From assembly GCF_947498095.1 (NCBI RefSeq), contig NZ_CANMJE010000008.1:1-64000 (forward strand): a DNA stretch of 64,000 nucleotides, read 5' to 3'. The notes beneath the pieces are model-generated. The model was given only the letters and a program-made list of their open reading frames with translations, did not search any database and was not told where the DNA came from. Position 1 is the first letter of the stretch. Each line of letters opens with the position of its first letter. This DNA comes from an uncultured Shimia sp. (GTDB taxonomy: Bacteria; Pseudomonadota; Alphaproteobacteria; Rhodobacterales; Rhodobacteraceae). The position numbers were made by a program, and so were the translations under genes. Of this stretch, positions 1-64,000 are shown piece after piece.

Positions 1-56
1 AAACCATCTTCATCGCTGCATTCGTCCTCTTCGGTGTCATCATCCTAGGACACTAA
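1..56 (+). CDS. C-terminal end of a membrane protein (partial)
   Basis: An open frame enters from the left edge and stops with TAA at 54-56. The 17 visible residues end in a strongly hydrophobic stretch (FIAAFVLFGVIILG) followed by a single histidine, as in the last transmembrane helix of a small membrane protein. The family cannot be told from so little. It converges on the proline racemase-like gene, with only three bases between the two stops. Confidence 0.45.
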   Translation, partial: TIFIAAFVLFGVIILGH

Positions 57-59
57 AAA

Positions 60-1112
60 CTACCAAACATCCCCAATGGTATAGCCCGATGGAAACGGGT
101 CGCTGGGGGCCAGCGTCCAAGTCGTCGAGCCGTAGATCCAGGCCTGACCCGAAAGCGTCGGCACAATCGCAGGGTAGGGCCCAACCTGGGTGACGTCTTC
201 GATCCGGCCCGTAAACGTGGTGCCCATAGGTCCGGCGTTTACGTAATCCTGCCCAACACTCAAAAGCCCGCGGGCATGCAGAACAGCCATCTTGGCGCAA
301 GTGCCTGTGCCACAGGGTGAGCGGTCAAATATTCCACTGGCGGCATTGGGGTGCGAGGGATCGAACGGGCCGGTTGAAAGCGTAATGACACCGCGCCCAT
401 CGGTTGCCGGGTCAGCTGCGGCACCCCAGAGGTTGGTGATGGTTGGTCCCGTGATATCGGGGTTATCAGGGTGAGTTACCGGCAGTTGCTCGGCTGCCGC
501 ATGGCGTATGGCCTCAGAAACCTGGACAATCTCGCGGCCGTTTCCGGGATCGAGCGACACACCCAGCCGATCTGCATCGGCGAGTACGAAGAACATCCCG
601 CCCCAGGCAATGTCGACCTTGATGGTGTCATGCCCACTCACCTCAACCGGCGCGTCGAGATGCACGACAAAGGCTGGCACGTTGCGAAACGTAACCCGGG
701 TGACTTTGCCGTTTTTGCAGTTCGCTTTCACACGGATCAATCCCGCCGGGGTTTCAAGCGTCAGCTCGGTCACCGGCTCAATCAATGGCAGGATGCCCGT
801 TTCCAGCAAAACGGTCGTGACGCAGATGGTGTTCGAGCCACTCATTGGGGGGTATTCCGTTTGCTCCATGATGATGAAGCCTGCGTCGGCTTCGGGGTCA
901 CACGGGGGTACAAGTGCATTGCAGCATAGGGCTGGGTAGCCACGCGGTTCCTGCAACATAAGGGTGCGAATGTGGTCGTGATGCGTCTGCATATCCAGCA
1001 TCTTTTCGAACACACTTTGCCCTTTCAGGTCTGGCATGCCGCCTGTGATCACGCGACCCGGTTCACCTTCGGCATGGGCTTCAACGGCAGTAAGGGAAAG
1101 GGTATCGCGCAT
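60..1112 (-). CDS. Proline racemase superfamily enzyme (hydroxyproline epimerase or dehydratase)
   Basis: This 350-residue protein belongs to the PLP-independent proline racemase fold. Members racemise proline, epimerise 4-hydroxyproline or dehydrate trans-3-hydroxyproline. The second catalytic cysteine is visible at C267 in DRSPCGTGTCA. The first active-site position, usually Cys in MCGHGT, is Ser91 in MSGSNT. Ser/Cys members are found among hydroxyproline epimerases and dehydratases rather than true proline racemases, so the exact reaction is left open. The start at 1112 has GGAGAG upstream. No other hydroxyproline genes (DAAO-like oxidase, dehydratase, transporter) are adjacent inside the window, although they could lie to the left. 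Confidence 0.88.
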   Translation of the reverse strand: MRDTLSLTAVEAHAEGEPGRVITGGMPDLKGQSVFEKMLDMQTHHDHIRTLMLQEPRGYPALCCNALVPPCDPEADAGFIIMEQTEYPPMSGSNTICVTTVLLETGILPLIEPVTELTLETPAGLIRVKANCKNGKVTRVTFRNVPAFVVHLDAPVEVSGHDTIKVDIAWGGMFFVLADADRLGVSLDPGNGREIVQVSEAIRHAAAEQLPVTHPDNPDITGPTITNLWGAAADPATDGRGVITLSTGPFDPSHPNAASGIFDRSPCGTGTCAKMAVLHARGLLSVGQDYVNAGPMGTTFTGRIEDVTQVGPYPAIVPTLSGQAWIYGSTTWTLAPSDPFPSGYTIGDVW

Positions 1113-1291
1113 AAGAGTCTCTCCGGTTGGCTAACAACACGGTAAAGAGCGGCAGTCCGCGAAGAAAGGTTTTTTGAAGCTGGTCAGCGCGCGAAAACAC
1201 CATGCCGACCTCACGTCATTTGGTGAATGATGGGTGACGCAAAGATCTTGGGTGCTCTAACATCGTGCGAGGCGGACAGGTATGAGATCCC

Positions 1292-1927
1292 ATGACATTT
1301 GACTCATTTGATACCCAACTGGAACACACCATTCGGACAAGAATGGCGGGATTTCGACATCAGCGGGTCGCCGGTAAAGGACTACGGCAAGCGGCGGTGG
1401 CGATTGTGATTATGCCTTGCCCGGCCACAAAGCGGCCGAGTGTGCTTTTGACCTTGCGCCCAGCCTCGATGAACCGGCACGCTGGGCAATACGCCTTGCC
1501 TGGAGGACGGCTGGACACCGGTGAGACCCAGGCTCAGGCGGCCCTGCGCGAGGTGCGCGAAGAGGTTGGCTTGGACCTGCAGGAAGCCGACATTCTCGGG
1601 CGGCTGGACGATTTTGAAACCCGGTCGGGCTTTTGTATTGCATCGTTCGTTGTTTGGGGAGGTGATGGGCAGGAACCCCACCCGGACCCATCGGAAGTGC
1701 AGGCGTTGTTCTACGTTCCCTTTGAGGAACTCGACAGTCCTGAGATACCAGAGCTGTTGGCCGCGCGCGAAGGTGAAGCGCCGGTATTGTCAGCATTCAT
1801 ACCCACGCTGGGTCACAATATCTTCGCGCCAACCGCGGCCCTGCTCTATCAATTCCGCGAGGTTGCCCTGCGCGGAAACGCGACTCGCGTGGCCCACTTT
1901 GAGCAGCCGAGTTTCACCTGGTCCTAA
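1292..1927 (+). CDS. Nudix hydrolase, CoA pyrophosphatase type
   Basis: A 211-residue Nudix hydrolase. The Nudix box is complete at residues 72-94 (G72, E78, REVREEVG 86-93), giving the metal-binding glutamates. Directly before it, residues 52-72 follow the NuCoA pattern (LLTLR, then R62, G65 and the PGG turn) that marks coenzyme A pyrophosphatases of the NUDT7/8 and YeaB group. It probably cleaves CoA or acyl-CoA to phosphopantetheine and 3',5'-ADP. It is transcribed divergently from the proline racemase gene across a 179-base gap. Substrate is inferred from the motif only. Confidence 0.87.
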   Translation: MTFDSFDTQLEHTIRTRMAGFRHQRVAGKGLRQAAVAIVIMPCPATKRPSVLLTLRPASMNRHAGQYALPGGRLDTGETQAQAALREVREEVGLDLQEADILGRLDDFETRSGFCIASFVVWGGDGQEPHPDPSEVQALFYVPFEELDSPEIPELLAAREGEAPVLSAFIPTLGHNIFAPTAALLYQFREVALRGNATRVAHFEQPSFTWS

Positions 1928-2037
1928 GGGCAGCGGTATCGAACGTTTTGGGCAACACACTAAACGGTCCTCAGATGTTGACTGGTGGAAACAAAACTCT
2001 ACGTAATAAATTCTAGGTATCCGAGCGGCCACACTCA

Positions 2038-2316
2038 ATGCATGACTTTTTTTCAGAGCACTTTGGTCCGGGCGGAGACCATGATAGGATTTTCGCATGG
2101 CTTTGGATCGTTTTTTCCGTCGGTTTTGTGGCCGTGTGTTACTTCTTTGGAATAAGCAGTTTCTTTGGCTGGGAAGTTCCTGAGTTCAGTTTTTTGGTTC
2201 TTATCGGATCTGGGTTTGCGACGGTGCTAACCCTGTTGTTATTCCTTGTCTTTTCAGTCGTCGAGTTCGTCCTCAAAAAACTTGAACGGTCGGAAGATGA
2301 AGAGTTTGACGCATAG
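2038..2316 (+). CDS. Small two-helix membrane protein, unknown
   Basis: A 92-residue protein with two hydrophobic segments, roughly residues 19-38 and 51-76, and an acidic tail ending EDEEFDA. It is probably an inner-membrane protein with both ends in the cytoplasm. I do not recognise the family. No strong ribosome-binding site precedes the ATG. Local base composition is more AT-rich than the neighbouring housekeeping genes, and the next gene is also an unknown AT-richer one, so the pair may be a small accessory insertion. Confidence 0.6.
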   Translation: MHDFFSEHFGPGGDHDRIFAWLWIVFSVGFVAVCYFFGISSFFGWEVPEFSFLVLIGSGFATVLTLLLFLVFSVVEFVLKKLERSEDEEFDA

Positions 2317-2356
2317 ACGATCCCTATGAACACTAAAGGAGAAAGGAACCCATTTC

Positions 2357-2851
2357 ATGTCAATCCGAGCAGTTTTCACAAGTCTTGTGGTTGGTTTGGT
2401 CGCGACCTTTGCGGGCCCAGCTTCTGCCAACTGCGGCAACCCCAGTCTTCTTCACAGTGCTGAAGAGAATTTTGGCGAAGCGCGTTTTTACGAAAGACGC
2501 GTGAACAAGAAGATGGAAAGCTTGGATCAACAACGACATGGGTCCGCAGAATGGTGTGAAACCGCTGACTTAGTTTACATAAGCATGCAACGCACATTTT
2601 GGTATTATCTCGAATCAAGGGACGATTTTGAGATCCTGCAACAGCGATGTACCCGCGCCGCGCGTAACGCTGCATCTGAAGGTGAATCCGATACAGCCGC
2701 CTACTATCGGCAAGTCAGATCAGTCGTAGAGTCCAACTATTACGCGGCCAAACGCAATGCAACTGACGCCGACAAAGCGGCGACTGAGTTTCACGATTGG
2801 GTCGGAAGCAGCTGCGCTTTGAAAGAGTGTTACGACACGCGGTGCAACTGA
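2357..2851 (+). CDS. Secreted protein of unknown function, cysteine-rich
   Basis: This 164-residue protein begins with a Sec signal peptide (hydrophobic residues 5-20, AxA-type site near SANC at about residue 25). The mature part is helical and polar and carries six cysteines, including CxxxxxxC near its end, so disulphides in the periplasm are likely. An AAAGGAGAAAGG ribosome-binding site precedes the ATG. No family is recognised. It lies 40 bases after the small membrane protein and may be co-transcribed with it. Confidence 0.65.
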   Translation: MSIRAVFTSLVVGLVATFAGPASANCGNPSLLHSAEENFGEARFYERRVNKKMESLDQQRHGSAEWCETADLVYISMQRTFWYYLESRDDFEILQQRCTRAARNAASEGESDTAAYYRQVRSVVESNYYAAKRNATDADKAATEFHDWVGSSCALKECYDTRCN

Positions 2852-3001
2852 CCAAGGCCGCATGGATTTCACGGCAAAGGCGCAAAGTAACCTAATCACC
2901 TGAATGTCGTCGCGTATCGCCCGTTTTGGGGCGCTTGCGCCTCTGGCATTCAGCCCGTCTATGGTCTATCTCCTCGGAAACCCATTTGACGAGAGACTCT
3001 T

Positions 3002-4123
3002 ATGACGTTTGAAACACCCGGTCCGGTCGAGCAATCCTTGCGTGACGCGATCAGTCCCATCGAAGAGATCATCGAAGAGGCGCGCCAAGGCCGCATCTAT
3101 ATCCTCGTCGACCATGAGGATCGCGAGAACGAAGGTGATTTCATCATTCCTGCCGAGTTCGCCGACGCGGCCGCGGTGAATTTCATGGCCACACATGGCC
3201 GAGGATTGATCTGTTTGCCGATGACGGCGGACCGGATTGATAATCTGGGCCTGCCAATGATGGCAGTGAACAACTCGTCCCGCCATGAAACCGCCTTTAC
3301 CGTGTCAATTGAAGCCCGCGAGGGTGTGTCGACCGGGATTTCTGCGGGCGACCGTGCCTTGACCATTTCCACGGCGATCAGCGAGCAGAACACGATGGCC
3401 TCGTTGGCCACGCCCGGGCATGTGTTTCCGCTGCGGGCAAAGCGCGGTGGCGTTTTGGTTCGTGCAGGTCACACCGAGGCATCTGTTGATATCTCCCGTC
3501 TGGCCGGGCTGCATCCAAGTGCAGTGATCTGTGAGATTATGAACGACGACGGCACCATGGCGCGTCTGCCGGAACTGGTGGAGATTGCGAAGAAACATGG
3601 CCTCAAGATTGGCACGATCAGCGATTTGATTTCGTATCGTTCGCGCAATGACAACCTTGTCGTAGAAACCTCGTCGCAAACGGTCACGTCGGAGTTTGGT
3701 GGCGATTGGCAGATGCGTATCTTTACCGATCAAATCCACGGTGTTGAACATGTGGCGCTGGTCAAAGGTGACATCACCACGCCAGACCCTGTTCTGGTTC
3801 GCACCCATGCCCTGCACGAAGCCGGGGACGTTCTGGGGCTTGGCCCCAAGCCGACGGCCGAGTTGCCCAGTGCAATGCGCAAGATTGCACAAGAGGGCAG
3901 GGGCGTTGTGTGCCTGTTCCGTGAGCCACGGCATAGCCTCTATGCCAACGAGGACGAAGGCCCCCGGACCATCAAGCACACAGGCCTTGGCGCGCAGATG
4001 CTGTCCAACATGGGGCTCAGCGAGTTGATCCTGCTGACGGACAGTCCTGATACCGTGTATCTGGGAATCGACGCTTATGGTCTGAGCATTGTCGGCACTC
4101 GTCCCATCCTGACCGAGGAGTAA
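3002..4123 (+). CDS. ribB: 3,4-dihydroxy-2-butanone 4-phosphate synthase with degenerate GTP cyclohydrolase II domain (RibBX type)
   Basis: The N-terminal domain (residues 15-212) is a full DHBP synthase, which turns ribulose 5-phosphate into the four-carbon precursor of riboflavin: the acidic loop RENEGD is at 41-46 and GHTEAS at 156-161. The C-terminal domain (about 230-373) has the GTP cyclohydrolase II fold signature but has lost its chemistry. The three zinc cysteines of the family (HSEC and RCDCG in E. coli RibA) are replaced by HALH and GPKPT, and the catalytic RQEGR loop reads REPRH. It should therefore make DHBP only, with a separate RibA elsewhere. It leads the ribB-ribH-nusB operon. 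Confidence 0.93.
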   Translation: MTFETPGPVEQSLRDAISPIEEIIEEARQGRIYILVDHEDRENEGDFIIPAEFADAAAVNFMATHGRGLICLPMTADRIDNLGLPMMAVNNSSRHETAFTVSIEAREGVSTGISAGDRALTISTAISEQNTMASLATPGHVFPLRAKRGGVLVRAGHTEASVDISRLAGLHPSAVICEIMNDDGTMARLPELVEIAKKHGLKIGTISDLISYRSRNDNLVVETSSQTVTSEFGGDWQMRIFTDQIHGVEHVALVKGDITTPDPVLVRTHALHEAGDVLGLGPKPTAELPSAMRKIAQEGRGVVCLFREPRHSLYANEDEGPRTIKHTGLGAQMLSNMGLSELILLTDSPDTVYLGIDAYGLSIVGTRPILTEE

Positions 4124-4127
4124 GCCA

Positions 4128-4679
4128 ATGGCTGGCGCAGAAAAGCACTATATCATGCCCCGTCCGACCTTTGAAAAACCGGTCAAACTGGCGATTGTCA
4201 TCTCTCCTTATTACAAAGACATCGCTGACAATATGCTGGCTGGTGCCATGGCAGAGATCGAGGCCGCCGGCGGCACCTTTGAAGTGATCGAAGTACCGGG
4301 TGCGCTGGAAATACCAACGGCGATTGGCATTTCTGAACGGCTGAGCAACTTTGACGGCTACGTGGCCCTTGGCTGTGTCATCCGTGGGGAAACCACGCAT
4401 TATGAAACGGTCTGCAACGACTCCAGCCGTGCCATTCAACTGTTGGGATTACAGGGGCTTTGCATTGGCAACGGCATCCTGACGGTCGAAAATCGCAAAC
4501 AGGCCGAAGTGCGCGCGGATCCTGCGGATCAGAACAAAGGCGGCGGCGCGGCGGCAGCGGCCTTGCATCTTATCGCGCTCACTCGTAAATGGGGCGCCCA
4601 GCGTAAGGGCGTCGGATTCGTTCCGGCCTCTGAAGAGATCAAGATCGCTGGCGAACTCAAGGACAACCCCACCGCATGA
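4128..4679 (+). CDS. ribH: 6,7-dimethyl-8-ribityllumazine synthase
   Basis: Lumazine synthase condenses DHBP with 5-amino-6-ribitylaminouracil in the next-to-last step of riboflavin synthesis. The 183-residue protein shows the family blocks VPGALEIP (substrate pocket), GCVIRGET with the catalytic histidine in THYE just after it, and a C-terminal NKGGGAAAAAL helix. It starts four bases after the ribB stop and its own stop overlaps the nusB start (ATGA), so the three genes are translationally coupled. Confidence 0.95.
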   Translation: MAGAEKHYIMPRPTFEKPVKLAIVISPYYKDIADNMLAGAMAEIEAAGGTFEVIEVPGALEIPTAIGISERLSNFDGYVALGCVIRGETTHYETVCNDSSRAIQLLGLQGLCIGNGILTVENRKQAEVRADPADQNKGGGAAAAALHLIALTRKWGAQRKGVGFVPASEEIKIAGELKDNPTA

Positions 4680-5143
4680 GCACCTCAGGCAACCAGAAAC
4701 GACTGATGAAATCTGCCGCCCGGCTCTACGCCGTGCAGGCGCTCTATCAGATGGAGCAATCCGGCCAGACCGCGGATCAGGTACGGGTAGAGTTTCTGGA
4801 CCACCGTTTTGGCGAACAGTTCGAAGACTATGAGATGGTCGAAGGCCATGTTGGTCTGTTCACGAAGACGATTGACGACGCGGTGAACCATCAGGCGCTG
4901 ATCGACCAGATGACCGATCGTGGGCTGGTGGCCAAGTGGCCCATTGATCGCATCGATCCGACCTTGCGCGCCCTGTTCCGGGCCGCCGGTGCAGAGCTGA
5001 CCCAAGCCGACACGCCGCCCAAGGTGGTGATCAGCGAGTATGTTGGCGTGGCGACCGCGTTTTTCGCTGAAGGCCGCGAGCCGAAGTTCGTCAACGCCGT
5101 GCTGGATCATATGGCACGCGAAGCCCGCCCCGAGGCGTTTTGA
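4676..5143 (+). CDS. nusB: Transcription antitermination factor NusB
   Basis: A 155-residue all-helical NusB. The family signature is present: RLYAVQALYQMEQ at about residues 16-28, the central DPTLRALFRAAGAEL block, and VVISEYVGVA with FVNAVLDHMA near the C-terminus. NusB binds boxA RNA with NusE (S10) during rRNA antitermination. It overlaps ribH by four bases; the ribH-nusB linkage is common in Proteobacteria. A hairpin at 5160-5199 follows. Confidence 0.95.
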   Translation: MSTSGNQKRLMKSAARLYAVQALYQMEQSGQTADQVRVEFLDHRFGEQFEDYEMVEGHVGLFTKTIDDAVNHQALIDQMTDRGLVAKWPIDRIDPTLRALFRAAGAELTQADTPPKVVISEYVGVATAFFAEGREPKFVNAVLDHMAREARPEAF

Positions 5144-5159
5144 TCGCTTCGCCCTTGCT

Positions 5160-5199
5160 GAACCCGCTGGCAAGCACTAACTAGCCACTTGGCGGGTTC
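5160..5199 (+). terminator. Hairpin after nusB
   Basis: GAACCCGC (5160-5167) pairs perfectly with GCGGGTTC (5192-5199), with an inner TGGC/GCCA pairing. No T-run follows, so it may protect the 3' end or act with Rho rather than be a classic intrinsic terminator. Confidence 0.4.
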
Positions 5200-5582
5200 T
5201 GCCCTTCTCGTGATACGGTTGCATTCCGGTGGCCTTAAATACTTCCGAGGGAGCTGGCTCTGTTCTGGTCCTGGCCTGATTACCTGGCGCCCACCTGTGC
5301 AAACAGGTCCTCGGGAATGAGATAACCCCACGGCTGCGTTTGCGGGCCCGCCACCTTTTTAAAATGGTTTTAGTTTGGCTGAGGCCTGATGCGATGCCTA
5401 AGAAAGCTATGGTAGCTGCGGAAAGTGACTGGCGTTAACGGACTAGGTTGGGTGTTCCGCATTACAAGTTGACTGATGATCGGCCAGTGCAAAAAAGGGA
5501 CCGAGGCGTTCAAGACCGCGCGAATGCGAGAGCGGGAGTTTGGAAGTCAGTCCTTTGATGTGGACGTCCTTAGCCCGTACGC
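5200..5582. other. Non-coding stretch after nusB
   Basis: No convincing gene is visible. It holds a small perfect hairpin, ACCTGT-gcaa-ACAGGT (5293-5308), and the word TTCCGAGGGAG at 5243-5253, which recurs at 6558-6568 on the other side of the sulfotransferase-like gene. Confidence 0.5.
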
Positions 5583-6332
5583 TCAGTGAAACTTATACTC
5601 AAGCGACGCCTCGGAGTTCGCAATGAGTGTCTCAAATTCAGTATCAGTATGATGCTTGTAGATCGAAACATCGAAATGTGTTCTCCGTGTCGAACGAGTT
5701 TTCGTGTGTTTGAGAATCGGACTAAAGGGGCGCGTTAACGAAACGCCGTGCTGCTCCAGCAACTCCAGAATGTCGAAACCTTTTGTTTTTTGGTTTGATG
5801 CGAGATTGGCAATTATGAAATTGCTGCTCGACTCTCGCAAAAGGCTTATGTTGGTCTTTGTGACGTGGCAATACAGATCATAGACATTCAAGGACGGCCA
5901 GCCATAGCTCGAGCTTGCGATATCGTCGCATATTTTGACGTCGTAGGGATTGTTGAGAAACGACTGAACCCATGTCTCAAAGTCCCGCACCATGTAAATG
6001 ATGATCGGCGAGTCTTTTCCCAACAGTCTTGGATTTAGTCTGCCATGCTTGCCGAATTCGGCGATTCTGTATTGTTCATCGATGTAGCGGTGTTGATTCC
6101 TTGGGCTGTAGAGAAGACCGCTGGGGGTGTTTGTCCTGATCAGTTCGTTCACCCACCGGGTGCCGGTATGATAATAGCCAGCCGTAAAAACTGTCGGTGT
6201 GATTTTGCCCGCCCGAGCGCGGGAAATCATATTGTTCAGCAATTTTTGCTCGTACTGTTGTTCTCGCCTTTTTGGGGAGAAACCTGCTAACACCAGCTGG
6301 CCAACGTCGCGTATACTCGAGAGTGAAATCAT
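5583..6332 (-). CDS. Sulfotransferase-like protein
   Basis: A 249-residue protein with the two signature regions of P-loop sulfotransferases. A 5'-phosphosulfate-type loop (TAGYYHTGTRWVNELI) lies near residues 50-65, and a YMVRDFETWVQSF segment near 112-125 resembles the RDP...S 3'-phosphate motif. Such enzymes move sulfate from PAPS to sugars, lipids or proteins, but the acceptor cannot be inferred. The start has a good AAAGGAGC site. The gene is clearly more AT-rich than its flanks, sits alone between nusB and an ArsR gene, and is bracketed by an 11-base direct repeat, so horizontal acquisition is likely. Confidence 0.6.
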   Translation of the reverse strand: MISLSSIRDVGQLVLAGFSPKRREQQYEQKLLNNMISRARAGKITPTVFTAGYYHTGTRWVNELIRTNTPSGLLYSPRNQHRYIDEQYRIAEFGKHGRLNPRLLGKDSPIIIYMVRDFETWVQSFLNNPYDVKICDDIASSSYGWPSLNVYDLYCHVTKTNISLLRESSSNFIIANLASNQKTKGFDILELLEQHGVSLTRPFSPILKHTKTRSTRRTHFDVSIYKHHTDTEFETLIANSEASLEYKFH

Positions 6333-6697
6333 CGTTTTTTGCTCCTTTTGGGTCTCGGCAATCGCATCGACGGCTTCATCTCACCGACTTTTCGTCAAGA
6401 TATGGGCCACTGAAGTGAGATTCTATGGTTTTTCCAATTCTTTTGCGCGATGCGGCTCGGCGAATTGGAGGTTTCGATTAGTTCGTTTGGTCAAGACCTC
6501 AGTGAAATGGCAGTCTCTTTGCTGGCTGTGCCGTTAGTGGTGACATAGTTTGAGTATTTCCGAGGGAGTGTCGTTACCCAAGGCCGCCCTGATGGGCGAG
6601 ACCGTCAATGTTTGCGTTCACTGTTGGCTGGATATCGCGCAAGTCACCACTTTGGGGGGCTGGGAATTTGGGGGCAATAAGTCGAAAAGAAATTCAC
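6333..6697. other. Non-coding stretch before the ArsR operon
   Basis: No gene is supported here. Open frames are short and have no ribosome-binding site. The second copy of TTCCGAGGGAG lies at 6558-6568. The stretch ends at the promoter of the ArsR gene. Confidence 0.45.
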
Positions 6698-6747
6698 TTG
6701 ACATGATACTAAATGGTATCATAAATAAATGGTATCAAAAGGTATCA
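6698..6747 (+). promoter_or_regulatory. Promoter with overlapping ArsR-type operator
   Basis: A perfect -35 box TTGACA (6698-6703) is followed 17 bases later by ATAAAT (6721-6726). Between them lies a perfect inverted repeat, TGATAC-N6-GTATCA (6704-6721). GGTATCA is then repeated in direct orientation at 6715-6721, 6731-6737 and 6741-6747. A repressor bound here would block RNA polymerase, so autoregulation by the following ArsR protein is the simplest reading. Confidence 0.75.
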
Positions 6748-6759
6748 TATGGAGAACAC

Positions 6760-7119
6760 ATGCCCGACCACCTACAACCCGCCTTTCGTGCTCTGGCCGA
6801 TCCGACACGTCGCGACATCCTGCGGATGCTTGGGGACAAGCCCATGACCATTGCTGAGGTCTCGGACCAGTTCGACATGACCCGTGCAGCGGTCAAAAAG
6901 CATCTGGTGATGCTCTCAGATGGTGGATTGATCGAGGTCGAGGCGCGGGGGCGGGAACGGGTGAATTCGCTCAATGCTGCTGCGTTGAAGCCTGTGATGG
7001 ACTGGCTCGGCTGGTTTGACCGCTTCTGGGATGTGCGTCTGGATGCCTTGAAAACAGCCTTAGAGGAAGGAAACGACAATGAACAAACCCCTGAACAGCA
7101 AGGACCTGACAATGACTGA
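6760..7119 (+). CDS. ArsR-family winged-helix repressor
   Basis: A 119-residue regulator with the family opening FRALADPTRRDILRML and a recognition helix around MTRAAVKKHLVMLSDGGLIEV (residues 42-62). It lacks the metal-binding ELCVCDL motif, placing it in the group that is usually paired with an SRPBCC (AHSA1-like) protein, as here. The ATG at 6760 was chosen because GGAG lies just upstream and all family homology begins there; an upstream in-frame extension to 6550 would run through the promoter. Its stop lies inside the next gene, so the two are coupled. Confidence 0.88.
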   Translation: MPDHLQPAFRALADPTRRDILRMLGDKPMTIAEVSDQFDMTRAAVKKHLVMLSDGGLIEVEARGRERVNSLNAAALKPVMDWLGWFDRFWDVRLDALKTALEEGNDNEQTPEQQGPDND

Positions 7120-7519
7120 CACAACCATTCGCAAAACCGTCTATCTTGGCGCTGACAAGGCGCGGGTCTGGGAATTTTTGACCAAGAAAGAACATCTCAA
7201 CATCTGGTTTCATCCCCCTGAAAAGGACCTGGTTGAAGGCGAGGAATATCTTCTAAGCAGCCAGAAGGACGGTGATCGCATGTGTTGGGGCAAAGTTCTT
7301 GAGGCACGTCCGCTTGAGTATATGAAGTGGGATTTCACTGTAGGGCCGCTGAATGGCGCAATGACTTGCGTGGAATGGGAGCTGGAAGAAGCCCCCGGTG
7401 GTACCCGACTGACCCTGACCCACAGTGGTTTGCCGGAAAGCGGTGAAGGCTATGGCTTGGTCATGGCGCTCGACAAAGGCTGGCATGGCTTCCTGCTGAA
7501 CCTTCACGGGCTGGGCTAG
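7079..7519 (+). CDS. SRPBCC / AHSA1-like domain protein
   Basis: A 146-residue START-like protein. The segments ARVWEFLTKKEHLNIWF, VLEARPLEYMKWDF and GGTRLTLTHSGLP are typical of the Aha1 C-terminal-like family, a hydrophobic-cavity fold that binds small ligands. It starts inside the 3' end of the ArsR gene (GAGGAAGGA site) and is surely co-transcribed. A second ATG at 7112 with its own AAGGA site is an alternative start. The ligand is unknown; the pairing suggests it binds or clears whatever the repressor senses. Confidence 0.85.
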   Translation: MNKPLNSKDLTMTDTTIRKTVYLGADKARVWEFLTKKEHLNIWFHPPEKDLVEGEEYLLSSQKDGDRMCWGKVLEARPLEYMKWDFTVGPLNGAMTCVEWELEEAPGGTRLTLTHSGLPESGEGYGLVMALDKGWHGFLLNLHGLG

Positions 7520-7581
7520 GGGCAGGAGCTCCCGCCCGTCTTCATGTCCCGCTGGCGCGGAACACTCATACCGTTGAGCAT

Positions 7582-7650
7582 GGCAGGCACGAGGCATCGC
7601 CTCGTGCCTGCCCCCGCCCGCCGCAGGCGGCAAGGCCGAAGGCCGCGCAG
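7582..7650. repeat. Cluster of three hairpins after the ArsR operon
   Basis: A perfect 14-bp stem with a 3-base loop (7582-7595 with 7599-7612; arm GGCAGGCACGAGGC) is followed by GCCGC-AG-GCGGC and GGCC-GAA-GGCC. No T-run follows. This could be a REP-like element or a strong attenuator and 3'-end stabiliser. Confidence 0.6.
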
Positions 7651-7712
7651 ATGGGCTTTTCTTGGTGGACATCCTCACTTAGGCTCGCGTGGACGCAAAA
7701 GGACCGAGCCAA

Positions 7713-8405
7713 ATGTTTTCCCGAGACAACTTGAACTATGATCCCGTCCTGCTGCCGGATCGTCTGGACTATGACGATGATCGTTTGCGGGCCGAGGCGC
7801 AGGCCTTTTTTAGCCGAATGGCCGCCCGGCACACCGTACGCGATTTCACCACCCGCTCTGTGCCGCGTGAGGTGATTGAAACCTGTATCCGCACCGCAGG
7901 TCGCGCGCCCTCGGGGGCCAATCATCAACCCTGGCACTTTGTGGCTATTTCCAACCCTGCGCTCAAGTCACGTATCCGCGCAGAAGCTGAGGAAGAAGAG
8001 CGCCGTTTCTATGCAGGCGGCGCTGGGGATGAATGGATCAAGGCGTTGGAACCCATTGGCACCAATGCTGAGAAGCCTCATCTTGAGGATGCGCCATGGC
8101 TGATTGTAGTCTTTGCCCAGCGGTATGGCGCGTTCGAGGACGGTACGCGTTACAAAAACTACTATGTGCCGGAAAGCGTTGGTATTGCCTCGGGATTCCT
8201 GATCGCCGCGCTTCATCACGCAGGGTTATCGATGCTGACTCACACACCCAACCCGATGAAGTTCCTGAATGAGGCATTAGGTCGACCCGCGTCCGAAAAG
8301 CCGATCATGATCCTAGCTGTGGGACATGCCGCTGAGGACGCCAAAGTGCCAGCAGTCGCGATGATGAAAAAGCCGTTAGATGAAATTCTGACGGTCGCTG
8401 ACTGA
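7713..8405 (+). CDS. Nitroreductase-fold flavoprotein, iodotyrosine deiodinase-like
   Basis: A 230-residue FMN protein of the nitroreductase superfamily. It opens with RHTVRDF and has APSGANHQPWHF (about 65-76), the FMN phosphate loop. It matches the iodotyrosine deiodinase branch rather than generic nitroreductases: the substrate-lid triad E96, Y100 and K121 is kept with the spacing seen in the human enzyme (Glu, +4 Tyr, +21 Lys), as is the VGIASGFLIAALHHAGL helix. It may reductively dehalogenate halotyrosines or related halophenols. The ATG at 7713 follows AAAGGA; a GTG at 7689 is an alternative. Confidence 0.85.
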   Translation: MFSRDNLNYDPVLLPDRLDYDDDRLRAEAQAFFSRMAARHTVRDFTTRSVPREVIETCIRTAGRAPSGANHQPWHFVAISNPALKSRIRAEAEEEERRFYAGGAGDEWIKALEPIGTNAEKPHLEDAPWLIVVFAQRYGAFEDGTRYKNYYVPESVGIASGFLIAALHHAGLSMLTHTPNPMKFLNEALGRPASEKPIMILAVGHAAEDAKVPAVAMMKKPLDEILTVAD

Positions 8406-8407
8406 GG

Positions 8408-8719
8408 TTAGCGACGGGACTTGGCCTCAACCCGGACCGGGACCATTGGCGCAGGCATTACGGGAAGATCATCTTTCTTACCGCCCCCGGGCGTGTCGTT
8501 TTGTGCCATGCGCATGATGGTGATCGAAAATTGTACGCCAGCAAAGACGATGCCATTGAACATGAACAGCATGACAACCGCGACCATGCCGCCCTGTGTC
8601 GCGTTCACCAGATGCCAGAGATTGGCGACGTTGAACCACATCAAAAGGCCGACGAAAACTGCCGAAAGGCCGAAACCAGCGAGGACTTGCAGGATGTACA
8701 GGCGGACAAGATTGGGCAT
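8408..8719 (-). CDS. Small two-helix membrane protein, unknown
   Basis: A 103-residue protein with two hydrophobic helices (about residues 7-28 and 44-66) and a basic, proline-rich tail ending RVEAKSRR. A GGAGA site precedes the ATG. Proteins of this shape are common and uncharacterised in Rhodobacterales, as I recall. It converges on the nitroreductase gene with two bases between the stops. Confidence 0.7.
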   Translation of the reverse strand: MPNLVRLYILQVLAGFGLSAVFVGLLMWFNVANLWHLVNATQGGMVAVVMLFMFNGIVFAGVQFSITIMRMAQNDTPGGGKKDDLPVMPAPMVPVRVEAKSRR

Positions 8720-8927
8720 GAGAGTCTCCTAATGTTCGTAATTATATTCCGTGTGTCGAATGTGGCAAGGGCGGCGTTGTCACAGTCGGGTGTGTGGACC
8801 AAAATTTGCTTTGTACAACTGCCAACGTCTTGCGGCGCAGAGGCTTCAATTCTGCACCATCTTGTCAGAGGCGTTTCGACGCTCTACCCCTGAACGCAGA
8901 CGCGCCGTTGATGTGAAAGGATTTGCC

Positions 8928-10511
8928 ATGACATCGCCCGATCTGGCCAAGACCACCGCCCGAGAAACAGTGTCCGACAGAATGGGAGAGTTGTCTGAGT
9001 GGACCCGGACGATCTGGGACTATGGCGAGACCGCGTGGCGCGAGTACAAAAGCTGCGCGTTTTATGTCGATCTGCTGCGCCGCGAGGGATTTGAGGTCGA
9101 AGAAGGTTCGGGCGGGATGCCCACAGCCTTTTGCGCGACGTGGTCAAACGGCAAAGGGCCGACGATTGGCGGGTACGCGGAATATGACGGCATTCCGGGA
9201 AACTGTCAGGCGGCAGAACCCAGGCAAGGGCCGCGCCCCGGATTGGGGCCACATGCAGGCGGGCATACTGACCCTCATTCGGCGCTGGGGATGGGGGCCC
9301 TTGGCGGGTTTCTTGCGGCCAAAGCGGCGATGGAGAAACACGGGATCACTGGAACGCTCAAGTTTTTTGGAGAACCGGCGGAAAAAGTACGCGGGTCCAA
9401 GCCGATCCATGCGGCGGCTGGATATTACGACGATCTGGATGCCGCGCTATCATTCCACCCGTTTTACATGGCCCCCCTCTGTAACACCGTCCGCTGGAAC
9501 ACCCACTGTGGCGTCGGCTATGGAGTGATTTACGAGTTCATCTGTGATGCGCCGGAAACCTGGATGGCGGGGGGCGATGGCTCGCCGATCCCGGCCAGTC
9601 ACGCGGCCGCGCGCGCACCCGGTGCCACGGATGCGCTGATGATGATGTATAATTCTGCCAAGGCCTTGCGCGAGCATATCATGGCGCCGGGGCAAAGCTG
9701 GTCGATGAACGAGACCATCATCAGCCATGGACAGGCCACGGCCGACAATATCCCGGCGCAGATCGCCCAGATTCAGTATTTCATTCGAATTTCTGAGGTT
9801 GAGGATGCCGAACATGTCATCCGGGGACTGGATCACTTTGCCGAAAACGCAGCACGCATGAACCACTGTTCGTGGCGGCGTCATTGGGTCGCCAAATCGC
9901 GTCCTGGCTTGGCCAATCACGCCATTTCTGCCGCGACCTACGCCAACCTCGAAACGGTTGGTGCCCCCGTTTGGGGCGATGAGGCCAAGGCATTCGCTCG
10001 CGCCATCCAGACCGAACTGGGCCTGGATGCGATCGATGAGCCCTTCCTGCCGATGATCTCAGAACTGAAGCACCCGGAAGAGGCCGAGGCCGAAATGCGC
10101 CAGATCCTGCCGCCCTCGCAACGCCACTTCACATCCGATGACTATACCGAGTTTTGCTGGCATGCGCCCACGGTTAGGCTGTACATTGGGCGACCCGCTT
10201 TGCAGGCTCCCGCTGGGTTTGCCTATCCGGCCTGGGCGATGAACGCGATGGGCGGACACTCGGCGTGTATTGACCCAATGGTTGAAGTTGCCGCGCAGGT
10301 TCTGGCGATGACGGCATTAGATTTCTTGACGGACCCAGACTTGCTGGCCAAGGCGCAAAACGAATTCAAGGAACGCACCGGCGGTGGCATTGGAGGCGAC
10401 GCATGGCTCGCACCTTTGTGTGATCATGAACCGCCTCTGCATTTCCGTTGGCCAGAGTACGTGACCACAGCACGGGGTGAGGATTGGGTGATCCCGACGG
10501 TGCCGGGTTAA
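8928..10511 (+). CDS. M20-family amidohydrolase (AbgB-like)
   Basis: A 527-residue zinc peptidase/amidohydrolase of the M20 group, closest in layout to the AbgB subunit of p-aminobenzoyl-glutamate hydrolase. Features are EYDGIPG (about 85-91), GGHTDPHSALGMGALGG (111-127) where family members have their first metal ligands, and GEPAEKVRGSKP downstream. It should cleave an amide bond of a small N-acyl amino acid or peptide; the substrate is unknown. The ATG at 8928 with AAAGG upstream is preferred to a longer in-frame extension. Its TAA overlaps the stop of the opposing MttB-family gene. Confidence 0.85.
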   Translation: MTSPDLAKTTARETVSDRMGELSEWTRTIWDYGETAWREYKSCAFYVDLLRREGFEVEEGSGGMPTAFCATWSNGKGPTIGGYAEYDGIPGNCQAAEPRQGPRPGLGPHAGGHTDPHSALGMGALGGFLAAKAAMEKHGITGTLKFFGEPAEKVRGSKPIHAAAGYYDDLDAALSFHPFYMAPLCNTVRWNTHCGVGYGVIYEFICDAPETWMAGGDGSPIPASHAAARAPGATDALMMMYNSAKALREHIMAPGQSWSMNETIISHGQATADNIPAQIAQIQYFIRISEVEDAEHVIRGLDHFAENAARMNHCSWRRHWVAKSRPGLANHAISAATYANLETVGAPVWGDEAKAFARAIQTELGLDAIDEPFLPMISELKHPEEAEAEMRQILPPSQRHFTSDDYTEFCWHAPTVRLYIGRPALQAPAGFAYPAWAMNAMGGHSACIDPMVEVAAQVLAMTALDFLTDPDLLAKAQNEFKERTGGGIGGDAWLAPLCDHEPPLHFRWPEYVTTARGEDWVIPTVPG

Positions 10512-12022
10512 TCAAGGATTGGCGCGCCACCAGCTTGTGTGTGCTGCGCGACAAAATCCTCGATCCGGCCTGCGCGATCCTGACCTCCCTCAGGGGGTGT
10601 GAACTCGGACAAGACCTGTTGCCAGATCTCCGTGGCGCGGTTTTCGGCTGAGACTGCGCCGTTCATCTCCCAATTGCCATAGTTGTTCAGATCGGCCACC
10701 AGCGGTTTGTAAAACGCCTCTTCGTAGCGGTTCATTGTCTGGTCGGTGGCAAAGAAATGCCCGCCTGGATCGACCTCAGTCAAGGCCTCCCATCCCAGGG
10801 CATCCTCATCACTGTCTGGCCGCGTGCAAAGTTGCGCGATGGTCTGCAAGGCTTCAATATCATTGATGAATTTTTCAAACCCAAAGCTGATACCGCCCTC
10901 TAGCCACCCGGCGGCATGGAACACCATGCCCGCATTGGCCATCAGATTTCCCCAGAGCGCATGATGTGTCTCGCCCGCGGCCTGCATATCGGGCGCGTTC
11001 GACGCGGCTCCGGCAGCGCCGCGCCACGGAAGACCAACATGGCGGCAGAGTTGCCCTGTACCAATGCTCATCTGGATTTGCGCCGGCGTGCCAAAGGCTG
11101 GCGCGCCCGATTTCATATCAACGTTTGAGCCAAAGCCACCAATCACGGCCGGGGCGCCGGGATTGACCAGCTGTGTCAAAACCAACGCGCTCAAAGCTTC
11201 GGCATGCTGTAGGATCAAGGCGCCTGCGACGGTGACCGGGGCCATTGCGCCAGCAAGGCAGAAGGGCGTGATAACGCTAAGCTGTCCGTACCGGGCAAAG
11301 TCAATCAGTGCCTGCGCCATGGGGCGATCAAGCAGTCGAGGTGAGTTGGTGTTGACCACGGTCGAGCACCAAACGCCCCGACGAAATTCCTCATCAGAAT
11401 GGTTTAGTGCCAGCCGGATCATCTCAAAACTCTCGGTGACCTGCTGGCGCCCGCGTCCCATGACAAAGAGCGACTTGTCCGATAGCGCAAGTTGCGCGCG
11501 CATGGTGGCATAATGACGTAAATGCACGGGCACATCCTGTGCTTCGCAGCAAGGGCCAACCTTGTGAATGACATCAAAGCTTTGGCAAAGGCGGATGGCA
11601 TCCTCAAGGGCCGCGATACTGCCGGGGCGGCGGCCATTTATGCGGTCTGTTACGTTGGGACAGCCGCCACCGGGGCCAAAAATCAGCGCGCCGTCTTCTA
11701 CCTGATAGCCGCGCGCCGCCGTTGGAGCCTCCATCCGGAACGAGGCGGGGGCGGAAGCGATCGCGGCGTCGACCATGTCGCGGCCAAAATAGACCATCTC
11801 GTCTACGACACGCGCGCCGCCTTTGGCATAAACCTTGCGTGCCTCGTCCAGAAGAACTTTGATACCCAGTTCTTCCAAAACTCGCAAAGCCAAGTCGTGC
11901 ATTGCGGCGATCCGATCGTCGCTAAAGGCTTCCTGTGGTTTGAAGGGATGACGCAGCTGACGCCACTCGGGTTTGGACTGTATGGGGCTGGGCTGTGCGC
12001 GTTTTGCGCGGCGGCGGACCAT
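10508..12022 (-). CDS. Trimethylamine methyltransferase (MttB) family protein, non-pyrrolysine
   Basis: A 504-residue MttB-superfamily corrinoid methyltransferase. These enzymes move a methyl group from a quaternary or tertiary amine to a cobalamin protein. The frame is uninterrupted, so the in-frame amber codon for pyrrolysine is absent. This places it with the non-Pyl members, some of which use glycine betaine, proline betaine or carnitine. No corrinoid protein or MtgA-like partner lies nearby. Conserved stretches include GPGGGCPNVTD and GAPAFGTPAQIQMSIG. A GGAGG site precedes the ATG at 12022. It converges on the M20 hydrolase, sharing stop-codon bases. Confidence 0.87.
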   Translation of the reverse strand: MVRRRAKRAQPSPIQSKPEWRQLRHPFKPQEAFSDDRIAAMHDLALRVLEELGIKVLLDEARKVYAKGGARVVDEMVYFGRDMVDAAIASAPASFRMEAPTAARGYQVEDGALIFGPGGGCPNVTDRINGRRPGSIAALEDAIRLCQSFDVIHKVGPCCEAQDVPVHLRHYATMRAQLALSDKSLFVMGRGRQQVTESFEMIRLALNHSDEEFRRGVWCSTVVNTNSPRLLDRPMAQALIDFARYGQLSVITPFCLAGAMAPVTVAGALILQHAEALSALVLTQLVNPGAPAVIGGFGSNVDMKSGAPAFGTPAQIQMSIGTGQLCRHVGLPWRGAAGAASNAPDMQAAGETHHALWGNLMANAGMVFHAAGWLEGGISFGFEKFINDIEALQTIAQLCTRPDSDEDALGWEALTEVDPGGHFFATDQTMNRYEEAFYKPLVADLNNYGNWEMNGAVSAENRATEIWQQVLSEFTPPEGGQDRAGRIEDFVAQHTQAGGAPILD

Positions 12023-12112
12023 GTGGCCTCCTGACTAGGTTGCTCAAACCTACCGTAGGAGAGCTGACTGCCAAGGCTGTCCTGTTTGCGACACGCGCGG
12101 GGCTTGATTTTT

Positions 12113-12127
12113 GTTCACGAATTGTTC
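12113..12127 (+). promoter_or_regulatory. LexA (SOS) box of the alphaproteobacterial type
   Basis: GTTC (12113-12116), seven bases, then GTTC (12124-12127): an exact match to the GTTC-N7-GTTC LexA box known in Rhodobacter and relatives. It ends 11 bases before the mmcB start codon, well placed to repress it. Confidence 0.75.
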
Positions 12128-12138
12128 ACATTCTCCGG

Positions 12139-12591
12139 ATGACCGACTTGCTTCAACCCGGACAACTCCTTGCGCGCGGCGTGAGCCGCCACTTGCGCAG
12201 TCATGGCTTTGTTTCTGTTGATGAATTTGTTCCAATGCGCGGCCTGCGCGTGGACATTATGGCATTGGGCCCCAAGGGGGAATTGTGGATTGTCGAGTGC
12301 AAATCCAGCCGCGCCGACTTTCAGAGCGACAGCAAATGGCAGGGCTATCTTGAATGGTGTGACAGGTATTTTTGGGCGGTGGACACCGAGTTTCCCACGG
12401 ATCTCTTGCCCGAAGACACCGGGCTGATCATGGCCGATGCTTATGACGCCGAGATCATCCGCATGGCCCCCGAGGACAAACTGGCCCCGGCGCGCCGTAA
12501 GAAAATGATCCAGAAATTCGCCACTGATGCCGCGCGCCGCCTGCATCGCCATCGCGACCCGAAATTGCCGGGTTTGCCCGACGAAGACTGA
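12139..12591 (+). CDS. mmcB: MmcB family DNA repair protein
   Basis: A 150-residue protein of the MmcB family, a PD-(D/E)XK nuclease-like fold linked in Caulobacter to mitomycin C resistance. The likely catalytic core is visible as VDIMALGPKGELWIVECKSS (D, then E-x-K at about 54-56), and the family block LEWCDRYFWAVD follows. The ATG at 12139 is chosen because family homology begins at once (LLQPGQLLARGVSRHL). An SOS box lies immediately upstream. There is no clear Shine-Dalgarno site, so the transcript may be nearly leaderless. Confidence 0.87.
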   Translation: MTDLLQPGQLLARGVSRHLRSHGFVSVDEFVPMRGLRVDIMALGPKGELWIVECKSSRADFQSDSKWQGYLEWCDRYFWAVDTEFPTDLLPEDTGLIMADAYDAEIIRMAPEDKLAPARRKKMIQKFATDAARRLHRHRDPKLPGLPDED

Positions 12592-12610
12592 CCTACAGCT
12601 TCATTTTGGC

Positions 12611-12664
12611 AAAAATACTCCGGGGTGAATTGGCCGCTTGGGGCCAAGAGGGGCAGCGCCCCTC
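12611..12664. repeat. Tandem hairpins preceded by an AAAATACTC word
   Basis: AAAATACTCCGGGG (from 12612) is followed by two adjacent perfect hairpins: TTGGCC/GGCCAA (12630-12647) and GAGGGGC/GCCCCTC (12648-12664). They lie between two convergent genes and could stop transcription from both sides. The AAAATACTC word recurs before another hairpin at 33414. Confidence 0.55.
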
Positions 12665-12670
12665 AGACGC

Positions 12671-12859
12671 TTACTTCGCGACTTTTCGTGCGGCACCAGC
12701 AGCCGCCCGGATTTCGTCTGCAATTTCTTCGGCCTCTTCCGGAGAAAAATCCATCGGGACTTCAACTCCGTTGGCGTCAATGAACAAGCGCACGAAACCG
12801 TGGTCGGTTGGCCCGATCTGCAGATTTGCTTCGATATCGCGTTCGGTATTGATGCCCAT
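12671..12859 (-). CDS. Small conserved protein (DUF6324-like)
   Basis: A 62-residue protein starting MGINTERDIEANLQIG and carrying a VEVPMDFSPEEAEEIADEI helix. It matches, as I recall, a small uncharacterised family kept in Rhodobacterales. The ATG at 12859 has a GGAGAA site at the right distance; a much longer upstream extension of the frame is the shadow of the gene on the other strand. No function can be given. Confidence 0.7.
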   Translation of the reverse strand: MGINTERDIEANLQIGPTDHGFVRLFIDANGVEVPMDFSPEEAEEIADEIRAAAGAARKVAK

Positions 12860-12925
12860 AACGGTTCTCCTGTGGCTCATAGTCGGGTAGCGTGATTGCA
12901 GGCATTTTGCAAGACGGAGGCAGCC

Positions 12926-13411
12926 ATGACAGACGCGGTGACGCTGCAACTTTTTACGGCGGATGATCTCGAATGGCTGGTGGATCAGCACGCAAGGCTC
13001 TATGCGCGTGATGAGGGCTTTGACGAAAGCTTTGGGCAATTGGTACGCCAGATACTTGAAGACTTTGTCACGGATCACGATTCGACTTGCGAGCGTGGCT
13101 GGATGGCCATGCGCAACGGGCAACGTCTGGGCAGTATCTTTTGCGTAAAACTGGATGACAAAAACGCCAAACTGCGCCTGTTCTTCTTGGTGCCGGAAGC
13201 GCGTGGCCTTGGCGTTGGCAAGCAATTGCTTCAAGCGTGCATGGGCTTTGCAAGAGACAAAGGGTACGAGAAAATGCAGCTTTGGACCCATGAAAGCCAC
13301 GAGGCCGCCTGCGCGCTCTACCGCAAATTCGGCTGGCAACTGCTGGCCTCAAAACCGGTCAAGTCTTTCGGAGTCGATCTGATAGAACAAAGCTGGGAAA
13401 TTGACCTTTAG
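12926..13411 (+). CDS. GNAT family N-acetyltransferase
   Basis: A 161-residue acetyltransferase. The acetyl-CoA pyrophosphate loop is RGLGVGKQ at residues 93-100, preceded by the LRLFFLVPEA strand and followed by a YEKMQLWTHESHEAACALYRKFGW segment typical of the fold. The start at 12926 follows a GGAGG site. The substrate is unknown. It stands alone before tRNA-His. Confidence 0.85.
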   Translation: MTDAVTLQLFTADDLEWLVDQHARLYARDEGFDESFGQLVRQILEDFVTDHDSTCERGWMAMRNGQRLGSIFCVKLDDKNAKLRLFFLVPEARGLGVGKQLLQACMGFARDKGYEKMQLWTHESHEAACALYRKFGWQLLASKPVKSFGVDLIEQSWEIDL

Positions 13412-13454
13412 GTGCTTGCATTCGTCTTCAAGGCTGGTTAAATCGCCCTTGCGT

Positions 13455-13531
13455 GCCGCCTTAGCTCAGTTGGTTAGAGCACTGGTTTGTGGAACCAGGG
13501 GTCCCCCGTTCGAGCCGGGGAGGCGGTACCA
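13455..13531 (+). tRNA. tRNA-His (GTG anticodon)
   Basis: A complete 77-nt cloverleaf. The acceptor GCCGCCT pairs with AGGCGGT (first pair G-U), the D-arm is GCTCAGTTGGTTAGAGC, the anticodon stem is CTGGTTTGTGGAACCAG with anticodon GTG, the T-arm is CCCCG-TTCGAGC-CGGGG, and CCA is encoded. The discriminator is A73 and the base before G1 is T. So the usual G-1:C73 identity pair of tRNA-His is missing, as known for a clade of Alphaproteobacteria. Confidence 0.97.
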
Positions 13532-13571
13532 TTCCCACCTGACTTCGTGAACCTTTGAGAGTGGCGCCGCA

Positions 13572-14009
13572 TCATTGCTCGGTGTTGCGCGTGAGGTTCA
13601 CGGCTTTTGTCGCCAATTTCATGAACATAGCACGCTCTTGCGGCGTCAGGTTTTCGAGGATGTCTGCTTGTAGCGCTTCGACCAAAGGGTGAATGTCTCT
13701 CAAAAGTGCCTCTCCTTGGGAGGTAAGCCGGACTTCGCGGGCTCGGCGATCCTGTTTGGAAACTGTTCGCGCAACAAAGCCCTTCTTGACCAGCCGGTCG
13801 ATCACGCCGCCTATTGTGGCGCGATCATAAGCGATTTTGGCGGCTACGCCGGCCTGATCAATGCCGGGAAACATGGCAATGGCCTCCATTGCCGCGAACT
13901 GAACCGAAGTGAGGTCGTGCCCTGCGTTTTGAATGTGTTTGCTGAATGTTTGGGTTGAGATTTGGTTCAACCGCCGAATCAAGTGACCGGCCATCCCATG
14001 TATTTTCAT
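13572..14009 (-). CDS. MarR-family regulator
   Basis: A 145-residue winged-helix dimeric regulator with the DRATIGGVIDRLVKKGFVAR recognition helix and the wing KQDRRAREVRLT. It is divergent from the flavin hydroxylase gene. The shared 160-base gap holds two similar palindromes 32 bases apart. The likely role is repression of the hydroxylase, relieved by an aromatic acid; this is inferred from family and layout. Confidence 0.9.
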   Translation of the reverse strand: MKIHGMAGHLIRRLNQISTQTFSKHIQNAGHDLTSVQFAAMEAIAMFPGIDQAGVAAKIAYDRATIGGVIDRLVKKGFVARTVSKQDRRAREVRLTSQGEALLRDIHPLVEALQADILENLTPQERAMFMKLATKAVNLTRNTEQ

Positions 14010-14076
14010 TTTGAACGTCCTGCCACGGCCCTTTCACTGCATATTTTGCCAACGGTATCGCAATACTTTGTCGGAA

Positions 14077-14128
14077 AATAGTATGTATACATATTTTTCT
14101 TGAATAAAAATAGTATGTATAGATACTA
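14077..14128. promoter_or_regulatory. Twin MarR-type operators
   Basis: The word AATAGTATGTATA occurs at 14077-14089 and again at 14109-14121, 32 bases apart (three helical turns). The first contains the perfect 12-bp palindrome TATGTATACATA (14082-14093). The second is TAGTAT-N6-ATACTA (14111-14128). This is the expected form for dimer binding by the divergent MarR protein. Confidence 0.7.
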
Positions 14129-14170
14129 ATTTTAACCACAGACCATGCCAGCGCGTTGGAAGGAGTGATG

Positions 14171-16084
14171 ATGAAGTATTACAAAGACGGATTTCGCGGT
14201 GGTGACCCGGACGTCAAAACAGCGGCTGCAAACAGGCGGGACCGGGATCCAAATGCGTCGCTGCCCGACAAAGTGGATGTGTTGATTGTTGGTACTGGCC
14301 CAGCCGGGCTCTGTCTGGCTGCGCAGCTGGCGCAATTTCCGGAAATAAGCACGATGATTGTCGAGCAAAGCCCGGCAAACATTACCAAGGGCAAAGCCGA
14401 CGGTATCAACACGCGCACGATGGAGATGTTTCAGGCCTTTGGCTTTGCCGACAAGGTCAAGCGCGAAAGCTATTGGGTGAACCAAACCGCGTTTTGGGTG
14501 CCTGACCCGGAAAATCCCTCACACATCAAGCGGTTTGGTCGGGTGCAGGATGTGGCCGATGATTCATCTGAGATGCCGCACATCCTGATTAATCAGGCGC
14601 GATTGCATCAGTTGTTTCTGGACGTGATGCAGAATGCGCCGGCGCGGTTGGCGCCTGACTACAATTGGTCTGTGAAAGACCTGCAAATCGACAAGATGAC
14701 CGAAGATCATCCCGTTGCGGTCACCTTGGAAGACACCGGTGTGAACTGGGGGGAGACAAAGACAGTTCGCGCGAACTACGTGGTTGGGTGTGATGGCGCA
14801 CGCTCTAAAGTGCGCGAGGCTATCGGAGGCGAGTTGCATGGCGATGCCGCCCATCAGGCTTGGGGGGTAATGGATATTCTCGCCAATACCGATTTTCCTG
14901 ATGTACGCCAGAAATGCCTGATCGCCTCGGCCAATGAGGGCAATGTCCTGATCTTGCCGCGCGAGGGCGGCTATCTGTTCCGCATGTATGTGGAATTGGA
15001 CAAGCTCAAGGCAGATGAACGGGTTTCAAGTCGGCACTTTACCCAAGACCATATGATCGCAGCCGCCAACCGCATCCTGCGGCCCTATTCGGTCGACGTG
15101 AAAGAAGTGGTCTGGTGGTCGATTTATGAAATCGGTCATCGCATGACGGACCGCTTTGACGACGTGGCAGTAGGCGAAGACCGAACCCCGCGCGTTTTTA
15201 CAGCGGGGGACGCGTGCCACACTCATAGCCCCAAGGCGGGGCAGGGAATGAACGTGTCGATGCAGGATACGTTTAATCTGGGCTGGAAGCTGGCACATGT
15301 TCTGACCGGGCGCGCGGATGCCAGCCTTTTGCACAGCTACTCGCAAGAGCGTTGGGCTGAAGCCAAGCGGCTTGTCGACACCGACCACAAATGGGCGCGG
15401 ATCATGTCAGCGCCGCCAGGAGAAAGTGTGCTCGACGATGGTGATGAGCCGCGATTTGTTCAGGCCTTCAAGGAAAATCTGGAATTTACCGGAGGGCTGG
15501 CCGTGAAGTATGACCCGTCTGCTTTGACCGGTGACGCGACTCATCAATCCTTGGCGACAGGGCTTGAGGTCGGGCGCAGGTTCCATTCTGCCCCGGTGGT
15601 GCGATTGGCGGACGCCAAACAGATGCAATTGGGACATGTGGCAGAAGCCGACGGGCGTTGGCGCATCTATGCTTTTGCCGGGGCGCGCGACAGGACCGCG
15701 CCCGGATCAGCAATTCATCAGTTGGCAGATTGGTTGGGGCAGGATGCGGCATCTCCGATACTTCGACACAAGTCCAAAGGGGATGACATCGATACGCTCA
15801 TCGAAGTGATCGCGGTGTTTCAGCAAACTTTTGAAGACTTGGCATTTGAAGAGTTGCCAGCGCTGTTGCGTCCAAAAACCGGGCGGCTTGGGCTGACTGA
15901 CTATCAAAAGGTCTATTGCGTGGACCATAAGGGGCTGGGTGATGTCTTTGACATGCGTGGCATCGACAGGTCCCAGGGCTGCATGGTGGTGGTGCGGCCC
16001 GACCAATACATCGCGCAGGTACTGCCACTGGACGCAACCGGACAGTTGACGGCCTTCTTTGACGGGATCTATCGCAAGCGTTAG
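14171..16084 (+). CDS. FAD-dependent aromatic hydroxylase (phenol 2-monooxygenase / 3-hydroxybenzoate 4-monooxygenase type)
   Basis: A class A flavoprotein monooxygenase of 637 residues, the length of PheA/MobA-type enzymes with a C-terminal thioredoxin-like domain. The FAD dinucleotide motif GTGPAG is at 41-46. The DG motif is VVGCDGARSKVRE, and the GD motif GDACHTHSPKAGQGMN lies near residue 347. It should hydroxylate a phenolic acid using NADPH and O2. The ATG at 14171 is six bases after AGGAG; an ATG at 14168 is equally close. The final TAG overlaps the stop of the opposing gene. Confidence 0.88.
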   Translation: MKYYKDGFRGGDPDVKTAAANRRDRDPNASLPDKVDVLIVGTGPAGLCLAAQLAQFPEISTMIVEQSPANITKGKADGINTRTMEMFQAFGFADKVKRESYWVNQTAFWVPDPENPSHIKRFGRVQDVADDSSEMPHILINQARLHQLFLDVMQNAPARLAPDYNWSVKDLQIDKMTEDHPVAVTLEDTGVNWGETKTVRANYVVGCDGARSKVREAIGGELHGDAAHQAWGVMDILANTDFPDVRQKCLIASANEGNVLILPREGGYLFRMYVELDKLKADERVSSRHFTQDHMIAAANRILRPYSVDVKEVVWWSIYEIGHRMTDRFDDVAVGEDRTPRVFTAGDACHTHSPKAGQGMNVSMQDTFNLGWKLAHVLTGRADASLLHSYSQERWAEAKRLVDTDHKWARIMSAPPGESVLDDGDEPRFVQAFKENLEFTGGLAVKYDPSALTGDATHQSLATGLEVGRRFHSAPVVRLADAKQMQLGHVAEADGRWRIYAFAGARDRTAPGSAIHQLADWLGQDAASPILRHKSKGDDIDTLIEVIAVFQQTFEDLAFEELPALLRPKTGRLGLTDYQKVYCVDHKGLGDVFDMRGIDRSQGCMVVVRPDQYIAQVLPLDATGQLTAFFDGIYRKR

Positions 16085-16383
16085 TTCGCCGGAGAAACCT
16101 GTATCTCCTGACGCAGCCCCCCAGTCATCTGGTCATAGATCAGGATGCGCTGATCATCGGTCACCACGGCCCACCAGCCTTCGCCAATGGTTAGGGCTGT
16201 GGCGGTGACACCCTCGGGTAGGGCGATCTGATCGGGCATGGTTGGGCCATCTGCATTCAGGCGGATGACAATCAGGGCGACAACCACTACAAGCCCCACC
16301 ATCATCACGGCGGTCAGCGTCGTTACCAGCACGCGCAGAAATCGCAGGTTCGCCGGTTCCACCGGTTCAGGAGCATCATCCAT
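16081..16383 (-). CDS. Small anchored protein (DUF6476-like)
   Basis: About 100 residues: a short cytoplasmic N-terminus, one transmembrane helix (TTLTAVMMVGLVVVVALIVI) and a periplasmic part with GEGWWAVVTDDQRILIYDQMTG. I believe this is a conserved Rhodobacterales family of unknown role. The ATG at 16383 overlaps the rluD start codon on the other strand (CATG); a GTG at 16401 is an alternative. Its stop overlaps that of the hydroxylase gene. Confidence 0.7.
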   Translation of the reverse strand: MDDAPEPVEPANLRFLRVLVTTLTAVMMVGLVVVVALIVIRLNADGPTMPDQIALPEGVTATALTIGEGWWAVVTDDQRILIYDQMTGGLRQEIQVSPAN

Positions 16384-17407
16384 GGCCACACGCCTTGTCA
16401 CGTTTCAGATCGCGGAAAACCCGCCCAAGCGTCTTGATAAGGCGCTTTCGCGCGATGTGCCAGAGGCCGAGGCCCTGTCGCGCACTCGGCTGGCAAGACT
16501 GATGGCTGATGGGCATGTTCTATTGAACGGTGCCGAAGCGCGCGATCCCAAAGGCAAAGTGGCTGAAGGGGACAGTGTTGAAATCACGGTTCCCGTCGCC
16601 GATGAGACCCATATCGGCCCCGAAGACATTCCGTTGGACGTGGTATTCGAGGATGACGACCTGATCGTCATCAACAAGCCAACGGGCATGGTGGTGCATC
16701 CCGCACCGGGCACACCAAATGGCACCTTGGTAAATGCCTTGCTGCATCATTGTGGAGACACGCTCTCGGGTGTGGGCGGCGTTCAGCGCCCCGGCATCGT
16801 GCACCGCATCGACAAAGAGACATCCGGTCTTCTGGTGGTGGCAAAATCAGACCGCGCCCATCAGGGGCTGGCCGCACAGTTTGAGAAACATACCGTCGAG
16901 CGCTACTACAACGCAGTGGTTTATGGCGTTCCCGACGCCAATGATCCCCGCCTGCGCGGCGTGCGGGGCGTCAGCTTTGAATCCGGCAACATCATGCGCG
17001 TGACTACCATGTTGGCACGCCACAAAACGGATCGTCAGAAACAGGCCGTGTACTTTGACCAGGGCCGCCACGCTGTGACCCGCTCGCGCATTGTCGAGGC
17101 TTTTGGTTCCCCTGCCGTTGTGTCGCTTGTGGAGTGCTGGCTGGAAACCGGTCGTACACATCAGATCCGCGTGCATATGGCCCACGCAGGCCACGGACTG
17201 GTCGGTGACCCGGTCTATGGCGGGAGGCGCAAACTGGCGGAGAAAGCGATCGGGGCTAAGGGGTTAGCGGCTGTTCAGGTGTTCCCCCGTCAGGCGCTAC
17301 ATGCGGCCGTTCTGGGTTTTGAACATCCTGTGACAGGCGAGACCGTGCGGTTTGAAGCGCCGCTGCCTGACGATATGGCAAACCTGATCGGAGCGTTGCA
17401 GGGCTAG
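16382..17407 (+). CDS. rluD: Ribosomal large-subunit pseudouridine synthase, RluA/RluD family
   Basis: A 341-residue pseudouridine synthase. An S4 RNA-binding domain (about 14-75) precedes the catalytic domain, whose signature HRIDKETSGLLVVAK has the nucleophilic Asp at 144. The ECWLETGRTHQIRVH block follows. It most likely isomerises uridines in helix 69 of 23S rRNA, as RluD does. Its start codon overlaps that of the divergent small gene by two bases, so its promoter must lie within that gene. Confidence 0.9.
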   Translation: MATRLVTFQIAENPPKRLDKALSRDVPEAEALSRTRLARLMADGHVLLNGAEARDPKGKVAEGDSVEITVPVADETHIGPEDIPLDVVFEDDDLIVINKPTGMVVHPAPGTPNGTLVNALLHHCGDTLSGVGGVQRPGIVHRIDKETSGLLVVAKSDRAHQGLAAQFEKHTVERYYNAVVYGVPDANDPRLRGVRGVSFESGNIMRVTTMLARHKTDRQKQAVYFDQGRHAVTRSRIVEAFGSPAVVSLVECWLETGRTHQIRVHMAHAGHGLVGDPVYGGRRKLAEKAIGAKGLAAVQVFPRQALHAAVLGFEHPVTGETVRFEAPLPDDMANLIGALQG

Positions 17408-17413
17408 CTGTTG

Positions 17414-17905
17414 TCACTGACCCAAGGCAAATGTTGCCCCAAAGCCAAAGACAGCGCCGCTCTCGCCGTTGAATTGCGGGGCCGGCACCAGCTGAACAAA
17501 CACATTGCGGTAGTTGAGTTGAACCCCTGGCAGCACAACAAAATCACTGCTTCCCAAAGTCACGTCAAAGTGGCGTGAATTGTCGCCATAGTCGGCGAAA
17601 CTCACCACGGCCCCTAAAGCCACCTGTCCAACGTCCCAGAATTTTCCGACACTAAAGAGTGCTGACACGTCCTCGTAACTGTTCAGCAAGGCGCCAGCAC
17701 TATAGTCCAGCGTCCACAGGCGTTCTTCCCATGTGAATATGAGACCTGGGTTAAACTCATTCCAACTGGTTTGGCCGGGATTGGGCGGGGTCAGGTTGTA
17801 ATGGTAGGACGCCAAGGGAATGTAGAGCCGGTCCGGAGACCAGCCGTCAGCGGATGCGCTGGTCGCGGTTAACAACCCCAAAAGGGTGGCAAAAGCATGT
17901 TTCAT
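17414..17905 (-). CDS. Predicted outer-membrane beta-barrel protein
   Basis: A 163-residue protein with a signal peptide (cleavage after SASA at about residue 19). The mature chain has regularly alternating aromatic and hydrophobic residues, as in a small eight-strand barrel (YIPLASYHYN, FVVLPGVQLNYRNVFVQLVPAP, GAVFGFGATFALGQ). The layout recalls PagP/PagL-sized barrels but no catalytic motif is evident. A GGAGACGACG leader precedes the ATG. Function unknown. Confidence 0.65.
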   Translation of the reverse strand: MKHAFATLLGLLTATSASADGWSPDRLYIPLASYHYNLTPPNPGQTSWNEFNPGLIFTWEERLWTLDYSAGALLNSYEDVSALFSVGKFWDVGQVALGAVVSFADYGDNSRHFDVTLGSSDFVVLPGVQLNYRNVFVQLVPAPQFNGESGAVFGFGATFALGQ

Positions 17906-18132
17906 CGTCGTCTCCTGTCCGAAACCAGCCTCTTGGTTTCAATGTCCTTGGCCTGCTTTGTCAGACATTCTGGGCGTCGCTTGGGAATGAATATGACAAA
18001 ACAACGTCAGCAGACAACGCAACTTGGGCGCGGTCGACACAATCCACACATCACTGTGAGGGGAATGCCGCAGCTCTGGCAAACCGGCGGCAGATTTCTT
18101 AACTTTTCTGTAAGGAAATACTGCTAGCGCAT

Positions 18133-18161
18133 CTTGAAAGGCCGTTAGCGCCAACCTAAAT
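18133..18161 (+). promoter_or_regulatory. Possible heat-shock type promoter of rpoH
   Basis: CTTGAA (18133-18138) followed 16 bases later by CCTAAAT (18155-18161) resembles a sigma-32 promoter, which would make rpoH partly self-activated. The spacing and -10 are only a fair match. Confidence 0.3.
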
Positions 18162-18204
18162 GAATGTTAAGGCTTATAACATTCGACAGCAGAGGGGGCA
18201 TATT

Positions 18205-19101
18205 ATGAGCAATTACGCAAATCTGCCGGCACCGACACCGGAAGGCGGCTTGAACCGCTACATGCAGGAAATCCGCAAATTTCCGCTCTTGGAGCCGGAA
18301 GAAGAATACATGCTGGCCAAGGCCTGGGTCGAAAAAGAAGACACCGAGGCCGCGCATAAAATGGTGACCTCCCACCTGCGGCTCGCCGCCAAGATCGCCA
18401 TGGGCTATCGTGGCTATGGTCTGCCGCAGGCTGAGGTGATCTCAGAGGCCAATGTCGGCCTGATGCAGGCCGTCAAAAAGTTTGATCCGGAAAAGGGTTT
18501 CCGTCTGGCGACCTATGCCATGTGGTGGATCCGGGCTTCGATTCAGGAATATGTCCTGCGGTCGTGGTCGATGGTGAAACTGGGCACGACCTCGGCGCAA
18601 AAGAAACTGTTCTTCAACCTGCGCAAGGCCAAAGCCCGCATTGGCGCGTTGGAAGAGGGCGACATGCGCCCCGAAAACGTCAAACGCATTGCGACCGACC
18701 TTGGCGTTACCGAGGACGAAGTGATCTCGATGAACCGCCGCATGAGCGGTGGCGATGCATCGTTGAACGCTCAGATCGGGTCGGACGGCGAAGGCACGAT
18801 GGAATGGCAGGAATGGCTTGAAGACGAAGATGCCGATCAGGCCGGAGATTACGAGGCTCGCAATGAGCTTGAGGCTCGACGCGAGCTTTTGGCCGAAGCA
18901 ATGGACGTGCTGAATGACCGTGAAAAAGACATTCTCACCCAGCGCCGCCTGAGCGAAAAGAACATCACGCTGGAAGATCTCAGCTCGCAATATGATGTCA
19001 GCCGCGAGCGTATTCGCCAGATCGAAGTGCGCGCATTTGAAAAGCTGCAAAAGCGCATGCGCAGTCTGGCTGCTGAAAAGGGTATGCTGACTGCGGGATA
19101 A
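18205..19101 (+). CDS. rpoH: RNA polymerase sigma factor RpoH (sigma-32)
   Basis: A 298-residue heat-shock sigma factor. Region 2 reads SEANVGLMQAVKKFDPEKGFRLATYAMWWIRASIQEYVLRSW in pieces across residues 80-121. The RpoH box QKKLFFNLR at 132-140 distinguishes it from other sigma-70 factors. Region 4 ends with the VSRERIRQIEVRAFEKL helix-turn-helix. The ATG at 18205 follows GAGGGGGC; an upstream in-frame ATG at 18160 lacks a site. A strong terminator follows. Confidence 0.96.
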   Translation: MSNYANLPAPTPEGGLNRYMQEIRKFPLLEPEEEYMLAKAWVEKEDTEAAHKMVTSHLRLAAKIAMGYRGYGLPQAEVISEANVGLMQAVKKFDPEKGFRLATYAMWWIRASIQEYVLRSWSMVKLGTTSAQKKLFFNLRKAKARIGALEEGDMRPENVKRIATDLGVTEDEVISMNRRMSGGDASLNAQIGSDGEGTMEWQEWLEDEDADQAGDYEARNELEARRELLAEAMDVLNDREKDILTQRRLSEKNITLEDLSSQYDVSRERIRQIEVRAFEKLQKRMRSLAAEKGMLTAG

Positions 19102-19130
19102 CCGCTTGGCGCTTCACTGAAAACGTCTTA

Positions 19131-19166
19131 GCCTCGCCCTGACACAAAGGGCGGGGCTTTTTCTTT
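19131..19166 (+). terminator. Intrinsic terminator of rpoH
   Basis: A 10-bp stem with one G-T pair (GCCTCGCCCT 19131-19140 with 19148-19157), a 7-base loop, then TTTTTCTTT. Confidence 0.88.
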
Positions 19167-20136
19167 GAGCGAGGCAGGGCAGACAAGCAAAGACCGCGGC
19201 GTCGTGTTTCACGTTCCGCAAAGCTGGCTTGGTCCCAAAGGTTCCGGGCTAATGCCCTTTTATGCTAAAGCACTCGACGGCTTTGCGGGTCTCGGTATCC
19301 CAACGCAAGTGATCGCCTTGGATCGCGACACGGTGCTGCGTCGGATCGAACAGGACAATTGGTTTCACATCCTCAACCATTCTCGGCTGCCGCATGCGCG
19401 GGCGTTGATGGCGGGTGTTGCCTATATCTATCCATATTGGAACCTTGATCCGCTGGGCATTCGGGCCTTTTCATCGATTGGGGACAAACCATTTCGCCCA
19501 GCAAAAATTGATGGCGACACGGCGCGCAGTTTCCTTGATGCGTTGCGACAGAAATGGGTAGTCACCCGCACGTCACGATATGAACAGCCCGAGGCGCGCG
19601 CCACAGATCTGCCGGACAATCCGATCCTAGTTGTTTTCCAAAGCGAAGCTGACCGAAGCGTTGACAAAACTTGTTACATGGACCGCTGGCAGATGCTTGA
19701 AACCTGTCTTGAGGCCGACCATGGGCCAGTCGTGGTCAAACCGCATCCGCGCGATCTTGAGCCGCAGACATTTGACAGGCTGCTGAAATTGAAACAGCAG
19801 CATGACCATTTGTACATCAATACGGGCAACATTCATGATCTTCTCGACGCTGCAACGCGTGTCGTGACCATCAATTCGGCCGTTGGTCTAGAGGCCTATC
19901 TGCATCGCAAACCGGTGACCCTGTGTGGGCAGTCCGATTTTCACCACATTGCCGACACTGCGACCTCGCCAGACGTGTTGCGCGGCATTCTAAAAGAGAA
20001 CCGTCCAGGACGTGTCTATGCCAAGTACCTTTATTGATATCTTGCCCGAAACTGCATCAATGCGGGCAAACAGAATGTGGCGCAAAAGATCCTGCGCCGC
20101 ATCCGTGCGACAGGGTATGATCTGGGCAACACGTGA
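19165..20136 (+). pseudogene. Capsule polysaccharide (KpsC/KpsS-like) protein with an in-frame TGA near its end
   Basis: 290 residues are open from 19165 to a TGA at 20035-20037. Beyond that TGA the same frame continues for 32 sensible codons (YLARNCINAGKQ then NVAQKILRRIR) to TGA at 20134. The context YLY-TGA-YLARN suggests a Trp TGG that became TGA. The C-terminal region VVTINSAVGLEAYLHRKPVTLCG and the preceding VVKPHPRD are typical of Kdo/capsule glycosyltransferases of the KpsC/S type. The start is unsure: TTG 19165 sits in the rpoH terminator, and GTG 19204 is an alternative. It may still work as a protein 32 residues short. Confidence 0.65.
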
Positions 20137-20208
20137 AACCGGGTCGCCTGCGCATTGCCGGGGGGGCGGTCGTTCGCTACGATCGCCACAAGATATCGGA
20201 GGTACGAC

Positions 20209-20478
20209 ATGGCCGGTGGATGGGCGCGCGACGGCGCGGTGAATGAACAGATTGAAGCGTCAATCAACGACGAGTTGGCGCGCATGAAGGCGCAACGAGC
20301 CCCTGTAGGTGAGAGCCTGAAATTCTGCGCGGAATGCGAAGAAGAAATACCCGAGGCGCGCCGCAATGCCGTTCCGGGTGTGAAGCTGTGTATTGATTGC
20401 ATGAGTGACCGCGATGCGTCGTTCAAGGCCCGAGGTGGCATCAATCGGCGCGGCTCAAAAGACAGCCAGTTAAAGTAG
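20209..20478 (+). CDS. DksA/TraR-type C4 zinc-finger protein
   Basis: An 89-residue protein with FCAEC...LCIDC, the four-cysteine zinc finger of the TraR/DksA family. It lacks the long coiled coil of full DksA, so it resembles TraR or YbiI: a short secondary-channel binder of RNA polymerase. The ATG at 20209 has CGGAGG upstream. It is followed 11 bases later by the oxidoreductase gene. Confidence 0.85.
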   Translation: MAGGWARDGAVNEQIEASINDELARMKAQRAPVGESLKFCAECEEEIPEARRNAVPGVKLCIDCMSDRDASFKARGGINRRGSKDSQLK

Positions 20479-20489
20479 AGGCAACGTAG

Positions 20490-21494
20490 ATGGATGAACC
20501 ACTTCGTTGGGGGATCTTAGGCGCGGCCAATTTCGCGTTGAACCACATGGCGCCGGCCATTCACTCGGCCAAGAATGCCGCATTAGTGGCGCTCGCGACC
20601 CGAGACAGCACGCGCGCCACGCCGTTTCAGGCTTTCTGCCCCGGGTTGCGAGTACATGAGAGTTATGAGTCTTTGCTGGCGGATCCCGAGGTTGACGCGG
20701 TCTACATCCCGTTGCCCAACAGCCTGCACGTTGAGTGGAGCGCGAGAGCAATGGACGCTGGTAAACATGTCTTATGCGAAAAGCCCCTAGCGATGCACTC
20801 ACAGGACATCGACGCGCTGATTGCGCAGCGTGATCGCACAGGCCTGATGATGGCCGAGGCGTTCATGATCGTGCATCACCCGCAATGGCAGCGAGTCAAA
20901 GCCCTGCTGGCAGATAATGCGATAGGTGAGCTGTTGCATATCAATGGGTTGTTTTCTTTCAGAAACACGGATGTTGAGAATATCCGAAATCGCCCGGAAA
21001 TGGGCGGCGGTGGATTGCCGGATATTGGCGTCTACACGTTGGGGTCCACCCGCTTTGCCACGGGGCTAGAGCCAGAAATTCTCTCGGCCAGTCTGGCCTA
21101 TGAAAACGGTGTTGACGTTAAGGCTGAGGTGCATGGCCGTGTTGGGTCTGCCAGCCTGTTCACCATGTTGTCGACACGGATGCACCCCTACCAAGAGATG
21201 TTATTTCACGGCACGCATGGTTTTTTGAAACTCAAGGTGCCGTTCAACGCCGGTGTCTTTGGTGAACCGCGGCTTGAACACAGCCGCGATGGCGCACCGC
21301 TGGCGGTAGAGCGCTGGCCCACGACGGCGCAATATGTTGAGCAGGTCGAAGCTTTCGGGCGATCCGTGCGGGGCAGCGCGGCCTTTCCTTGGACGCTTGA
21401 AGATGCGCGCGGCACGCAAAAGGTGCTGGAACAGGTGTTTGCTGTGGCAGAAAAGGCTGAAACACCTGCCGGAGACGCTGGCACATCAGGATGA
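20490..21494 (+). CDS. Gfo/Idh/MocA family oxidoreductase
   Basis: A 334-residue NAD(P)-dependent sugar or cyclitol dehydrogenase. The N-terminal Rossmann strand WGILGAANFA, the catalytic-lysine motif CEKPLA (residues about 95-100) and GGGGLPDIGVYTLG in the C-terminal domain are all present. The substrate is unknown. It is probably co-transcribed with the zinc-finger gene and with the unknown gene starting at 21508. Confidence 0.9.
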   Translation: MDEPLRWGILGAANFALNHMAPAIHSAKNAALVALATRDSTRATPFQAFCPGLRVHESYESLLADPEVDAVYIPLPNSLHVEWSARAMDAGKHVLCEKPLAMHSQDIDALIAQRDRTGLMMAEAFMIVHHPQWQRVKALLADNAIGELLHINGLFSFRNTDVENIRNRPEMGGGGLPDIGVYTLGSTRFATGLEPEILSASLAYENGVDVKAEVHGRVGSASLFTMLSTRMHPYQEMLFHGTHGFLKLKVPFNAGVFGEPRLEHSRDGAPLAVERWPTTAQYVEQVEAFGRSVRGSAAFPWTLEDARGTQKVLEQVFAVAEKAETPAGDAGTSG

Positions 21495-21507
21495 TGAGGC
21501 GATTTTC

Positions 21508-22086
21508 ATGAGTTACATCGACGGCTTCAAACACGAACAGGTCGGCTTTCTCGCCGCGATTCCGGTTTATCATCCTCTCGAGGATATCCCGATGCCGCCT
21601 CGTGATTGGCCCGAAGATGATTTCGGCTGCACCACCAGGCAGTTGGTGATTGGCGGAGGCGCAGGAGAACATCCGGGTTTGGTCGTGCGCAAGCCGGAAG
21701 CCGCGGTGGCGCGATTTGTCCTGGAGAGTGGCGATTTCGACCTGCCAGCATTTCTGAGTCAAAAGTTTCTGCAGTTGGCCGAGCAAAAGGACACGCTGCA
21801 CTTTGCTGGCTGGGAAGACGACGATCATCGAGGTTTTTATGAGGCCTGCACAAACGGGAAATTGCCCAATCCTTACTGGCCATCCAGTGGATATAGTTTT
21901 GAGGTCTGGTTATCGCTTGGGATCGGAGAGTTCATCTACTACGCCATGCCAGATCTTGCTGGGCCACAGATTGAACAAGCCAAAGCATTTCATACGACGC
22001 TTGGTCACGTCCGCTACAACAATATCCTGTGTGTACCGCCGGGGATGCCGGTCTATGCAAATGGCGGAAATGCGTTCTTCAAATGA
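21508..22086 (+). CDS. Conserved protein of unknown function
   Basis: 192 residues starting MSYIDGFKHEQVGFLAAIPVY, 13 bases after the oxidoreductase stop. There is no signal peptide or membrane segment. Sequence features include HPGLVVRKPEAAVARF and a hydrophobic WLSLGIGEFIYYAMPDL. I do not recognise the family. The even codon use and good spacing argue that it is a real gene. Its partner upstream suggests a role in carbohydrate or cyclitol metabolism, as guesswork only. Confidence 0.65.
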   Translation: MSYIDGFKHEQVGFLAAIPVYHPLEDIPMPPRDWPEDDFGCTTRQLVIGGGAGEHPGLVVRKPEAAVARFVLESGDFDLPAFLSQKFLQLAEQKDTLHFAGWEDDDHRGFYEACTNGKLPNPYWPSSGYSFEVWLSLGIGEFIYYAMPDLAGPQIEQAKAFHTTLGHVRYNNILCVPPGMPVYANGGNAFFK

Positions 22087-22168
22087 TCCGAAACGGTTTT
22101 TGCGTTTGCCCTGGCGTCGTAAAAGTATCGGGACGCGCCAATAGGCAAACCTGCAAGGGACAACGGTA

Positions 22169-22651
22169 ATGAGATTGTTGATCGTCTATCACTCCAGAAC
22201 TGGCGGTAGCCAGCAAATGGCAGAGGCTGCCGCCAAGGCTGCACAGTCCGAGACTGAGACCGTTCTCATGACCGCTGCACAAGCTGGACCAGAAGACTTG
22301 CTTGCGGCGGATGGCTACATCTTCTGCGCGCCGGAAAACCTAGCAGCGCTGTCCGGAGCAATGAAAGAGTTCTTTGACCGCTGTTACTACCCGGTTCTGG
22401 GCCAGATCGAAGGCCGACCTTATGCCCAAATGATCTGTGCAGGCTCTGATGGGGCAAATGCAGCGCGCCAACTGGCCCGGATTGCAACCGGGTGGCGTCT
22501 ACGTGAAGTGCAACCCGCCCAGATTGTCTGTACCCATGCGCAAACACCTCAAGCCATCGAGGCGCCCAAAATCATCGCTGAAGAAGATCTGGCAAGCTGC
22601 CGAGAATTGGGACAGGCAATTGGCGCAGGTTTGGCGCTCGGTGTTTTCTAG
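22169..22651 (+). CDS. Flavodoxin-like FMN protein
   Basis: A 160-residue flavodoxin-fold protein. The N-terminal strand and FMN phosphate loop read LLIVYHSRTGGSQQMAEA, and a second FMN-contact region is APENLAALSGAMKEFFDR. Such proteins are NAD(P)H quinone or flavin reductases, or electron carriers. AAGGGACAACGG precedes the ATG. The partner is unknown. Confidence 0.82.
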   Translation: MRLLIVYHSRTGGSQQMAEAAAKAAQSETETVLMTAAQAGPEDLLAADGYIFCAPENLAALSGAMKEFFDRCYYPVLGQIEGRPYAQMICAGSDGANAARQLARIATGWRLREVQPAQIVCTHAQTPQAIEAPKIIAEEDLASCRELGQAIGAGLALGVF

Positions 22652-22709
22652 ATCACGCTCCTGAATTTGCACCCAACTTGAGAATTAATTGACCATGCAC
22701 ACCTTGAGG

Positions 22710-23168
22710 CTAGGGATCTGTTTGTTTGCCCGGGAAAGATTCGAGAAAGTCGGAATCGTCCTCTGAGCGCAATCGAGGCAATTCATCCGCTAAGTTGTAC
22801 CAGGGCAGTTGCGAGTCCACAAAGGTATGAGCATTGGGTTTTGCATCTTCGGGGTTGTCCAGCGAGCACACGCTCAGGTTCGTGCCGTTATCGTTTTCAG
22901 GGTCTCTGAAACGCCAGACCAGTCTAGATCCGCAGTCAGCGCAAAACCCACGCTGCCCGATCTCAGAAGAGAGGTAATACTTTGGTTCACCCTTGATGAA
23001 TCGTAGGCTGCCAGCCAGGACGGGTATGCCAATCTCTGCCGGTGCTCCCGAGCTTTTCTGGCATTGCTTGCAGTGACAGTAATACCCGGAATGAAGAAAT
23101 GCCCGCGCTTCAAAGCGGACCTCTCCACACAGGCAACCGCCAGTGACCTTTACCGGTTTCTCGGTCAT
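22710..23168 (-). CDS. GFA-family zinc protein (Gfa/CENP-V domain)
   Basis: 152 residues with the paired zinc motifs of the family: GGCLCGEVRF, then CHCKQCQKSSG, then FCADCGSRL. The family was named for glutathione-dependent formaldehyde-activating enzyme, but most members have no proven reaction. A GGGGAA site precedes the ATG. It stands alone, with the pepF gene downstream on the same strand. Confidence 0.87.
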   Translation of the reverse strand: MTEKPVKVTGGCLCGEVRFEARAFLHSGYYCHCKQCQKSSGAPAEIGIPVLAGSLRFIKGEPKYYLSSEIGQRGFCADCGSRLVWRFRDPENDNGTNLSVCSLDNPEDAKPNAHTFVDSQLPWYNLADELPRLRSEDDSDFLESFPGKQTDP

Positions 23169-23243
23169 GTTTCAGTTCCCCTCAAGCCGTCATCAGCGAA
23201 ACAGTCTTACCAACTGTAGAGCCGGGGGGCTGAGGGAGTCTAT

Positions 23244-25064
23244 TCAGTCTTCCATCGCCTCAAGCTCATCGATCATCTCAGAGATCATCGACAGGCCTTT
23301 GTCCCAGAATTTCGGATCCGAGGCATCAAGGCCAAAGGGCGCCAGCAGCTCTTTGTGGTGTTTGGAGCCGCCGGCTTTCAGCATGTCGAAATACTTGTCC
23401 TCAAAACCTTCGTCACCCTCCGCATAAACCGCATAGAGGGCGTTCACCAGACCGTCGCCAAAGGCATAGGCATAGACATAGAACGGCGAGTGCACAAAGT
23501 GGGGGATGTAGGCCCAGAAGGTCTCGTACCCTTCCATAAAATCAAAGGCTTCACCCAAGCTTTCTGCTTGCACCGACATCCACAGCGCATTGATGTCGTC
23601 GGGGGTCAGTTCGCCCTGGCTTCGGGCGGCGTGAAGTTTGCATTCAAAGTCATAAAAGGCGATCTGGCGCACGACCGTGTTGATCATGTCCTCGACCTTG
23701 CCCGCCAACAGTATCTTGCGCTGTTCCTGTGTCTCTGCGCTTTCCAGCATTTTGCGGAAGGTCAGCATCTCGCCAAAAACAGAGGCCGTTTCGGCCAGTG
23801 TCAGCGGGGTGGACGACAGCATCTCACCCTGATCGGCGGCGAGAACCTGGTGCACGCCGTGACCCAGCTCATGCGCCAAAGTCATCACATCGCGCGGTTT
23901 TCCGAGGTAGTTCAGCATCACATACGGGTGCACGTTGGTCACGGTGGGGTGGGCAAAGGCGCCGGGCGCTTTGCCGGGCTTCACAGCCGCGTCGATCCAG
24001 CCCTTGTCAAAGAAGGGTTCAGCCAGTTCGCCCATGCGTGGGTCAAAGGCGGTGTAAGCGTCCATCACCATTTTGCGTGCGGTCGGCCAGTCGACGGTTT
24101 TGGTGTCTTCCATCGGCAGGGGCGCGTTGCGGTCCCAGACCTGCATGCGATCCAGCCCCAGCCATTTACGCTTCAACTCGTAGTAACGATGGCTGAGCTT
24201 GGGGTACGCGGCGACCACGGCGTCGCGTAGCGCCTCGACCACTTCGGGTTCCACATCGTTCGACAGGTGGCGACCGGTCTGGGCGCTGGGCATGTTGCGC
24301 CAGCGGTCGATAACCTCTTTTTCCTTGGCGGCGGTGTTGTGCACCCGAGAGAAGATCTTGATGTTTTCCTGAAAAACCCGCGCCAATTCACGCGAGGCTG
24401 CTTCGCGTTTGCTGCGGTCTTGCTCGGTCAGGTAATTCAGCGTGGCTTCGATGTTGAGCTCTTCGCCTTCCATCTCAAAGGTCAGGCCGGCGATGGTTTC
24501 GTCAAACAGGCGTTCCCATGCATCACCCACAACGCCCAGATCGTGCAAAAACTTTTCCAGTTCATCCGACAACTGGTGTGGCTTCATTGCGCGGATGCGG
24601 CGGAAGACCGGTTCGTAACGCGCCAAATCGGTGTTTGAGGCAAAAGCTGCTGCCAGTGCGTCATCTTCGAGGCGGTTTAGCTCAAGCGTGAAAAACACCA
24701 GCGGCGTGGTGAAGTTGGTGATCTTCTCCTGACAGTTCGACATAAACTGCGCGCGTTCTGCATCTGTCGTCAGTTGGTAATAACGCAGACCCGCATAGGA
24801 CATCACGCGGCCCGCGACCTGATTGATCTTTTCGTTCCGTTCGACACAAACCAACAGGCCCGCTGCGTCCAAATCTGCCAGTTTGTCTTCGTAGTCCGCG
24901 GCAAACGCTGCACATTCAGCCTCAAGCCACTCAAGGTCAGTGGCCAATTCCGGCGCATCGTCGCTGGTGTAGAGGTCACTCAGGTCCCATTCGGGCAGGT
25001 CGCCGAGATTATCGGTCCCGTGGCTGGCGTTGGCGTCTCGAACGGGAAAGGGCAGGTCGCGCAT
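23244..25064 (-). CDS. pepF: Oligoendopeptidase F (M3 family)
   Basis: A 606-residue cytoplasmic zinc metallopeptidase that degrades short peptides. The HELGH zinc motif is near residue 400, within TLAHELGHGVHQVL, and the C-terminal YVYAYAFGDGLVNALY helix is typical of clade 3 PepF. The ATG at 25064 follows GAGGA; the TTG seven codons upstream lacks a site. It may be expressed with the lipase-like and SCP2 genes upstream (90-base gap). Confidence 0.92.
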   Translation of the reverse strand: MRDLPFPVRDANASHGTDNLGDLPEWDLSDLYTSDDAPELATDLEWLEAECAAFAADYEDKLADLDAAGLLVCVERNEKINQVAGRVMSYAGLRYYQLTTDAERAQFMSNCQEKITNFTTPLVFFTLELNRLEDDALAAAFASNTDLARYEPVFRRIRAMKPHQLSDELEKFLHDLGVVGDAWERLFDETIAGLTFEMEGEELNIEATLNYLTEQDRSKREAASRELARVFQENIKIFSRVHNTAAKEKEVIDRWRNMPSAQTGRHLSNDVEPEVVEALRDAVVAAYPKLSHRYYELKRKWLGLDRMQVWDRNAPLPMEDTKTVDWPTARKMVMDAYTAFDPRMGELAEPFFDKGWIDAAVKPGKAPGAFAHPTVTNVHPYVMLNYLGKPRDVMTLAHELGHGVHQVLAADQGEMLSSTPLTLAETASVFGEMLTFRKMLESAETQEQRKILLAGKVEDMINTVVRQIAFYDFECKLHAARSQGELTPDDINALWMSVQAESLGEAFDFMEGYETFWAYIPHFVHSPFYVYAYAFGDGLVNALYAVYAEGDEGFEDKYFDMLKAGGSKHHKELLAPFGLDASDPKFWDKGLSMISEMIDELEAMED

Positions 25065-25154
25065 GGGGATCCTCGGATTGGTCAATGTTCATGTGACAGA
25101 TAGGCAGAGGGGGCAGGCAGGTGCAAGGGGGGCTGGCGGCGCTGTGAACGCGCC

Positions 25155-26096
25155 TTAGCGATGGGCGTCAAAAAACGCCGCAATCTGGTCGTGGATCGGC
25201 TCCCGCATCTCGGGCAGTTCCATCAACACCTCGTGCTCGGCACCCGGGATCATCACCAATTCTCCACGTGGCCAGCTTTCCATTCGTGTGACAATCGCCT
25301 TTGGATCGACGATGCGTTCCTGCTCGCCAAGAAACGTCAGACAAGGCAGATCCGGTGCGGGCTGTGCGGCCAGTTCTTTCATGTCCCGCATGGCTTCGTG
25401 CAACCAGTGCATGCTGGGCCCGGCCAGGGCCATGTCCGGATACCGTCTCATCTGTTCCTGCATATAGACGTACATGTCCGGGTCGTGGGTCAGGGTGTTG
25501 CCTTCAAACGGTTCGGCCAGCACATAGGTCTCAACCGTCGTGCCTGGGGCGATCTTGTGACCCATGCCGGCCTTTTTGCTGGCCCAGCTTAGGGCCCATG
25601 CCGTGGGCTTCATGAGGGCGGCCATCAGGATGCCCCACATGGGCGCAGAAAACACCGCCGCTTTGACCGGAAGACCGGACATCGCCCCGCGCAGACCGAT
25701 GGCGCCGCCCATCGAGTGACCAATCAGATAGTATGGCTTTGGCACGTCGAGCGCATCTGCCGCGAACAATGTTGCGGCCACGTCCTGTTGATAATCGTCA
25801 AAGCTCCCGACATAGCCTGACAGACGATCCGGAATGAGCCGGTCGGCCAATCCTTGCCCACGCCAATCAACCGCCAGCATCGCATATCCGCGATCAGCAA
25901 ACGATTGCGCGGTGCGCCCGTATTTTTCGATATACTCTGTGCGACCGGGGAAAAGCAGGATGGTGCCCTTCTCCTCCTCGGCGCGCCAGTGTCCAATACG
26001 AATACGCACCCCGTCCGACGTCTCAACCCAATGGGCGGCGCCTGACTTTGGCCCATCCGCAACATCGTGATAAAACGGAGCGGGGTGCAGTTCCAT
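25155..26096 (-). CDS. Alpha/beta hydrolase, lysophospholipase/monoacylglycerol lipase type
   Basis: A 313-residue alpha/beta hydrolase of the Hydrolase_4 group. It has the FPGRTEYIEKYG oxyanion region, VDWRGQGLADR, and the nucleophile elbow GHSMGG at 126-131 (Ser128). The catalytic acid and histidine are probably in the ERIVDPKA and PGAEHEVLME segments. It is translationally coupled to the SCP2 gene (TGATG overlap), which suggests that it acts on a lipid. Confidence 0.88.
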   Translation of the reverse strand: MELHPAPFYHDVADGPKSGAAHWVETSDGVRIRIGHWRAEEEKGTILLFPGRTEYIEKYGRTAQSFADRGYAMLAVDWRGQGLADRLIPDRLSGYVGSFDDYQQDVAATLFAADALDVPKPYYLIGHSMGGAIGLRGAMSGLPVKAAVFSAPMWGILMAALMKPTAWALSWASKKAGMGHKIAPGTTVETYVLAEPFEGNTLTHDPDMYVYMQEQMRRYPDMALAGPSMHWLHEAMRDMKELAAQPAPDLPCLTFLGEQERIVDPKAIVTRMESWPRGELVMIPGAEHEVLMELPEMREPIHDQIAAFFDAHR

Positions 26097-26386
26097 CAGG
26101 CGAGGACAGCCCCAAGTTTCATGGCCATACCCATGTCGCCGTCAACCGACAAGCGCCCGCCCATAAAGGCAGCGGTCGGGTTCAGTTCACCCTCTAGGAT
26201 GGCCTGAAAGGTTTCGGTGTCAGCGGTCATGGTGACATCGGTCTCGTCGTCGCCTGCGCGCACGCCGTCGCCGTCAATCACGACCACGCCTTCGTCTTCG
26301 ATTACGAACTTGGCCGAGCCGTCAAACGCGTCGCCGCCCAGTTTTTCGGTGAGGGCAGTGACGGCTGCGTTGATGATATCGCTCAT
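26096..26386 (-). CDS. SCP2 sterol-binding domain protein
   Basis: A 96-residue protein that is a bare SCP2 domain, a lipid or acyl-binding pocket: VIEDEGVVVIDG, DVTMTADTETFQAILEGELNPTAAF in part, and GDMGMAMKL. An AAAGGA site precedes the ATG at 26386. Its stop overlaps the start of the lipase gene. A lipid carrier handing substrate to that hydrolase is a reasonable inference. Confidence 0.87.
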   Translation of the reverse strand: MSDIINAAVTALTEKLGGDAFDGSAKFVIEDEGVVVIDGDGVRAGDDETDVTMTADTETFQAILEGELNPTAAFMGGRLSVDGDMGMAMKLGAVLA

Positions 26387-26452
26387 TTGTGTTGTCCTTT
26401 GCTTGAAGCGTGTCTGGTAAATGGTGGTGCACACGCTAATATCCAGAGTGTT

Positions 26453-27019
26453 ATGGGCATGCGAAACCAATTTCTCAAACTTACCGTGGCGGCAATCTTG
26501 CTGGCAACGGTGATTTTTCAACCAACGGTTGCTGCGGCGGGGTCGGAGCAGCTTGATGAGTTGATCCTTCAGTTGCGGGATGCAGACCCGGAAGAGGCAA
26601 TGCGGCTGTCACGTGAAATTGAGCTGGAGTGGCAAAAATCCGGCTCGGCAAGTGCTGATCTTTTGTTGAAGCGCGGACGCGACGCGATGGAGCGCGGCGA
26701 GACCGATGCAGCCCTGGGGCATTTCACGGCACTGGTCGATCATGCGCCGGGATTTGCCGAAGGCTGGCACATGCGGGCAGGGGCCTACTTCCACATGGGC
26801 CTGATTGGTCCGGCGCTGGGCGATCTGGAAAAGACTTTGGCGTTAAACCCGCAACACTATCAGGCGATCCTAGGATTGGCGTCTCTGTTTGAGATGATTG
26901 AGCGCTCTGAAGAGGCCTATGACGCCTATTTGCAGGTCAAGGCTATACATCCACATCATCCAGACGTAACAGAAGCGCTCGAACGACTAGAGCCACTGGC
27001 CCGGGGCCAGGAACTCTGA
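26453..27019 (+). CDS. Exported TPR-repeat protein
   Basis: A 188-residue protein with a signal peptide (MGMRNQFLKLTVAAILLA, cleavage near VAAA) and three TPR units: DLLLKRGRDAMERGETDAALGHF in pieces, GWHMRAGAYFHMGLIGPALGDLEK and the LGLASLFEMIERSEEAYDAY repeat. It probably scaffolds in the periplasm. A start at 26459 is equally likely. It precedes the helicase gene by 21 bases and may be co-transcribed with it. Confidence 0.78.
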   Translation: MGMRNQFLKLTVAAILLATVIFQPTVAAAGSEQLDELILQLRDADPEEAMRLSREIELEWQKSGSASADLLLKRGRDAMERGETDAALGHFTALVDHAPGFAEGWHMRAGAYFHMGLIGPALGDLEKTLALNPQHYQAILGLASLFEMIERSEEAYDAYLQVKAIHPHHPDVTEALERLEPLARGQEL

Positions 27020-27040
27020 TCCACAACAACAGGCAGTGAG

Positions 27041-29866
27041 ATGTCCATGCAAGGGCGCATTACAGCGGTTCTTGGGCCGACAAATACGGGCAAGACGCAT
27101 TACGCGATTGAACGCATGCTGGGCTATCGCTCAGGCGTGATCGGTTTGCCGCTGCGGCTTTTGGCGCGCGAAGTCTATGACCGCATTGTTGCGGTGCGGG
27201 GGCCTTCGGTCGTGGCCTTGGTCACAGGCGAAGAACGTATCGTGCCGCCGCGTACGCAATACTGGGTTTGCACGGTGGAAGCGATGCCCGAGGGCATGGG
27301 CGCGGACTTTGTTGCCATCGACGAAATTCAGCTTTGCGCAGATCCTGAGCGGGGTCATGTGTTCACTGACCGATTGCTACGGATGCGCGGCACGCATGAG
27401 ACCCTGTTTTTGGGAAGCGACACCATGCGCGGGGCAATCCGTGAACTGTTGCCTGACGCCGATTTTGTGCAGCGCGAGCGCATGTCGACCCTAAGCTATT
27501 CCGGCTCACGCAAGATCAGCCGGATGCAGCCGCGCTCGGCCATTGTCGGATTCTCGATCGACAATGTTTATGCCATTGCAGAGCTTTTGCGCCGCCAAAA
27601 GGGGGGGGCGGCCGTGGTGATGGGCGCGCTGTCCCCGCGGACCCGAAACGCGCAGGTTGAACTCTATCAAAACGGCGACGTGGATTACCTCGTGGCAACG
27701 GATGCCATCGGGATGGGGCTGAACCTCGACATTGATCATGTCGCGTTCTCATCACTGGCCAAGTTTGATGGTCGCCGGATGCGGGCCTTGGCGCCTAACG
27801 AATTGGCGCAGATCGCAGGGCGTGCCGGGCGGGGCATGAGTCACGGCACATTTGGCGTGACTGGCGAGGCACCAACGCTTGCCGAGCCCGTCGCCGAGGC
27901 GATTATGGACCATCGCTTTACCCCGATCCGCAAGCTGAACTGGCGCAATGCGCGGCTTGAATTTGGGTCAATTGACGCGCTGATCAGCTCGCTTGAAGCC
28001 CCCACCGATGACGAATGGCTTATGAAGGCGCGTGAGGCCGATGACCTCATGGCGTTGAAAACCTTGCAACAATCCGCCGACGTTGCGGCGCGCGCCAGCG
28101 ACGCGCAATCGGTGCGCCTGTTGTGGGACGTGTGCCGGATCCCGGATTTTCGCGGCATCAGCCACGCTGAACATGCCAGCATGATTGAGAGCATTTTCAA
28201 TGACTTGCACCAGAGTGGGCGGGTGCCGGATGACTGGTTGGCCCGCCAAATCAAGCGGTTGGACCGGCCTGATGGTGACATTGACACATTGTCGAAACGC
28301 CTAGCTTATATTCGCACGTGGACATATGTCGCGCAGCGTAATGGCTGGGTTGGCGACGAAAACCATTGGCGTGGGGAAACCCGCGCTGTAGAAGACCGCC
28401 TATCGGACGCTCTGCACGAGCGTCTCACGCAAAGATTTGTGGACCGGCGCACCAGCGTATTGCTGCGCCGGCTCAAACAGAAGGAGGCCCTTTTGGCCGA
28501 AGTAAATGACAAGGGTGAGGTGACCGTCGAAGGTGAATTCGTCGGTCGGCTCGAAGGGTTCCGCTTTATCGCGGACAAGGAAGCAGCTGGAAACGAGGCC
28601 AAGACGCTTAAGCAGGCAAGTCTGCAAGCGCTGGCGCCACAGTTCCATTTGCGCGCAGATCGGTTCTACAACGCACCGGACACCGAGATCGACTTTACCG
28701 ATCAGGGTGGCCTGATGTGGGGCGAGTATGCCGTTGGTAAACTGGTCAAAGGTGCAGACTCGCTGAAGCCTTCGGTTGACGTATTTGTCGACGATGAGGC
28801 GGGTGCCGAAGTGGCACAAAAGGTTCAGCGTCGCCTGCAGCATTTTGTTGATCGCAAAGTTGCCGCCCTGTTTGAGCCCCTGTTGAACTTGTCCAAAGAC
28901 GAAGAGCTGACCGGCTTGGCCCGTGGCTTTGCGTTCCGCATGGTCGAGGGTCTGGGCATTCTGCCACGTGGCGATGTCGCCAATGACGTCAAAGAGCTGG
29001 ATCAGGACGCACGTGGCGCATTGCGCAAACACGGCATCCGTTTTGGTCAGTTCACCATCTTCATGCCGCTTCTGCTGAAACCCGCACCCACTCGTCTGCG
29101 TCTGTTGCTTTGGTCGCTGGCCAATGACCATCAGGAGTTCCACGAAGCACCACCCCCCGGCTTGGTGACTGTACCGGCCGGTCAAGGCGCACCGCAGGGC
29201 TTTCATGCCATGTCAGGTTACCGTGCCGCAGGTGAGCGGGCAATCCGTATCGATATGCTGGAACGTCTTGCCGACATGCTGCGGGCCGAAGACAGCCGTG
29301 GTGGCTTTGAAGCCAAGGCCGACATGCTGTCGATCACCGGTATGACGCTGGAACAGTTCGCAGACCTCATGCAGGGTCTTGGCTACAAGGCCGAGAAAGG
29401 CGAGCGCGAAAAAGTCAAAGCAATCGTCGAAGAAGCACCGGCCAAAGAAGCCGCGGCCGAAGAAACCTCGTCTGAGGCAGAACCTGCCGTCGAAACAGAG
29501 ACCCCTGCCGAAGTTGCCAGCGATGAAACACCCGTAGAGGCTGTTGCCGAAGCCGTTGAAGAGGGTGCTGCGGCCGAGGACGCACCTGCGGAAGACACTG
29601 GCCCCGAAATGGAAGTGTTCTACACCTTCACATGGGCTGGAAATCGCGCCAACCGAGGCCCGCGCCGCGAACGTGGCCAGCAGGGTGGTGGCCGCCGCGA
29701 TCAGGGCGACAAGCCACGCGGCAAAGGCAAGCCCAAAGGCAAAGGCGGCCCGCGCCGCGATCAGGGACCGAAACAGTTCCAGTCTCGTCCGCCGAAGAAA
29801 GAAAAAGCCATTGATCCCGACAACCCGTTTGCCGCAGCGCTGATGGGCTTCAAGGACAAGGGCTGA
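27041..29866 (+). CDS. SUV3-like DEAD/DEAH-box RNA helicase with disordered tail
   Basis: A 941-residue superfamily 2 helicase related to mitochondrial SUPV3L1. Walker A GPTNTGKT is at 12-19, Walker B DEIQ at 94-97, and motif VI QIAGRAGR at 257-264. A long helical middle follows. From about residue 785 the chain becomes low-complexity: first rich in Glu and Ala, then an Arg/Gly/Lys-rich tail likely to bind RNA. In mitochondria the relative unwinds RNA for decay; the same role here is inferred. A hairpin at 29878-29905 follows the stop. Confidence 0.88.
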   Translation: MSMQGRITAVLGPTNTGKTHYAIERMLGYRSGVIGLPLRLLAREVYDRIVAVRGPSVVALVTGEERIVPPRTQYWVCTVEAMPEGMGADFVAIDEIQLCADPERGHVFTDRLLRMRGTHETLFLGSDTMRGAIRELLPDADFVQRERMSTLSYSGSRKISRMQPRSAIVGFSIDNVYAIAELLRRQKGGAAVVMGALSPRTRNAQVELYQNGDVDYLVATDAIGMGLNLDIDHVAFSSLAKFDGRRMRALAPNELAQIAGRAGRGMSHGTFGVTGEAPTLAEPVAEAIMDHRFTPIRKLNWRNARLEFGSIDALISSLEAPTDDEWLMKAREADDLMALKTLQQSADVAARASDAQSVRLLWDVCRIPDFRGISHAEHASMIESIFNDLHQSGRVPDDWLARQIKRLDRPDGDIDTLSKRLAYIRTWTYVAQRNGWVGDENHWRGETRAVEDRLSDALHERLTQRFVDRRTSVLLRRLKQKEALLAEVNDKGEVTVEGEFVGRLEGFRFIADKEAAGNEAKTLKQASLQALAPQFHLRADRFYNAPDTEIDFTDQGGLMWGEYAVGKLVKGADSLKPSVDVFVDDEAGAEVAQKVQRRLQHFVDRKVAALFEPLLNLSKDEELTGLARGFAFRMVEGLGILPRGDVANDVKELDQDARGALRKHGIRFGQFTIFMPLLLKPAPTRLRLLLWSLANDHQEFHEAPPPGLVTVPAGQGAPQGFHAMSGYRAAGERAIRIDMLERLADMLRAEDSRGGFEAKADMLSITGMTLEQFADLMQGLGYKAEKGEREKVKAIVEEAPAKEAAAEETSSEAEPAVETETPAEVASDETPVEAVAEAVEEGAAAEDAPAEDTGPEMEVFYTFTWAGNRANRGPRRERGQQGGGRRDQGDKPRGKGKPKGKGGPRRDQGPKQFQSRPPKKEKAIDPDNPFAAALMGFKDKG

Positions 29867-29877
29867 TCCCAGAACCC

Positions 29878-29908
29878 GATCCGCGCTGTATCAACGGCGC
29901 GGATCTTT
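29878..29908 (+). terminator. Hairpin after the helicase gene
   Basis: A perfect 9-bp stem GATCCGCGC/GCGCGGATC (29878-29886 and 29897-29905) is followed by only three T. It overlaps the proposed start region of the S4 gene, so it may act as a leaky terminator or attenuator. Confidence 0.5.
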
Positions 29909-30296
29909 GGATGCGATTCCATTGAGCGAACCCACCCCTAAAATCCGCCTCGACAAGTGGCTTTACCATGCGCGGTTCTTCAAAACCCGGACACTGGCCG
30001 CCAAAGTTGTGACCGGGGGCCATGTCCGTGTGAACAAGGCCAAGGTTGCCAAGGCCAGCCATGCGGTCGCCGTTGGCGATGTTTTGACCTTCCCACAGGC
30101 GCGCACAATCCGCGTCGTCAGGGTCGAATCTTTTGGCACGCGTCGCGGTCCTGCCACCGAAGCGCAAACGCTGTTTTGTGACTTGAGCGAAGTCAAAGAA
30201 AAAATTCCGGGTGCACCTAGATACGAGGGAAAGGGGCGTCCGACTGGGCGAGATCGTCGCAAACTGGACCTTAAACGCGGTCAGGAACTTGAATGA
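29907..30296 (+). CDS. S4-domain RNA-binding protein (Hsp15-like)
   Basis: A protein of up to 129 residues with an N-terminal S4 domain (IRLDKWLYHARFFKTRTLAAK and GGHVRVNKAKVAKAS) and a basic tail, like Hsp15, which rescues stalled 50S subunits with nascent chains. No ATG is available: both TTG 29907 and TTG 29922 (MSEPTPKIRLDKW) are possible, and the second fits the usual family N-terminus. It lies between the helicase and ferredoxin genes. Confidence 0.85.
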   Translation: MDAIPLSEPTPKIRLDKWLYHARFFKTRTLAAKVVTGGHVRVNKAKVAKASHAVAVGDVLTFPQARTIRVVRVESFGTRRGPATEAQTLFCDLSEVKEKIPGAPRYEGKGRPTGRDRRKLDLKRGQELE

Positions 30297-30350
30297 TGCG
30301 GCTGGCTGATTTAGCTAGTGCAGCAACGAACGTGTAAAGAAGACTCATCT

Positions 30351-30689
30351 ATGACCTATATCGTCACTGAAAACTGCGTGGCCTGCAAATACACCGACTG
30401 TGTCGAGGTCTGCCCGGTCGACTGCTTCTATGAAGGTGAAAACTTTCTGGTGATCCACCCGGATGAGTGTATCGACTGCGGCGTCTGCGAACCGGAATGC
30501 CCTGCGGATGCGATCCGTCCGGACACTGAGCCGGATATGGAGAAATGGGTCGAGTTTAACCGCAAGTATTCGGAACTCTGGCCTGTGATCATCACTAAGA
30601 AAGATCCGCTGCCCGACGCAGATGATCGCGATGGTGAGCCCGGCAAAATGGAGAAATACTTCTCCGAGGCGCCCGGTGAGGGCGGTTAA
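30351..30689 (+). CDS. fdxA: 7Fe ferredoxin (FdxA)
   Basis: A 112-residue ferredoxin with one [3Fe-4S] and one [4Fe-4S] cluster. The first cysteine set is in [18 protein letters not shown] and the second in [12 protein letters not shown]. The C-terminal extension (WPVITKKDP-like segment and a Gly-rich end) is typical of the FdxA group kept throughout Alphaproteobacteria. AAAGAAGA precedes the ATG at 30351. A hairpin and a terminator separate it from carD. Confidence 0.95.
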
Positions 30690-30754
30690 CTCAAGATTCG
30701 TAGGTGATTCGGGTTTCTGCAACCGCGAAAACCCGCCTATATCTCTGAAAAACA

Positions 30755-30777
30755 ACGGGAAACCCGTGGTTTCCCGT
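30755..30777 (+). terminator. Hairpin after fdxA
   Basis: A perfect 10-bp stem with a 3-base loop, ACGGGAAACC-cgt-GGTTTCCCGT. The following TTCGCTTTTG is only weakly T-rich. Confidence 0.6.
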
Positions 30778-30842
30778 GGGTTCGCTTTTGTTAGGGCGAA
30801 TTTTGTGTTATGATGTTGTTACAAATGACATAACGCCTGTTC

Positions 30843-30878
30843 GCCATCCGCCAGCATTTCGCCGGGGATGGCTTTTTT
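30843..30878 (+). terminator. Intrinsic terminator before carD
   Basis: GCCATCC (30843-30849) pairs with GGATGGC (30866-30872), directly followed by TTTTTT. It lies 85 bases before carD and insulates that gene from fdxA, or acts as an attenuator in the carD leader. Confidence 0.7.
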
Positions 30879-30969
30879 GGCCCCAGAGATTAACCCGCGC
30901 ACGGGGAACCCTGTTTCCCGCTCGTGTGTTTTCGTCTGACCAGACAGGGCTCACGTTGGAAAGGTAGAC

Positions 30970-31488
30970 ATGAGCAAGAAGAAAAACGAATTTAGCCCCA
31001 ACGAGTATGTGGTCTATCCGGCGCATGGTGTTGGTCAGATCGTATCGATCGAAACGCAAGAAGTTGCGGGCATGGAGCTTGAGATGTTTGTGATCTCGTT
31101 CGAAAAGGACAAGATGACGTTGCGGGTTCCCACCAACAAAGCGACCGAAATCGGCATGCGCGGCCTCAGCAGCCCAGATGTCGTAGGTCAGGCGATGACT
31201 ACGCTCAAGGGCAAGGCCAAGGTCAAGCGGGCCATGTGGTCGCGTCGTGCGCAAGAGTACGAACAAAAAATCAACTCGGGCGATCTGATTGCCATTGCCG
31301 AAGTTGTGCGTGACCTGCACCGCACCGACGATCAGCGCGAGCAAAGCTATTCAGAGCGTCAGCTTTACGAAGCAGCGCTTGAGCGTCTGACACGCGAAGT
31401 GGCCGCTGCCGTCGATGGCGGCGACGAAGTTGCTGCCGCGAAAAAGATCGGTGATGTTCTGTTGTCGCGCGCACCTGCCGCCGCATAA
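30970..31488 (+). CDS. carD: CarD-family transcriptional regulator
   Basis: A 172-residue CarD. The N-terminal RNA polymerase beta-interacting domain (VVYPAHGVGQIVSIE to MTLRVPTNKA) is followed by the helical DNA-binding domain with the conserved Trp in KRAMWSRRAQEY. CarD stabilises open complexes at promoters lacking an optimal -10 region and is essential or near-essential in many Alphaproteobacteria. A strong terminator follows. Confidence 0.94.
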   Translation: MSKKKNEFSPNEYVVYPAHGVGQIVSIETQEVAGMELEMFVISFEKDKMTLRVPTNKATEIGMRGLSSPDVVGQAMTTLKGKAKVKRAMWSRRAQEYEQKINSGDLIAIAEVVRDLHRTDDQREQSYSERQLYEAALERLTREVAAAVDGGDEVAAAKKIGDVLLSRAPAAA

Positions 31489-31511
31489 ACGACGGTCCAG
31501 AGTAAATCCAG

Positions 31512-31544
31512 ACCGCGTTCCCTTTGGGAGCGCGGTTTTTCTTT
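31512..31544 (+). terminator. Intrinsic terminator of carD
   Basis: An 11-bp stem (31512-31522 with 31526-31536, one G-T pair, TTT loop) followed by TTTTCTTT. Confidence 0.9.
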
Positions 31545-31556
31545 GTCTTGACGGCC

Positions 31557-32306
31557 TCAGGTCGCTAGAACGATCAACAGGACAATTTCGGTCAATTGTT
31601 GTGTCGCGCCAAGGATATCTCCGGTCTGGCCGCCGATCTTGGATTTGGCAATGGCGCCGCAGATCAACACCGTAAGAGCTGCACAAACGGCGAGCCCAAT
31701 TGCCCCCAGACCCGACGCCAGAACAAGGCTGCCGCAGCCTATCAAAAGCGCAATGGCCGCCATCTCTCGTGAAGGGCGCCCCTGAGCGTGGCTGAGGCCA
31801 GTCTCGCGGGCATGGGGCAGGGCGCTCATCACCGCGGGCATTACCGCGCGCGACATGACATCCACGGCCAGAAGTGCCCAAAACCAACCGGACAGCTGCA
31901 GGATCATGCCAACCGCCGCCCATCGCGCCGCCAGCGACAGGCACAAGGCGATAACGCCGTAGCTGCCGATATGGCTGTCTTTCATGATTTCCAGCCGTTG
32001 GTCCTTGTTCCAGCCGCCCCAAAGCCCATCCGCACTGTCGGCCAATCCGTCCTCGTGCATTGCCCCAGTGACAATCACATGCGTGGCCACCCAAAGGATC
32101 GCCGCCAGCATAGTCGGAACACCCAGCGCCAATGCCAACCCGGTTGGTACTGCTGCAATCACGGCAACAGCGACACCAGCCACAGGATAGGCCCAGGCCG
32201 CCGCTGCCCCGCGTTCAAAGCGGGCGCGCACCGGCAATCGGGTCAACAGTGCCAAAGCCGTGGCCAGATCCCCCGGCTCAAGCCGCCATTTGTCGTCGCT
32301 GTGCAT
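31557..32306 (-). CDS. cobS: Adenosylcobinamide-GDP ribazoletransferase
   Basis: A 249-residue membrane enzyme that joins adenosylcobinamide-GDP and alpha-ribazole(-phosphate) in the last steps of cobalamin synthesis. The family marks LLTRLPV and the metal-binding [15 protein letters not shown] are present, along with several transmembrane helices. It is divergent from cobT, its pathway partner, across an 80-base gap holding an inverted repeat. Confidence 0.93.
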
Positions 32307-32338
32307 GGTTTCGTCTGTTTCCTTACTTGCCCTGCCTG

Positions 32339-32370
32339 ACTTGTCGGATAAACAGTCTGCAAAGACAAGT
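32339..32370. promoter_or_regulatory. Inverted repeat between cobS and cobT
   Basis: ACTTGTC (32339-32345) and GACAAGT (32364-32370) form a 7-bp inverted repeat with an 18-base spacer in the shared promoter region. This is a possible operator. No cobalamin riboswitch would fit in this 80-base gap. Confidence 0.35.
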
Positions 32371-32386
32371 TTTCTGGGAGTCCCAC

Positions 32387-33397
32387 ATGACCGCCGCGTT
32401 TTCTACCCTCGCCGAATTCCGTGCCATTTTGGCGGCCGCACCTGCATCAGACGCCAAAGCCCTTGGCGAAGCGCAAGAGCGCAATGGCCAATTGACCAAA
32501 CCTCCCGGCGCCCTGGGACGGCTGGAAGATATGGCGATCTGGTATGCCAGCTGGCGCGGCACTGGGCGCCCGTCAATTGAGGCCCCTCAGGTGATTGTGT
32601 TTGCAGGCAATCACGGGGTCACGGCGCAGGGTGTGTCGGCCTTTCCGGCGGAAGTGACAGAACAGATGGTGATGAACTTTCAACATGGTGGCGCGGCGAT
32701 CAACCAACTGTCCAAAGCCGCAGGGGCCAGCATGGATGTGCACGCCCTTTCACTGGACACCCCAACCGCAGATTTCACCCAGGTTCCAGCAATGGATGAG
32801 GCTGGCGTCATTGAGGCTCTCCAAACGGGCTGGAACGCCGTCGATGATAGTGCTGATCTGTTGGTTGTCGGTGAAATGGGCATCGGCAACACGACCTCGG
32901 CAGCGGCCATTGTGCACGCGCTCTATGGTGGGGACGCCGAAGACTGGGTTGGACGTGGTACAGGCGTGGACGATGATGGCCTTGCGCTCAAGGCGCGCGT
33001 TGTGCGCGATGGTGTGGCTCTGCACGCCGGTGGGGACGGACTCGACACGCTGAAGCGCCTTGGCGGGCGTGAATTGGCAGCGATGGCGGGAGCGATTGCC
33101 CGCGCGCGCAGCCTGTCGATCCCGGTGATCATGGATGGCTTTATCTGCACCGCCGCCGCGGCCACGCTTGCGGCGACTGAGAACGGCGCATTGGATCATG
33201 TGATTGCAGGCCACGTCAGCGCCGAAAGTGCGCATGCGGCTGTTCTGGAACATCTGGGCAAAGAACCGATCCTGAGCCTCGGCATGCGTCTCGGCGAAGG
33301 GTCCGGGGGCGCATTGGCCATCAATATCCTGAAGTCCGCCGTGGCCTGCCACTCGGGTATGGCCACTTTTGCCGAAGCAGGCGTTTCGGACGCGTAA
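32387..33397 (+). CDS. cobT: Nicotinate-nucleotide-dimethylbenzimidazole phosphoribosyltransferase
   Basis: A 336-residue CobT that activates dimethylbenzimidazole to alpha-ribazole phosphate for the lower ligand of B12. Seen are [43 protein letters not shown] and the catalytic Glu (about residue 304) in LGEGSGG. The ATG at 32387 follows GGGAG; a longer in-frame extension overlaps cobS and is not real. B12 made here would serve, for example, the MttB-family enzyme in this window. Confidence 0.94.
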
Positions 33398-33413
33398 CGC
33401 CTTCGTCTTGTCC

Positions 33414-33453
33414 AAAATACTCTCGCCGGAGGCATCCCTCAAACGCCTCTGGC
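33414..33453 (+). terminator. AAAATACTC word and hairpin after cobT
   Basis: AAAATACTC (33414-33422) is followed by a 9-bp stem with one G-T pair (GCCGGAGGC 33425-33433 with GCCTCTGGC 33445-33453). No T-run follows. It has the same layout as the element at 12611. Confidence 0.45.
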
Positions 33454-33466
33454 GCGCGGTCCTACG

Positions 33467-35338
33467 TCAGTCAGCCTTGTCGTCGTCGCCGTCCAAGGCT
33501 GCGATCAACGACAGCTCCAACTCTTTCGCCAATTCCTTTGAACGTTTGATATAGGCGTCGTTCTTTTCGACCGGAATGTTTTCGCTCCACAATCCGGCCA
33601 GTTCGCGGATCGTATAACGGTCATGTTGAAAGAACGCCTGTTCGGTCTTGGCCGCTTCGTATTCATTCAACCCAATATTCTCCAGAACATAGCGACCCGC
33701 GCGCAAGGACGAGTCAAACAACTCGCGTACAATGTCATTGGCGCCGGCCTGATACAGCTGGAACGTATGATGGCGGTCATGCGCGCGTACGACGATATGC
33801 AGGTCAGGGCGTTCGCGACGGGCGTGACGCACAAGGTTCAGCGTGGCTTTGGGATCGTTGATGGTGATCACCAGAACACTGGCCTGTGCCAGGCCCGCCG
33901 CATGCAACAATTCGGGTCGCGTCGGGTCGCCAAAGAACCCTTTGACCCCGAACTGGCGCATCAATTCAATCGCGCGCATGTCGTGGTCCAGAACCACCGT
34001 CTTAACTCCGACAGACCGCACCAACCGATTAACGATCTGACCAAAGCGTCCAATACCGACAATGATCACGGGCCCTTGCTCGTCAATCTCATCTGAGGGT
34101 TGGGTATCGTCATCCGGATCTCCGAGACGCTTGGAGAGAACGTCGTATAGGATGAACAAAAGTGGCGTGATCAGCATCGAAAGAGCCACGATCAACATCA
34201 GGTACTCAGCGAGACCTGCAGGCAGCACGTTCTGTTTCAGTGAGAAGGAAATGAGAACAAAACCAAACTCCCCGGCTTGTGCCAGCCCCAAGGTGAATAA
34301 CATCTGGTCCCGTCCTCGCAGACCAAAGGCGCGCCCAAGGATAAACAGGATCATGCCCTTGATCAGGACAATGCCCAATGTTGCGCCCAAAATAGGCGCT
34401 GGGTTCGAGAAAAATTTGCCAAAGTCGATCTGGGCGCCAACGGTGATGAAGAACAAACCCAGAAGCAGGCCTTTGAAGGGTTCGATATCGCTTTCAAGCT
34501 CATGGCGGAATTCGGTGTTGGCCAAAAGCACCCCGGCCATGAAAGTCCCCAGCGCCGGGGATAGGCCCACAAGCATCATCAACAATGCAATGCCAACCAC
34601 GATCAACAGCGCAAAGGCCGTGTACATCTCGCGCAGCCGCGCGCCGTGAATGAACCGAAAGACCGGGCGCACCAGGAACAGTCCAGCTAGGATAACCATC
34701 AAAACAGCGCCGAGTGTGACCAGCGTCACACCCCACCCCGGCAGGCCCTCAACCAGCGACATCGTGGCGTGGCCTTGTTTGTGCGCTGTGGTTTGGATTG
34801 CCCCGTTTTCAGATATTTGCATCGTCGGCGCCATGGCCAGCAACGGCAACAACGCCAGCATTGGGATGACGGCGATGTCTTGCGACAGCAAGACAGAGAA
34901 CGTTGACCTGCCACCACCGGTCTTCATCAGGTTCTTTTCAGAAAGGGTCTGCAAGACGATCGCGGTCGAGGAGAGGGCGAAGATCATGCCAATCGCAATC
35001 GCAATCTTGAGGTCATAGCCAAAGAGAAACGCAAGGGTCATGATCGTGCCGCCGGTAATGCCGATCTGCATACCCCCAAGGCCGATCAACTTGTCCCGCA
35101 TGGCCCAGAGCGCACGTGGGTCCAGTTCAAGCCCGATCAGGAACAGCATCATAACCACGCCAAACTCGGCATAATGCAGCAGGTCTTCGGGTTGTTGGAT
35201 CAGACCCAGCACCGGGCCGATAATGACTCCGGCCAGCAAGTATCCCAGAACCGATCCCATACCTAACCGTGCCGCAATCGGCACCGCGATCACCGCCGCC
35301 AAAAGGAAAATGGTCGCCTGATACAGAACGCCTTCCAT
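33467..35338 (-). CDS. KefB/KefC-like cation:proton antiporter (CPA2) with RCK domain
   Basis: A 623-residue protein. The first 400 residues are a 12-13 helix CPA2 exchanger (LGYLLAGVIIGP, LFLIGLELDP, LSSTAIVLQTL). A TrkA-N/RCK domain starts near residue 425 with VIIVGIGRFGQIVNRL, which binds nucleotide and gates potassium/proton exchange. Kef systems guard against electrophiles and help set pH. AAGGACATC precedes the ATG. It shares its strand with the Lrp gene upstream, 15 bases away. Confidence 0.9.
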   Translation of the reverse strand: MEGVLYQATIFLLAAVIAVPIAARLGMGSVLGYLLAGVIIGPVLGLIQQPEDLLHYAEFGVVMMLFLIGLELDPRALWAMRDKLIGLGGMQIGITGGTIMTLAFLFGYDLKIAIAIGMIFALSSTAIVLQTLSEKNLMKTGGGRSTFSVLLSQDIAVIPMLALLPLLAMAPTMQISENGAIQTTAHKQGHATMSLVEGLPGWGVTLVTLGAVLMVILAGLFLVRPVFRFIHGARLREMYTAFALLIVVGIALLMMLVGLSPALGTFMAGVLLANTEFRHELESDIEPFKGLLLGLFFITVGAQIDFGKFFSNPAPILGATLGIVLIKGMILFILGRAFGLRGRDQMLFTLGLAQAGEFGFVLISFSLKQNVLPAGLAEYLMLIVALSMLITPLLFILYDVLSKRLGDPDDDTQPSDEIDEQGPVIIVGIGRFGQIVNRLVRSVGVKTVVLDHDMRAIELMRQFGVKGFFGDPTRPELLHAAGLAQASVLVITINDPKATLNLVRHARRERPDLHIVVRAHDRHHTFQLYQAGANDIVRELFDSSLRAGRYVLENIGLNEYEAAKTEQAFFQHDRYTIRELAGLWSENIPVEKNDAYIKRSKELAKELELSLIAALDGDDDKAD

Positions 35339-35353
35339 GTGATGTCCTTTTCC

Positions 35354-35809
35354 TCAGGTGGGCAGGGGTGCATCCCGTTTGAACTGGTCCATAACGATCT
35401 GGCTTTGCACCCGGCTGACAGCGGGATGGGGCAACAAAATCTCATGAATCAGAGTGTTGAGCGCGCTTAGGTCTTCACAATAGACCCGTAAAAGATAATC
35501 CGCATCCCCTGTTAGTGTCCAAGCGCTGGTTATCTCGGGCCGGGTTGAGACCATCGAGACAAAGCCTCGCCCGTGTTCCGGACCATGTACGCCCAAAGTC
35601 ACCTGAACAAAGCCCTGAACGCTTAGCCCGACCTTGGACGGGTCCAATCGTGCAGTGTAACCTTGAATGTACCCTTCACTTTCCAGACGCTGACGTCGGC
35701 GCCCGGCCTGGCTTGGCGAAAGGTTTAGAACCTCTCCCAATTCCTGTGCAGTCAGATGCGCATTTTTTTGCAGCGCTGAGAGGAGTCGCTTGTCTGTTTC
35801 GTCCAGCAT
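35354..35809 (-). CDS. Lrp/AsnC-family regulator
   Basis: A 151-residue feast/famine regulator. The N-terminal helix-turn-helix (LDETDKRLLSALQ to LNLSPSQAGRRRQRLESEGYI) is followed by a RAM ligand-binding domain with VQVTLGV and the TGDADYLLRVY signature. It is divergent from HPPD, so tyrosine or phenylalanine is the likely ligand and hpd the likely target. This is inferred from layout and from the operator between the genes. Confidence 0.9.
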   Translation of the reverse strand: MLDETDKRLLSALQKNAHLTAQELGEVLNLSPSQAGRRRQRLESEGYIQGYTARLDPSKVGLSVQGFVQVTLGVHGPEHGRGFVSMVSTRPEITSAWTLTGDADYLLRVYCEDLSALNTLIHEILLPHPAVSRVQSQIVMDQFKRDAPLPT

Positions 35810-35819
35810 GTGCGGATAT

Positions 35820-35859
35820 CTCGCATGGTTTTATATTATCATGCGAGTTTCGTGCGAAA
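35820..35859. promoter_or_regulatory. Operator between the Lrp gene and hpd
   Basis: A perfect 8-bp inverted repeat, CTCGCATG (35820-35827) and CATGCGAG (35840-35847), encloses a 12-base AT-only-but-one spacer. It is followed at once by TTTCG-TG-CGAAA (35848-35859). This is a good candidate Lrp-type site controlling both genes. Confidence 0.7.
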
Positions 35860-35961
35860 TTTCAATCCAAATCATCGAACTTCGCGCAGACCCCGTATGA
35901 CGCGCGGACTATATTCAGGTCAAGCGAACACTTAACACATTCACCGAAGAGGAGACGCATC

Positions 35962-37059
35962 ATGGGTCCTTTCCCGCATGACGCCCCGCGCGCTGAGATT
36001 TCTGACTATAACCCTGCTGGCACGGACGGGTTCGAGTTTGTTGAATTTGCCCATCCTGAACCACAGGAATTGCGCGATCTGTTTACGCGTATGGGGTTTG
36101 CCCATGTTGCCAACCACAAGACCAAGGCGGTCGAGCTGTGGCAGCAGGGTGATGTGACCTACATCCTCAACAATGAACCCTCCAGCTTTGCCCTGCGCTT
36201 TGTTGAAGAGCACGGTCCCTGTGCTCCGTCGATGGGCTGGCGCGTTGTAGATGCACAGAAAGCCTATGAACACGCGGTTTCCCAAGGCGCCGAGCCTTAT
36301 GAGGCCGCAGACAAGACGCTGGACTGGCCCGCAATCAAAGGCATCGGCGGCAGCCTGCTCTACTTCACTGATCAGTATTACGACACCTCGCCCTATAACG
36401 AAGAGTTCGACTGGACAGTGACCTCAAAGCCGGAAGGCGACGGTTTTTACTACCTCGATCACCTGACCCACAACGTGTTCAAAGGCAACATGGACAAGTG
36501 GTTCAAGTTCTATGGCGATCTGTTCAATTTCCGTGAAATCCGGTTCTTCGACATCGAAGGCAAATTCACTGGTCTGTTCAGTCGGGCCCTCACGTCACCC
36601 TGTAATAAAATCCGCATCCCAATCAACGAAGACCGCGGAGAGACAGGACAGATCGTCAGCTACCTCAAGAAGTACAATGGCGAAGGCATCCAACACATCG
36701 CTGTGGGAACCGATGACATCTACGCCTCGACCGACAAGATTGCTGACAAGGGTCTGAAGTTCATGCCCGGCCCGAATGAGGCCTACTATAACCTCAGCTA
36801 TGACCGGGTTGTCGGCCATGATGAGCCCAAAGAACGCATGATGAAACACGGCATCCTGATTGACGGCGAGGGCGTGGTGGACGGTGGTGAGACCAAAATC
36901 CTGCTGCAGATCTTCTCAAAAACCGTGATTGGCCCGATCTTCTTTGAGTTCATCCAGCGCAAGGGTGACGACGGATTTGGCGAAGGCAACTTCAAGGCAT
37001 TGTTTGAATCCATCGAGCGCGAGCAGATTGAGAGCGGCGAGATCAAAGCCGCCGAATAA
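35962..37059 (+). CDS. hpd: 4-hydroxyphenylpyruvate dioxygenase
   Basis: A 365-residue Fe(II) dioxygenase that converts 4-hydroxyphenylpyruvate to homogentisate in tyrosine breakdown. All three iron ligands are seen: H167 in DHLTHNV, H245 in GIQHIAV and E329 in FFEFIQR. GAAGAGGAG precedes the ATG at 35962; the longer open frame upstream overlaps the Lrp gene and is not coding. No other tyrosine-catabolic genes are adjacent. Confidence 0.95.
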   Translation: MGPFPHDAPRAEISDYNPAGTDGFEFVEFAHPEPQELRDLFTRMGFAHVANHKTKAVELWQQGDVTYILNNEPSSFALRFVEEHGPCAPSMGWRVVDAQKAYEHAVSQGAEPYEAADKTLDWPAIKGIGGSLLYFTDQYYDTSPYNEEFDWTVTSKPEGDGFYYLDHLTHNVFKGNMDKWFKFYGDLFNFREIRFFDIEGKFTGLFSRALTSPCNKIRIPINEDRGETGQIVSYLKKYNGEGIQHIAVGTDDIYASTDKIADKGLKFMPGPNEAYYNLSYDRVVGHDEPKERMMKHGILIDGEGVVDGGETKILLQIFSKTVIGPIFFEFIQRKGDDGFGEGNFKALFESIEREQIESGEIKAAE

Positions 37060-37088
37060 CACGAAACGCCGGTCCAACCCGGGGAGCG

Positions 37089-37126
37089 AAACGTCGTTCG
37101 GCCATCGTGCCGGGCGGCGTTTTTAC
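37089..37126 (+). terminator. Intrinsic terminator of hpd
   Basis: A stem of AACGTCG (37090-37096) with CGGCGTT (37115-37121) and an inner CGGC/GCCG pairing, followed by TTTTACTTT. Confidence 0.75.
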
Positions 37127-37127
37127 T

Positions 37128-38006
37128 TTATTCGGCGCGTTTATGCAGATGTGGCACTAAGGACTCGGCAGCTGTTTGCAAGTCATCCGGAGAGGTTCCT
37201 GCAGGCAAAGGTGCACCAAAATGAACATCGATGTCCTTGCCCAACTGGTCTGTCAGCTCGGCGAAATACCTTAGCGAGGCGATGTTGAGTGCCGTGTCTT
37301 CGCTTCGTGTCAGGCGCATCGCCAATTTGCGCAGCCCATAATAATAGGCCGAATTGGTGGCATCGATGGCGGAAGGGATGACCGGGACATCACAGTCTCG
37401 CGACACCCGCGTGGCACCAGAGCGCCACGGGCGCTCAATCAGTTTGCCATCATGCATCATCGGCACCCGACCGGCGCCAAAGATCAGCAAGGCCCGCCCC
37501 TCTACCAGATGGTCATGCATGCCGGATGTGGTGCGGTTCGTCGCGTTCAGATGCGTTTGCTTGTCAACCCGCACAGGTACAATCATATCCCGCCCCAGAA
37601 ACCGCGCCATATCGGCGTTTGCAACCACCTTAAAGTCGGGCCTGCGATCCAAAAGTGCTCCGGCCTGTGCGAAGAAATCCATGGGTCCGGTTGGGTGATT
37701 GGACGCGATCAGTACAGGCCCGGTTTCAGGGACGTTTTCCAACCCGTGTGTATGAACCGTCGTGCCGCCGTTCTGTTTCAACACTTCACGGGCAAACTCA
37801 ATGTCCTTGCGATCTCCCAATGCGGTTCGCAACGCCTCGGCCTCGCGCAGGCCAAAAAAGGGTTTGCCAGAGATCAGACGGCTGATGGCGTCACCGGTCT
37901 GTATCAGGCCACGCACCAATTTTAGACGTATCCGCGCGTCACTATTGATCCGCAACCGATCCATCAACTCGTCGTCCAGTGGCTGTTTTTTTCTGACAGT
38001 TGTCAC
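37128..38006 (-). CDS. PlsC-type phospholipid/glycerol acyltransferase
   Basis: A 292-residue acyltransferase. The active-site motif is SNHPTGPMD (H104 and D110, five residues apart rather than the usual four, as in the NHPFG subgroup), and the glycerol-phosphate region is FGAGRVPMM. There is no transmembrane helix. It may acylate a lysolipid, such as an ornithine lipid or lysophosphatidic acid. The only start at the homology boundary is GTG 38006, and no ribosome-binding site is evident. Confidence 0.82.
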   Translation of the reverse strand: MTTVRKKQPLDDELMDRLRINSDARIRLKLVRGLIQTGDAISRLISGKPFFGLREAEALRTALGDRKDIEFAREVLKQNGGTTVHTHGLENVPETGPVLIASNHPTGPMDFFAQAGALLDRRPDFKVVANADMARFLGRDMIVPVRVDKQTHLNATNRTTSGMHDHLVEGRALLIFGAGRVPMMHDGKLIERPWRSGATRVSRDCDVPVIPSAIDATNSAYYYGLRKLAMRLTRSEDTALNIASLRYFAELTDQLGKDIDVHFGAPLPAGTSPDDLQTAAESLVPHLHKRAE

Positions 38007-38055
38007 GTTAGAAATGATCCGTGAGCAAGGCTAAGGGGGCGGCGCATGGTCCCGT

Positions 38056-40479
38056 CTAACCTTTTGGCAGTTTTAGAATGACGTTTTTCCCGGACTTCAC
38101 ATAGCGCAATTCGGTATCTGAAATCGTGGCCACTTTGCCGCCATCAATCCGGTCGCCCACTTGAACTTTTTTGTATCGGCCGTTCGACAACCTTACCAAG
38201 GCTCGGCGGCTTGATGTGGTTCCATAAACGCCGATCAGGTTGATTTTGTTGAGGTTTATGGCGTTGGTGATCGTGGCTTGGCGCGCGACCGAGGCGCTGC
38301 TAGGGATCGACGGAGTCACAATGGCCGCAGCTGGCGTCGCCACAACCTCATCACGCGGCGTAGCGCGGGCGACGATCTGGGACATGTTTGAAGGGCGCAT
38401 CCGCGGGCGCGCCGACGTTGCCACTGCAGCAGCGGTGGGCGTGGTGTCACGCTCTTCTTTTGCTTTTGCACTTTCGGGGCGCAATCTGGGGCGGATTACG
38501 GCCAATTCGTTTAACGTGAGCCCGCCATAACTGGCGCGTTCGTTTTGTTCGATAAGGTCATCTGGCCGTGCCTTGGGGCGCGCTTTACTTAGGCGAATAA
38601 GCTCGGAAGGGGTGACGCTTTGGCCAGGTTCCGCTGCGCGTTCGGGAAAGGATTTGGGCAACACGGCGGGTTTGCCCAGATAAACCATAACGCCCTCAGG
38701 GCTCATCGCGCCTTCAGGTGTTGCGCGCACCAACCCGCGTTCATCAAGATCAAATGTCGTGCCATAGGGAACCGGGTTACTTTGAGCAACTGCGGGCCGG
38801 TCCCGTGTTTCTTCGGGCAGGGCAACAGCATCGCGGACAGCCAGCATTCGATCGATTGACGTCAGATAAAACGTGTCTGTGCTCCCGACTGGTGGCGTTT
38901 GCGGCTGCATCGGCGCGCGTTCCCAAATGCCAGTAACCGCGTAACGGGCTTCGGCCTCTTGTGGTGTCGGCGCCGTAGGATGGATTTGATCCTGTTCCGC
39001 CTCAACCGCCGCGCTATCAGTCAGGCCTGCGTCGCCACCCTCCATCGCTTCGATCTCGGCGCTGTCTGTCATTGACTCCGGGCTAACCGGGGGCAGGGCA
39101 ACTGTCTCCAGCGCTTCTGTTTCTGTTGGCAGAACCTCAGTGGGCTGGCTCTCGGCCTCAAGGTCAGCGATCTGTGGTATGGGTTCAGGGCTCAGCAGCC
39201 CCGCGATCCCGTCTTCGGTAAAAAGCGACGCCCAAATTGCGACAACGGCAAGAAACACCAAAAGCACAACAGCCAGGATCAATCCCAAGTGTCGAGGCTT
39301 GCCGCCGATTTCGACATCCCGCGCGCCAAAGACGGCCATGTTGCGCCGTTCGCCTGGTTCTGAGGTCGTGGGTTCGACTGGTCGTGCCTCGGCGAGAGGC
39401 ACAGGTTTCTTTGGCTTAGCGCGGGCTTCCGCTGCAGGTTTTTGACCCCGACGACTAAAGAAAGAGCTGGGGGCGCTGTCACTCTCGGTCTCTTCGATGA
39501 TGTCGTCTTGTGAATGAGGTGTGGCCCTTAACCCCGCAACCACGCTTTTGGGATCAAACCTAAGCGGTGCGTCGGCGTGGGGGCCACTGCTGGCGACCGG
39601 GGGCACACTCGGTGCGTTCGTTCCTGTGACATCGCGGTCCACGCCACCAAGTTTTGCCGGCACTTCGGCAGGCGCGTCACCGGGGGCATCGCGCCGTGCA
39701 CGAATGCTGGAAAAAGTTGAGATCGGAGCTTCAGGCTGTTCTAAGTCCACCTCTGGGACGACCGGCGGCGCAAGCTCTTCCGCGTCCGCTTCATCCCGAG
39801 GCTCGGCAGTGGCCTCGGGTTCTGCAACCGCTGCCGCCTCGACTGTATCGCTTGGGATTTTCGGCTCTGCAATGGACTCTGGGTCTTCGACGATAGGCGG
39901 CTCAGGTTCTGGGACAGGTGCGGCCTCCAATGGACCCTGACCGGTCACAGCAATAATATCGTCATCGGCGTCCAGTGGCTCGCCGTTCAGCAGTTTCGAC
40001 GCCGCCTTTGTCAGATCAAAGGTCGGCTCGTTCGGATAGCCACCCTCAGGTGGGATCGCGACAAAGCTGACCGGGTTGAAGTGGTTCTCAACAGCAAAGG
40101 CTTCGGCCTCGGCAAGCGTCTCGCGGGCCACTGCGGCAACATGGGTCTTGCGTCCATCCGCGACCACATCAAACGCGAGGTCCTCAACACGATAAGGCGT
40201 TGCGCCCAACAGGGCATCGGTCGCCGCAGCCTCACGTTTTGCACGTGAACCCCGTCCGGTCTCGATGTGCAGGTACTTAATCTGGTCGTTTGGCAGGATC
40301 AGCTTCGTACGGAAATCCGCGCCATCCACCTCCTCGGCAAGCGCACGTAGAGCTTCCAGTTCGGCGCCTAAATCGTCCGAAGCCAAAGACGCATCGCCCA
40401 AGCGGTGCCAGCCGTTTTCTACGCGGCAGAGCAGGCTGATGCCCTCAAAAGACAGGGACAGTGCGATGTTCGGCTTCAT
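38056..40479 (-). CDS. Bitopic protein fusing a GspL/PilM-like N-terminus with a PilP/GspC-like C-terminus
   Basis: 807 residues in three parts. Residues 1-160 resemble the cytoplasmic actin-like fold of GspL/PilM proteins (IALSLSFEGISLLCRVENGW, then ILPNDQIKYLHIET). Residues 170-395 are a disordered Pro/Glu/Ala linker. One transmembrane helix lies at 398-420, then a second disordered region. The last 65 residues (INLIGVYGTTSSRRALVRL then GRYKKVQVGDRIDGGKV) match the PilP/GspC pilot domain. In type II secretion or type IV pili these parts are separate proteins. No other secretion gene is nearby. Confidence 0.72.
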   Translation of the reverse strand: MKPNIALSLSFEGISLLCRVENGWHRLGDASLASDDLGAELEALRALAEEVDGADFRTKLILPNDQIKYLHIETGRGSRAKREAAATDALLGATPYRVEDLAFDVVADGRKTHVAAVARETLAEAEAFAVENHFNPVSFVAIPPEGGYPNEPTFDLTKAASKLLNGEPLDADDDIIAVTGQGPLEAAPVPEPEPPIVEDPESIAEPKIPSDTVEAAAVAEPEATAEPRDEADAEELAPPVVPEVDLEQPEAPISTFSSIRARRDAPGDAPAEVPAKLGGVDRDVTGTNAPSVPPVASSGPHADAPLRFDPKSVVAGLRATPHSQDDIIEETESDSAPSSFFSRRGQKPAAEARAKPKKPVPLAEARPVEPTTSEPGERRNMAVFGARDVEIGGKPRHLGLILAVVLLVFLAVVAIWASLFTEDGIAGLLSPEPIPQIADLEAESQPTEVLPTETEALETVALPPVSPESMTDSAEIEAMEGGDAGLTDSAAVEAEQDQIHPTAPTPQEAEARYAVTGIWERAPMQPQTPPVGSTDTFYLTSIDRMLAVRDAVALPEETRDRPAVAQSNPVPYGTTFDLDERGLVRATPEGAMSPEGVMVYLGKPAVLPKSFPERAAEPGQSVTPSELIRLSKARPKARPDDLIEQNERASYGGLTLNELAVIRPRLRPESAKAKEERDTTPTAAAVATSARPRMRPSNMSQIVARATPRDEVVATPAAAIVTPSIPSSASVARQATITNAINLNKINLIGVYGTTSSRRALVRLSNGRYKKVQVGDRIDGGKVATISDTELRYVKSGKNVILKLPKG

Positions 40480-40644
40480 ACGGTGGCTCTAACACTCAGT
40501 CATTGCGAAACGTTGCGTTTCATCATTTACAAGATTTTATAGCAGCTTCCTGCCGAAAGGAAGAAAAAGACAGGGTAAGACCGAGAAGTTTGGCGGGATG
40601 CTGCTAGAGTACGGTCAATGAGATTAGTCATGGAAAGGCTGAAC

Positions 40645-41328
40645 ATGAGATTTTTCTGGGTTTTTATGGCGTTATGGGCCGTTGCTTTACCTGTCCAAGC
40701 AGGGTCGGGACAAATTGTCGTCACCGGCCAAGGCACGGTGGATAGCGTTCCCGATCTGGCAGTGATTACACTGGGCGTGAGCCATCAACGCGAAGCTGCA
40801 GGGGACGCCGTGAAAGAGGTGGCCGTGACCTCGGGGGCGATCCTGAATGCGTTGAAAGAGATGGGCGTCGAAGGACGCGACATGCAGACTAGCAACCTGT
40901 CGCTGTCGCCGGTCTGGGACAATCGCACATCCGGGCAAGCCCCTAAGGTGGCAGGGTACGAAGCCAGAAATCAAGTGACTGTCCGTGTGCGGGACCTGGC
41001 CGTTCTGGGAGAGATCCTGGGCCAAGTCACCGCGAGTGGCGCGAACCGCTTTCAGGGCTTGCAGTTTGCCTTGCAAAACCCTCGGCCAGCCCTTGACGAA
41101 GCACGTCGACGTGCCGTCGCGGATGGGCTGTCGCGCGCAGAACTCTATGCCGAAGCAGCTGGCGTTCGTTTGGGCCCGCTCGTGGAAATCCGAGACGGCT
41201 TCGAAGCCGGGCCGCATCCTATGCCAATGATGCGCGAAGCCATGGCATCTGACATGGCGATGCCGGTGGCCGAAGGGGACTTGAGTCTGAGCGCGACCGT
41301 GACCATGACTTACGAAATCGCCGAATAA
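40645..41328 (+). CDS. SIMPL-domain (DUF541) exported protein
   Basis: A 227-residue periplasmic protein with a signal peptide (MRFFWVFMALWAVALPVQAG) and a SIMPL domain: ITLGVSHQREAAGDAV, then MQTSNLSLSPVWD and ALDEARRRAVADGLSRAELYAEAAG. Members include the BP26 antigen and YggE, linked to oxidative-stress tolerance. The ATG at 40645 is chosen because GGAAAGG precedes it and it gives a clean signal peptide; 40618 is an alternative. Confidence 0.88.
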   Translation: MRFFWVFMALWAVALPVQAGSGQIVVTGQGTVDSVPDLAVITLGVSHQREAAGDAVKEVAVTSGAILNALKEMGVEGRDMQTSNLSLSPVWDNRTSGQAPKVAGYEARNQVTVRVRDLAVLGEILGQVTASGANRFQGLQFALQNPRPALDEARRRAVADGLSRAELYAEAAGVRLGPLVEIRDGFEAGPHPMPMMREAMASDMAMPVAEGDLSLSATVTMTYEIAE

Positions 41329-41379
41329 CGGACTATAAGCACAGGTGAGCCGTGCCACGCATCTGGTTCAAAAAACAAA

Positions 41380-41406
41380 AAAAGCCGCGCTAAATGCGCG
41401 GCTTTT
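41380..41406. terminator. Bidirectional terminator
   Basis: A perfect 11-bp stem, AAAAGCCGCGC with GCGCGGCTTTT, and a 5-base loop, lying between the convergent SIMPL and metY genes. There are T-runs in both directions. Confidence 0.9.
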
Positions 41407-41426
41407 CATGTGTTTGGCGCCTGGCT

Positions 41427-42719
41427 TTAGCCGTGGGCTTTGTTCAGGGCCTGATCAAGGTCAGCCATCAGGTCTTTAGCTGTCTCGGTACCGATTGAGA
41501 TTCGTACCACGTTCGGGCCCGCGCCTGCGGCGTCCTGTTGCTCAGGTGTCAGCTGACGGTGTGTCGTCGAGGCCGAATGGATCACCAGTGAGCGCGTGTC
41601 ACCAAGGTTGGCCACATGGCTGAAGATCTCAAGGCTGTCCACGAACTTGACGCAAGCATCATAGCCACCCTTCAGAGTCACAGTGAACAGCGCGCCCGCA
41701 CCCTTCGGGCAAACGGTCTCAACGCGACTATTGTAGGGCGATGATGGCAGACCAGCATAGGTCACAGCCTCAACATGGTCGTGGCCTTCCAGCCAGCTTG
41801 CTACGGTCATGGCGTTTTCGACGTGACGCTCCATCCGCAAAGACAAGGTCTCGATTCCCATCAACGTGTAATGCGCGGCTTGAGGGTTCATGGTCATGCC
41901 AAGATCACGCAGGCCAATCGCAATGCCGTGGAAGGTAAAGGCCAGCGGACCAAAGGTCTCGGCGAACTTCAACCCGTGATAGGCAGGCTCGGGTGCTGAG
42001 AGTGATGGGAACTTGTCGCTGGCGGTCCAGTCAAACTTGCCTGAATCCACGACGCAGCCACCAGTGACGGTGCCGTTGCCGGTCAGGTATTTAGTGGTCG
42101 AGTGCACAACCAGCGTGGCCCCCAGTGCAATCGGGTTACACAGGTAAGGCGTGGCCGAGGTATTGTCGACGATCAGTGGCACGCCAGCATTGTCGGCAAT
42201 CGCGGCGATGGCCGGGATGTCGGTGATGTACCCGCCGGGGTTGGCAACGGATTCGCAGAATACGGCGCGGGTGTCGTCGTCGATCGCAGCAGCAACCGCG
42301 GCCTCATCGTCAAAGTCGACAAACTTGGCCGACCAGCCAAACCGCTTGATGGTCTGGTTCAGCTGCGTGACCGTGCCGCCATAAAGACGGGTCGATGCGA
42401 CAACGTTGGTGCCGGGTCCCATCAATGGGAACAGGGCCATGATCTGGGCCGCGTGGCCCGAGGAACAGCATACGGCGCCCACACCCCCCTCAAGCGTGGC
42501 GATGCGTTCCTGCAGAACGGCCACGGTCGGGTTGGTCAGACGGGAATAAATGTACCCCACTTCCTGAAGGTTAAAGAGGGCTGCCGCGTGCTCGGCATCG
42601 CGGAACACATATGCTGTAGTCTGATAAATCGGTGTCTGCCGCGCACCGGTTGCCGGATCAGGCCGGGCACCAGCGTGAATTTGAAGCGTGTCGAAACCGT
42701 AGTCTTGTCCTTCGGACAT
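41427..42719 (-). CDS. metY: O-acetylhomoserine sulfhydrylase (PLP enzyme)
   Basis: A 430-residue Cys/Met-metabolism PLP enzyme. The internal aldimine lysine is K210 in VVHSTTKYLTGNG. The N-terminal DTLQIHAGARPDPATGARQTPIYQT block (split here) and the 430-residue length fit MetY, which makes homocysteine from O-acetylhomoserine and sulfide, rather than the shorter MetB/MetC. GGGAGG precedes the ATG. A 250-base leader upstream is discussed as a separate feature. Confidence 0.92.
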   Translation of the reverse strand: MSEGQDYGFDTLQIHAGARPDPATGARQTPIYQTTAYVFRDAEHAAALFNLQEVGYIYSRLTNPTVAVLQERIATLEGGVGAVCCSSGHAAQIMALFPLMGPGTNVVASTRLYGGTVTQLNQTIKRFGWSAKFVDFDDEAAVAAAIDDDTRAVFCESVANPGGYITDIPAIAAIADNAGVPLIVDNTSATPYLCNPIALGATLVVHSTTKYLTGNGTVTGGCVVDSGKFDWTASDKFPSLSAPEPAYHGLKFAETFGPLAFTFHGIAIGLRDLGMTMNPQAAHYTLMGIETLSLRMERHVENAMTVASWLEGHDHVEAVTYAGLPSSPYNSRVETVCPKGAGALFTVTLKGGYDACVKFVDSLEIFSHVANLGDTRSLVIHSASTTHRQLTPEQQDAAGAGPNVVRISIGTETAKDLMADLDQALNKAHG

Positions 42720-42969
42720 GGATAATCCTCCCAGTAATATTGTTTGGGAAAATGTTTAAGGGGTGTCGCCTTGGCCTGCAACGCGTTAGCCGGTGAAAGA
42801 ACGCTGTTCTGAGAATGCGAAGCGCGGCAGGAAATTTCTCTTGCGACCTAGTGGGCACTAGGCTGTTGGTTTCGAGGAAAAAGCGCCGATGGCCGCAACA
42901 ACAAGGCCTATAGACCAAACAAGAAGCTGACAGACCCAGCGATTTACCCGTACAGACGGGCAGAGGTGG
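42720..42969 (-). promoter_or_regulatory. Long leader region of metY
   Basis: 250 bases without a gene. Read towards metY they include a perfect hairpin CCTAGT-gccc-ACTAGG (42849-42864) and CCCGT-ctgt-ACGGG (42947-42960). I looked for SAM-II, SAM-V and SAH riboswitch consensus segments and could not match them. A methionine-related leader is possible but unproven. Confidence 0.35.
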
Positions 42970-43668
42970 TCAGGCGGTTCTTTCAAGCACAATCACGCGA
43001 GCTCTGTATTCCTTGTTAATGCGGCGGGTGTTGATCGCATCCAGAAGTCTGGCTTTGCCCTCAAATAGATTGCTGAGCATGTCGACCAGCAGACCGTATT
43101 CGATGCCAAAGGGGTCCAGAGCATTGGCGGCATCCGGAGATTGACCTTTGGTGTGGTCTAGGAACATCCGGCCGCCGACTTTCAGGGACGCGACCCAAGA
43201 TTTGAATGCGGCTTCCGGATCAAACGCGTGATCCCATGAGTTTGAATAGATAAAGTCCGCCTTGCCCTTCCATTCGGGGTTTTCTTTGTGAAAATCCCAC
43301 TGAACTGTGTTTGGGAACTGATCTGCAGTATCTGAGATTTCGGTACCGATCACATTCGGCTCGCCCGTCAGGTGGGTTCTGAACCATGCCTGTTCGGCGC
43401 CCCGGCGCGTCCCTTGGCAAATGCCAAACGCAACCTGACCCATTTCTTCGTTGATGTAGTTGGACAAGATCTTGATGTGGCTTTCGCGCACAAATTGCTT
43501 GCCGAGCTTTGCTTTGTTGCCGGCGATCTGAACTTCGCGGTAGGTGTCGAGGTCGGGATATTGATGCAGGACGTAGCCGTCTTTTTCGATGCGCTTGTTC
43601 CCAGCCTTTTCCTGTGCGTTCAACACGGCCTGCTTGAAAACACCGATTTTCTTTTTCTTCTGTTCCAT
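42970..43668 (-). CDS. Class I SAM-dependent methyltransferase
   Basis: 232 residues. The SAM-binding pattern is visible as FGICQGTRRGAEQ (motif I), VIGTEISDTA (acidic loop), DFHKENPEWKGKADFIYSNSWDH in pieces (motif II/IV) and SLKVGGRMFLDHT. The N-terminal region is basic and helical. The substrate is unknown. It lies 56 bases downstream of the glycosyltransferase-like gene on the same strand, so it may modify a surface sugar. Confidence 0.78.
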   Translation of the reverse strand: MEQKKKKIGVFKQAVLNAQEKAGNKRIEKDGYVLHQYPDLDTYREVQIAGNKAKLGKQFVRESHIKILSNYINEEMGQVAFGICQGTRRGAEQAWFRTHLTGEPNVIGTEISDTADQFPNTVQWDFHKENPEWKGKADFIYSNSWDHAFDPEAAFKSWVASLKVGGRMFLDHTKGQSPDAANALDPFGIEYGLLVDMLSNLFEGKARLLDAINTRRINKEYRARVIVLERTA

Positions 43669-43724
43669 CTTCGTGCCTAACCTCGCAGTTACATCAGCGC
43701 TTGCGCATCTGTCCTATGGGTGAG

Positions 43725-44738
43725 TTACCGCATCCAAAATCCATTGCGTTTGATTTTGTTCCGGATCGCCTGTTCTTTCCGGGGCAGGTTATCACGATCG
43801 AACAATTCCCGCACCTTCTGGCCGCGTCCCTGAAAGATCATGCGCTTCATCGGATCGTATTGCTTTAGCACCTTCTTGACCTTGTTGGGGGCGGCGATCT
43901 CTTCAAGCACCTCAACAACGCGGTCGTTTTCGCGAGCGTAGAGCAGCGGTAACATGCGGTAGTGGCATGAGACGTCGCCGTCCAGATATCCCTCGGGCAG
44001 CGTGTCGTGGGCGCCGCCAAAAGAGTGGATCACAAGCGGCAACACAACCTGATCCAGCCATGGATCAAGGCTTTGACAAACCAGTTCCCGGGGGGCGTTC
44101 CAGCGGACTTCGGCCGCATAATCGGAAAAGCGACGACCAAATTCATGCGGGCAGGTGTAATAGAAATAGCCTGCGTTGAAATAGAGATAGCGGCGCCAGT
44201 ATTCATCGGGCCACGACAGGTCTAGTGAGCTTTCAAAGTCCAGTCCAAACCGGTCATAGAGAGATTTCCACGTCTCGTTGTAACCGGGGCCATAGAGTTC
44301 GATGGTCGGCCAAGTGCCTTCAACCCGACGCGAGGCGCTGGGTCTCGCGAAATCGAAGGGCACCGACATGATATCACCGGTGATCAGCGTGTCGGTGTCA
44401 AAGAACACAAACGGCTCACCCTTGGGCATGGCCATCAGGCCTTCGATCTTGTTGCCATAAGGGTAGGACTGGCCAAATCGGGCATTTTGAAACGGCACGA
44501 TCTCGGCATCCAGTGCCTCAAGCGTTTCGCGTATGTCGTCACGGCGAATACTGGGATCATCCTTCCAGTTCGGCCCTGGCTGGGGTTCAGCAACGATCAG
44601 CCGGCCATTGAAGTCGGGGCTGTTGGCACGCAATGACGCGGCAAACAGGATCGCCTCATATTGCAGGCGCCCGTTTTGGCCTACGATCATGATGTTGAAT
44701 TTAGGCGTTTTTTGCGTTTTGGAGGCTTTTCTTGCCAT
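43725..44738 (-). CDS. Glycosyltransferase-like protein
   Basis: 337 residues. IMIVGQNGRLQYEAILFAASLRAN at the start and the DxD-type metal motif FFDTDTLITGD near residue 117 indicate a GT-A fold glycosyltransferase. Later AGYFYYTCPHEFGRRF fits the acceptor side. The sugar is unknown. The ATG at 44738 is preferred to a start eleven codons upstream. It probably forms an operon with the methyltransferase gene. Confidence 0.72.
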   Translation of the reverse strand: MARKASKTQKTPKFNIMIVGQNGRLQYEAILFAASLRANSPDFNGRLIVAEPQPGPNWKDDPSIRRDDIRETLEALDAEIVPFQNARFGQSYPYGNKIEGLMAMPKGEPFVFFDTDTLITGDIMSVPFDFARPSASRRVEGTWPTIELYGPGYNETWKSLYDRFGLDFESSLDLSWPDEYWRRYLYFNAGYFYYTCPHEFGRRFSDYAAEVRWNAPRELVCQSLDPWLDQVVLPLVIHSFGGAHDTLPEGYLDGDVSCHYRMLPLLYARENDRVVEVLEEIAAPNKVKKVLKQYDPMKRMIFQGRGQKVRELFDRDNLPRKEQAIRNKIKRNGFWMR

Positions 44739-44860
44739 TTTGCTTACTGCCCTGCACCATACTTGCAGCAACTATAGGCTGGGCCACGCGCCTGCAAAAG
44801 GCTGGAATTTCCGAATTGCGTTGATGTGTGGCGGGATTGGTAAACAGAGAGGGTTTAAAG

Positions 44861-45301
44861 ATGTTCCGAGCGATGACGTGGGCCATAGTGGCCATGCTTG
44901 TGGGAGGGGCGGTTGGGGCCGAGACACCGACAGAGGCCGAAGATCAGACCGTCACCGGGCAATTCTTGACAGCGACCGAAGTGCGCCCGATCCTTGGCGC
45001 AACTCAAGGCAATTGGATAGCGGTCCGCGAGTTCAACGGACAAGACTTGCTGTATTTTACCCATCTGTTGTCGTGGCGATGCGGGCTATATGGCATCAGT
45101 TTTGCGATCAATGGTGGAGAAATGCAGGACTTCCCTATGGCCGCGTGTGATGTGAATGCGCCCATGACAATCCCACCTGATGCCGTGATCTATCTGGAGT
45201 ATCCGCTTGGGTCGATTGAGACGATAGATGTCGAGTTGCTCTACGATGACCTTGGAACAGGGGCTGCACAGTTTCAGCGACAGAACGTAATGACGCCTTG
45301 A
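44861..45301 (+). CDS. Exported protein of unknown function
   Basis: A 146-residue protein with a signal peptide (MFRAMTWAIVAMLVGGAVGAE). The mature domain has two cysteines, WRCGLYGISFAINGG and FPMAACDVNAP, likely to form a disulphide, and ends in acidic beta-rich sequence. GAGAGGG precedes the ATG. I do not recognise the family. Confidence 0.68.
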   Translation: MFRAMTWAIVAMLVGGAVGAETPTEAEDQTVTGQFLTATEVRPILGATQGNWIAVREFNGQDLLYFTHLLSWRCGLYGISFAINGGEMQDFPMAACDVNAPMTIPPDAVIYLEYPLGSIETIDVELLYDDLGTGAAQFQRQNVMTP

Positions 45302-45458
45302 TTGGGGCGTCCACCGTTCTGATACGTGCCAATCCGACCAATTTTGACTGAGAATTCCTTAACCTTTCCTTGCTCAAGGGTGCATTTACGTGGAGTAATC
45401 ACTCGATAGAAGGGTGGTAACCACATGTGTTGACCGCCCCGCCAATGGGAGTCTGCCA

Positions 45459-46379
45459 ATGAGCAATGTCGATCAAGTCGTCCTGAACTTCAGTCCCGGA
45501 TCGCTCAACTTGCTAAACGGTATCCTCGCGGTGGTGATGTTTTCGATCGCGATCGACCTCACACCTGCAGATTTCAAACGGCTGGCCAAGGCACCCAAAC
45601 CCCTGCTGACGGGATTGGCGTCGCAATTCATCGTTTTGCCTTTGCTGACCTTCGGGTTGGTCCTGCTGACACAGCCTCAGCCTTCAATTGCGCTGGGCCT
45701 GATCCTGGTTGCAGCCTGTCCCGGCGGTAATATCTCGAACTTTATCACTCATCGCGCAGGCGGCAATTCGGCATTGTCGGTGTCGATGACGGCCTTTTCC
45801 ACCGTGAGCGCGATCTTTCTGACCCCGTTCAATATTGCGTTCTGGGGCAGTCTTTATGCGCCAACCCGTGAGATCCTTAAGGCGACGTCGGTCGATCCAG
45901 TGGCGGTTGCGATAACTGTGGGGTTCATGCTGGTCTTGCCGTTGATCCTGGGCGTAACGCTCAATGTCAAACGCCCTGACATCACCGCTCGAATGCGAAC
46001 ACCGCTGCAATGGTTGTCGATGGCGATCTTTATTGCCTTCGTGGCTGCGGCGTTGATGGCGAACTGGTCGTTGTTCCTGCAATGGGCGGGCATGGTTGCT
46101 GCGCTGGTCCTGATGCATAACGCGCTGGCGCTGGGCGGGGGATACTCGCTGGCGCGGATCGCGGGCCTTTCCGAGTTTGACCGTCGCGCCGTGACAATTG
46201 AAACCGGCATACAGAACTCTGGTCTGGGTCTGGTCCTGATCTTTGCCTTTTTCCAAGGGCTGGGAGGCATGGCCGTTGTCGCGGCGTTCTGGGGGATTTG
46301 GCACATCCTGTCCGGCATCGCGCTGGCAGGCTATATGAACCGGACCGTCGCTGTGCGAGAAGCGCCGATTAAGTCTTAG
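45459..46379 (+). CDS. Bile acid:sodium symporter family (BASS) transporter
   Basis: A 306-residue inner-membrane transporter with about nine to ten helices. The BASS hallmarks are LVAACPGGNISNFITHRAGGN (the crossed helix and sodium site) and ETGIQNSGLGLVLI. Bacterial relatives import organic anions such as pantoate, pyruvate or bile acids with sodium; the substrate here is unknown. GGGAG precedes the ATG at 45459. Its TAG overlaps the stop of the opposing CoA transferase gene. Confidence 0.88.
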   Translation: MSNVDQVVLNFSPGSLNLLNGILAVVMFSIAIDLTPADFKRLAKAPKPLLTGLASQFIVLPLLTFGLVLLTQPQPSIALGLILVAACPGGNISNFITHRAGGNSALSVSMTAFSTVSAIFLTPFNIAFWGSLYAPTREILKATSVDPVAVAITVGFMLVLPLILGVTLNVKRPDITARMRTPLQWLSMAIFIAFVAAALMANWSLFLQWAGMVAALVLMHNALALGGGYSLARIAGLSEFDRRAVTIETGIQNSGLGLVLIFAFFQGLGGMAVVAAFWGIWHILSGIALAGYMNRTVAVREAPIKS

Positions 46380-47494
46380 AGCTTGGGTTTGCCGCCACCC
46401 AGAATAGGCGCTGTGCGATCCAGCGCCAACTCCGCATCTGAAAACTTCCAGGGCCCCCGGACACCCGGCACCCCTTCGGGCGAGATTTGCATGCCGCGCG
46501 CAATGACTTGCGGGTCGGCAAACGTCTCGCCAATGGCATTGATCGGCCCGGCGGGCACTGTGGCAGCCTCAAGCGCTGTCAGAAGATCTGATGAGGACCA
46601 CTTGGCCGTTTCCTGCTCTAACGTTTCGGTCAGCGCATCGCGGTTCTCTACTCGCAGCTGGTTGCTGGAATAGCGCGCATCTTCGGCCAGATCGCCGCGT
46701 TTCAGCACGCCACAAAGCCGTTGAAACTGTCCGTCATTTCCTACGGCGAGGATGATATGGCCGTCTGATGTGGCAATCACCTGATAGGGTGTGATGTTGG
46801 GATGTGCGTTGCCCTTGCGCGCTGGGCTGTCGCCCGTGGCGAGAAAGTTCATCGCTTGATTGGCCAGCATGGCTGTGGCGCAATCCAGGAGCGACATATC
46901 GATGTGTTGCCCTTTACCGGTGCGGTGGCGCTGTTCAACTGCTGCCAGCACACCAATTGTACCGTAGAGCCCGGTGACCACGTCGGTCACGGCAACGCCA
47001 ACTTTTTGCGGCTGACCGTCTGGTTCACCTGTGATCGACATCAGGCCGGACATGCCTTGGATCATAAAATCATATCCGGCGCGCGTGGCATAGGGGCCGT
47101 CCTGTCCAAACCCTGTGATCGAGCAATAGATCAGCCGCGGATTGACTGCTATCAGGCTATCATAGTCCAATCCGTATTTTGCCAACCCACCCACTTTGAA
47201 GTTCTCGATCAGTATGTCGGCCTCGGCGACGAGGGCCCGTACACGCGCCTGTCCTTCAGGCGTGCGAAAATCGACCACTTCCGAGGTTTTTCCACGGTTT
47301 GCCGAATAGAAATAGGCTGCACTTTTGTCGCCATCACGTTCTATGAACGGAGGTCCCCATTTACGCGTGTCGTCGCCTTGAGGGCTTTCCAGCTTGATAA
47401 CCTCAGCGCCCAGATCCGCCAACGATTGCCCGATCCACGGCCCGGCAAGAATGCGGGCCATTTCGATGACTTTCAGACCTTGCAAAGGTTTCAT
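46376..47494 (-). CDS. CaiB/BaiF family (class III) CoA transferase
   Basis: 372 residues. It opens PLQGLKVIEMARILAGPWIGQ, has NRGKTSEVVDF, and the catalytic aspartate is D171 in VAVTDVVTGLYG. These enzymes move CoA between carboxylic acids. The substrate is unknown. AGGAGTG precedes the ATG at 47494. It converges on the BASS transporter; the two could handle the same organic acid, though they are not in one operon. Confidence 0.9.
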   Translation of the reverse strand: MKPLQGLKVIEMARILAGPWIGQSLADLGAEVIKLESPQGDDTRKWGPPFIERDGDKSAAYFYSANRGKTSEVVDFRTPEGQARVRALVAEADILIENFKVGGLAKYGLDYDSLIAVNPRLIYCSITGFGQDGPYATRAGYDFMIQGMSGLMSITGEPDGQPQKVGVAVTDVVTGLYGTIGVLAAVEQRHRTGKGQHIDMSLLDCATAMLANQAMNFLATGDSPARKGNAHPNITPYQVIATSDGHIILAVGNDGQFQRLCGVLKRGDLAEDARYSSNQLRVENRDALTETLEQETAKWSSSDLLTALEAATVPAGPINAIGETFADPQVIARGMQISPEGVPGVRGPWKFSDAELALDRTAPILGGGKPKL

Positions 47495-47680
47495 TGTGCA
47501 CTCCTGTCGCCAAAAAGGCATCGCGGGTCATAGCCAATTTCTTCCGCATTGAGTAATGTCTAGAGGCGCCACAAAGGTGACGCAACGTGAATTTGATCAA
47601 ATGTTGTTCTGTGTTTTGATATTTCTCCGAAAAGAGCGATGTTTGAATCAGCGCGTGGTTGCAAAGGCTAGGAGATTGTT

Positions 47681-47941
47681 TTGGACGGATTAATGATATT
47701 TGCCTGGATTGTGTTTATCCTTTTGATTGCACTGGTTCTGGGGCTTTTTGTTTTCCTGGCTATGTTGCCGGGAAAAATCGCGACATCGCGCAATCACCCT
47801 CAGGCCGAAGCCGTCAATGTTGCCGGATGGCTCGGGGCCCTGGCAATGGGCGTGTTCTGGCCGCTGGCGCTGGTCTGGGCCTTTTACATCTCACCGGGTC
47901 AAAAACTGCCCGACGCAGACGACGCGGAGGCCGCATCATGA
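47681..47941 (+). CDS. DUF3302 inner-membrane protein (YiaW-like)
   Basis: An 86-residue protein with two transmembrane helices flanking KIATSRNHPQAEAVNVAGW, the mark of the DUF3302 family (E. coli YiaW). The start is TTG 47681, eight bases after AGGAG. The stop overlaps the start of the HlyD-like gene (ATGA). In E. coli yiaW is also followed by an HlyD-type gene, yiaV, so the pair is conserved. Confidence 0.85.
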   Translation: MDGLMIFAWIVFILLIALVLGLFVFLAMLPGKIATSRNHPQAEAVNVAGWLGALAMGVFWPLALVWAFYISPGQKLPDADDAEAAS

Positions 47942-49065
47942 TTATTGTTCTGACATTGCCGTATGTGGCGCTGCTTTATCTTCTGATGCGCGCCAAGATC
48001 ATCCCTAATAGCCCCGCGGTATGGGGTTCTGTGTTGGGCTGGATCACGCTCTTGCTGATCTTCTTGTTTATTCCCATGCAATGGGGGGCGCCTTCGGGGT
48101 CTACCGCTGTTTTAACCCGTGTGGTGCAGGTGGTTCCGAATGTTTCGGGACAAGTGATCGAAGTCAGTGTTGAAGCAAATGAACCTCTGTCAAAAGGCGA
48201 TGTTCTGTTCCGCATTGACCCGGACCCCTTTCAACAGGCCGTGGACATGTCCGAAGCCTCGCTTGTGCGCGTAAAGACACAGTCAAAACAGGATCTGGAA
48301 GCTCTTGAAGATGCGCGCGCCAGTTTGCGTCAGGCCGAAGCTGCGCTGGAACTCGCGCAGTCGCGTTATGACGATGACAAGAAACTGGTCGAGGCCGAGG
48401 TGTATTCCGAAAACCGTCTGGAACGGCGCCAGTCGGATCTGGATCAGGCCACAGCCGTTGTAGATTCAGCCAAATCTGCAGTGTCTCGGGCTGCAGCCGA
48501 AGTTGGGGCTGTTATGGAAGATGGCACCACAGCAAAAGTTGCCGAAGCACAAGCGGCGCTGGAACAGGCGGTTTGGAACCTTGAACAGACCGTCGTGCGC
48601 GCCCCAAGTGAAGGCTATGTCACAAATCTGGCGCTCGCCGTTGGGCAACGTGCCGTCAACCTGCCGATCGCGCCGTCAATGGCGTTTGTCGACACCAGCG
48701 AAGAAGTGTTGGTCGCTCAAATCAATCAGGTGCACTTGCGCCACATCGAGCCTGGACAAAGCTTTGAGCTGGCGATGAAAAAACGCCCGGGCCAGATATT
48801 TACCGGAACGGTTGAGATTGTCGTGCCGGCTATGTCTGGCGGTCAGGCTCAGGTCAGTGGCACAGTTGCGGGGGCATCGCAAATTGTGGCTGAACCCTTT
48901 GCGGTGAGGCTGCAGCTTGATGATGCCGAGGCGATGGCGGATCTTGGCCCCGGGTCGGTTGGAACGGTTGCTATCTATACCAACAGCGTGGCTGCCACCC
49001 ATATCATCCGACGGGTGATGATCCGGATTGAGGCCATCATGAACTACGTCAATCCCGCACTATAA
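47938..49065 (+). CDS. HlyD-family periplasmic adaptor (YiaV-like)
   Basis: 375 residues: two closely spaced N-terminal hydrophobic segments, a biotinyl-lipoyl-like half (VPNVSGQVIEVSVEANEPLSKGDVLFRID, split), a long alpha-helical hairpin (about 105-220), and a beta-barrel adaptor part with VVRAPSEGYVTNL. It is an inner-membrane fusion protein, presumably working with the small DUF3302 partner rather than a classic ABC or MFS pump, since none is adjacent. A terminator follows. Confidence 0.88.
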   Translation: MIIVLTLPYVALLYLLMRAKIIPNSPAVWGSVLGWITLLLIFLFIPMQWGAPSGSTAVLTRVVQVVPNVSGQVIEVSVEANEPLSKGDVLFRIDPDPFQQAVDMSEASLVRVKTQSKQDLEALEDARASLRQAEAALELAQSRYDDDKKLVEAEVYSENRLERRQSDLDQATAVVDSAKSAVSRAAAEVGAVMEDGTTAKVAEAQAALEQAVWNLEQTVVRAPSEGYVTNLALAVGQRAVNLPIAPSMAFVDTSEEVLVAQINQVHLRHIEPGQSFELAMKKRPGQIFTGTVEIVVPAMSGGQAQVSGTVAGASQIVAEPFAVRLQLDDAEAMADLGPGSVGTVAIYTNSVAATHIIRRVMIRIEAIMNYVNPAL

Positions 49066-49084
49066 CTATCTGACAAGAATAGTT

Positions 49085-49114
49085 AAAGGCGCGCCAAACC
49101 TGGGCGCGCCTTTT
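49085..49114 (+). terminator. Intrinsic terminator after the HlyD gene
   Basis: A perfect 11-bp stem, AAAGGCGCGCC (49085-49095) with GGCGCGCCTTT (49103-49113), and a 7-base loop ending in T. Confidence 0.85.
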
Positions 49115-49132
49115 GCGTTGTAGGGATAAGCT

Positions 49133-49591
49133 TCAGGCGGCCGGATACTTGGCGAAGACGTCTGCCGTGCCATCTTTGCGCACCAGAAAGACAGAGTACG
49201 CCTCACGCTCAGTCTCTGGTCCCATACCCGGTGAACCATAAGGCATGCCCGGCACAGTCAAGCCAACGGCATCCGGGCGTTCCTTTAACAAGCGCAGGAT
49301 GTCTGCTGGTGGCACGTGCCCCTCGATCAGGTAGCCCTCAACCACGCCGGTGTGACAGGACATCATTTCCTCGTTCAGGCCATTGTCCAGTTTGAACCGA
49401 ACCAACGCCCCGCGGCTGACGTTATGGGCAGAAGCGTCAAACCCGCTGTTTTGCAGAATGTCGATCCAGGCATTGCAGCAACCACAATCAGGGTCTTTGT
49501 AAACTTTGATCTCTGGCCGTGTGGACGCCAGCATGGGCGACGCAACTGAGGCACCAAGTGTGGTGAGAAAAAACCGACGGGTAAAAGGCAT
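49133..49591 (-). CDS. DUF411 metal-binding protein, Tat-exported
   Basis: 152 residues. The N-terminus TRRFFLTTLGASVASPMLAS is a twin-arginine signal. The mature domain begins IKVYKDPDCGCCNAWID, the CxCC metal motif of DUF411, and later has MSCHTGVVEGYLIEGHVP and GLTVPGMPYGSPGM. The family is found in copper and silver resistance regions and binds metal. AAAGGAGG precedes the ATG at 49591. Confidence 0.88.
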   Translation of the reverse strand: MPFTRRFFLTTLGASVASPMLASTRPEIKVYKDPDCGCCNAWIDILQNSGFDASAHNVSRGALVRFKLDNGLNEEMMSCHTGVVEGYLIEGHVPPADILRLLKERPDAVGLTVPGMPYGSPGMGPETEREAYSVFLVRKDGTADVFAKYPAA

Positions 49592-49722
49592 GACGCCTCC
49601 TTTGAAATTGGGCGCATTGAGCGCGTGTTGTTGAAACCTTAGCCAAAACCGCTCTGACAATAAATGACCAGAATCAACAAGGTCCGACGCGCTCTACGAG
49701 AGCCGCCGGAAGCCTTGTTTAC

Positions 49723-51693
49723 TCAGACCTTTTGCAGATGATCAAACGCGCTCACGTGGGTGCCGACCCCCAGCGAAACGGAACGCAACTCGGTCACGAT
49801 ATCCATCATCTCGACCTGCGGGATCAACGCCTGAATTTCGTCCCATCCGGACCAGCCGGGTTTTGCGTCAAATCCCATCAACTGCCCGCGTCGTCCGGTC
49901 ACAATACGCTGCACCTTGGGGGTGAATTCGGACGGAGCCGACAGGCGGACCTTTTGAACCGGTTCCAGTTTGATCGGTTTGCATCGGGGCAGGGCTTCGG
50001 TCATGGCTTTGACCGCTGCCTTCTGAAACGCCATGTCAGAGCTGTCGACATTGTGGTGACCGCCATCGGTGAGCGTCACAGCAATATCCACGATCGGATG
50101 CCCGTTCGGGCCCTTTGCCAGAAAGGCTCGGACACCTTTTTCAACCGCCGGAATGTACTGTTTTGGCACCGCCCCCCCAACGATCCTGTCGCCAAAGACA
50201 AATCCCGCGCCGCGCGGCAATGGTTTGATCTCAATCTCGACATCGGCAAACTCGCCATGTCCGCCAGATTGCTTTTTGTGGCGCGCCTTTTGCGTTGTGC
50301 CTGCCGTGATGGTTTCGCGGTATGGCACGCTTGGGGTGGTTTGCGTCAGCACGAGCCCCGAATCTGCCTCTAATGCGCTCAAGCCCAGTTGCAGCTGGAT
50401 TGCACCTTGTCCAGCCAGCGTCAGCTCACCGGTTTCCTGTGCGTGCTCGGCGACTATGGACGGGTTTGCTTCGGTCAATCTGGCAAGCGCTGCGGACAGG
50501 CGCACTTCGTCGGTATGGTGCTCGGTGTGCAGCGCCAAGGCATACATCGGGGCAGGGGGGCTTGGCCAATCGGCAGTTTCTTTGCCACCTTCCATCAGCA
50601 GGTCACCGGTCTTTACGTCAGCCATGCGTCCCAAAGAGACGATGGCGCCCGTGCTCGCCTTGCCGGCAAGGTCCGACTTTGGCCCAAGATGGCGCCGCAC
50701 ATTGGCCACGCGATCACCGTTCAACACGTCGCCATCGCCAACCTCTCCGTTCCAGACACGGACAAATGACAGTTTGCCAGCCTTGCCCGCATGGGCCGTG
50801 CGGAACACCTGAGCAACTTTGCCAGAGTTCGGCAGCCCCAATCTATCGCGGGTCGCAACAGGCCCCGGCGCATCGTGGCGCAACGCCTTCATCAATCGGT
50901 TGATGCCGTTTTCGTTTTCAGCCGAGCCAAAGAACACCGGTACGATCAGGTCCTTGCTCAGATCACGCACAACGTTTTCATAAACTTCACTTGTCGATGG
51001 CACCACGTCTTCGAGCAATTCCATCATCAGGTCGTCATCAAAATCTGCGAGGGATTCCAACATCATGGAGCGCGCTTCTCCTTCGGCTTCCTCCAGTTCC
51101 GTTGGCAGTGTGATCATTTCAGAGCGCTTGTGCGGCTCCCAACGCCAAGCGCGTTCGCTGACGAGATCAACCATGCCCGAGACGTGACCCTCGTCATCCC
51201 GGATTGGGATCTCTCTCAACAACAGAGGCCGGATGGATACCCCTTGTATGGCCTCAAACGTGGCCCGCACCGAGGCATCCTCGTGATCCATCTTGTTGAT
51301 GTAAATGACATGCGGAATGTCGCGGTCATCCAGAAATCGAAGGATCGGCGACAGGGTCACGGCGCGTTCGGGTTTGGGGTCGCACACGACCACAGTGACG
51401 TCAGAGACCATCATGGCGCATTGTGCGTCATAGGTCAGCTCAACTGATCCGGGGCAGTCGATCACTGTCCAGGGGTCACCAAGATAGTCGAATGAGGCAA
51501 TATTCATCTCGGTCGTCATATTCCGAGCGCGCGCCTCGGGGGCCGCATCGCCAAGGCTGGTGCCATCCTTCACCGATCCGCGGCGCGGGATAGCGGACGC
51601 AGCGAACAGAATGTCTTCGAACAGGGTGGTCTTGCCGCTGGAATATGGCCCGACAAGAGCCGCCACACGGGCGCCGGGGTTGGTTTCTGACAT
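49723..51693 (-). CDS. Elongation factor G-like GTPase (EF-G paralogue)
   Basis: 656 residues, about 40 shorter than canonical EF-G. P-loop GPYSSGKTT is at 15-23 (canonical EF-G has GHVDAGKTT), G3 is DCPG at 79-82 and G4 is NKMD at 133-136. The C-terminal domains IV and V are kept (GHGEFADVEIEI, then VDSSDMAFQKAAVKAM). It belongs to the divergent EF-G-like group that is not the essential translocase. Its role is unclear: stress translation or ribosome recycling. CGGAGGAAC precedes the ATG at 51693. Confidence 0.87.
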   Translation of the reverse strand: MSETNPGARVAALVGPYSSGKTTLFEDILFAASAIPRRGSVKDGTSLGDAAPEARARNMTTEMNIASFDYLGDPWTVIDCPGSVELTYDAQCAMMVSDVTVVVCDPKPERAVTLSPILRFLDDRDIPHVIYINKMDHEDASVRATFEAIQGVSIRPLLLREIPIRDDEGHVSGMVDLVSERAWRWEPHKRSEMITLPTELEEAEGEARSMMLESLADFDDDLMMELLEDVVPSTSEVYENVVRDLSKDLIVPVFFGSAENENGINRLMKALRHDAPGPVATRDRLGLPNSGKVAQVFRTAHAGKAGKLSFVRVWNGEVGDGDVLNGDRVANVRRHLGPKSDLAGKASTGAIVSLGRMADVKTGDLLMEGGKETADWPSPPAPMYALALHTEHHTDEVRLSAALARLTEANPSIVAEHAQETGELTLAGQGAIQLQLGLSALEADSGLVLTQTTPSVPYRETITAGTTQKARHKKQSGGHGEFADVEIEIKPLPRGAGFVFGDRIVGGAVPKQYIPAVEKGVRAFLAKGPNGHPIVDIAVTLTDGGHHNVDSSDMAFQKAAVKAMTEALPRCKPIKLEPVQKVRLSAPSEFTPKVQRIVTGRRGQLMGFDAKPGWSGWDEIQALIPQVEMMDIVTELRSVSLGVGTHVSAFDHLQKV

Positions 51694-52353
51694 GATGTTC
51701 CTCCGTTCAGCCGACATTCAGTTGATGCAGACCGAAACACAGGGACATCCGAAACCCTGCGGTTCGGTTCCTGAACAGTCCTAGGAGTTCACCAAGCCGT
51801 CTATGACTTGAGTCAATTCACGGACGGCAAATGCCCATCCCGGTGATGTTTTTTGAAAAAGAAAGTGGTGGTGGAAGCAGTCTCTATCGAACTGGTCCCA
51901 GCCTGAGAATCCCTGTTAACAGGGAAGATACAGGGAACACTCGCGACATTGGGCTGGATCTGACAGATTTTGGCGGTTCCGGTATGGTTTTCGGGAGCGT
52001 TTACAGAAGTTTAAGAGGCGTTTCCCTGTTAATTCAGTAACAGGGAGAAATACTCGGCTATCAGGGAAAGAACTTTAAACAACAGGGAATTAACGGGAAG
52101 GAATAGGGAAACGCGTGATCCGCAAAATTTACAATAGTGCTATGAATGAAAGCACTCGGTCGAAATGCTGCCTGGTTCCGCGAGCGGTAATTGAAGAAAA
52201 CCGCGGTGATCGGCTTGATGGGGCCCAAATCGACTGACGCTACAGATTGCACCAATGTCCGCAGAGGGCCGTCGGCTACGCTAGCTTGTCATATGAAACC
52301 AGTATGGATTCTTTGCCACCGCATCGCCGCTAGGTGCCCAAACCCGACGGCCT
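51694..52353. other. Long non-coding stretch with CAGGGA repeats
   Basis: About 660 bases with no supported gene. Its most striking content is the repeat cluster at 51910-52110. Downstream of this (52120-52350) I see only a short run of sensible codons (ENRGDRLDGAQID near 52195) that could be a gene remnant. Confidence 0.55.
51910..52110. repeat. Cluster of CAGGGA words and palindromes
   Basis: CAGGGA occurs at 51920, 51931, 52041, 52062 and 52083, with variants CGGGAA and TAGGGAA near 52094 and 52104, and its complement TCCCTG at 51910 and 52023. Two copies form palindromes: TCCCTGTTAACAGGGA (51910-51925, perfect) and TCCCTGTTA-attcag-TAACAGGGA (52023-52046). Confidence 0.75.
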
Positions 52354-52611
52354 TTACCGCATCGCCATCAAGTTCGCGATAAGCATATCTCGTTTCTTGT
52401 CCATTTGCTCCTGGATCTTATGTACCAAGTCAGCTTCTGGGCCGCAGCAAATAACAGCAGTTTCCTTCATATCCCGATGTGTGCGGGTAGCGGAGTCGAG
52501 CATCGCTTGCTTAACGATACTCAGAATGGCGTTCCGTTCCGCGTCCGGAATATCGGAAAGGGCTGTATTCATTTCTTTTGTTACTCGGTTGACAAGGTTT
52601 TCGAGGTTCAT
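52354..52611 (-). CDS. Small helical protein, unknown
   Basis: An 85-residue, mostly alpha-helical cytoplasmic protein beginning MNLENLVNRVTKEMNTALSD and containing ETAVICCGPEADLVHKIQEQ. GGAGACACC precedes the ATG at 52611, and the homology-like region starts there rather than at the upstream in-frame ATG. It lies alone between two repeat-rich non-coding stretches. No family recognised. Confidence 0.58.
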   Translation of the reverse strand: MNLENLVNRVTKEMNTALSDIPDAERNAILSIVKQAMLDSATRTHRDMKETAVICCGPEADLVHKIQEQMDKKRDMLIANLMAMR

Positions 52612-53131
52612 TCTGGTGTCTCCGGGTTTGAAATCGCAAGGTTGAACATAACACAAAACGGGCGCATTGTACGCATTCCAGCCGCTGACGCAAAGAGCGG
52701 CGAAAGTCCGCACCCCGCCCTTCTTGTCAGGTGACGCAAACGGCCCATTCCAGCCGTTCACTCTTACCTCCAAAGCCGCAACGCGGCTTCACCAAACCGG
52801 CCGTGCAACGGCTGCGCAGCATTTGCAAATGCCGAGGGACTGCTGAGGAGGTCCAAGTAGCCTAATGCGGAAACAGCGTAAATTGTGATATCGGCTCACG
52901 GTCCAGACACGTAGGCTATGCGGCGGAGCAGCGCGAAACCCCCAAACCGGGCACTCCCGATGTGCAATATGGCCAAATCCGAACTAGTTGGTTCTATAAT
53001 TCCGTTGGGGGTTTCAGTTGTGCACAAAACAGCAACTTCGTAGCGGTGAGTTTAACCCGAGTACCGGTGGCTAGCCATAACCAGAACAGACAAAAAACTT
53101 GGGGCTAGCAGTAGCCCGAACGGCTCATCAT
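52612..53131. other. Non-coding stretch rich in inverted repeats
   Basis: No gene is supported. In order it holds hairpin AGCCGC-aac-GCGGCT (52774-52788), the perfect palindrome GCATTTGCAAATGC (52819-52832), an inverted pair TAGCCTA/TAGGCTA (52858-52864, 52912-52918) and a 10-bp inverted pair AAACCCCCAA/TTGGGGGTTT (52936-52945, 53005-53014). It may be a mobile-element remnant or encode a structured RNA. Confidence 0.55.
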
Positions 53132-53785
53132 TCAGTATGAAAAGACGTTTTTGGCCGACATTCCGTAACCCACCTCAACGCGGGCCTCGCCATCTGACAG
53201 TCCTACATCTTGAGTCGAATATTCCGCGCGCATTTTCCCCTCTATCCAAACGGGCGTGAACAACCCCGAAACTTCAATTCCGTCAGGGTAGGAAACATGT
53301 ACCATTTGATTTGCGGGAGGCGGCGGAGTGTGAATGCAGGCACCAGCATAAGGCACAAGTACAAAAGACGTCACCTTCTGACCGTCGAATTCCAACGGTA
53401 ATACATAGCCAGGTATGCGGACTTCAGTACCAATGACTTTCTCGTTAACTGCAGTGGATTGAGCATGCCGCTTTTGAATTATCGTTTCTCGCCGTTCGAA
53501 AAGCCACTCTACATCAAGGCCTTCGTCTGCCAGTTGGTTGCGCAGGTTTTCGGCACGCTCGGCCGTGATGTGACTATTGGATTTGTTTTTGGAAGACTCA
53601 TACCGAAGTATTGTTCTAAGCGCCTCCAGTTGTTCGGTCGATAATTCAGCAAAGGGATCTTCAATGATTGTCTGCGGCGGTGCCAGTTCAGCCCAACTGA
53701 TTTCCGATGGTTCTGCAGCAGCAGAAAAACCGGCAGTAACAAGAGCAACCGCAAGTATCAGAAACTTAGTGTTTGCCATTGCCAT
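53132..53785 (-). CDS. DUF3299 exported protein
   Basis: 217 residues with a signal peptide (FLILAVALVTAGFSAAAE). The mature C-terminal domain is DUF3299: PGYVLPLEFDGQKVTSF in part, then VPYAGACIHTPPPPANQMVHV, whose Cys-His-Pro cluster probably binds metal. Between lies a helical spacer. Family members are usually found beside ABC-type lipoprotein or metal transport genes; none is here, so this copy is an orphan. Starts at 53803 or 53779 are alternatives. Confidence 0.82.
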   Translation of the reverse strand: MAMANTKFLILAVALVTAGFSAAAEPSEISWAELAPPQTIIEDPFAELSTEQLEALRTILRYESSKNKSNSHITAERAENLRNQLADEGLDVEWLFERRETIIQKRHAQSTAVNEKVIGTEVRIPGYVLPLEFDGQKVTSFVLVPYAGACIHTPPPPANQMVHVSYPDGIEVSGLFTPVWIEGKMRAEYSTQDVGLSDGEARVEVGYGMSAKNVFSY

Positions 53786-54001
53786 GTGAACGGCTGCTCC
53801 CATTCGTTCTCAGCATTTACGCGGACGGAGATATCCTACCTTTTAGATATAGATACTATGCATGGCTACGTTAGGCGAAGGCAACCATGATATCCTCACA
53901 TGAACAGCAATTCATACTCATTTGACCCGACACGGCCTGCTACGGCCAGATGCAGACATTCACAGCACATTACTTCAATTAGTTTTTTCGACGAAAGAAA
54001 A

Positions 54002-54586
54002 TCAGCGTTTGGGTGCTCCGGAAATGCTTTCCTCCAAAACGGCCGGACGATCAGGAAATTCAGAATGCTCATCTTCGAGCGTCTCAATATCGGCGCGCCG
54101 TGAATATACCTTGTCTCCTATGTCGAGACCGGATTCACCCTCCTCGGTCACAGGATACCGGATTGGTTGACCGGGCCTGAGGTCAATGTTCGCGCCGCCA
54201 TCGTCGATGATGATCTTCCCGCTGACCAACACGTACAGAAAACCCTTGGTGAAGGAGCCATTCATGCCTTTCTTCATAGAAGATGCTTCCGTGATCGAAT
54301 CGGGGTTGAAAATTCCAATATCCGCAATCATGACTTCCTGCATCCGACCGCGTTCCTACATCGCTTTCAGTCGGACTTTGGAGAAGTACTTTGCAGAGAT
54401 GTAGGAGGCGTTGTTGACGAGGTTCATGAGAGGGATCCCTTGCTCCCGTGCCGCGCGAAAAACGATCCCATAGGTACTAGCGTTGCACGGGTGACCGCCA
54501 TATTCTTGAAAGTCAGCATCGATGGGTACGGGTTTCCCATCAACGGTGAAACCCACAGTATCGTGCGCGATTGCGATATCCTTCAT
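54002..54586 (-). pseudogene. Remnant of an N-acyl-D-amino-acid deacylase (amidohydrolase)
   Basis: Two open pieces in one frame, 54586-54359 and 54355-54002, are separated only by a TAG at 54356-54358. Together they give the C-terminal 190 or so residues of a D-aminoacylase/N-acyl-D-glutamate deacylase: VGFTVDGKPVP, GGHPCNASTYG, then RGRMQEVMIADIGIFNPDS across the stop and a PGQPIRYPVTEEG end. The N-terminal two thirds with the metal site is missing upstream, so the gene is dead: truncated and then hit by a nonsense change. Confidence 0.78.
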
Positions 54587-54763
54587 GTGGATTCATCGCT
54601 TTCGGCCCTAACCGGTCACTCAGTAATGAATTGATGAATGTCAGTTAACCGTATCTAGGTAAGCAAAAAACTGAACTCATTTGTGGCATTGCTCCAACTC
54701 TTGAGAATACCTCCCGACCAAAAGCAGTTTAGAAGTACGTTTTTTGCCCGATTTTGTTGAAAC

Positions 54764-55765
54764 CTAGTCACTAAGGCGCATGCCCTCTTTTCGAAACTGC
54801 GAGGGGCTGAGCCCATAAATATTGGAAAACGCTCGGCTGAAGTTCGACGGGTCGCGATAACCAAGGGCCGAAGCTATCTCCTCGATTGAGCGATCCGTTT
54901 TGGATAACGTGTCCTTCGCATATCTCATTTTGATGTGGGAAATTTCGCTAGACGCGTTCGTTCCGTAAGACGCCAGCTGCCGATTTAGTTTTTTTGAGCT
55001 CATCTGCACCAGCGCTGCTGCTTCATGAACGTTCAGCGCTCTGTTTCCAACCACTTGCTCCAACAAGTGTCTAAAGCCAGCCAAGAAGTCATCCGACTTT
55101 TGCACCGAGGATGTTTCGCGGATTTCGGAAACACCGCCTTCCTTCGAAAGACCCATCGCAAGCCAGTCAGAGGGAAATAGGATTTTTGGCCCCATTTTGT
55201 TCCCGGTCAGAGTTTGGAAACCGTCATAGCGACTCGGCAACACTGTAGGATCACACAGCACCAGAACGACTTTTTCTGGCTGCATGTTGTGTCCCAGGAC
55301 TTTTTCCAAAATTGCCAACTTTAGGCCAATCATGAAACCATCATTTTGTGCTGGCTTGACCAGTGGTTCAAATCGGCGAGTTTCGCCAAAAGCTACTGTA
55401 TTCCCCCTTACTTCGACGTATGGCGTGACAGAGGAGGCAACTTTGGTGGCCTCAACAACATAAATATTCAAAAACTCTCCAAGAGTTTTTGCCTGCTTCA
55501 ACGCGAGCTGTATCATCGGCCATCCCGTCGGATCCAGCCGTGCCCCGATACTTGCGCAAAATGTTACATCTTGAGCGGCTTCTGCGCAGTTCTCCACAAA
55601 TTGGTGCATGACCATGACATGGACTGACGCGCCTGCGTGTTCACAAGCAGACATTGTTAAACCGACCGACTCTAATATGGGTTCTGGATCAATCCCTCTT
55701 GCCTTAAGTCCATGCAAAAGAGGGCCGAGCAACTGAAGTTGCACCAGGGGTAAAGAATTTGGCAT
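54764..55765 (-). CDS. AraC-family regulator with arabinose-binding-like N-terminal domain
   Basis: 333 residues in the layout of OruR/ArgR-type AraC regulators: an N-terminal ligand domain (LLGPLLHGLKARGIDPEPILESVGL, split) and two C-terminal helix-turn-helices ending SIEEIASALGYRDPSNFSRAFSNIYGLSPSQFRKE in pieces. It is divergent from the exported-enzyme operon at 55955, and the 189-base gap has nested inverted repeats. It is therefore the likely activator of that operon. The effector is unknown. Confidence 0.88.
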   Translation of the reverse strand: MPNSLPLVQLQLLGPLLHGLKARGIDPEPILESVGLTMSACEHAGASVHVMVMHQFVENCAEAAQDVTFCASIGARLDPTGWPMIQLALKQAKTLGEFLNIYVVEATKVASSVTPYVEVRGNTVAFGETRRFEPLVKPAQNDGFMIGLKLAILEKVLGHNMQPEKVVLVLCDPTVLPSRYDGFQTLTGNKMGPKILFPSDWLAMGLSKEGGVSEIRETSSVQKSDDFLAGFRHLLEQVVGNRALNVHEAAALVQMSSKKLNRQLASYGTNASSEISHIKMRYAKDTLSKTDRSIEEIASALGYRDPSNFSRAFSNIYGLSPSQFRKEGMRLSD

Positions 55766-55804
55766 GAATTCTGGCTTCCACCTTCCTTGAGGCTACATTC
55801 AGTT

Positions 55805-55878
55805 TGGACAAATGGGAGCTGTCAACACAAACCAGTCATTTCAGGCCGATTTTCGTGACCTCTTGTCCATTAATGACA
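55805..55878. promoter_or_regulatory. Nested inverted repeats upstream of the exported-enzyme operon
   Basis: TGGACAA (55805-55811) and CTGTCA (55819-55824) recur inverted as TTGTCCA (55863-55869) and TGACAG (55873-55878). The paired half-sites suit binding by the divergent AraC regulator. Confidence 0.4.
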
Positions 55879-55954
55879 GGCGCTGAAAAATAGTTTCTGC
55901 AAGAATGGCGTTGAGTTCTCATAGAAGAACGATGAACTAATCGGGAAAAAAAGC

Positions 55955-57361
55955 ATGAGAAAATATAGACTGTTATCCGCTTCATTGATGTGCGGATTTA
56001 TTGCCGTAGCTGGCGGTGTCGCTGCCCAAGAGGACACTCCGCGTCAGGTTCTATTCACAAACGTAAACATATTTGACGGAACGAAGGCTGAATTGATCCA
56101 AAGTGGTTCGGTTCTTGTCGAAGGTAACCTCATCAAGACAGTTTCAGCAGAGATGATTGAAGCACCGGATGCATATTCGGTCGATGGTGAGGGGCGAACT
56201 TTGATGCCGGGTTTGATCGACATGCACTCGCATTTGTGTATTCGCAACGGCATGCTCGAATTTAGGGACAACTATGACCAAATGGCCAACGGGGCCTATA
56301 CGGCCATCGCCATGCAAGACTATCTTGACCAAGGGTTCACGACAGTTCGCGATGCTGGTTGCAACATTCTTGGAATCGCCAAGGCAGTGAATAATGGCAT
56401 TGTCCCTGGTCCTCGCATCTTCCCTAGTGGGGCCTTTCTAAGCCAAACTGGCGGTCATGCTGATACAGGGTCGTTCAATGATGTTCCTGGCGATATGGAT
56501 GACTTGGAAGCACATATGTTTGGCTTCATTGCAGACGGCATCGCTGAAGTTCAACGTGCAGCACGGCACAACCTTCGCAATGGGGCAACTCAGATCAAGG
56601 TTATGGCTGGCGGCGGCGTTGCCAGTGAATTTGACCCCTTACATACGACACAGTACTCGCCCGAAGAACTCGAGGCCATCGTTGAGGTTGCAAAAGACTA
56701 CGGTACATATGTTTTGGTACACGCCTATCATGATCGGTCGGTGAACCGGGCGATTGATGCGGGAGTTCGTGTGATCGACCACAACTTTCTCGTTTCAGAA
56801 GAAACAATTATTCGCATGAAGGAAGAAGGTGTAGCACTTTCTGTTCAGGCGGTCATGTCTCTTGAAGCTTTTGGTGACCCGGAAAGCATTACGTTCTTCA
56901 GTGCAGACCAGAAAGCAAAGGCAACACAGGTGAACTCTGGCGCAAGACAAATGATGGAGTGGGCCGTTAAGCACGAACTACTGATGGTCACCGGGGGTGA
57001 TATGTTTGGGCCCGACGTGGTACGCCAGGCAGACAATATCATCTGGTTCAATGATGAGATTACCCAGAACCCTCATCTGTCTCTTTTGACAGCAACAAGC
57101 AACGCTGCCGAAGTATTGACTTGGTCAGGTGGGATGAATCCTTACAAAGAGGGTACTTTGGGTACAATTGCCGAAGGTGGCTATGCAGACATCATCCTGA
57201 TCGATGGCAACCCGTTGGAAGACATCCATACACTCAAACGTGACAACGTGGATTTCGTCATGAAGGACGGAATAGTTTACAAAAACTGGCTACCGGATGA
57301 CAAGGCGCCTGCATTCCTGCCTGCCGGACCGGAACGCAACGCATACTTCGGAAATCTCTAA
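55955..57361 (+). CDS. Periplasmic metal-dependent amidohydrolase (imidazolonepropionase/prolidase-like)
   Basis: 468 residues with a signal peptide (LLSASLMCGFIAVAGGVAAQ). The TIM-barrel amidohydrolase metal set is complete: H91 and H93 in DMHSHL, carboxylated lysine K214 in TQIKVMAGGG, H255 in VHAYH, H275 and D348 in GGDMFG. Related exported enzymes cleave Xaa-Pro, Xaa-Lys/Arg dipeptides or lactone/amide bonds. First gene of the plus-strand cluster; the ribosome-binding site is weak (GGGAAAAAAA). Confidence 0.87.
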   Translation: MRKYRLLSASLMCGFIAVAGGVAAQEDTPRQVLFTNVNIFDGTKAELIQSGSVLVEGNLIKTVSAEMIEAPDAYSVDGEGRTLMPGLIDMHSHLCIRNGMLEFRDNYDQMANGAYTAIAMQDYLDQGFTTVRDAGCNILGIAKAVNNGIVPGPRIFPSGAFLSQTGGHADTGSFNDVPGDMDDLEAHMFGFIADGIAEVQRAARHNLRNGATQIKVMAGGGVASEFDPLHTTQYSPEELEAIVEVAKDYGTYVLVHAYHDRSVNRAIDAGVRVIDHNFLVSEETIIRMKEEGVALSVQAVMSLEAFGDPESITFFSADQKAKATQVNSGARQMMEWAVKHELLMVTGGDMFGPDVVRQADNIIWFNDEITQNPHLSLLTATSNAAEVLTWSGGMNPYKEGTLGTIAEGGYADIILIDGNPLEDIHTLKRDNVDFVMKDGIVYKNWLPDDKAPAFLPAGPERNAYFGNL

Positions 57362-57445
57362 ACCTTCCTAATTGGAAGATTGGCAGGGCAGCTTTGTTTA
57401 CCTCGGGCAGCCCTGCCTCAAACTCAGCTGAGGTCGAAAAGAAAA

Positions 57446-58450
57446 ATGCACCGCCTATTCGTCACTTTGTTTTTCGTATCCAGTTTTTGTTCTACTGCAA
57501 ACGCCGATAACTTTGAGCATTCGGTTCAAAGCGCTGCAAAGCCTTGGACGCACACAAGTTTTGATGCGGCGCCGGACAAATTTACTTTCGCTATTCACTC
57601 AGATCTGACGGGTGGTGAACGTGCCGATGTCTTTGCGACTGCCATTGCGCAGCTAGAACTGTTGCGCCCCGAGTTTCTAATTAGCATTGGCGATCTAATC
57701 GAAGGTGGAGGTAGCCGTCTTGATTTGGTCATGGAATGGGAAAGCTATGATGCACGCGTTCAGAATGCGACGTTCCCGGTGATGTATGCAGGGGGCAATC
57801 ATGATCTTTCAAGCGATTTCGAACGCGAAGTCTGGGCTGAACGTTATGGACCGCACTTTTATCACTTCCGTTACAAGAACGTCTTGTTTTTGGTTCTCGA
57901 CAGTGAAGACATGACTGATGATCGCCGCAAAGAGCTTGTCCAGCTGAGACTGGATGCCATCGAACTTCATAAAACGGAAGGTGCTGAAGCGGCCCTTGCG
58001 TCGCCCTATGGGCAAAGTGCTGAGAAGACCACTGGTGCAGTGGGCGAGGCTCAGGCGGACTACTTCGTACAAGTGCTCGCAGACAATGCCGATGTTCGCC
58101 ATACTTTTGTGTTTGTCCACAAACCGGTATGGGACGCCAAAAGCAGCCCATATTTTCGCATCGAGGCTGCACTGCAAGACCGCCCGTTCACAGCTTTCAA
58201 TGGCCATGTACATGCCTATTCCTACAAAAAAAGGAACGGGCATGACCACCTGCAGCTCGCCACGACAGGCGGAGCCTTTTTCCCTGAGTTGGGTATGTCA
58301 GAAGACCACGTTACCCTAGTTACGGTGGATGGCAGTAACGGCGTTAGCGTTGCAAATCTGATGCTTGCGGGAATACGGGATAAAACAGGCGCCATTCCCG
58401 GCAATGGTGACAAATTGTGTTTTTCAAACAGCGCATGTGAACAGGACTAA
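57446..58450 (+). CDS. Periplasmic calcineurin-like metallophosphoesterase
   Basis: 334 residues with a signal peptide (MHRLFVTLFFVSSFCSTANA). Metallophosphoesterase motifs: GD at 82-83, GGNHD at 116-120, FVHKPVW and GHVH at 253-256. The first motif, usually D-x-H, reads HSDLTGG (D53, with Thr in place of His), so one metal ligand is unusual. It probably releases phosphate from an organic substrate in the periplasm. It sits 84 bases after the amidohydrolase gene and six before the porin gene. Confidence 0.84.
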   Translation: MHRLFVTLFFVSSFCSTANADNFEHSVQSAAKPWTHTSFDAAPDKFTFAIHSDLTGGERADVFATAIAQLELLRPEFLISIGDLIEGGGSRLDLVMEWESYDARVQNATFPVMYAGGNHDLSSDFEREVWAERYGPHFYHFRYKNVLFLVLDSEDMTDDRRKELVQLRLDAIELHKTEGAEAALASPYGQSAEKTTGAVGEAQADYFVQVLADNADVRHTFVFVHKPVWDAKSSPYFRIEAALQDRPFTAFNGHVHAYSYKKRNGHDHLQLATTGGAFFPELGMSEDHVTLVTVDGSNGVSVANLMLAGIRDKTGAIPGNGDKLCFSNSACEQD

Positions 58451-58456
58451 TCTAAA

Positions 58457-59662
58457 ATGACCAAACTCTTCCTCCTGTGGGCTGCTTCTATCCTTTCCAT
58501 TTTGGGCCTGTTTTCCGGCGTAGCGCCACTTGCCGCACAGCAAGGACTTTCGGGCCCTTCCTCTGCCGCGGCCGACCTAAAGCAAGGAGACGGCCTGACG
58601 GATCCACAATTTCGTTCGGACTTTCCGCGGAACATCGCGCCGGGGTGGCATGCTTGGAAAGATGGGCTAGCCGAGCAGGGTTTTCGTTTCAACCTCGATT
58701 ATCTGATGCTTGGCCAATCCTCCAACGCGGACCTTGGTACCGGTGAAGCCGCGAGCGGCATCTTTCGGTTCTATGGCAATTGGCAGGCCACTGACCACGG
58801 ATCACTGACGTTCAAGGTAGAGCACCGCCACGCCTACACAGATGTCGCGCCGCAGTTTTTGGGACTGGATGGCGGTGCGCTGTCAATTACCGGGACGGCG
58901 TTTAACGATGGCGGAACCATGCTGACAAATCTGTTCTGGACTCAGCGTGCGGAGAACGGCTCCTGGTCGCTGCAATTCGGGCAGATCGACGTTACAGATT
59001 TTGTGGATGTCTATGGTTTGGTCAGCCCTTACACAGGTTTTCAGAACTTAGCTTTCAACACCAATCCGACAATCAGTGCTCCCAATCCTGGCCTCGGCAT
59101 CGCGGTTGGTGCTAAGCTGGGGAAAAGCTTTTACGTCGTCGGGAGCGTCGCAGATGCCAATGCAAATCCTGGTTCACCGGATTTCGATGTGTTCAGGGAT
59201 GGGGATTTGTTCAAAAGTCTTGAATTCGGCTACACCAGCGGATTTGACAGGCTTTACTTGGACAATGTGCACCTGACACTTTGGCATGCAGATGCAGCCG
59301 GTGACGGAAGCCGCGCAGAGGACTACGGAGCGGCCTTTTCGGCTGCGTGGTTCATCGACAACCAATGGATGCCGTTTGTCCGGGCGGGAAAGTCAAAAGG
59401 CACAGCAGCCCTCTATGAAAACTCAGTTTCAGTTGGGGTTGGCTACTATGGCCACAACACGGACCTTGCAGGGGTCGGCCTGAACTGGGCTGAGGCCAAT
59501 GGTATTCCAGGAAGTCAACGCACGCTCGAAGCATTCTATCGTTTTTCGATCTCACCCAACCTCCAGATCACCCCGTCCATCCAGTTCATCGATAATCCTC
59601 TTTTGAATCCGGGCCAAAGCAACATAACGTTGTTTGGATTGCGGGCGCGAGTGGTTTTTTGA
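58457..59662 (+). CDS. OprB-like carbohydrate-selective porin
   Basis: 401 residues: signal peptide (LFLLWAASILSILGLFSGVAPLAAQ), then a beta-barrel of the OprB family with ATDHGSLTFKVEHRH, TNLFWTQ, DNVHLTLWHAD and a C-terminal Phe (ARVVF) as required for outer-membrane insertion. It should pass a sugar or similar neutral solute. It is six bases after the phosphoesterase gene and so co-translated. Its solute is presumably the substrate, or a product, of the two periplasmic enzymes upstream. Confidence 0.84.
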   Translation: MTKLFLLWAASILSILGLFSGVAPLAAQQGLSGPSSAAADLKQGDGLTDPQFRSDFPRNIAPGWHAWKDGLAEQGFRFNLDYLMLGQSSNADLGTGEAASGIFRFYGNWQATDHGSLTFKVEHRHAYTDVAPQFLGLDGGALSITGTAFNDGGTMLTNLFWTQRAENGSWSLQFGQIDVTDFVDVYGLVSPYTGFQNLAFNTNPTISAPNPGLGIAVGAKLGKSFYVVGSVADANANPGSPDFDVFRDGDLFKSLEFGYTSGFDRLYLDNVHLTLWHADAAGDGSRAEDYGAAFSAAWFIDNQWMPFVRAGKSKGTAALYENSVSVGVGYYGHNTDLAGVGLNWAEANGIPGSQRTLEAFYRFSISPNLQITPSIQFIDNPLLNPGQSNITLFGLRARVVF

Positions 59663-59703
59663 TGCGATTTTTGGCTGCGTAAAAGAAGTTGATTGGAGAG
59701 CCA

Positions 59704-60099
59704 ATGATAAAGCTAGTTCGAATAACAATTGCGCTGACACTTCTGTCTATTGCGGTTGGTACCGCCGATGATGCCTTTGCCAAAGACAACAAAGGCAACA
59801 AACCTAACAAAGGTGGTAAAAAAACAGATGGCGTGAGCCTTCAGATCGAAGACAAGCCGGGCAAAAAGTCAAAAGGAGCCAAGGCTATCCCTCCTGGCCA
59901 GATCAAGAGATATACAAAAGGTGCAAAACTGCCCTCGAATTTGAACTACAATGACATCGGCGATCTGTCAAAATGGAAGCTTGGCGAGCCCGGCAAGGGC
60001 AACCGCTACATTCGGGTTGATGATGAAATCCTAGAAGTAACCGATGATCTGTCCACGGTTGTGGATGCCGTAGGCATCGTCGGAGATTTGCTTAAGTAG
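59704..60099 (+). CDS. Small exported CigR/RcnB-like protein
   Basis: 131 residues: a signal peptide, a Lys/Gly/Asn-rich low-complexity stretch (KDNKGNKPNKGGKK), then PPGQIKRYTKGAKLP and a C-terminal YIRVDDEILEVTDDLSTVVDAV, which is the motif of the CigR/RcnB group of small periplasmic proteins. GGAGAGCC precedes the ATG at 59704. The role is unknown; relatives affect metal homeostasis or virulence gene output. Confidence 0.65.
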   Translation: MIKLVRITIALTLLSIAVGTADDAFAKDNKGNKPNKGGKKTDGVSLQIEDKPGKKSKGAKAIPPGQIKRYTKGAKLPSNLNYNDIGDLSKWKLGEPGKGNRYIRVDDEILEVTDDLSTVVDAVGIVGDLLK

Positions 60100-60219
60100 T
60101 TGCTCTCGCCAGATATCAAACACTTCAGGGCAAAAACTACCTCGTTTGTCTTGAGGCTGGCCGAGGTGACTAGCTCCAGCGGGACCTCGGCCCATTTTCG
60201 CAACATGCAGGATGGATTC

Positions 60220-61044
60220 ATGACTAACTTTTTTCCCCTTGCACTGTTTCTGTCTGGTTGGGCTGGTATGGCTGCTGCTCAGGTTGGGCCAAGCATTGAC
60301 GAGCTGGCCAGAGAACTGTCCAACCCAGGCGCGGCAAACGCGACTTTGAACTTCAAGTTCGAGTATCGAAGTTTTGATGGTTCACTGCCTGGTGCAAGTG
60401 AACAGGACAGTTTTACCACGACCTTCCAGCCAGTTCTTCCGTTCGTTTTGGATAACGGCAATAATCTCATTTTCAGGCCTGCATTTCCTTATGTGGTGGG
60501 CCAGCCCTCTTTCAATTTGGGCAGCAACACATTTGACACAGCGAGCCAGTTCGGAGATTTGCCCTATGATCTACTGTATTCTTGGAGCAACAATGGGTGG
60601 ACTTTTGGCGCGGGTCTTGTCGGGTCGGTACCGGTCGGGTCTTCCATTTCTTCCGACAATTGGCTTTTGGGGCCATCGTTTCTGGCGGTGAGGCCAACCG
60701 ATTGGGGTATTTGGGGCCTGTTCCCCTTTCACAATGAAAAAGTTGACGGAAGTGGCCCGGATGTATCGGTTACATCATTACAATACTTCTTGTTTGCGAG
60801 TCTAAGCGATGGCTGGCAAGTCGGCATGGGTCCAACGATTTCTTATGACTGGAATGCCGTGTCAGGACAGGAATGGACAGTTCCCATCGGATTAACGGTG
60901 GCCAAGACAACCGCAATTGGTCGGCAGTTGGTCAAGTTGAACGCAGGTTTCGAATACAATGTTGTGCGACCTGACGCTTTTGCGTCGGATTGGAAATTCA
61001 CATTCACCTTTAGCCCGGTTGTGAAAAACCCGTTCCAAAAATGA
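60220..61044 (+). CDS. Predicted outer-membrane beta-barrel protein
   Basis: 274 residues with a signal peptide (FFPLALFLSGWAGMAAAQ) and repeated amphipathic strands, for example NLIFRPAFPYVV, WTFGAGLVGSVPVG and LVKLNAGFEYNVV. The end FSPVVKNPFQK lacks a terminal aromatic, which is unusual for a BAM substrate. It resembles the transporter-like barrels seen in aromatic-degradation clusters. AGGATGG precedes the ATG; 60205 is an alternative. Confidence 0.7.
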   Translation: MTNFFPLALFLSGWAGMAAAQVGPSIDELARELSNPGAANATLNFKFEYRSFDGSLPGASEQDSFTTTFQPVLPFVLDNGNNLIFRPAFPYVVGQPSFNLGSNTFDTASQFGDLPYDLLYSWSNNGWTFGAGLVGSVPVGSSISSDNWLLGPSFLAVRPTDWGIWGLFPFHNEKVDGSGPDVSVTSLQYFLFASLSDGWQVGMGPTISYDWNAVSGQEWTVPIGLTVAKTTAIGRQLVKLNAGFEYNVVRPDAFASDWKFTFTFSPVVKNPFQK

Positions 61045-61075
61045 CATGATTTTAACGGGTTAGGGGGGAGATAAG

Positions 61076-61567
61076 ATGAACAAAACAATTATTGCGTTAC
61101 TTGCGGTTGGCATTCTTGCCATCGGGGCATTTGCCCTGATGCCCGAGGAAGAGCCGACTGTGCAAGACAAACTGAATGAGGCCAGGGAAAGCCTCACCGA
61201 GGCGGCTGATCTTGCCAAGGTAGCGGTTGAGGAAAAGGCAGAGCAAGTAAGCTCCGAACTTGAAGAGCAGCTGAATTCTGCAAAGAAATCAACGCTCGAG
61301 ATTGTGGAAGAGCTGCAGGAGTCTGCCACGCAAACCGCGTTGGATATGTCCAAGCTTCGCGATGACATTAAGCGCGAGTTTGAAGCAGGTGGGTCACTGA
61401 ACATGGACGGCTACAACCCTTCTCGTGCGGCCGCGGCCTTAAAGGATATCGGATTGGACGGAGGTACAGCCAAATCCATTTCTGATTGGTTGGCTGATCT
61501 TTACCGAACGCCAGAGCAGGCAGAGGCCGCCATTTCACAATTTCTGGAAACACTAAAATCAAAATGA
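61076..61567 (+). CDS. Membrane-anchored coiled-coil protein
   Basis: 163 residues: one N-terminal transmembrane helix (IIALLAVGILAIGAFAL), then a long acidic coiled coil rich in Glu, Ala and Lys (about 28-105), then a small helical end with YNPSRAAAALKDIGLDGG. It probably spans part of the periplasm. GGGGGGAG precedes the ATG. No family recognised. Confidence 0.7.
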   Translation: MNKTIIALLAVGILAIGAFALMPEEEPTVQDKLNEARESLTEAADLAKVAVEEKAEQVSSELEEQLNSAKKSTLEIVEELQESATQTALDMSKLRDDIKREFEAGGSLNMDGYNPSRAAAALKDIGLDGGTAKSISDWLADLYRTPEQAEAAISQFLETLKSK

Positions 61568-61604
61568 CTTGAAAACAAAAAGACAAAGTAAGGGAGGAAG
61601 TAAA

Positions 61605-62894
61605 TTGCACAGACTACTTTTATCAGGAGCGGCGGCCATTGCATTGATGTGCGGTGCAGTGTCGGCCCAAACCATGTCAAAGTACGGCACCGACAACAGG
61701 TGGCGCGCCATTGGTGAACTGACGGATGCTCAATTGGGCGCTGTTCTGCATGCAAATGGCCGGGTTTCCATGAGTGGCACCTTCTTTGCTTCGGATAGTG
61801 CAACACTCTCTGATGGCGCCAACGAAGTGCTGTTCAAGCTTGCGCGGGTTCTTGAAGGTATGCCTGACGCTCGTTTGGCCGTGGTCGGACATACGGACAG
61901 TACCGGCGATTTTAGCAGCAATCTCGAACTCTCCCAGACAAGGGCCCAAGCGGTGGTCGACGCCTTGGTGGCTGCGCCAAACAATGTTGATCCTGCGCGG
62001 CTCGCTGCGGTTGGGGTCGGCGCCATTGATCCGGTTGCGTCCAATACATCCACCGAAGGCAGAGCACTGAACCGGCGTGTGTCCTTTGTTTTGATTGATG
62101 CCGCTGACAAGGCATCTGCAGATGGGGCATGGATTCCAGATCCCGTCACCGGTTGTCTCATCTGGAACAGTGGTCAACCATCTGACGGAGAAGGAGCCAG
62201 CTGGAACGGAGCCTGCAAGGATGGCAAGGCTAACGGTCGCGGTACGGCCGTGTTTTGGGATGCCAACGGCCTGGAAGGGAGGTTTGATGGCGACTTGCAA
62301 AACGGCAAGGCGGACGGTCCCGGTGTGGCATGGGCTCGCAATGATGACATGACAGGATACGATCGCTACGAAGGGTATTTCGTTGCTGGGGAGGCTGCTG
62401 GAGAAGTCACCATCACAACCACTGAAGGCTATGTGTTTATTGGAGAGTTCCTCGAAGATGGTGACCATGCTGTTGGAGAGCTGACAACTCCAGAGGGATG
62501 GGTTCTGCAAGGCGAGATCAAAGACGGTCAGACTGTTGGATCTGCTCTTGCCTATTTTGAGACAGAGGAAGGCGAACTCTATTTTGGCGATGTCGAAAAC
62601 AATGCCAAGAACGGGTTTGGTATGATGATTTCACCCAATGAAACCAGCTACATTGGCGAGTTCAAGGAAGGTTCACCGTCAGGTCTGGGAGTCTTTGAAG
62701 ACACAGCAGGAAGCCAGTTTGTCGGTCAGTTCGACGCTGGTTCGCCCAATGGTGTTGGCACCGCAGTCGATAGCGAAGGTGTGGCTTATCAGGGGCGGTT
62801 TATCGATGGCGTACCAGATGGCGTGATACTTGTGACCGACATGGACGGCACTCAGCGCACCGAAACCTGGCAAAATGGGAGCAAAGTAGAATGA
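61605..62894 (+). CDS. OmpA-domain protein fused to MORN-like repeats
   Basis: 429 residues: signal peptide (LLLSGAAAIALMCGAVSAQ), an OmpA-like peptidoglycan-binding domain (about 58-165, with GHTDSTG at 95-101 and LNRRVSF at 155-161), then about ten MORN-type repeats of the YxGxFxxGxPxGxG kind to the end. OmpA tethers it to the cell wall; the MORN sheet may bind lipid or protein. The start is TTG 61605, five bases after GGGAGGAAG; TTG 61569 is less likely. Confidence 0.82.
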   Translation: MHRLLLSGAAAIALMCGAVSAQTMSKYGTDNRWRAIGELTDAQLGAVLHANGRVSMSGTFFASDSATLSDGANEVLFKLARVLEGMPDARLAVVGHTDSTGDFSSNLELSQTRAQAVVDALVAAPNNVDPARLAAVGVGAIDPVASNTSTEGRALNRRVSFVLIDAADKASADGAWIPDPVTGCLIWNSGQPSDGEGASWNGACKDGKANGRGTAVFWDANGLEGRFDGDLQNGKADGPGVAWARNDDMTGYDRYEGYFVAGEAAGEVTITTTEGYVFIGEFLEDGDHAVGELTTPEGWVLQGEIKDGQTVGSALAYFETEEGELYFGDVENNAKNGFGMMISPNETSYIGEFKEGSPSGLGVFEDTAGSQFVGQFDAGSPNGVGTAVDSEGVAYQGRFIDGVPDGVILVTDMDGTQRTETWQNGSKVE

Positions 62895-63169
62895 CTTACC
62901 TGACAACAAACAAGGGACTCTCGAAGTGTCTTGCTTTGAGCCTTTTGGCTGGTAGCCTTGCTTTCACAACTTCCGCGGAGGCGGGGTCTATCGGCCGTAA
63001 AGCTATAAAAGGTGCCATTGCAGGAGCTGTGATTGGAGAAATTGCCGGAGGTGATGCTGCCCAGGGAGCCAAGATTGGCGCCGCCGCGGGAGCGGTGACT
63101 GGAATCATCGATAAAAACCGGCATCGGGATAGGGTTAAGCATCGGGTCAAGAAGAAGCATCGCCGCTAG
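62891..63169 (+). CDS. Glycine-zipper protein
   Basis: 92 residues with a signal peptide (LALSLLAGSLAFTTSAEAG), a glycine-zipper segment (KGAIAGAVIGEIAGGDAAQG then AKIGAAAGAVTGI) able to insert in or pack against a membrane, and a very basic tail (KHRVKKKHRR). It overlaps the OmpA-MORN gene by four bases (ATGA), so the two are translated together. Glycine-zipper proteins often sit in the outer membrane. Confidence 0.78.
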   Translation: MTYLTTNKGLSKCLALSLLAGSLAFTTSAEAGSIGRKAIKGAIAGAVIGEIAGGDAAQGAKIGAAAGAVTGIIDKNRHRDRVKHRVKKKHRR

Positions 63170-63262
63170 TACCTGGTGGTTACCCCATAAAGACGACCGA
63201 GGCGCCACAACGGTTTGCGCCTCGGTCCACCTGAAATCTGGAAGCAAAGGCCGGTCGAACAC

Positions 63263-64000
63263 ATGAAACATTTGTATGAACGAATAAGAAGTGAGTTTGT
63301 TGTTGTTCTACTTGCCGGAATCTTGTGCAGTCTGGCATCAATTGGTCTGACTGCGTCGCAAGAGCTGCGAGCCAAGGCCTCAGGGGCAGGCGTAACCCCC
63401 GAGGTGCTTGAAGCCTATATAGTGCCATTCACGGTCGATGAATTGTCTGACCTTGCAGGGGTTTGGCAGGGTCATCTTTCCCAATCCATCGAGTCGAACA
63501 TAGAGCTCAACGCCAGTCTTGGTGGTCTTGGTGAAGCCGAGGCCCAACGCGTGCGGGAAAAAATCACTCGCTTGTTGGAAAAGCAATCAATCCTTGGCGC
63601 AAACTACCAGGTCGTACTGAATGGCTGGTCGTTAAAAGGGGCTTCTCCAGAGGACGTTGCACCACACCAAAGCTATCTGGATGCGGTCAGCACGGCCACC
63701 TTGCAGGCAACGGATTTGCGTACCCTATTTTCGTTTGCTGCCAATTGGCTGGTGTCCAAAGATGGAGGGCTGGGTCTACTGTTACAGCTTTTTGTGTTTG
63801 TTCTTTCATTTGTTGTGTTGTTGTTTGCCGCCCGTTTTGTAAAGCGGGCCGCCTCAAAGGGGTTGGATCGCCTGCCAGCTATGTCCCGGCTTTTAAAGTC
63901 CTTCGTACTGACGGTTGTCTATTGGGTTACAATCGTTGTTGGTCTCATGATTGCGCTCGGTTTGGCGGGGGTGAACGTAACGCCTTTGTTCGCAGTATTC
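63263..64000 (+). CDS. MscS-type mechanosensitive channel (partial, runs off the window)
   Basis: The frame opens with ATG at 63263 and is still open at the right edge (246 codons). It starts with a hydrophobic helix (FVVVLLAGILCSLASIGL), followed by a soluble periplasmic stretch of about 130 residues. Two more helices follow, ending LMIALGLAGVNVTPLFAVF, which is the TM3-leading signature of MscS channels. The pore helix and beta domain lie beyond the window. It closes the envelope cluster, 93 bases after the glycine-zipper gene. Confidence 0.82.
   Translation, partial: MKHLYERIRSEFVVVLLAGILCSLASIGLTASQELRAKASGAGVTPEVLEAYIVPFTVDELSDLAGVWQGHLSQSIESNIELNASLGGLGEAEAQRVREKITRLLEKQSILGANYQVVLNGWSLKGASPEDVAPHQSYLDAVSTATLQATDLRTLFSFAANWLVSKDGGLGLLLQLFVFVLSFVVLLFAARFVKRAASKGLDRLPAMSRLLKSFVLTVVYWVTIVVGLMIALGLAGVNVTPLFAVF

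Follow-up and report, generated by a model that had tools for sequence, protein, structure and literature searches.

A recurrent amide hydrolase–porin unit with exchangeable enzymes, placed ahead of an envelope gene module in an uncultured Shimia sp.

The window, a stretch of 64,000 nucleotides, contained a same-strand run of nine ORFs from position 55955 to its end, with intergenic gaps of −4 to 120 bases. The preliminary description had reported this arrangement, which stood, together with a count of nine genes, which was fixed only by the end of the window: the run extended past it, reaching contig position 72,927 or beyond, and its largest gap was 135 bases. It consists of two conserved envelope modules placed head to tail. 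In module 1, an AraC regulator gene diverged from a prolidase-like amidohydrolase gene, which was followed by genes for a phosphoesterase, an OprB-type porin and small RcnB-like and barrel proteins. Module 2 comprised an MscS channel, a NodT-type outer-membrane protein, an AsmA-like protein, a two-cysteine exported protein, a second MscS, a membrane protein and a DUF900 hydrolase. The grouping is more than chance because of its recurrence in relatives, not because of promoter and terminator scans of the window, which returned 8 promoter-like sites (8.3 expected from shuffles) and 8 terminator-like sites (13.9 expected). Weak inverted repeats were also present 5′ of the amidohydrolase gene. Export was judged by a crude hydropathy scan alone, with a mark of 2.0 near the N-terminus. 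On this scale, the claim that nearly all products are exported or anchored held for eight of the nine proteins of the run; the barrel-like protein, at 1.63, fell below the mark. Of 21 window ORFs scanned as controls, 3 also reached it.

The AraC-family regulator reported ahead of the cluster was confirmed at positions 54764–55765 on the minus strand, divergent from the run (PF12833, 2.4e-18; PF12625 N-terminal domain, 1.9e-8). Two minus-strand items downstream of it had been overlooked. One, at positions 53132–53803, was a ZrgE-like periplasmic DUF3299 protein (PF11736, 1.9e-37). The other, at 54137–54538, was the decayed fragment of a second amidohydrolase of the Amidohydro_3 type, presumably D-aminoacylase-like (tblastn, 47% over 134 aa). 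It matched residues 388–521 of a 639-aa protein of Sulfitobacter sp. SK012, corresponding to the C-terminus of an NF006560 amidohydrolase family protein. A supposed cupin at 54002–54343 proved to be the end of this fragment, and the supposed cupin-fused amidohydrolases of loci L017 and L066 were ordinary 639-aa Amidohydro_3 proteins.

The first gene of the run (55955–57361, plus strand; PF01979, 8e-36) encoded a type A amidohydrolase of the prolidase/ochratoxinase branch with a signal-like N-terminus. The nearest solved structures were 3mkv and the prolidase 3feq/3n2c. All five ligands of a binuclear metal site (H91, H93, K215, H256 and H276) were found in this enzyme and were invariant in 19 of 19 amidohydrolase sequences of types A, B and C. 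D349 aligned with the Asp of the solved relatives, in a column that was gapped for type B. The score against the NCBIfam Xaa-Pro dipeptidase model NF051886 was 222.4 bits, below the cut-off of 500 bits. Next came a calcineurin-type metallophosphoesterase, also with a signal-like N-terminus (57446–58450, plus strand; PF00149, 6e-6), and then the OprB-family porin (58457–59662, plus strand; PF04966, 3e-18), the constant member of module 1. The porin exceeded the gathering score (66.8 versus 22.9 bits), its best stretch being residues 263–401.

The proteins between the porin and module 2 were less readily classified. The CigR/RcnB label given to the small exported protein at 59704–60099 (plus strand) was not upheld, the PF11776 score being 13.1 bits against the 25.9 required (19.3 for the relative in genome G141), and the likeness to RcnB/CigR is weak. 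Proteins 75% (Ruegeria conchae) and 66% (G141) identical to it lay immediately 3′ of the porin. The product of 60220–61044 (plus strand) matched no Pfam family and is retained only as a predicted outer-membrane barrel-like protein; its profile returned two weak viral coat matches (0.09) from the PDB and nothing else. Its five close relatives (66–75%) came from four other genomes of the 295 searched; four adjoined the porin and one a type A amidohydrolase. For the membrane-anchored coiled-coil ORF at 61076–61567 (plus strand), relatives were found directly 5′ of MscS in two genomes, G200 (42%) and G038, where the match was partial (38% over 92 aa); a G141 coiled coil was dropped as a homologue (E 0.21, not significant). 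The exported protein at 61569–62894 (plus strand) combined an OmpA domain with MORN repeats (PF00691, 4.6e-18; PF02493, 1.1e-10). At E≤1e-30, its OmpA part alone had relatives outside the window's own gene, in 2 further genomes among the 295, and blastp in relatives likewise gave OmpA-domain matches. Its use as a system marker was rejected: a contig search gave 7 loci at 26–35% identity, mainly over the MORN part, and at E 1e-4 the other cluster genes were unmatched at these loci. The last of these genes (62891–63169, plus strand) encoded a glycine-zipper protein barely over the cut-off (PF13488, 1.3e-5; 25.5 versus 25 bits). Among 69 mapped loci (tblastn, E≤1e-4), the glycine-zipper gene was unmatched and OmpA-MORN was matched in its OmpA domain only.

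Module 2 opened with the MscS-type channel at 63263–64000 (plus strand), whose gene ends past the window at contig position 64549. The full gene matched PF00924 (4.1e-21; 75.3 bits) and PF21082 (52.7 bits), both over the cut-off. With MscS read past the window end in this way, the earlier assignments of the amidohydrolase, metallophosphoesterase, OprB, OmpA plus MORN, glycine-zipper and MscS families were all borne out by Pfam matches over the cut-off. The membrane protein encoded at contig positions 71059–71685 had been labelled DUF502, but it gave no DUF502 match at E≤0.5; its best Pfam match was FtsX (0.23), under the cut-off.

The porin was found at 39 places in 19 of 295 genomes of the family, the window's own genome included. 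At 35 of the 39 places, the 8 kb upstream of the porin contained a same-strand hydrolase of one of three families; the slot was filled by amidohydrolase, Amidohydro_3 or M19 dipeptidase (Pfam). No match to these families was found near the other four (G005:C6, G245:C920, G240:C3 and G057:C5), which were porin paralogs of 33–39% identity. An amide hydrolase was upstream of the porin in 34 of 35 porin loci, and in 25 of the 35 a divergent AraC match lay ≤600 bp from the first hydrolase match. The regulators varied greatly among loci (22–58% identity to the AraC protein of the window). Three of four plasmid loci (Sulfitobacter, Ruegeria conchae and Vibrio fortis) also carried the upstream hydrolase. 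Amide hydrolase and porin are thus a recurrent unit, mostly behind a divergent AraC gene.

The porin is constant in this unit and the enzyme is exchanged from locus to locus. For loci whose porins shared ≥68% identity, 136 amidohydrolase pairs were compared; the porins had a median identity of 76% and the amidohydrolases one of 40%. The amidohydrolase values were bimodal, with 98 pairs at 30–45%, 38 pairs at 60–100% and none between. The phosphoesterase is an optional member: an MPE or PhoD-family phosphatase occurred in 4 of 35 porin loci, in one of which (L054) a PhoD-family phosphatase sat between enzyme and porin. Relatives of the metallophosphoesterase were found in 3 of 60 genomes, the window's own counted, and always shared a locus with a type A amidohydrolase.

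Co-occurrence was compared between the 19 porin genomes and the 41 lowest-numbered porin-less genomes, which are not a random draw. Because the porin genomes were more closely related to the window's genome than the comparison genomes were, raw co-occurrence was inflated, and Fisher tests were supplemented with kin-restricted tests and with simulations on a tree of one helicase gene, midpoint rooted. The amidohydrolase (E≤1e-70) was present in 19 of 19 porin genomes and 1 of 41 others (p ~1e-4 by simulation; 0 of 9647 replicates). For module 2, the AsmA-like gene (E≤1e-40) was found in 11 of 19 versus 0 of 41 (p = 0.009 by tree simulation), MscS (E≤1e-60) in 13 of 19 versus 1 of 41 (p = 0.001) and DUF900 in 11 of 19 versus 2 of 41 (p = 0.001); for two genes, only 585 and 736 of the 60000 simulation replicates were retained. 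The DUF900 figure applies to an identity cut of ≥50% chosen after the list had been inspected; at a plain cut of E≤1e-40, DUF900 was in 16 of 19 porin genomes, yet also in 14 of 41 others. Kin-restricted tests (helicase score ≥1400 bits) gave 11 of 17 versus 0 of 14 and 12 of 17 versus 1 of 14.

Module 2 is mostly apart from module 1, yet it co-occurs with the porin across genomes. Its genes lay away from the porin in G038, G200, G073, G240 and G245, and DUF900 was within about 10 kb of it in G210, G266 and G038. The two modules were joined in the window's genome and in one other examined genome, G141, where a single stretch ran through amidohydrolase, DUF3299, two-cysteine protein, barrel, porin, RcnB-like protein, MscS and MscS. 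That stretch and the genome-level co-occurrence speak for the proposal of the preliminary description that all nine genes form one dedicated system, with the envelope genes guarding an importer. The separation seen in five genomes speaks against it, as does the want of conservation of the OmpA-MORN and glycine-zipper genes, whose position is held in G141 by an Omp85 protein. Since the two gene groups are mostly separate in mapped relatives, the single system is unsupported and we regard it as very unlikely. The co-occurrence predicted for relatives was found by genome, with module 2 genes tracking the porin, but mostly at separate loci and without a match to the glycine zipper. The scatter of homologues that had been named as counting against the proposal applies in part: the halves are mostly apart, but they are joined here and in G141, and co-occurrence by genome holds.

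DUF3299 lay upstream of the porin on the same strand in 14 of 35 loci. Residues C156, H158, N165 and Q166 were invariant over 20 rows of its alignment, two of them identical. Its usual neighbour across the phylum was a MacB-like ABC permease (25 of 30 loci). Because it occurs in less than half of the porin loci and usually partners this permease, its role here may differ. Potentially, module 1 serves metal economy, freeing zinc (or cobalt) from peptide-type chelators or metal-bound peptides, with DUF3299 and the MacB-like ABC as the core partners. Besides the phylum-wide pairing, this would suit locus L086 of G038, where ZrgA, ABC, DUF3299 and a Fur-family gene adjoin AraC, amidohydrolase and barrel, and the row AraC, two Amidohydro_3, DUF3299, porin paralog, ABC ATPase and permease in G005 and G031. 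It would also suit the comparable ZrgABCDE/PA4063–PA4066 type operons of Vibrio and Pseudomonas, which are under Zur according to PMC9817125, PMC9820375 and PMC11481552, where the function of ZrgE is left unknown. However, tblastn with three G038 proteins (ZrgA, ABC ATPase and FtsX/MacB permease) found nothing at E≤1e-5 between contig positions 1 and 80000, a permease was on the porin's strand in only 2 of 35 porin loci (in Ruegeria conchae it was on the opposite strand), and the regulator next to the module is AraC, not Zur. Metal economy is accordingly held to be quite improbable as the role of module 1. On a different contig of the window's genome, DUF3299 does occur paired with a MacB-like permease.

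The reading we prefer, with a probability of roughly 0.5, is that module 1 serves inducible periplasmic amide hydrolysis by swappable enzymes and that module 2 is a separate envelope-maintenance set. Judged from gene families, module 1 would be an inducible means of scavenging (or detoxifying) amides of a dipeptide-like or N-acyl-amino-acid kind. The AraC regulator would sense a small molecule, the OprB-type porin would, as its family suggests, admit an amide-bearing small molecule to the periplasm, and the amidohydrolase, metal-dependent by family and ligands and probably exported, would cleave the amide bond. The phosphoesterase may dephosphorylate this substrate or one that accompanies it, and DUF3299 probably helps to supply or handle zinc for these metalloenzymes. 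Because the porin is constant and the enzyme exchanged, the porin may be a single entry route for several related substrates. Dipeptide-like compounds or N-acyl-amino acids would be the likeliest, because prolidase-like amidohydrolases, Amidohydro_3 and M19 dipeptidases are families known for such bonds. Export is insecure for part of the enzymes, as 19 of 27 amidohydrolases of porin loci passed the hydropathy mark and the Amidohydro_3 and PhoD representatives fell under it (1.45 and 1.55). Module 2 would be a conserved envelope-maintenance set often kept in the same organisms.

No inner-membrane importer was recognised within the cluster, so nutrient uptake is a tentative element of this reading. 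Of the earlier proposal that the first three genes import a nutrient and strip it of phosphate and amide groups, the hydrolase–porin unit survives, with an optional phosphoesterase, but the import step found no recognised transporter. The same finding would fit detoxification or signal quenching, in which the target of the exported amidohydrolase is a toxic or signalling amide (a peptide-like antibiotic, a mycotoxin-like amide or an N-acyl signal), destroyed in the periplasm while the porin and envelope genes tune permeability. Ochratoxinase (4c5y) and LlADH, which acts on a mycotoxin, are among the enzyme's relatives of solved structure; the loci of Sulfitobacter and Ruegeria are plasmid-borne, with insertion sequences or an integrase in that region; and varied enzymes under one porin would also suit an arms race. 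Detoxification is nevertheless thought somewhat unlikely, because the porin is the best conserved component and a detoxifier would not normally admit more of its target, and because M19 and phosphoesterase partners suit catabolism better.

Beyond periplasmic amide hydrolysis as such, it is conceivable, at long odds, that conserved porin, exchangeable hydrolases and zinc-handling DUF3299 make up a mobile plug-in system with which marine roseobacters and vibrios harvest metal-binding or N-acylated peptides, coupling nutrient gain to zinc supply. If the preferred reading is right, such porin loci would be recognisable in genomes by the grammar AraC, amide hydrolase, often DUF3299 and OprB-type porin. 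A testable function would follow for porins annotated as OprB 'carbohydrate' porins, which may not be sugar porins, and another for DUF3299, a Zur-regulon family of unknown function. A bacterium would then alter its harvest by swapping the enzyme while retaining the pore.

The literature searched held no description of such a porin–amide hydrolase locus, in agreement with the earlier statement that no system with this set had been described. The nearest known systems each share part of it. Like the carbohydrate-selective OprB porins (4gey, 4gf4), the porin scored over the PF04966 cut-off, and its family profile found Porin B (2e-5), over about 90 C-terminal positions alone; unlike them, it had an amide hydrolase upstream in 34 of 35 loci. 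None of the window-locus genes searched for families was a sugar gene; in the relatives, the family search took in a minority of the other ORFs. The amidohydrolase resembled the prolidases and ochratoxinase (3mkv, 3feq/3n2c, 4c5y), which we take to be of COG1228 type, in full-length similarity (5.9e-64 to 3mkv) and retained metal ligands; it differed from them in its signal-like N-terminus, its porin neighbour and its 222 versus 500 bits as an Xaa-Pro dipeptidase. With the ZrgABCDE/PA4063–PA4066 operons, the locus had DUF3299 (ZrgE, PA4066) in common, and in G005 and G031 the porin paralog had a MacB-like ABC beside it; the window differed in having AraC instead of Zur and added amidohydrolases, and ZrgA and ABC were unmatched over contig positions 1–80000. 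Operons of the chitoporin and maltoporin type couple a porin with an exported hydrolase. The present locus likewise encodes a porin with an enzyme that would act on the admitted substrate, but here the enzyme is swapped under one porin, and the bonds cut are probably amide rather than glycosidic.

The nine-gene, same-strand cluster behind an AraC regulator that had been put forward in the preliminary description was borne out: the ORFs occupy 55955 to the end of the window, with gaps of −4 to 120 bases, and the AraC gene is divergent. Pfam searches supported the family labels of the amidohydrolase (55955–57361), metallophosphoesterase (57446–58450), OprB-type porin (58457–59662), OmpA-MORN protein (61569–62894), glycine zipper (62891–63169) and MscS (full gene). 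The proposed RcnB label of the small exported protein (59704–60099) fell under the Pfam cut-off, and the same search returned no family for the barrel (60220–61044), which precedes the coiled-coil gene (61076–61567). The window is the initial 64 kb of a 209 kb contig, and the same-strand run extends beyond its end with gaps of ≤135 bases, as calculated from gene starts that we selected. MscS ends at 64549 and is followed on the same strand by a NodT-type outer-membrane protein, whose TIGR01845 score exceeds the cut-off, and then by an AsmA-like protein, a small exported protein with two cysteines, another MscS, a membrane protein, a DUF900 hydrolase ending at 72927, and an S-methyltransferase. 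On the opposite strand, beside AraC, are a DUF3299 gene (53132–53803) and an Amidohydro_3 protein fragment (54137–54538), the latter sharing 47% identity across 134 residues with a 639-aa Sulfitobacter sp. SK012 protein. The genes from AraC to the porin are termed module 1 and those from MscS to DUF900 module 2.

The porin was found at 39 places in 19 of the 295 family genomes searched (E≤1e-25), the window's own genome included, and all flanks were read, some being shortened by contig ends. At 35 of the 39, a hydrolase (amidohydrolase, Amidohydro_3 or M19) was encoded ≤8 kb upstream of the porin, on the porin's strand, as was the case at every place with a porin at least 59% identical. The remaining four (G005:C6, G245:C920, G240:C3 and G057:C5), with none of the three hydrolase families upstream, carry distant paralogs. 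The window's genome has two further copies, on contigs C4 (L058) and C1 (L258). Recurrence was demonstrated by a count over 35 loci (31 of the family and four on plasmids), 34 of which had a hydrolase: amidohydrolase alone in 26, Amidohydro_3 alone in four, M19 alone in two, and amidohydrolase plus M19 in two. The sole exception, a Vibrio alfacsensis plasmid, has an amidohydrolase on the opposite strand. A divergent AraC gene lay within 600 bp in 25/35 loci, a count that misses the AraC gene of genome G141. Less frequent were upstream DUF3299 (14/35), the barrel (7/35), a phosphoesterase of MPE or PhoD type (4/35), a GYD protein (4/35), the RcnB-like protein (3/35) and a MacB-like permease on the porin's strand (2/35). 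Module 1 is also arranged in this way on Sulfitobacter, Ruegeria conchae and Vibrio fortis plasmids, and therefore crosses classes. Among 398 drawn phylum genomes, nine had a porin match, seven of them outside the family; within 1.5 kb on either side of those seven porins, amidohydrolase and DUF3299 were both upstream in two (L089, L091) and AraC in one (L090), while L092–L095 gave no convincing query family upstream, L092 having a short barrel match.

Several other features were seen near porin loci. L272 and L085 (G038:C3) form a tandem pair of AraC-amidohydrolase-porin modules within ~14 kb, and a protein family annotated as adenylate/guanylate cyclase in Ruegeria conchae is present in L006, L018 and L057. 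Sulfatase-like genes, judged from sequence without a family search, lie near L053, L066 and L051, and another (L074:4730–6268) is on the window's own contig, C8, at ~84.7–86.3 kb, ~12 kb beyond the run.

The principal result, from a comparison of 28 loci, is that the pore is constant and the enzyme is exchanged between loci. For 136 amidohydrolase pairs from loci whose porins were ≥68% identical, amidohydrolase identity was either 30–45% (98 pairs) or 60–100% (38 pairs), with none between. The enzymes fell into type A (the window, L056, L070, L086), type B (10 loci) and type C (five loci); of the others, six stood alone and two formed a pair. Five metal ligands were invariant in 19/19 sequences of types A–C, and 92 alignment columns, gaps included, were constant within these types and different between them. 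The phosphoesterase goes with the type A enzyme: it was found in 3/60 genomes, always sharing the locus with type A, which itself occurs in six. In L070 it follows the porin. L054 has a PhoD-family phosphatase flanked by DUF3299 and the porin. Separately, the amidohydrolase of L065 (G057:C1) directly adjoins AraC and lacks its first ~198 residues, this being a decayed module 1 copy, and the porin genes of L066 (G038:C17) and L087 (G007:C34) are broken into two ORFs, with the enzyme ORF uninterrupted.

Four DUF3299 residues, C156, H158, N165 and Q166 (window numbering), were invariant in 20 aligned rows, two of which are identical. The family was present in 37/200 drawn phylum genomes, and in 25 of the best 30 loci (one per genome) a MacB-like ABC permease adjoined it, as on contig C4 of the window's own genome. 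On G038:C15, ZrgA, an ATPase, an FtsX/MacB permease, DUF3299 and a Fur-family gene adjoin AraC, a type A amidohydrolase and the barrel. In passages of PMC9817125, PMC9820375 and PMC11481552, Vibrio zrgE (DUF3299) is a member of a Zur-regulated zinc operon, with its function given as unknown, and the P. aeruginosa equivalent of the operon is interpreted as a MacB exporter. DUF3299 in the porin loci may handle zinc. A Vibrio vulnificus lineage-specific gene list tabulated in PMC12777771 contains an ABC permease, an ATPase, two DUF3299 entries and a D-aminoacylase, with an N-acyl-D-glutamate deacylase two entries further on, in an order that may differ from gene order.

Module 2 order is kept in G038:C6 (MscS, NodT-type, AsmA-like and small exported protein, behind a DUF3299 gene and a partial coiled-coil gene) and G200:C3 (NodT-type, AsmA-like, small protein, MscS and membrane protein). 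The small protein, with two cysteines invariant in ten sequences, was no more than one gene away from AsmA in 9/10 AsmA loci mapped from a longer list. Module 2 is therefore conserved, yet usually separate from module 1. Co-occurrence was demonstrated in 60 genomes, 19 with the porin and 41 without (the lowest-numbered in the list), the porin genomes being closer kin to one another: AsmA-like, 11/19 versus 0/41; MscS, 13/19 versus 1/41; amidohydrolase, 19/19 versus 1/41; and DUF900, 11/19 versus 2/41 at ≥50% identity or 16/19 versus 14/41 at the plain search cut. Under simulated independent gain and loss on a helicase tree, p was 0.009 for AsmA-like (585 replicates kept), 0.001 for MscS (736), 0.001 for DUF900 (5895) and ~1e-4 for amidohydrolase (0 of 9647). 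Of five porin genomes outside the main block in printed tip order, G007, G035, G119 and G125 have MscS and/or DUF900, and G057 has neither.

The two modules are joined only sometimes. One G141 stretch comprises DUF900, another gene, AraC, amidohydrolase, DUF3299, a two-cysteine protein fused to a Ysc84 domain, barrel, porin, RcnB-like protein, a coiled-coil protein, a gene that we read as transposase-like, an Omp85 protein and two MscS genes. Similarity of this coiled-coil protein to that of the window was not significant. In G210, G266 and G038, DUF900 and the porin are no more than ~10 kb apart, with DUF900 on the opposite strand in G038. The least conserved members were the OmpA-MORN and glycine-zipper genes: in 69 mapped loci (E≤1e-4), the former had one match, to the OmpA domain, and the latter none. 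A stretch of the window genome's contig C13 (L007:11011–12690, ~26.0–27.7 kb) encodes an OmpA domain with 59% identity to the one in the OmpA-MORN protein and then, by eye, DUF1214-like sequence, with an interrupting stop; it adjoins an AraC-like regulator and a gene that by eye resembles DUF1254. Stop-free OmpA relatives occur in G200 and G240.

As a proposed working, AraC would sense an amide-bearing compound and the porin would admit the enzyme's substrate. The enzymes may all be exported; 19/27 amidohydrolases passed a crude hydropathy mark for a signal-like N-terminus. The bond cleaved may be an amide in dipeptide-like compounds or N-acyl-amino acids, DUF3299 could serve the enzymes' metal sites, and module 2 would maintain the envelope. 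The strongest rival to this proposal is that the system acts in detoxification. A description of this gene combination was not found in the open-licence full texts searched; its individual parts are ordinary and already known.
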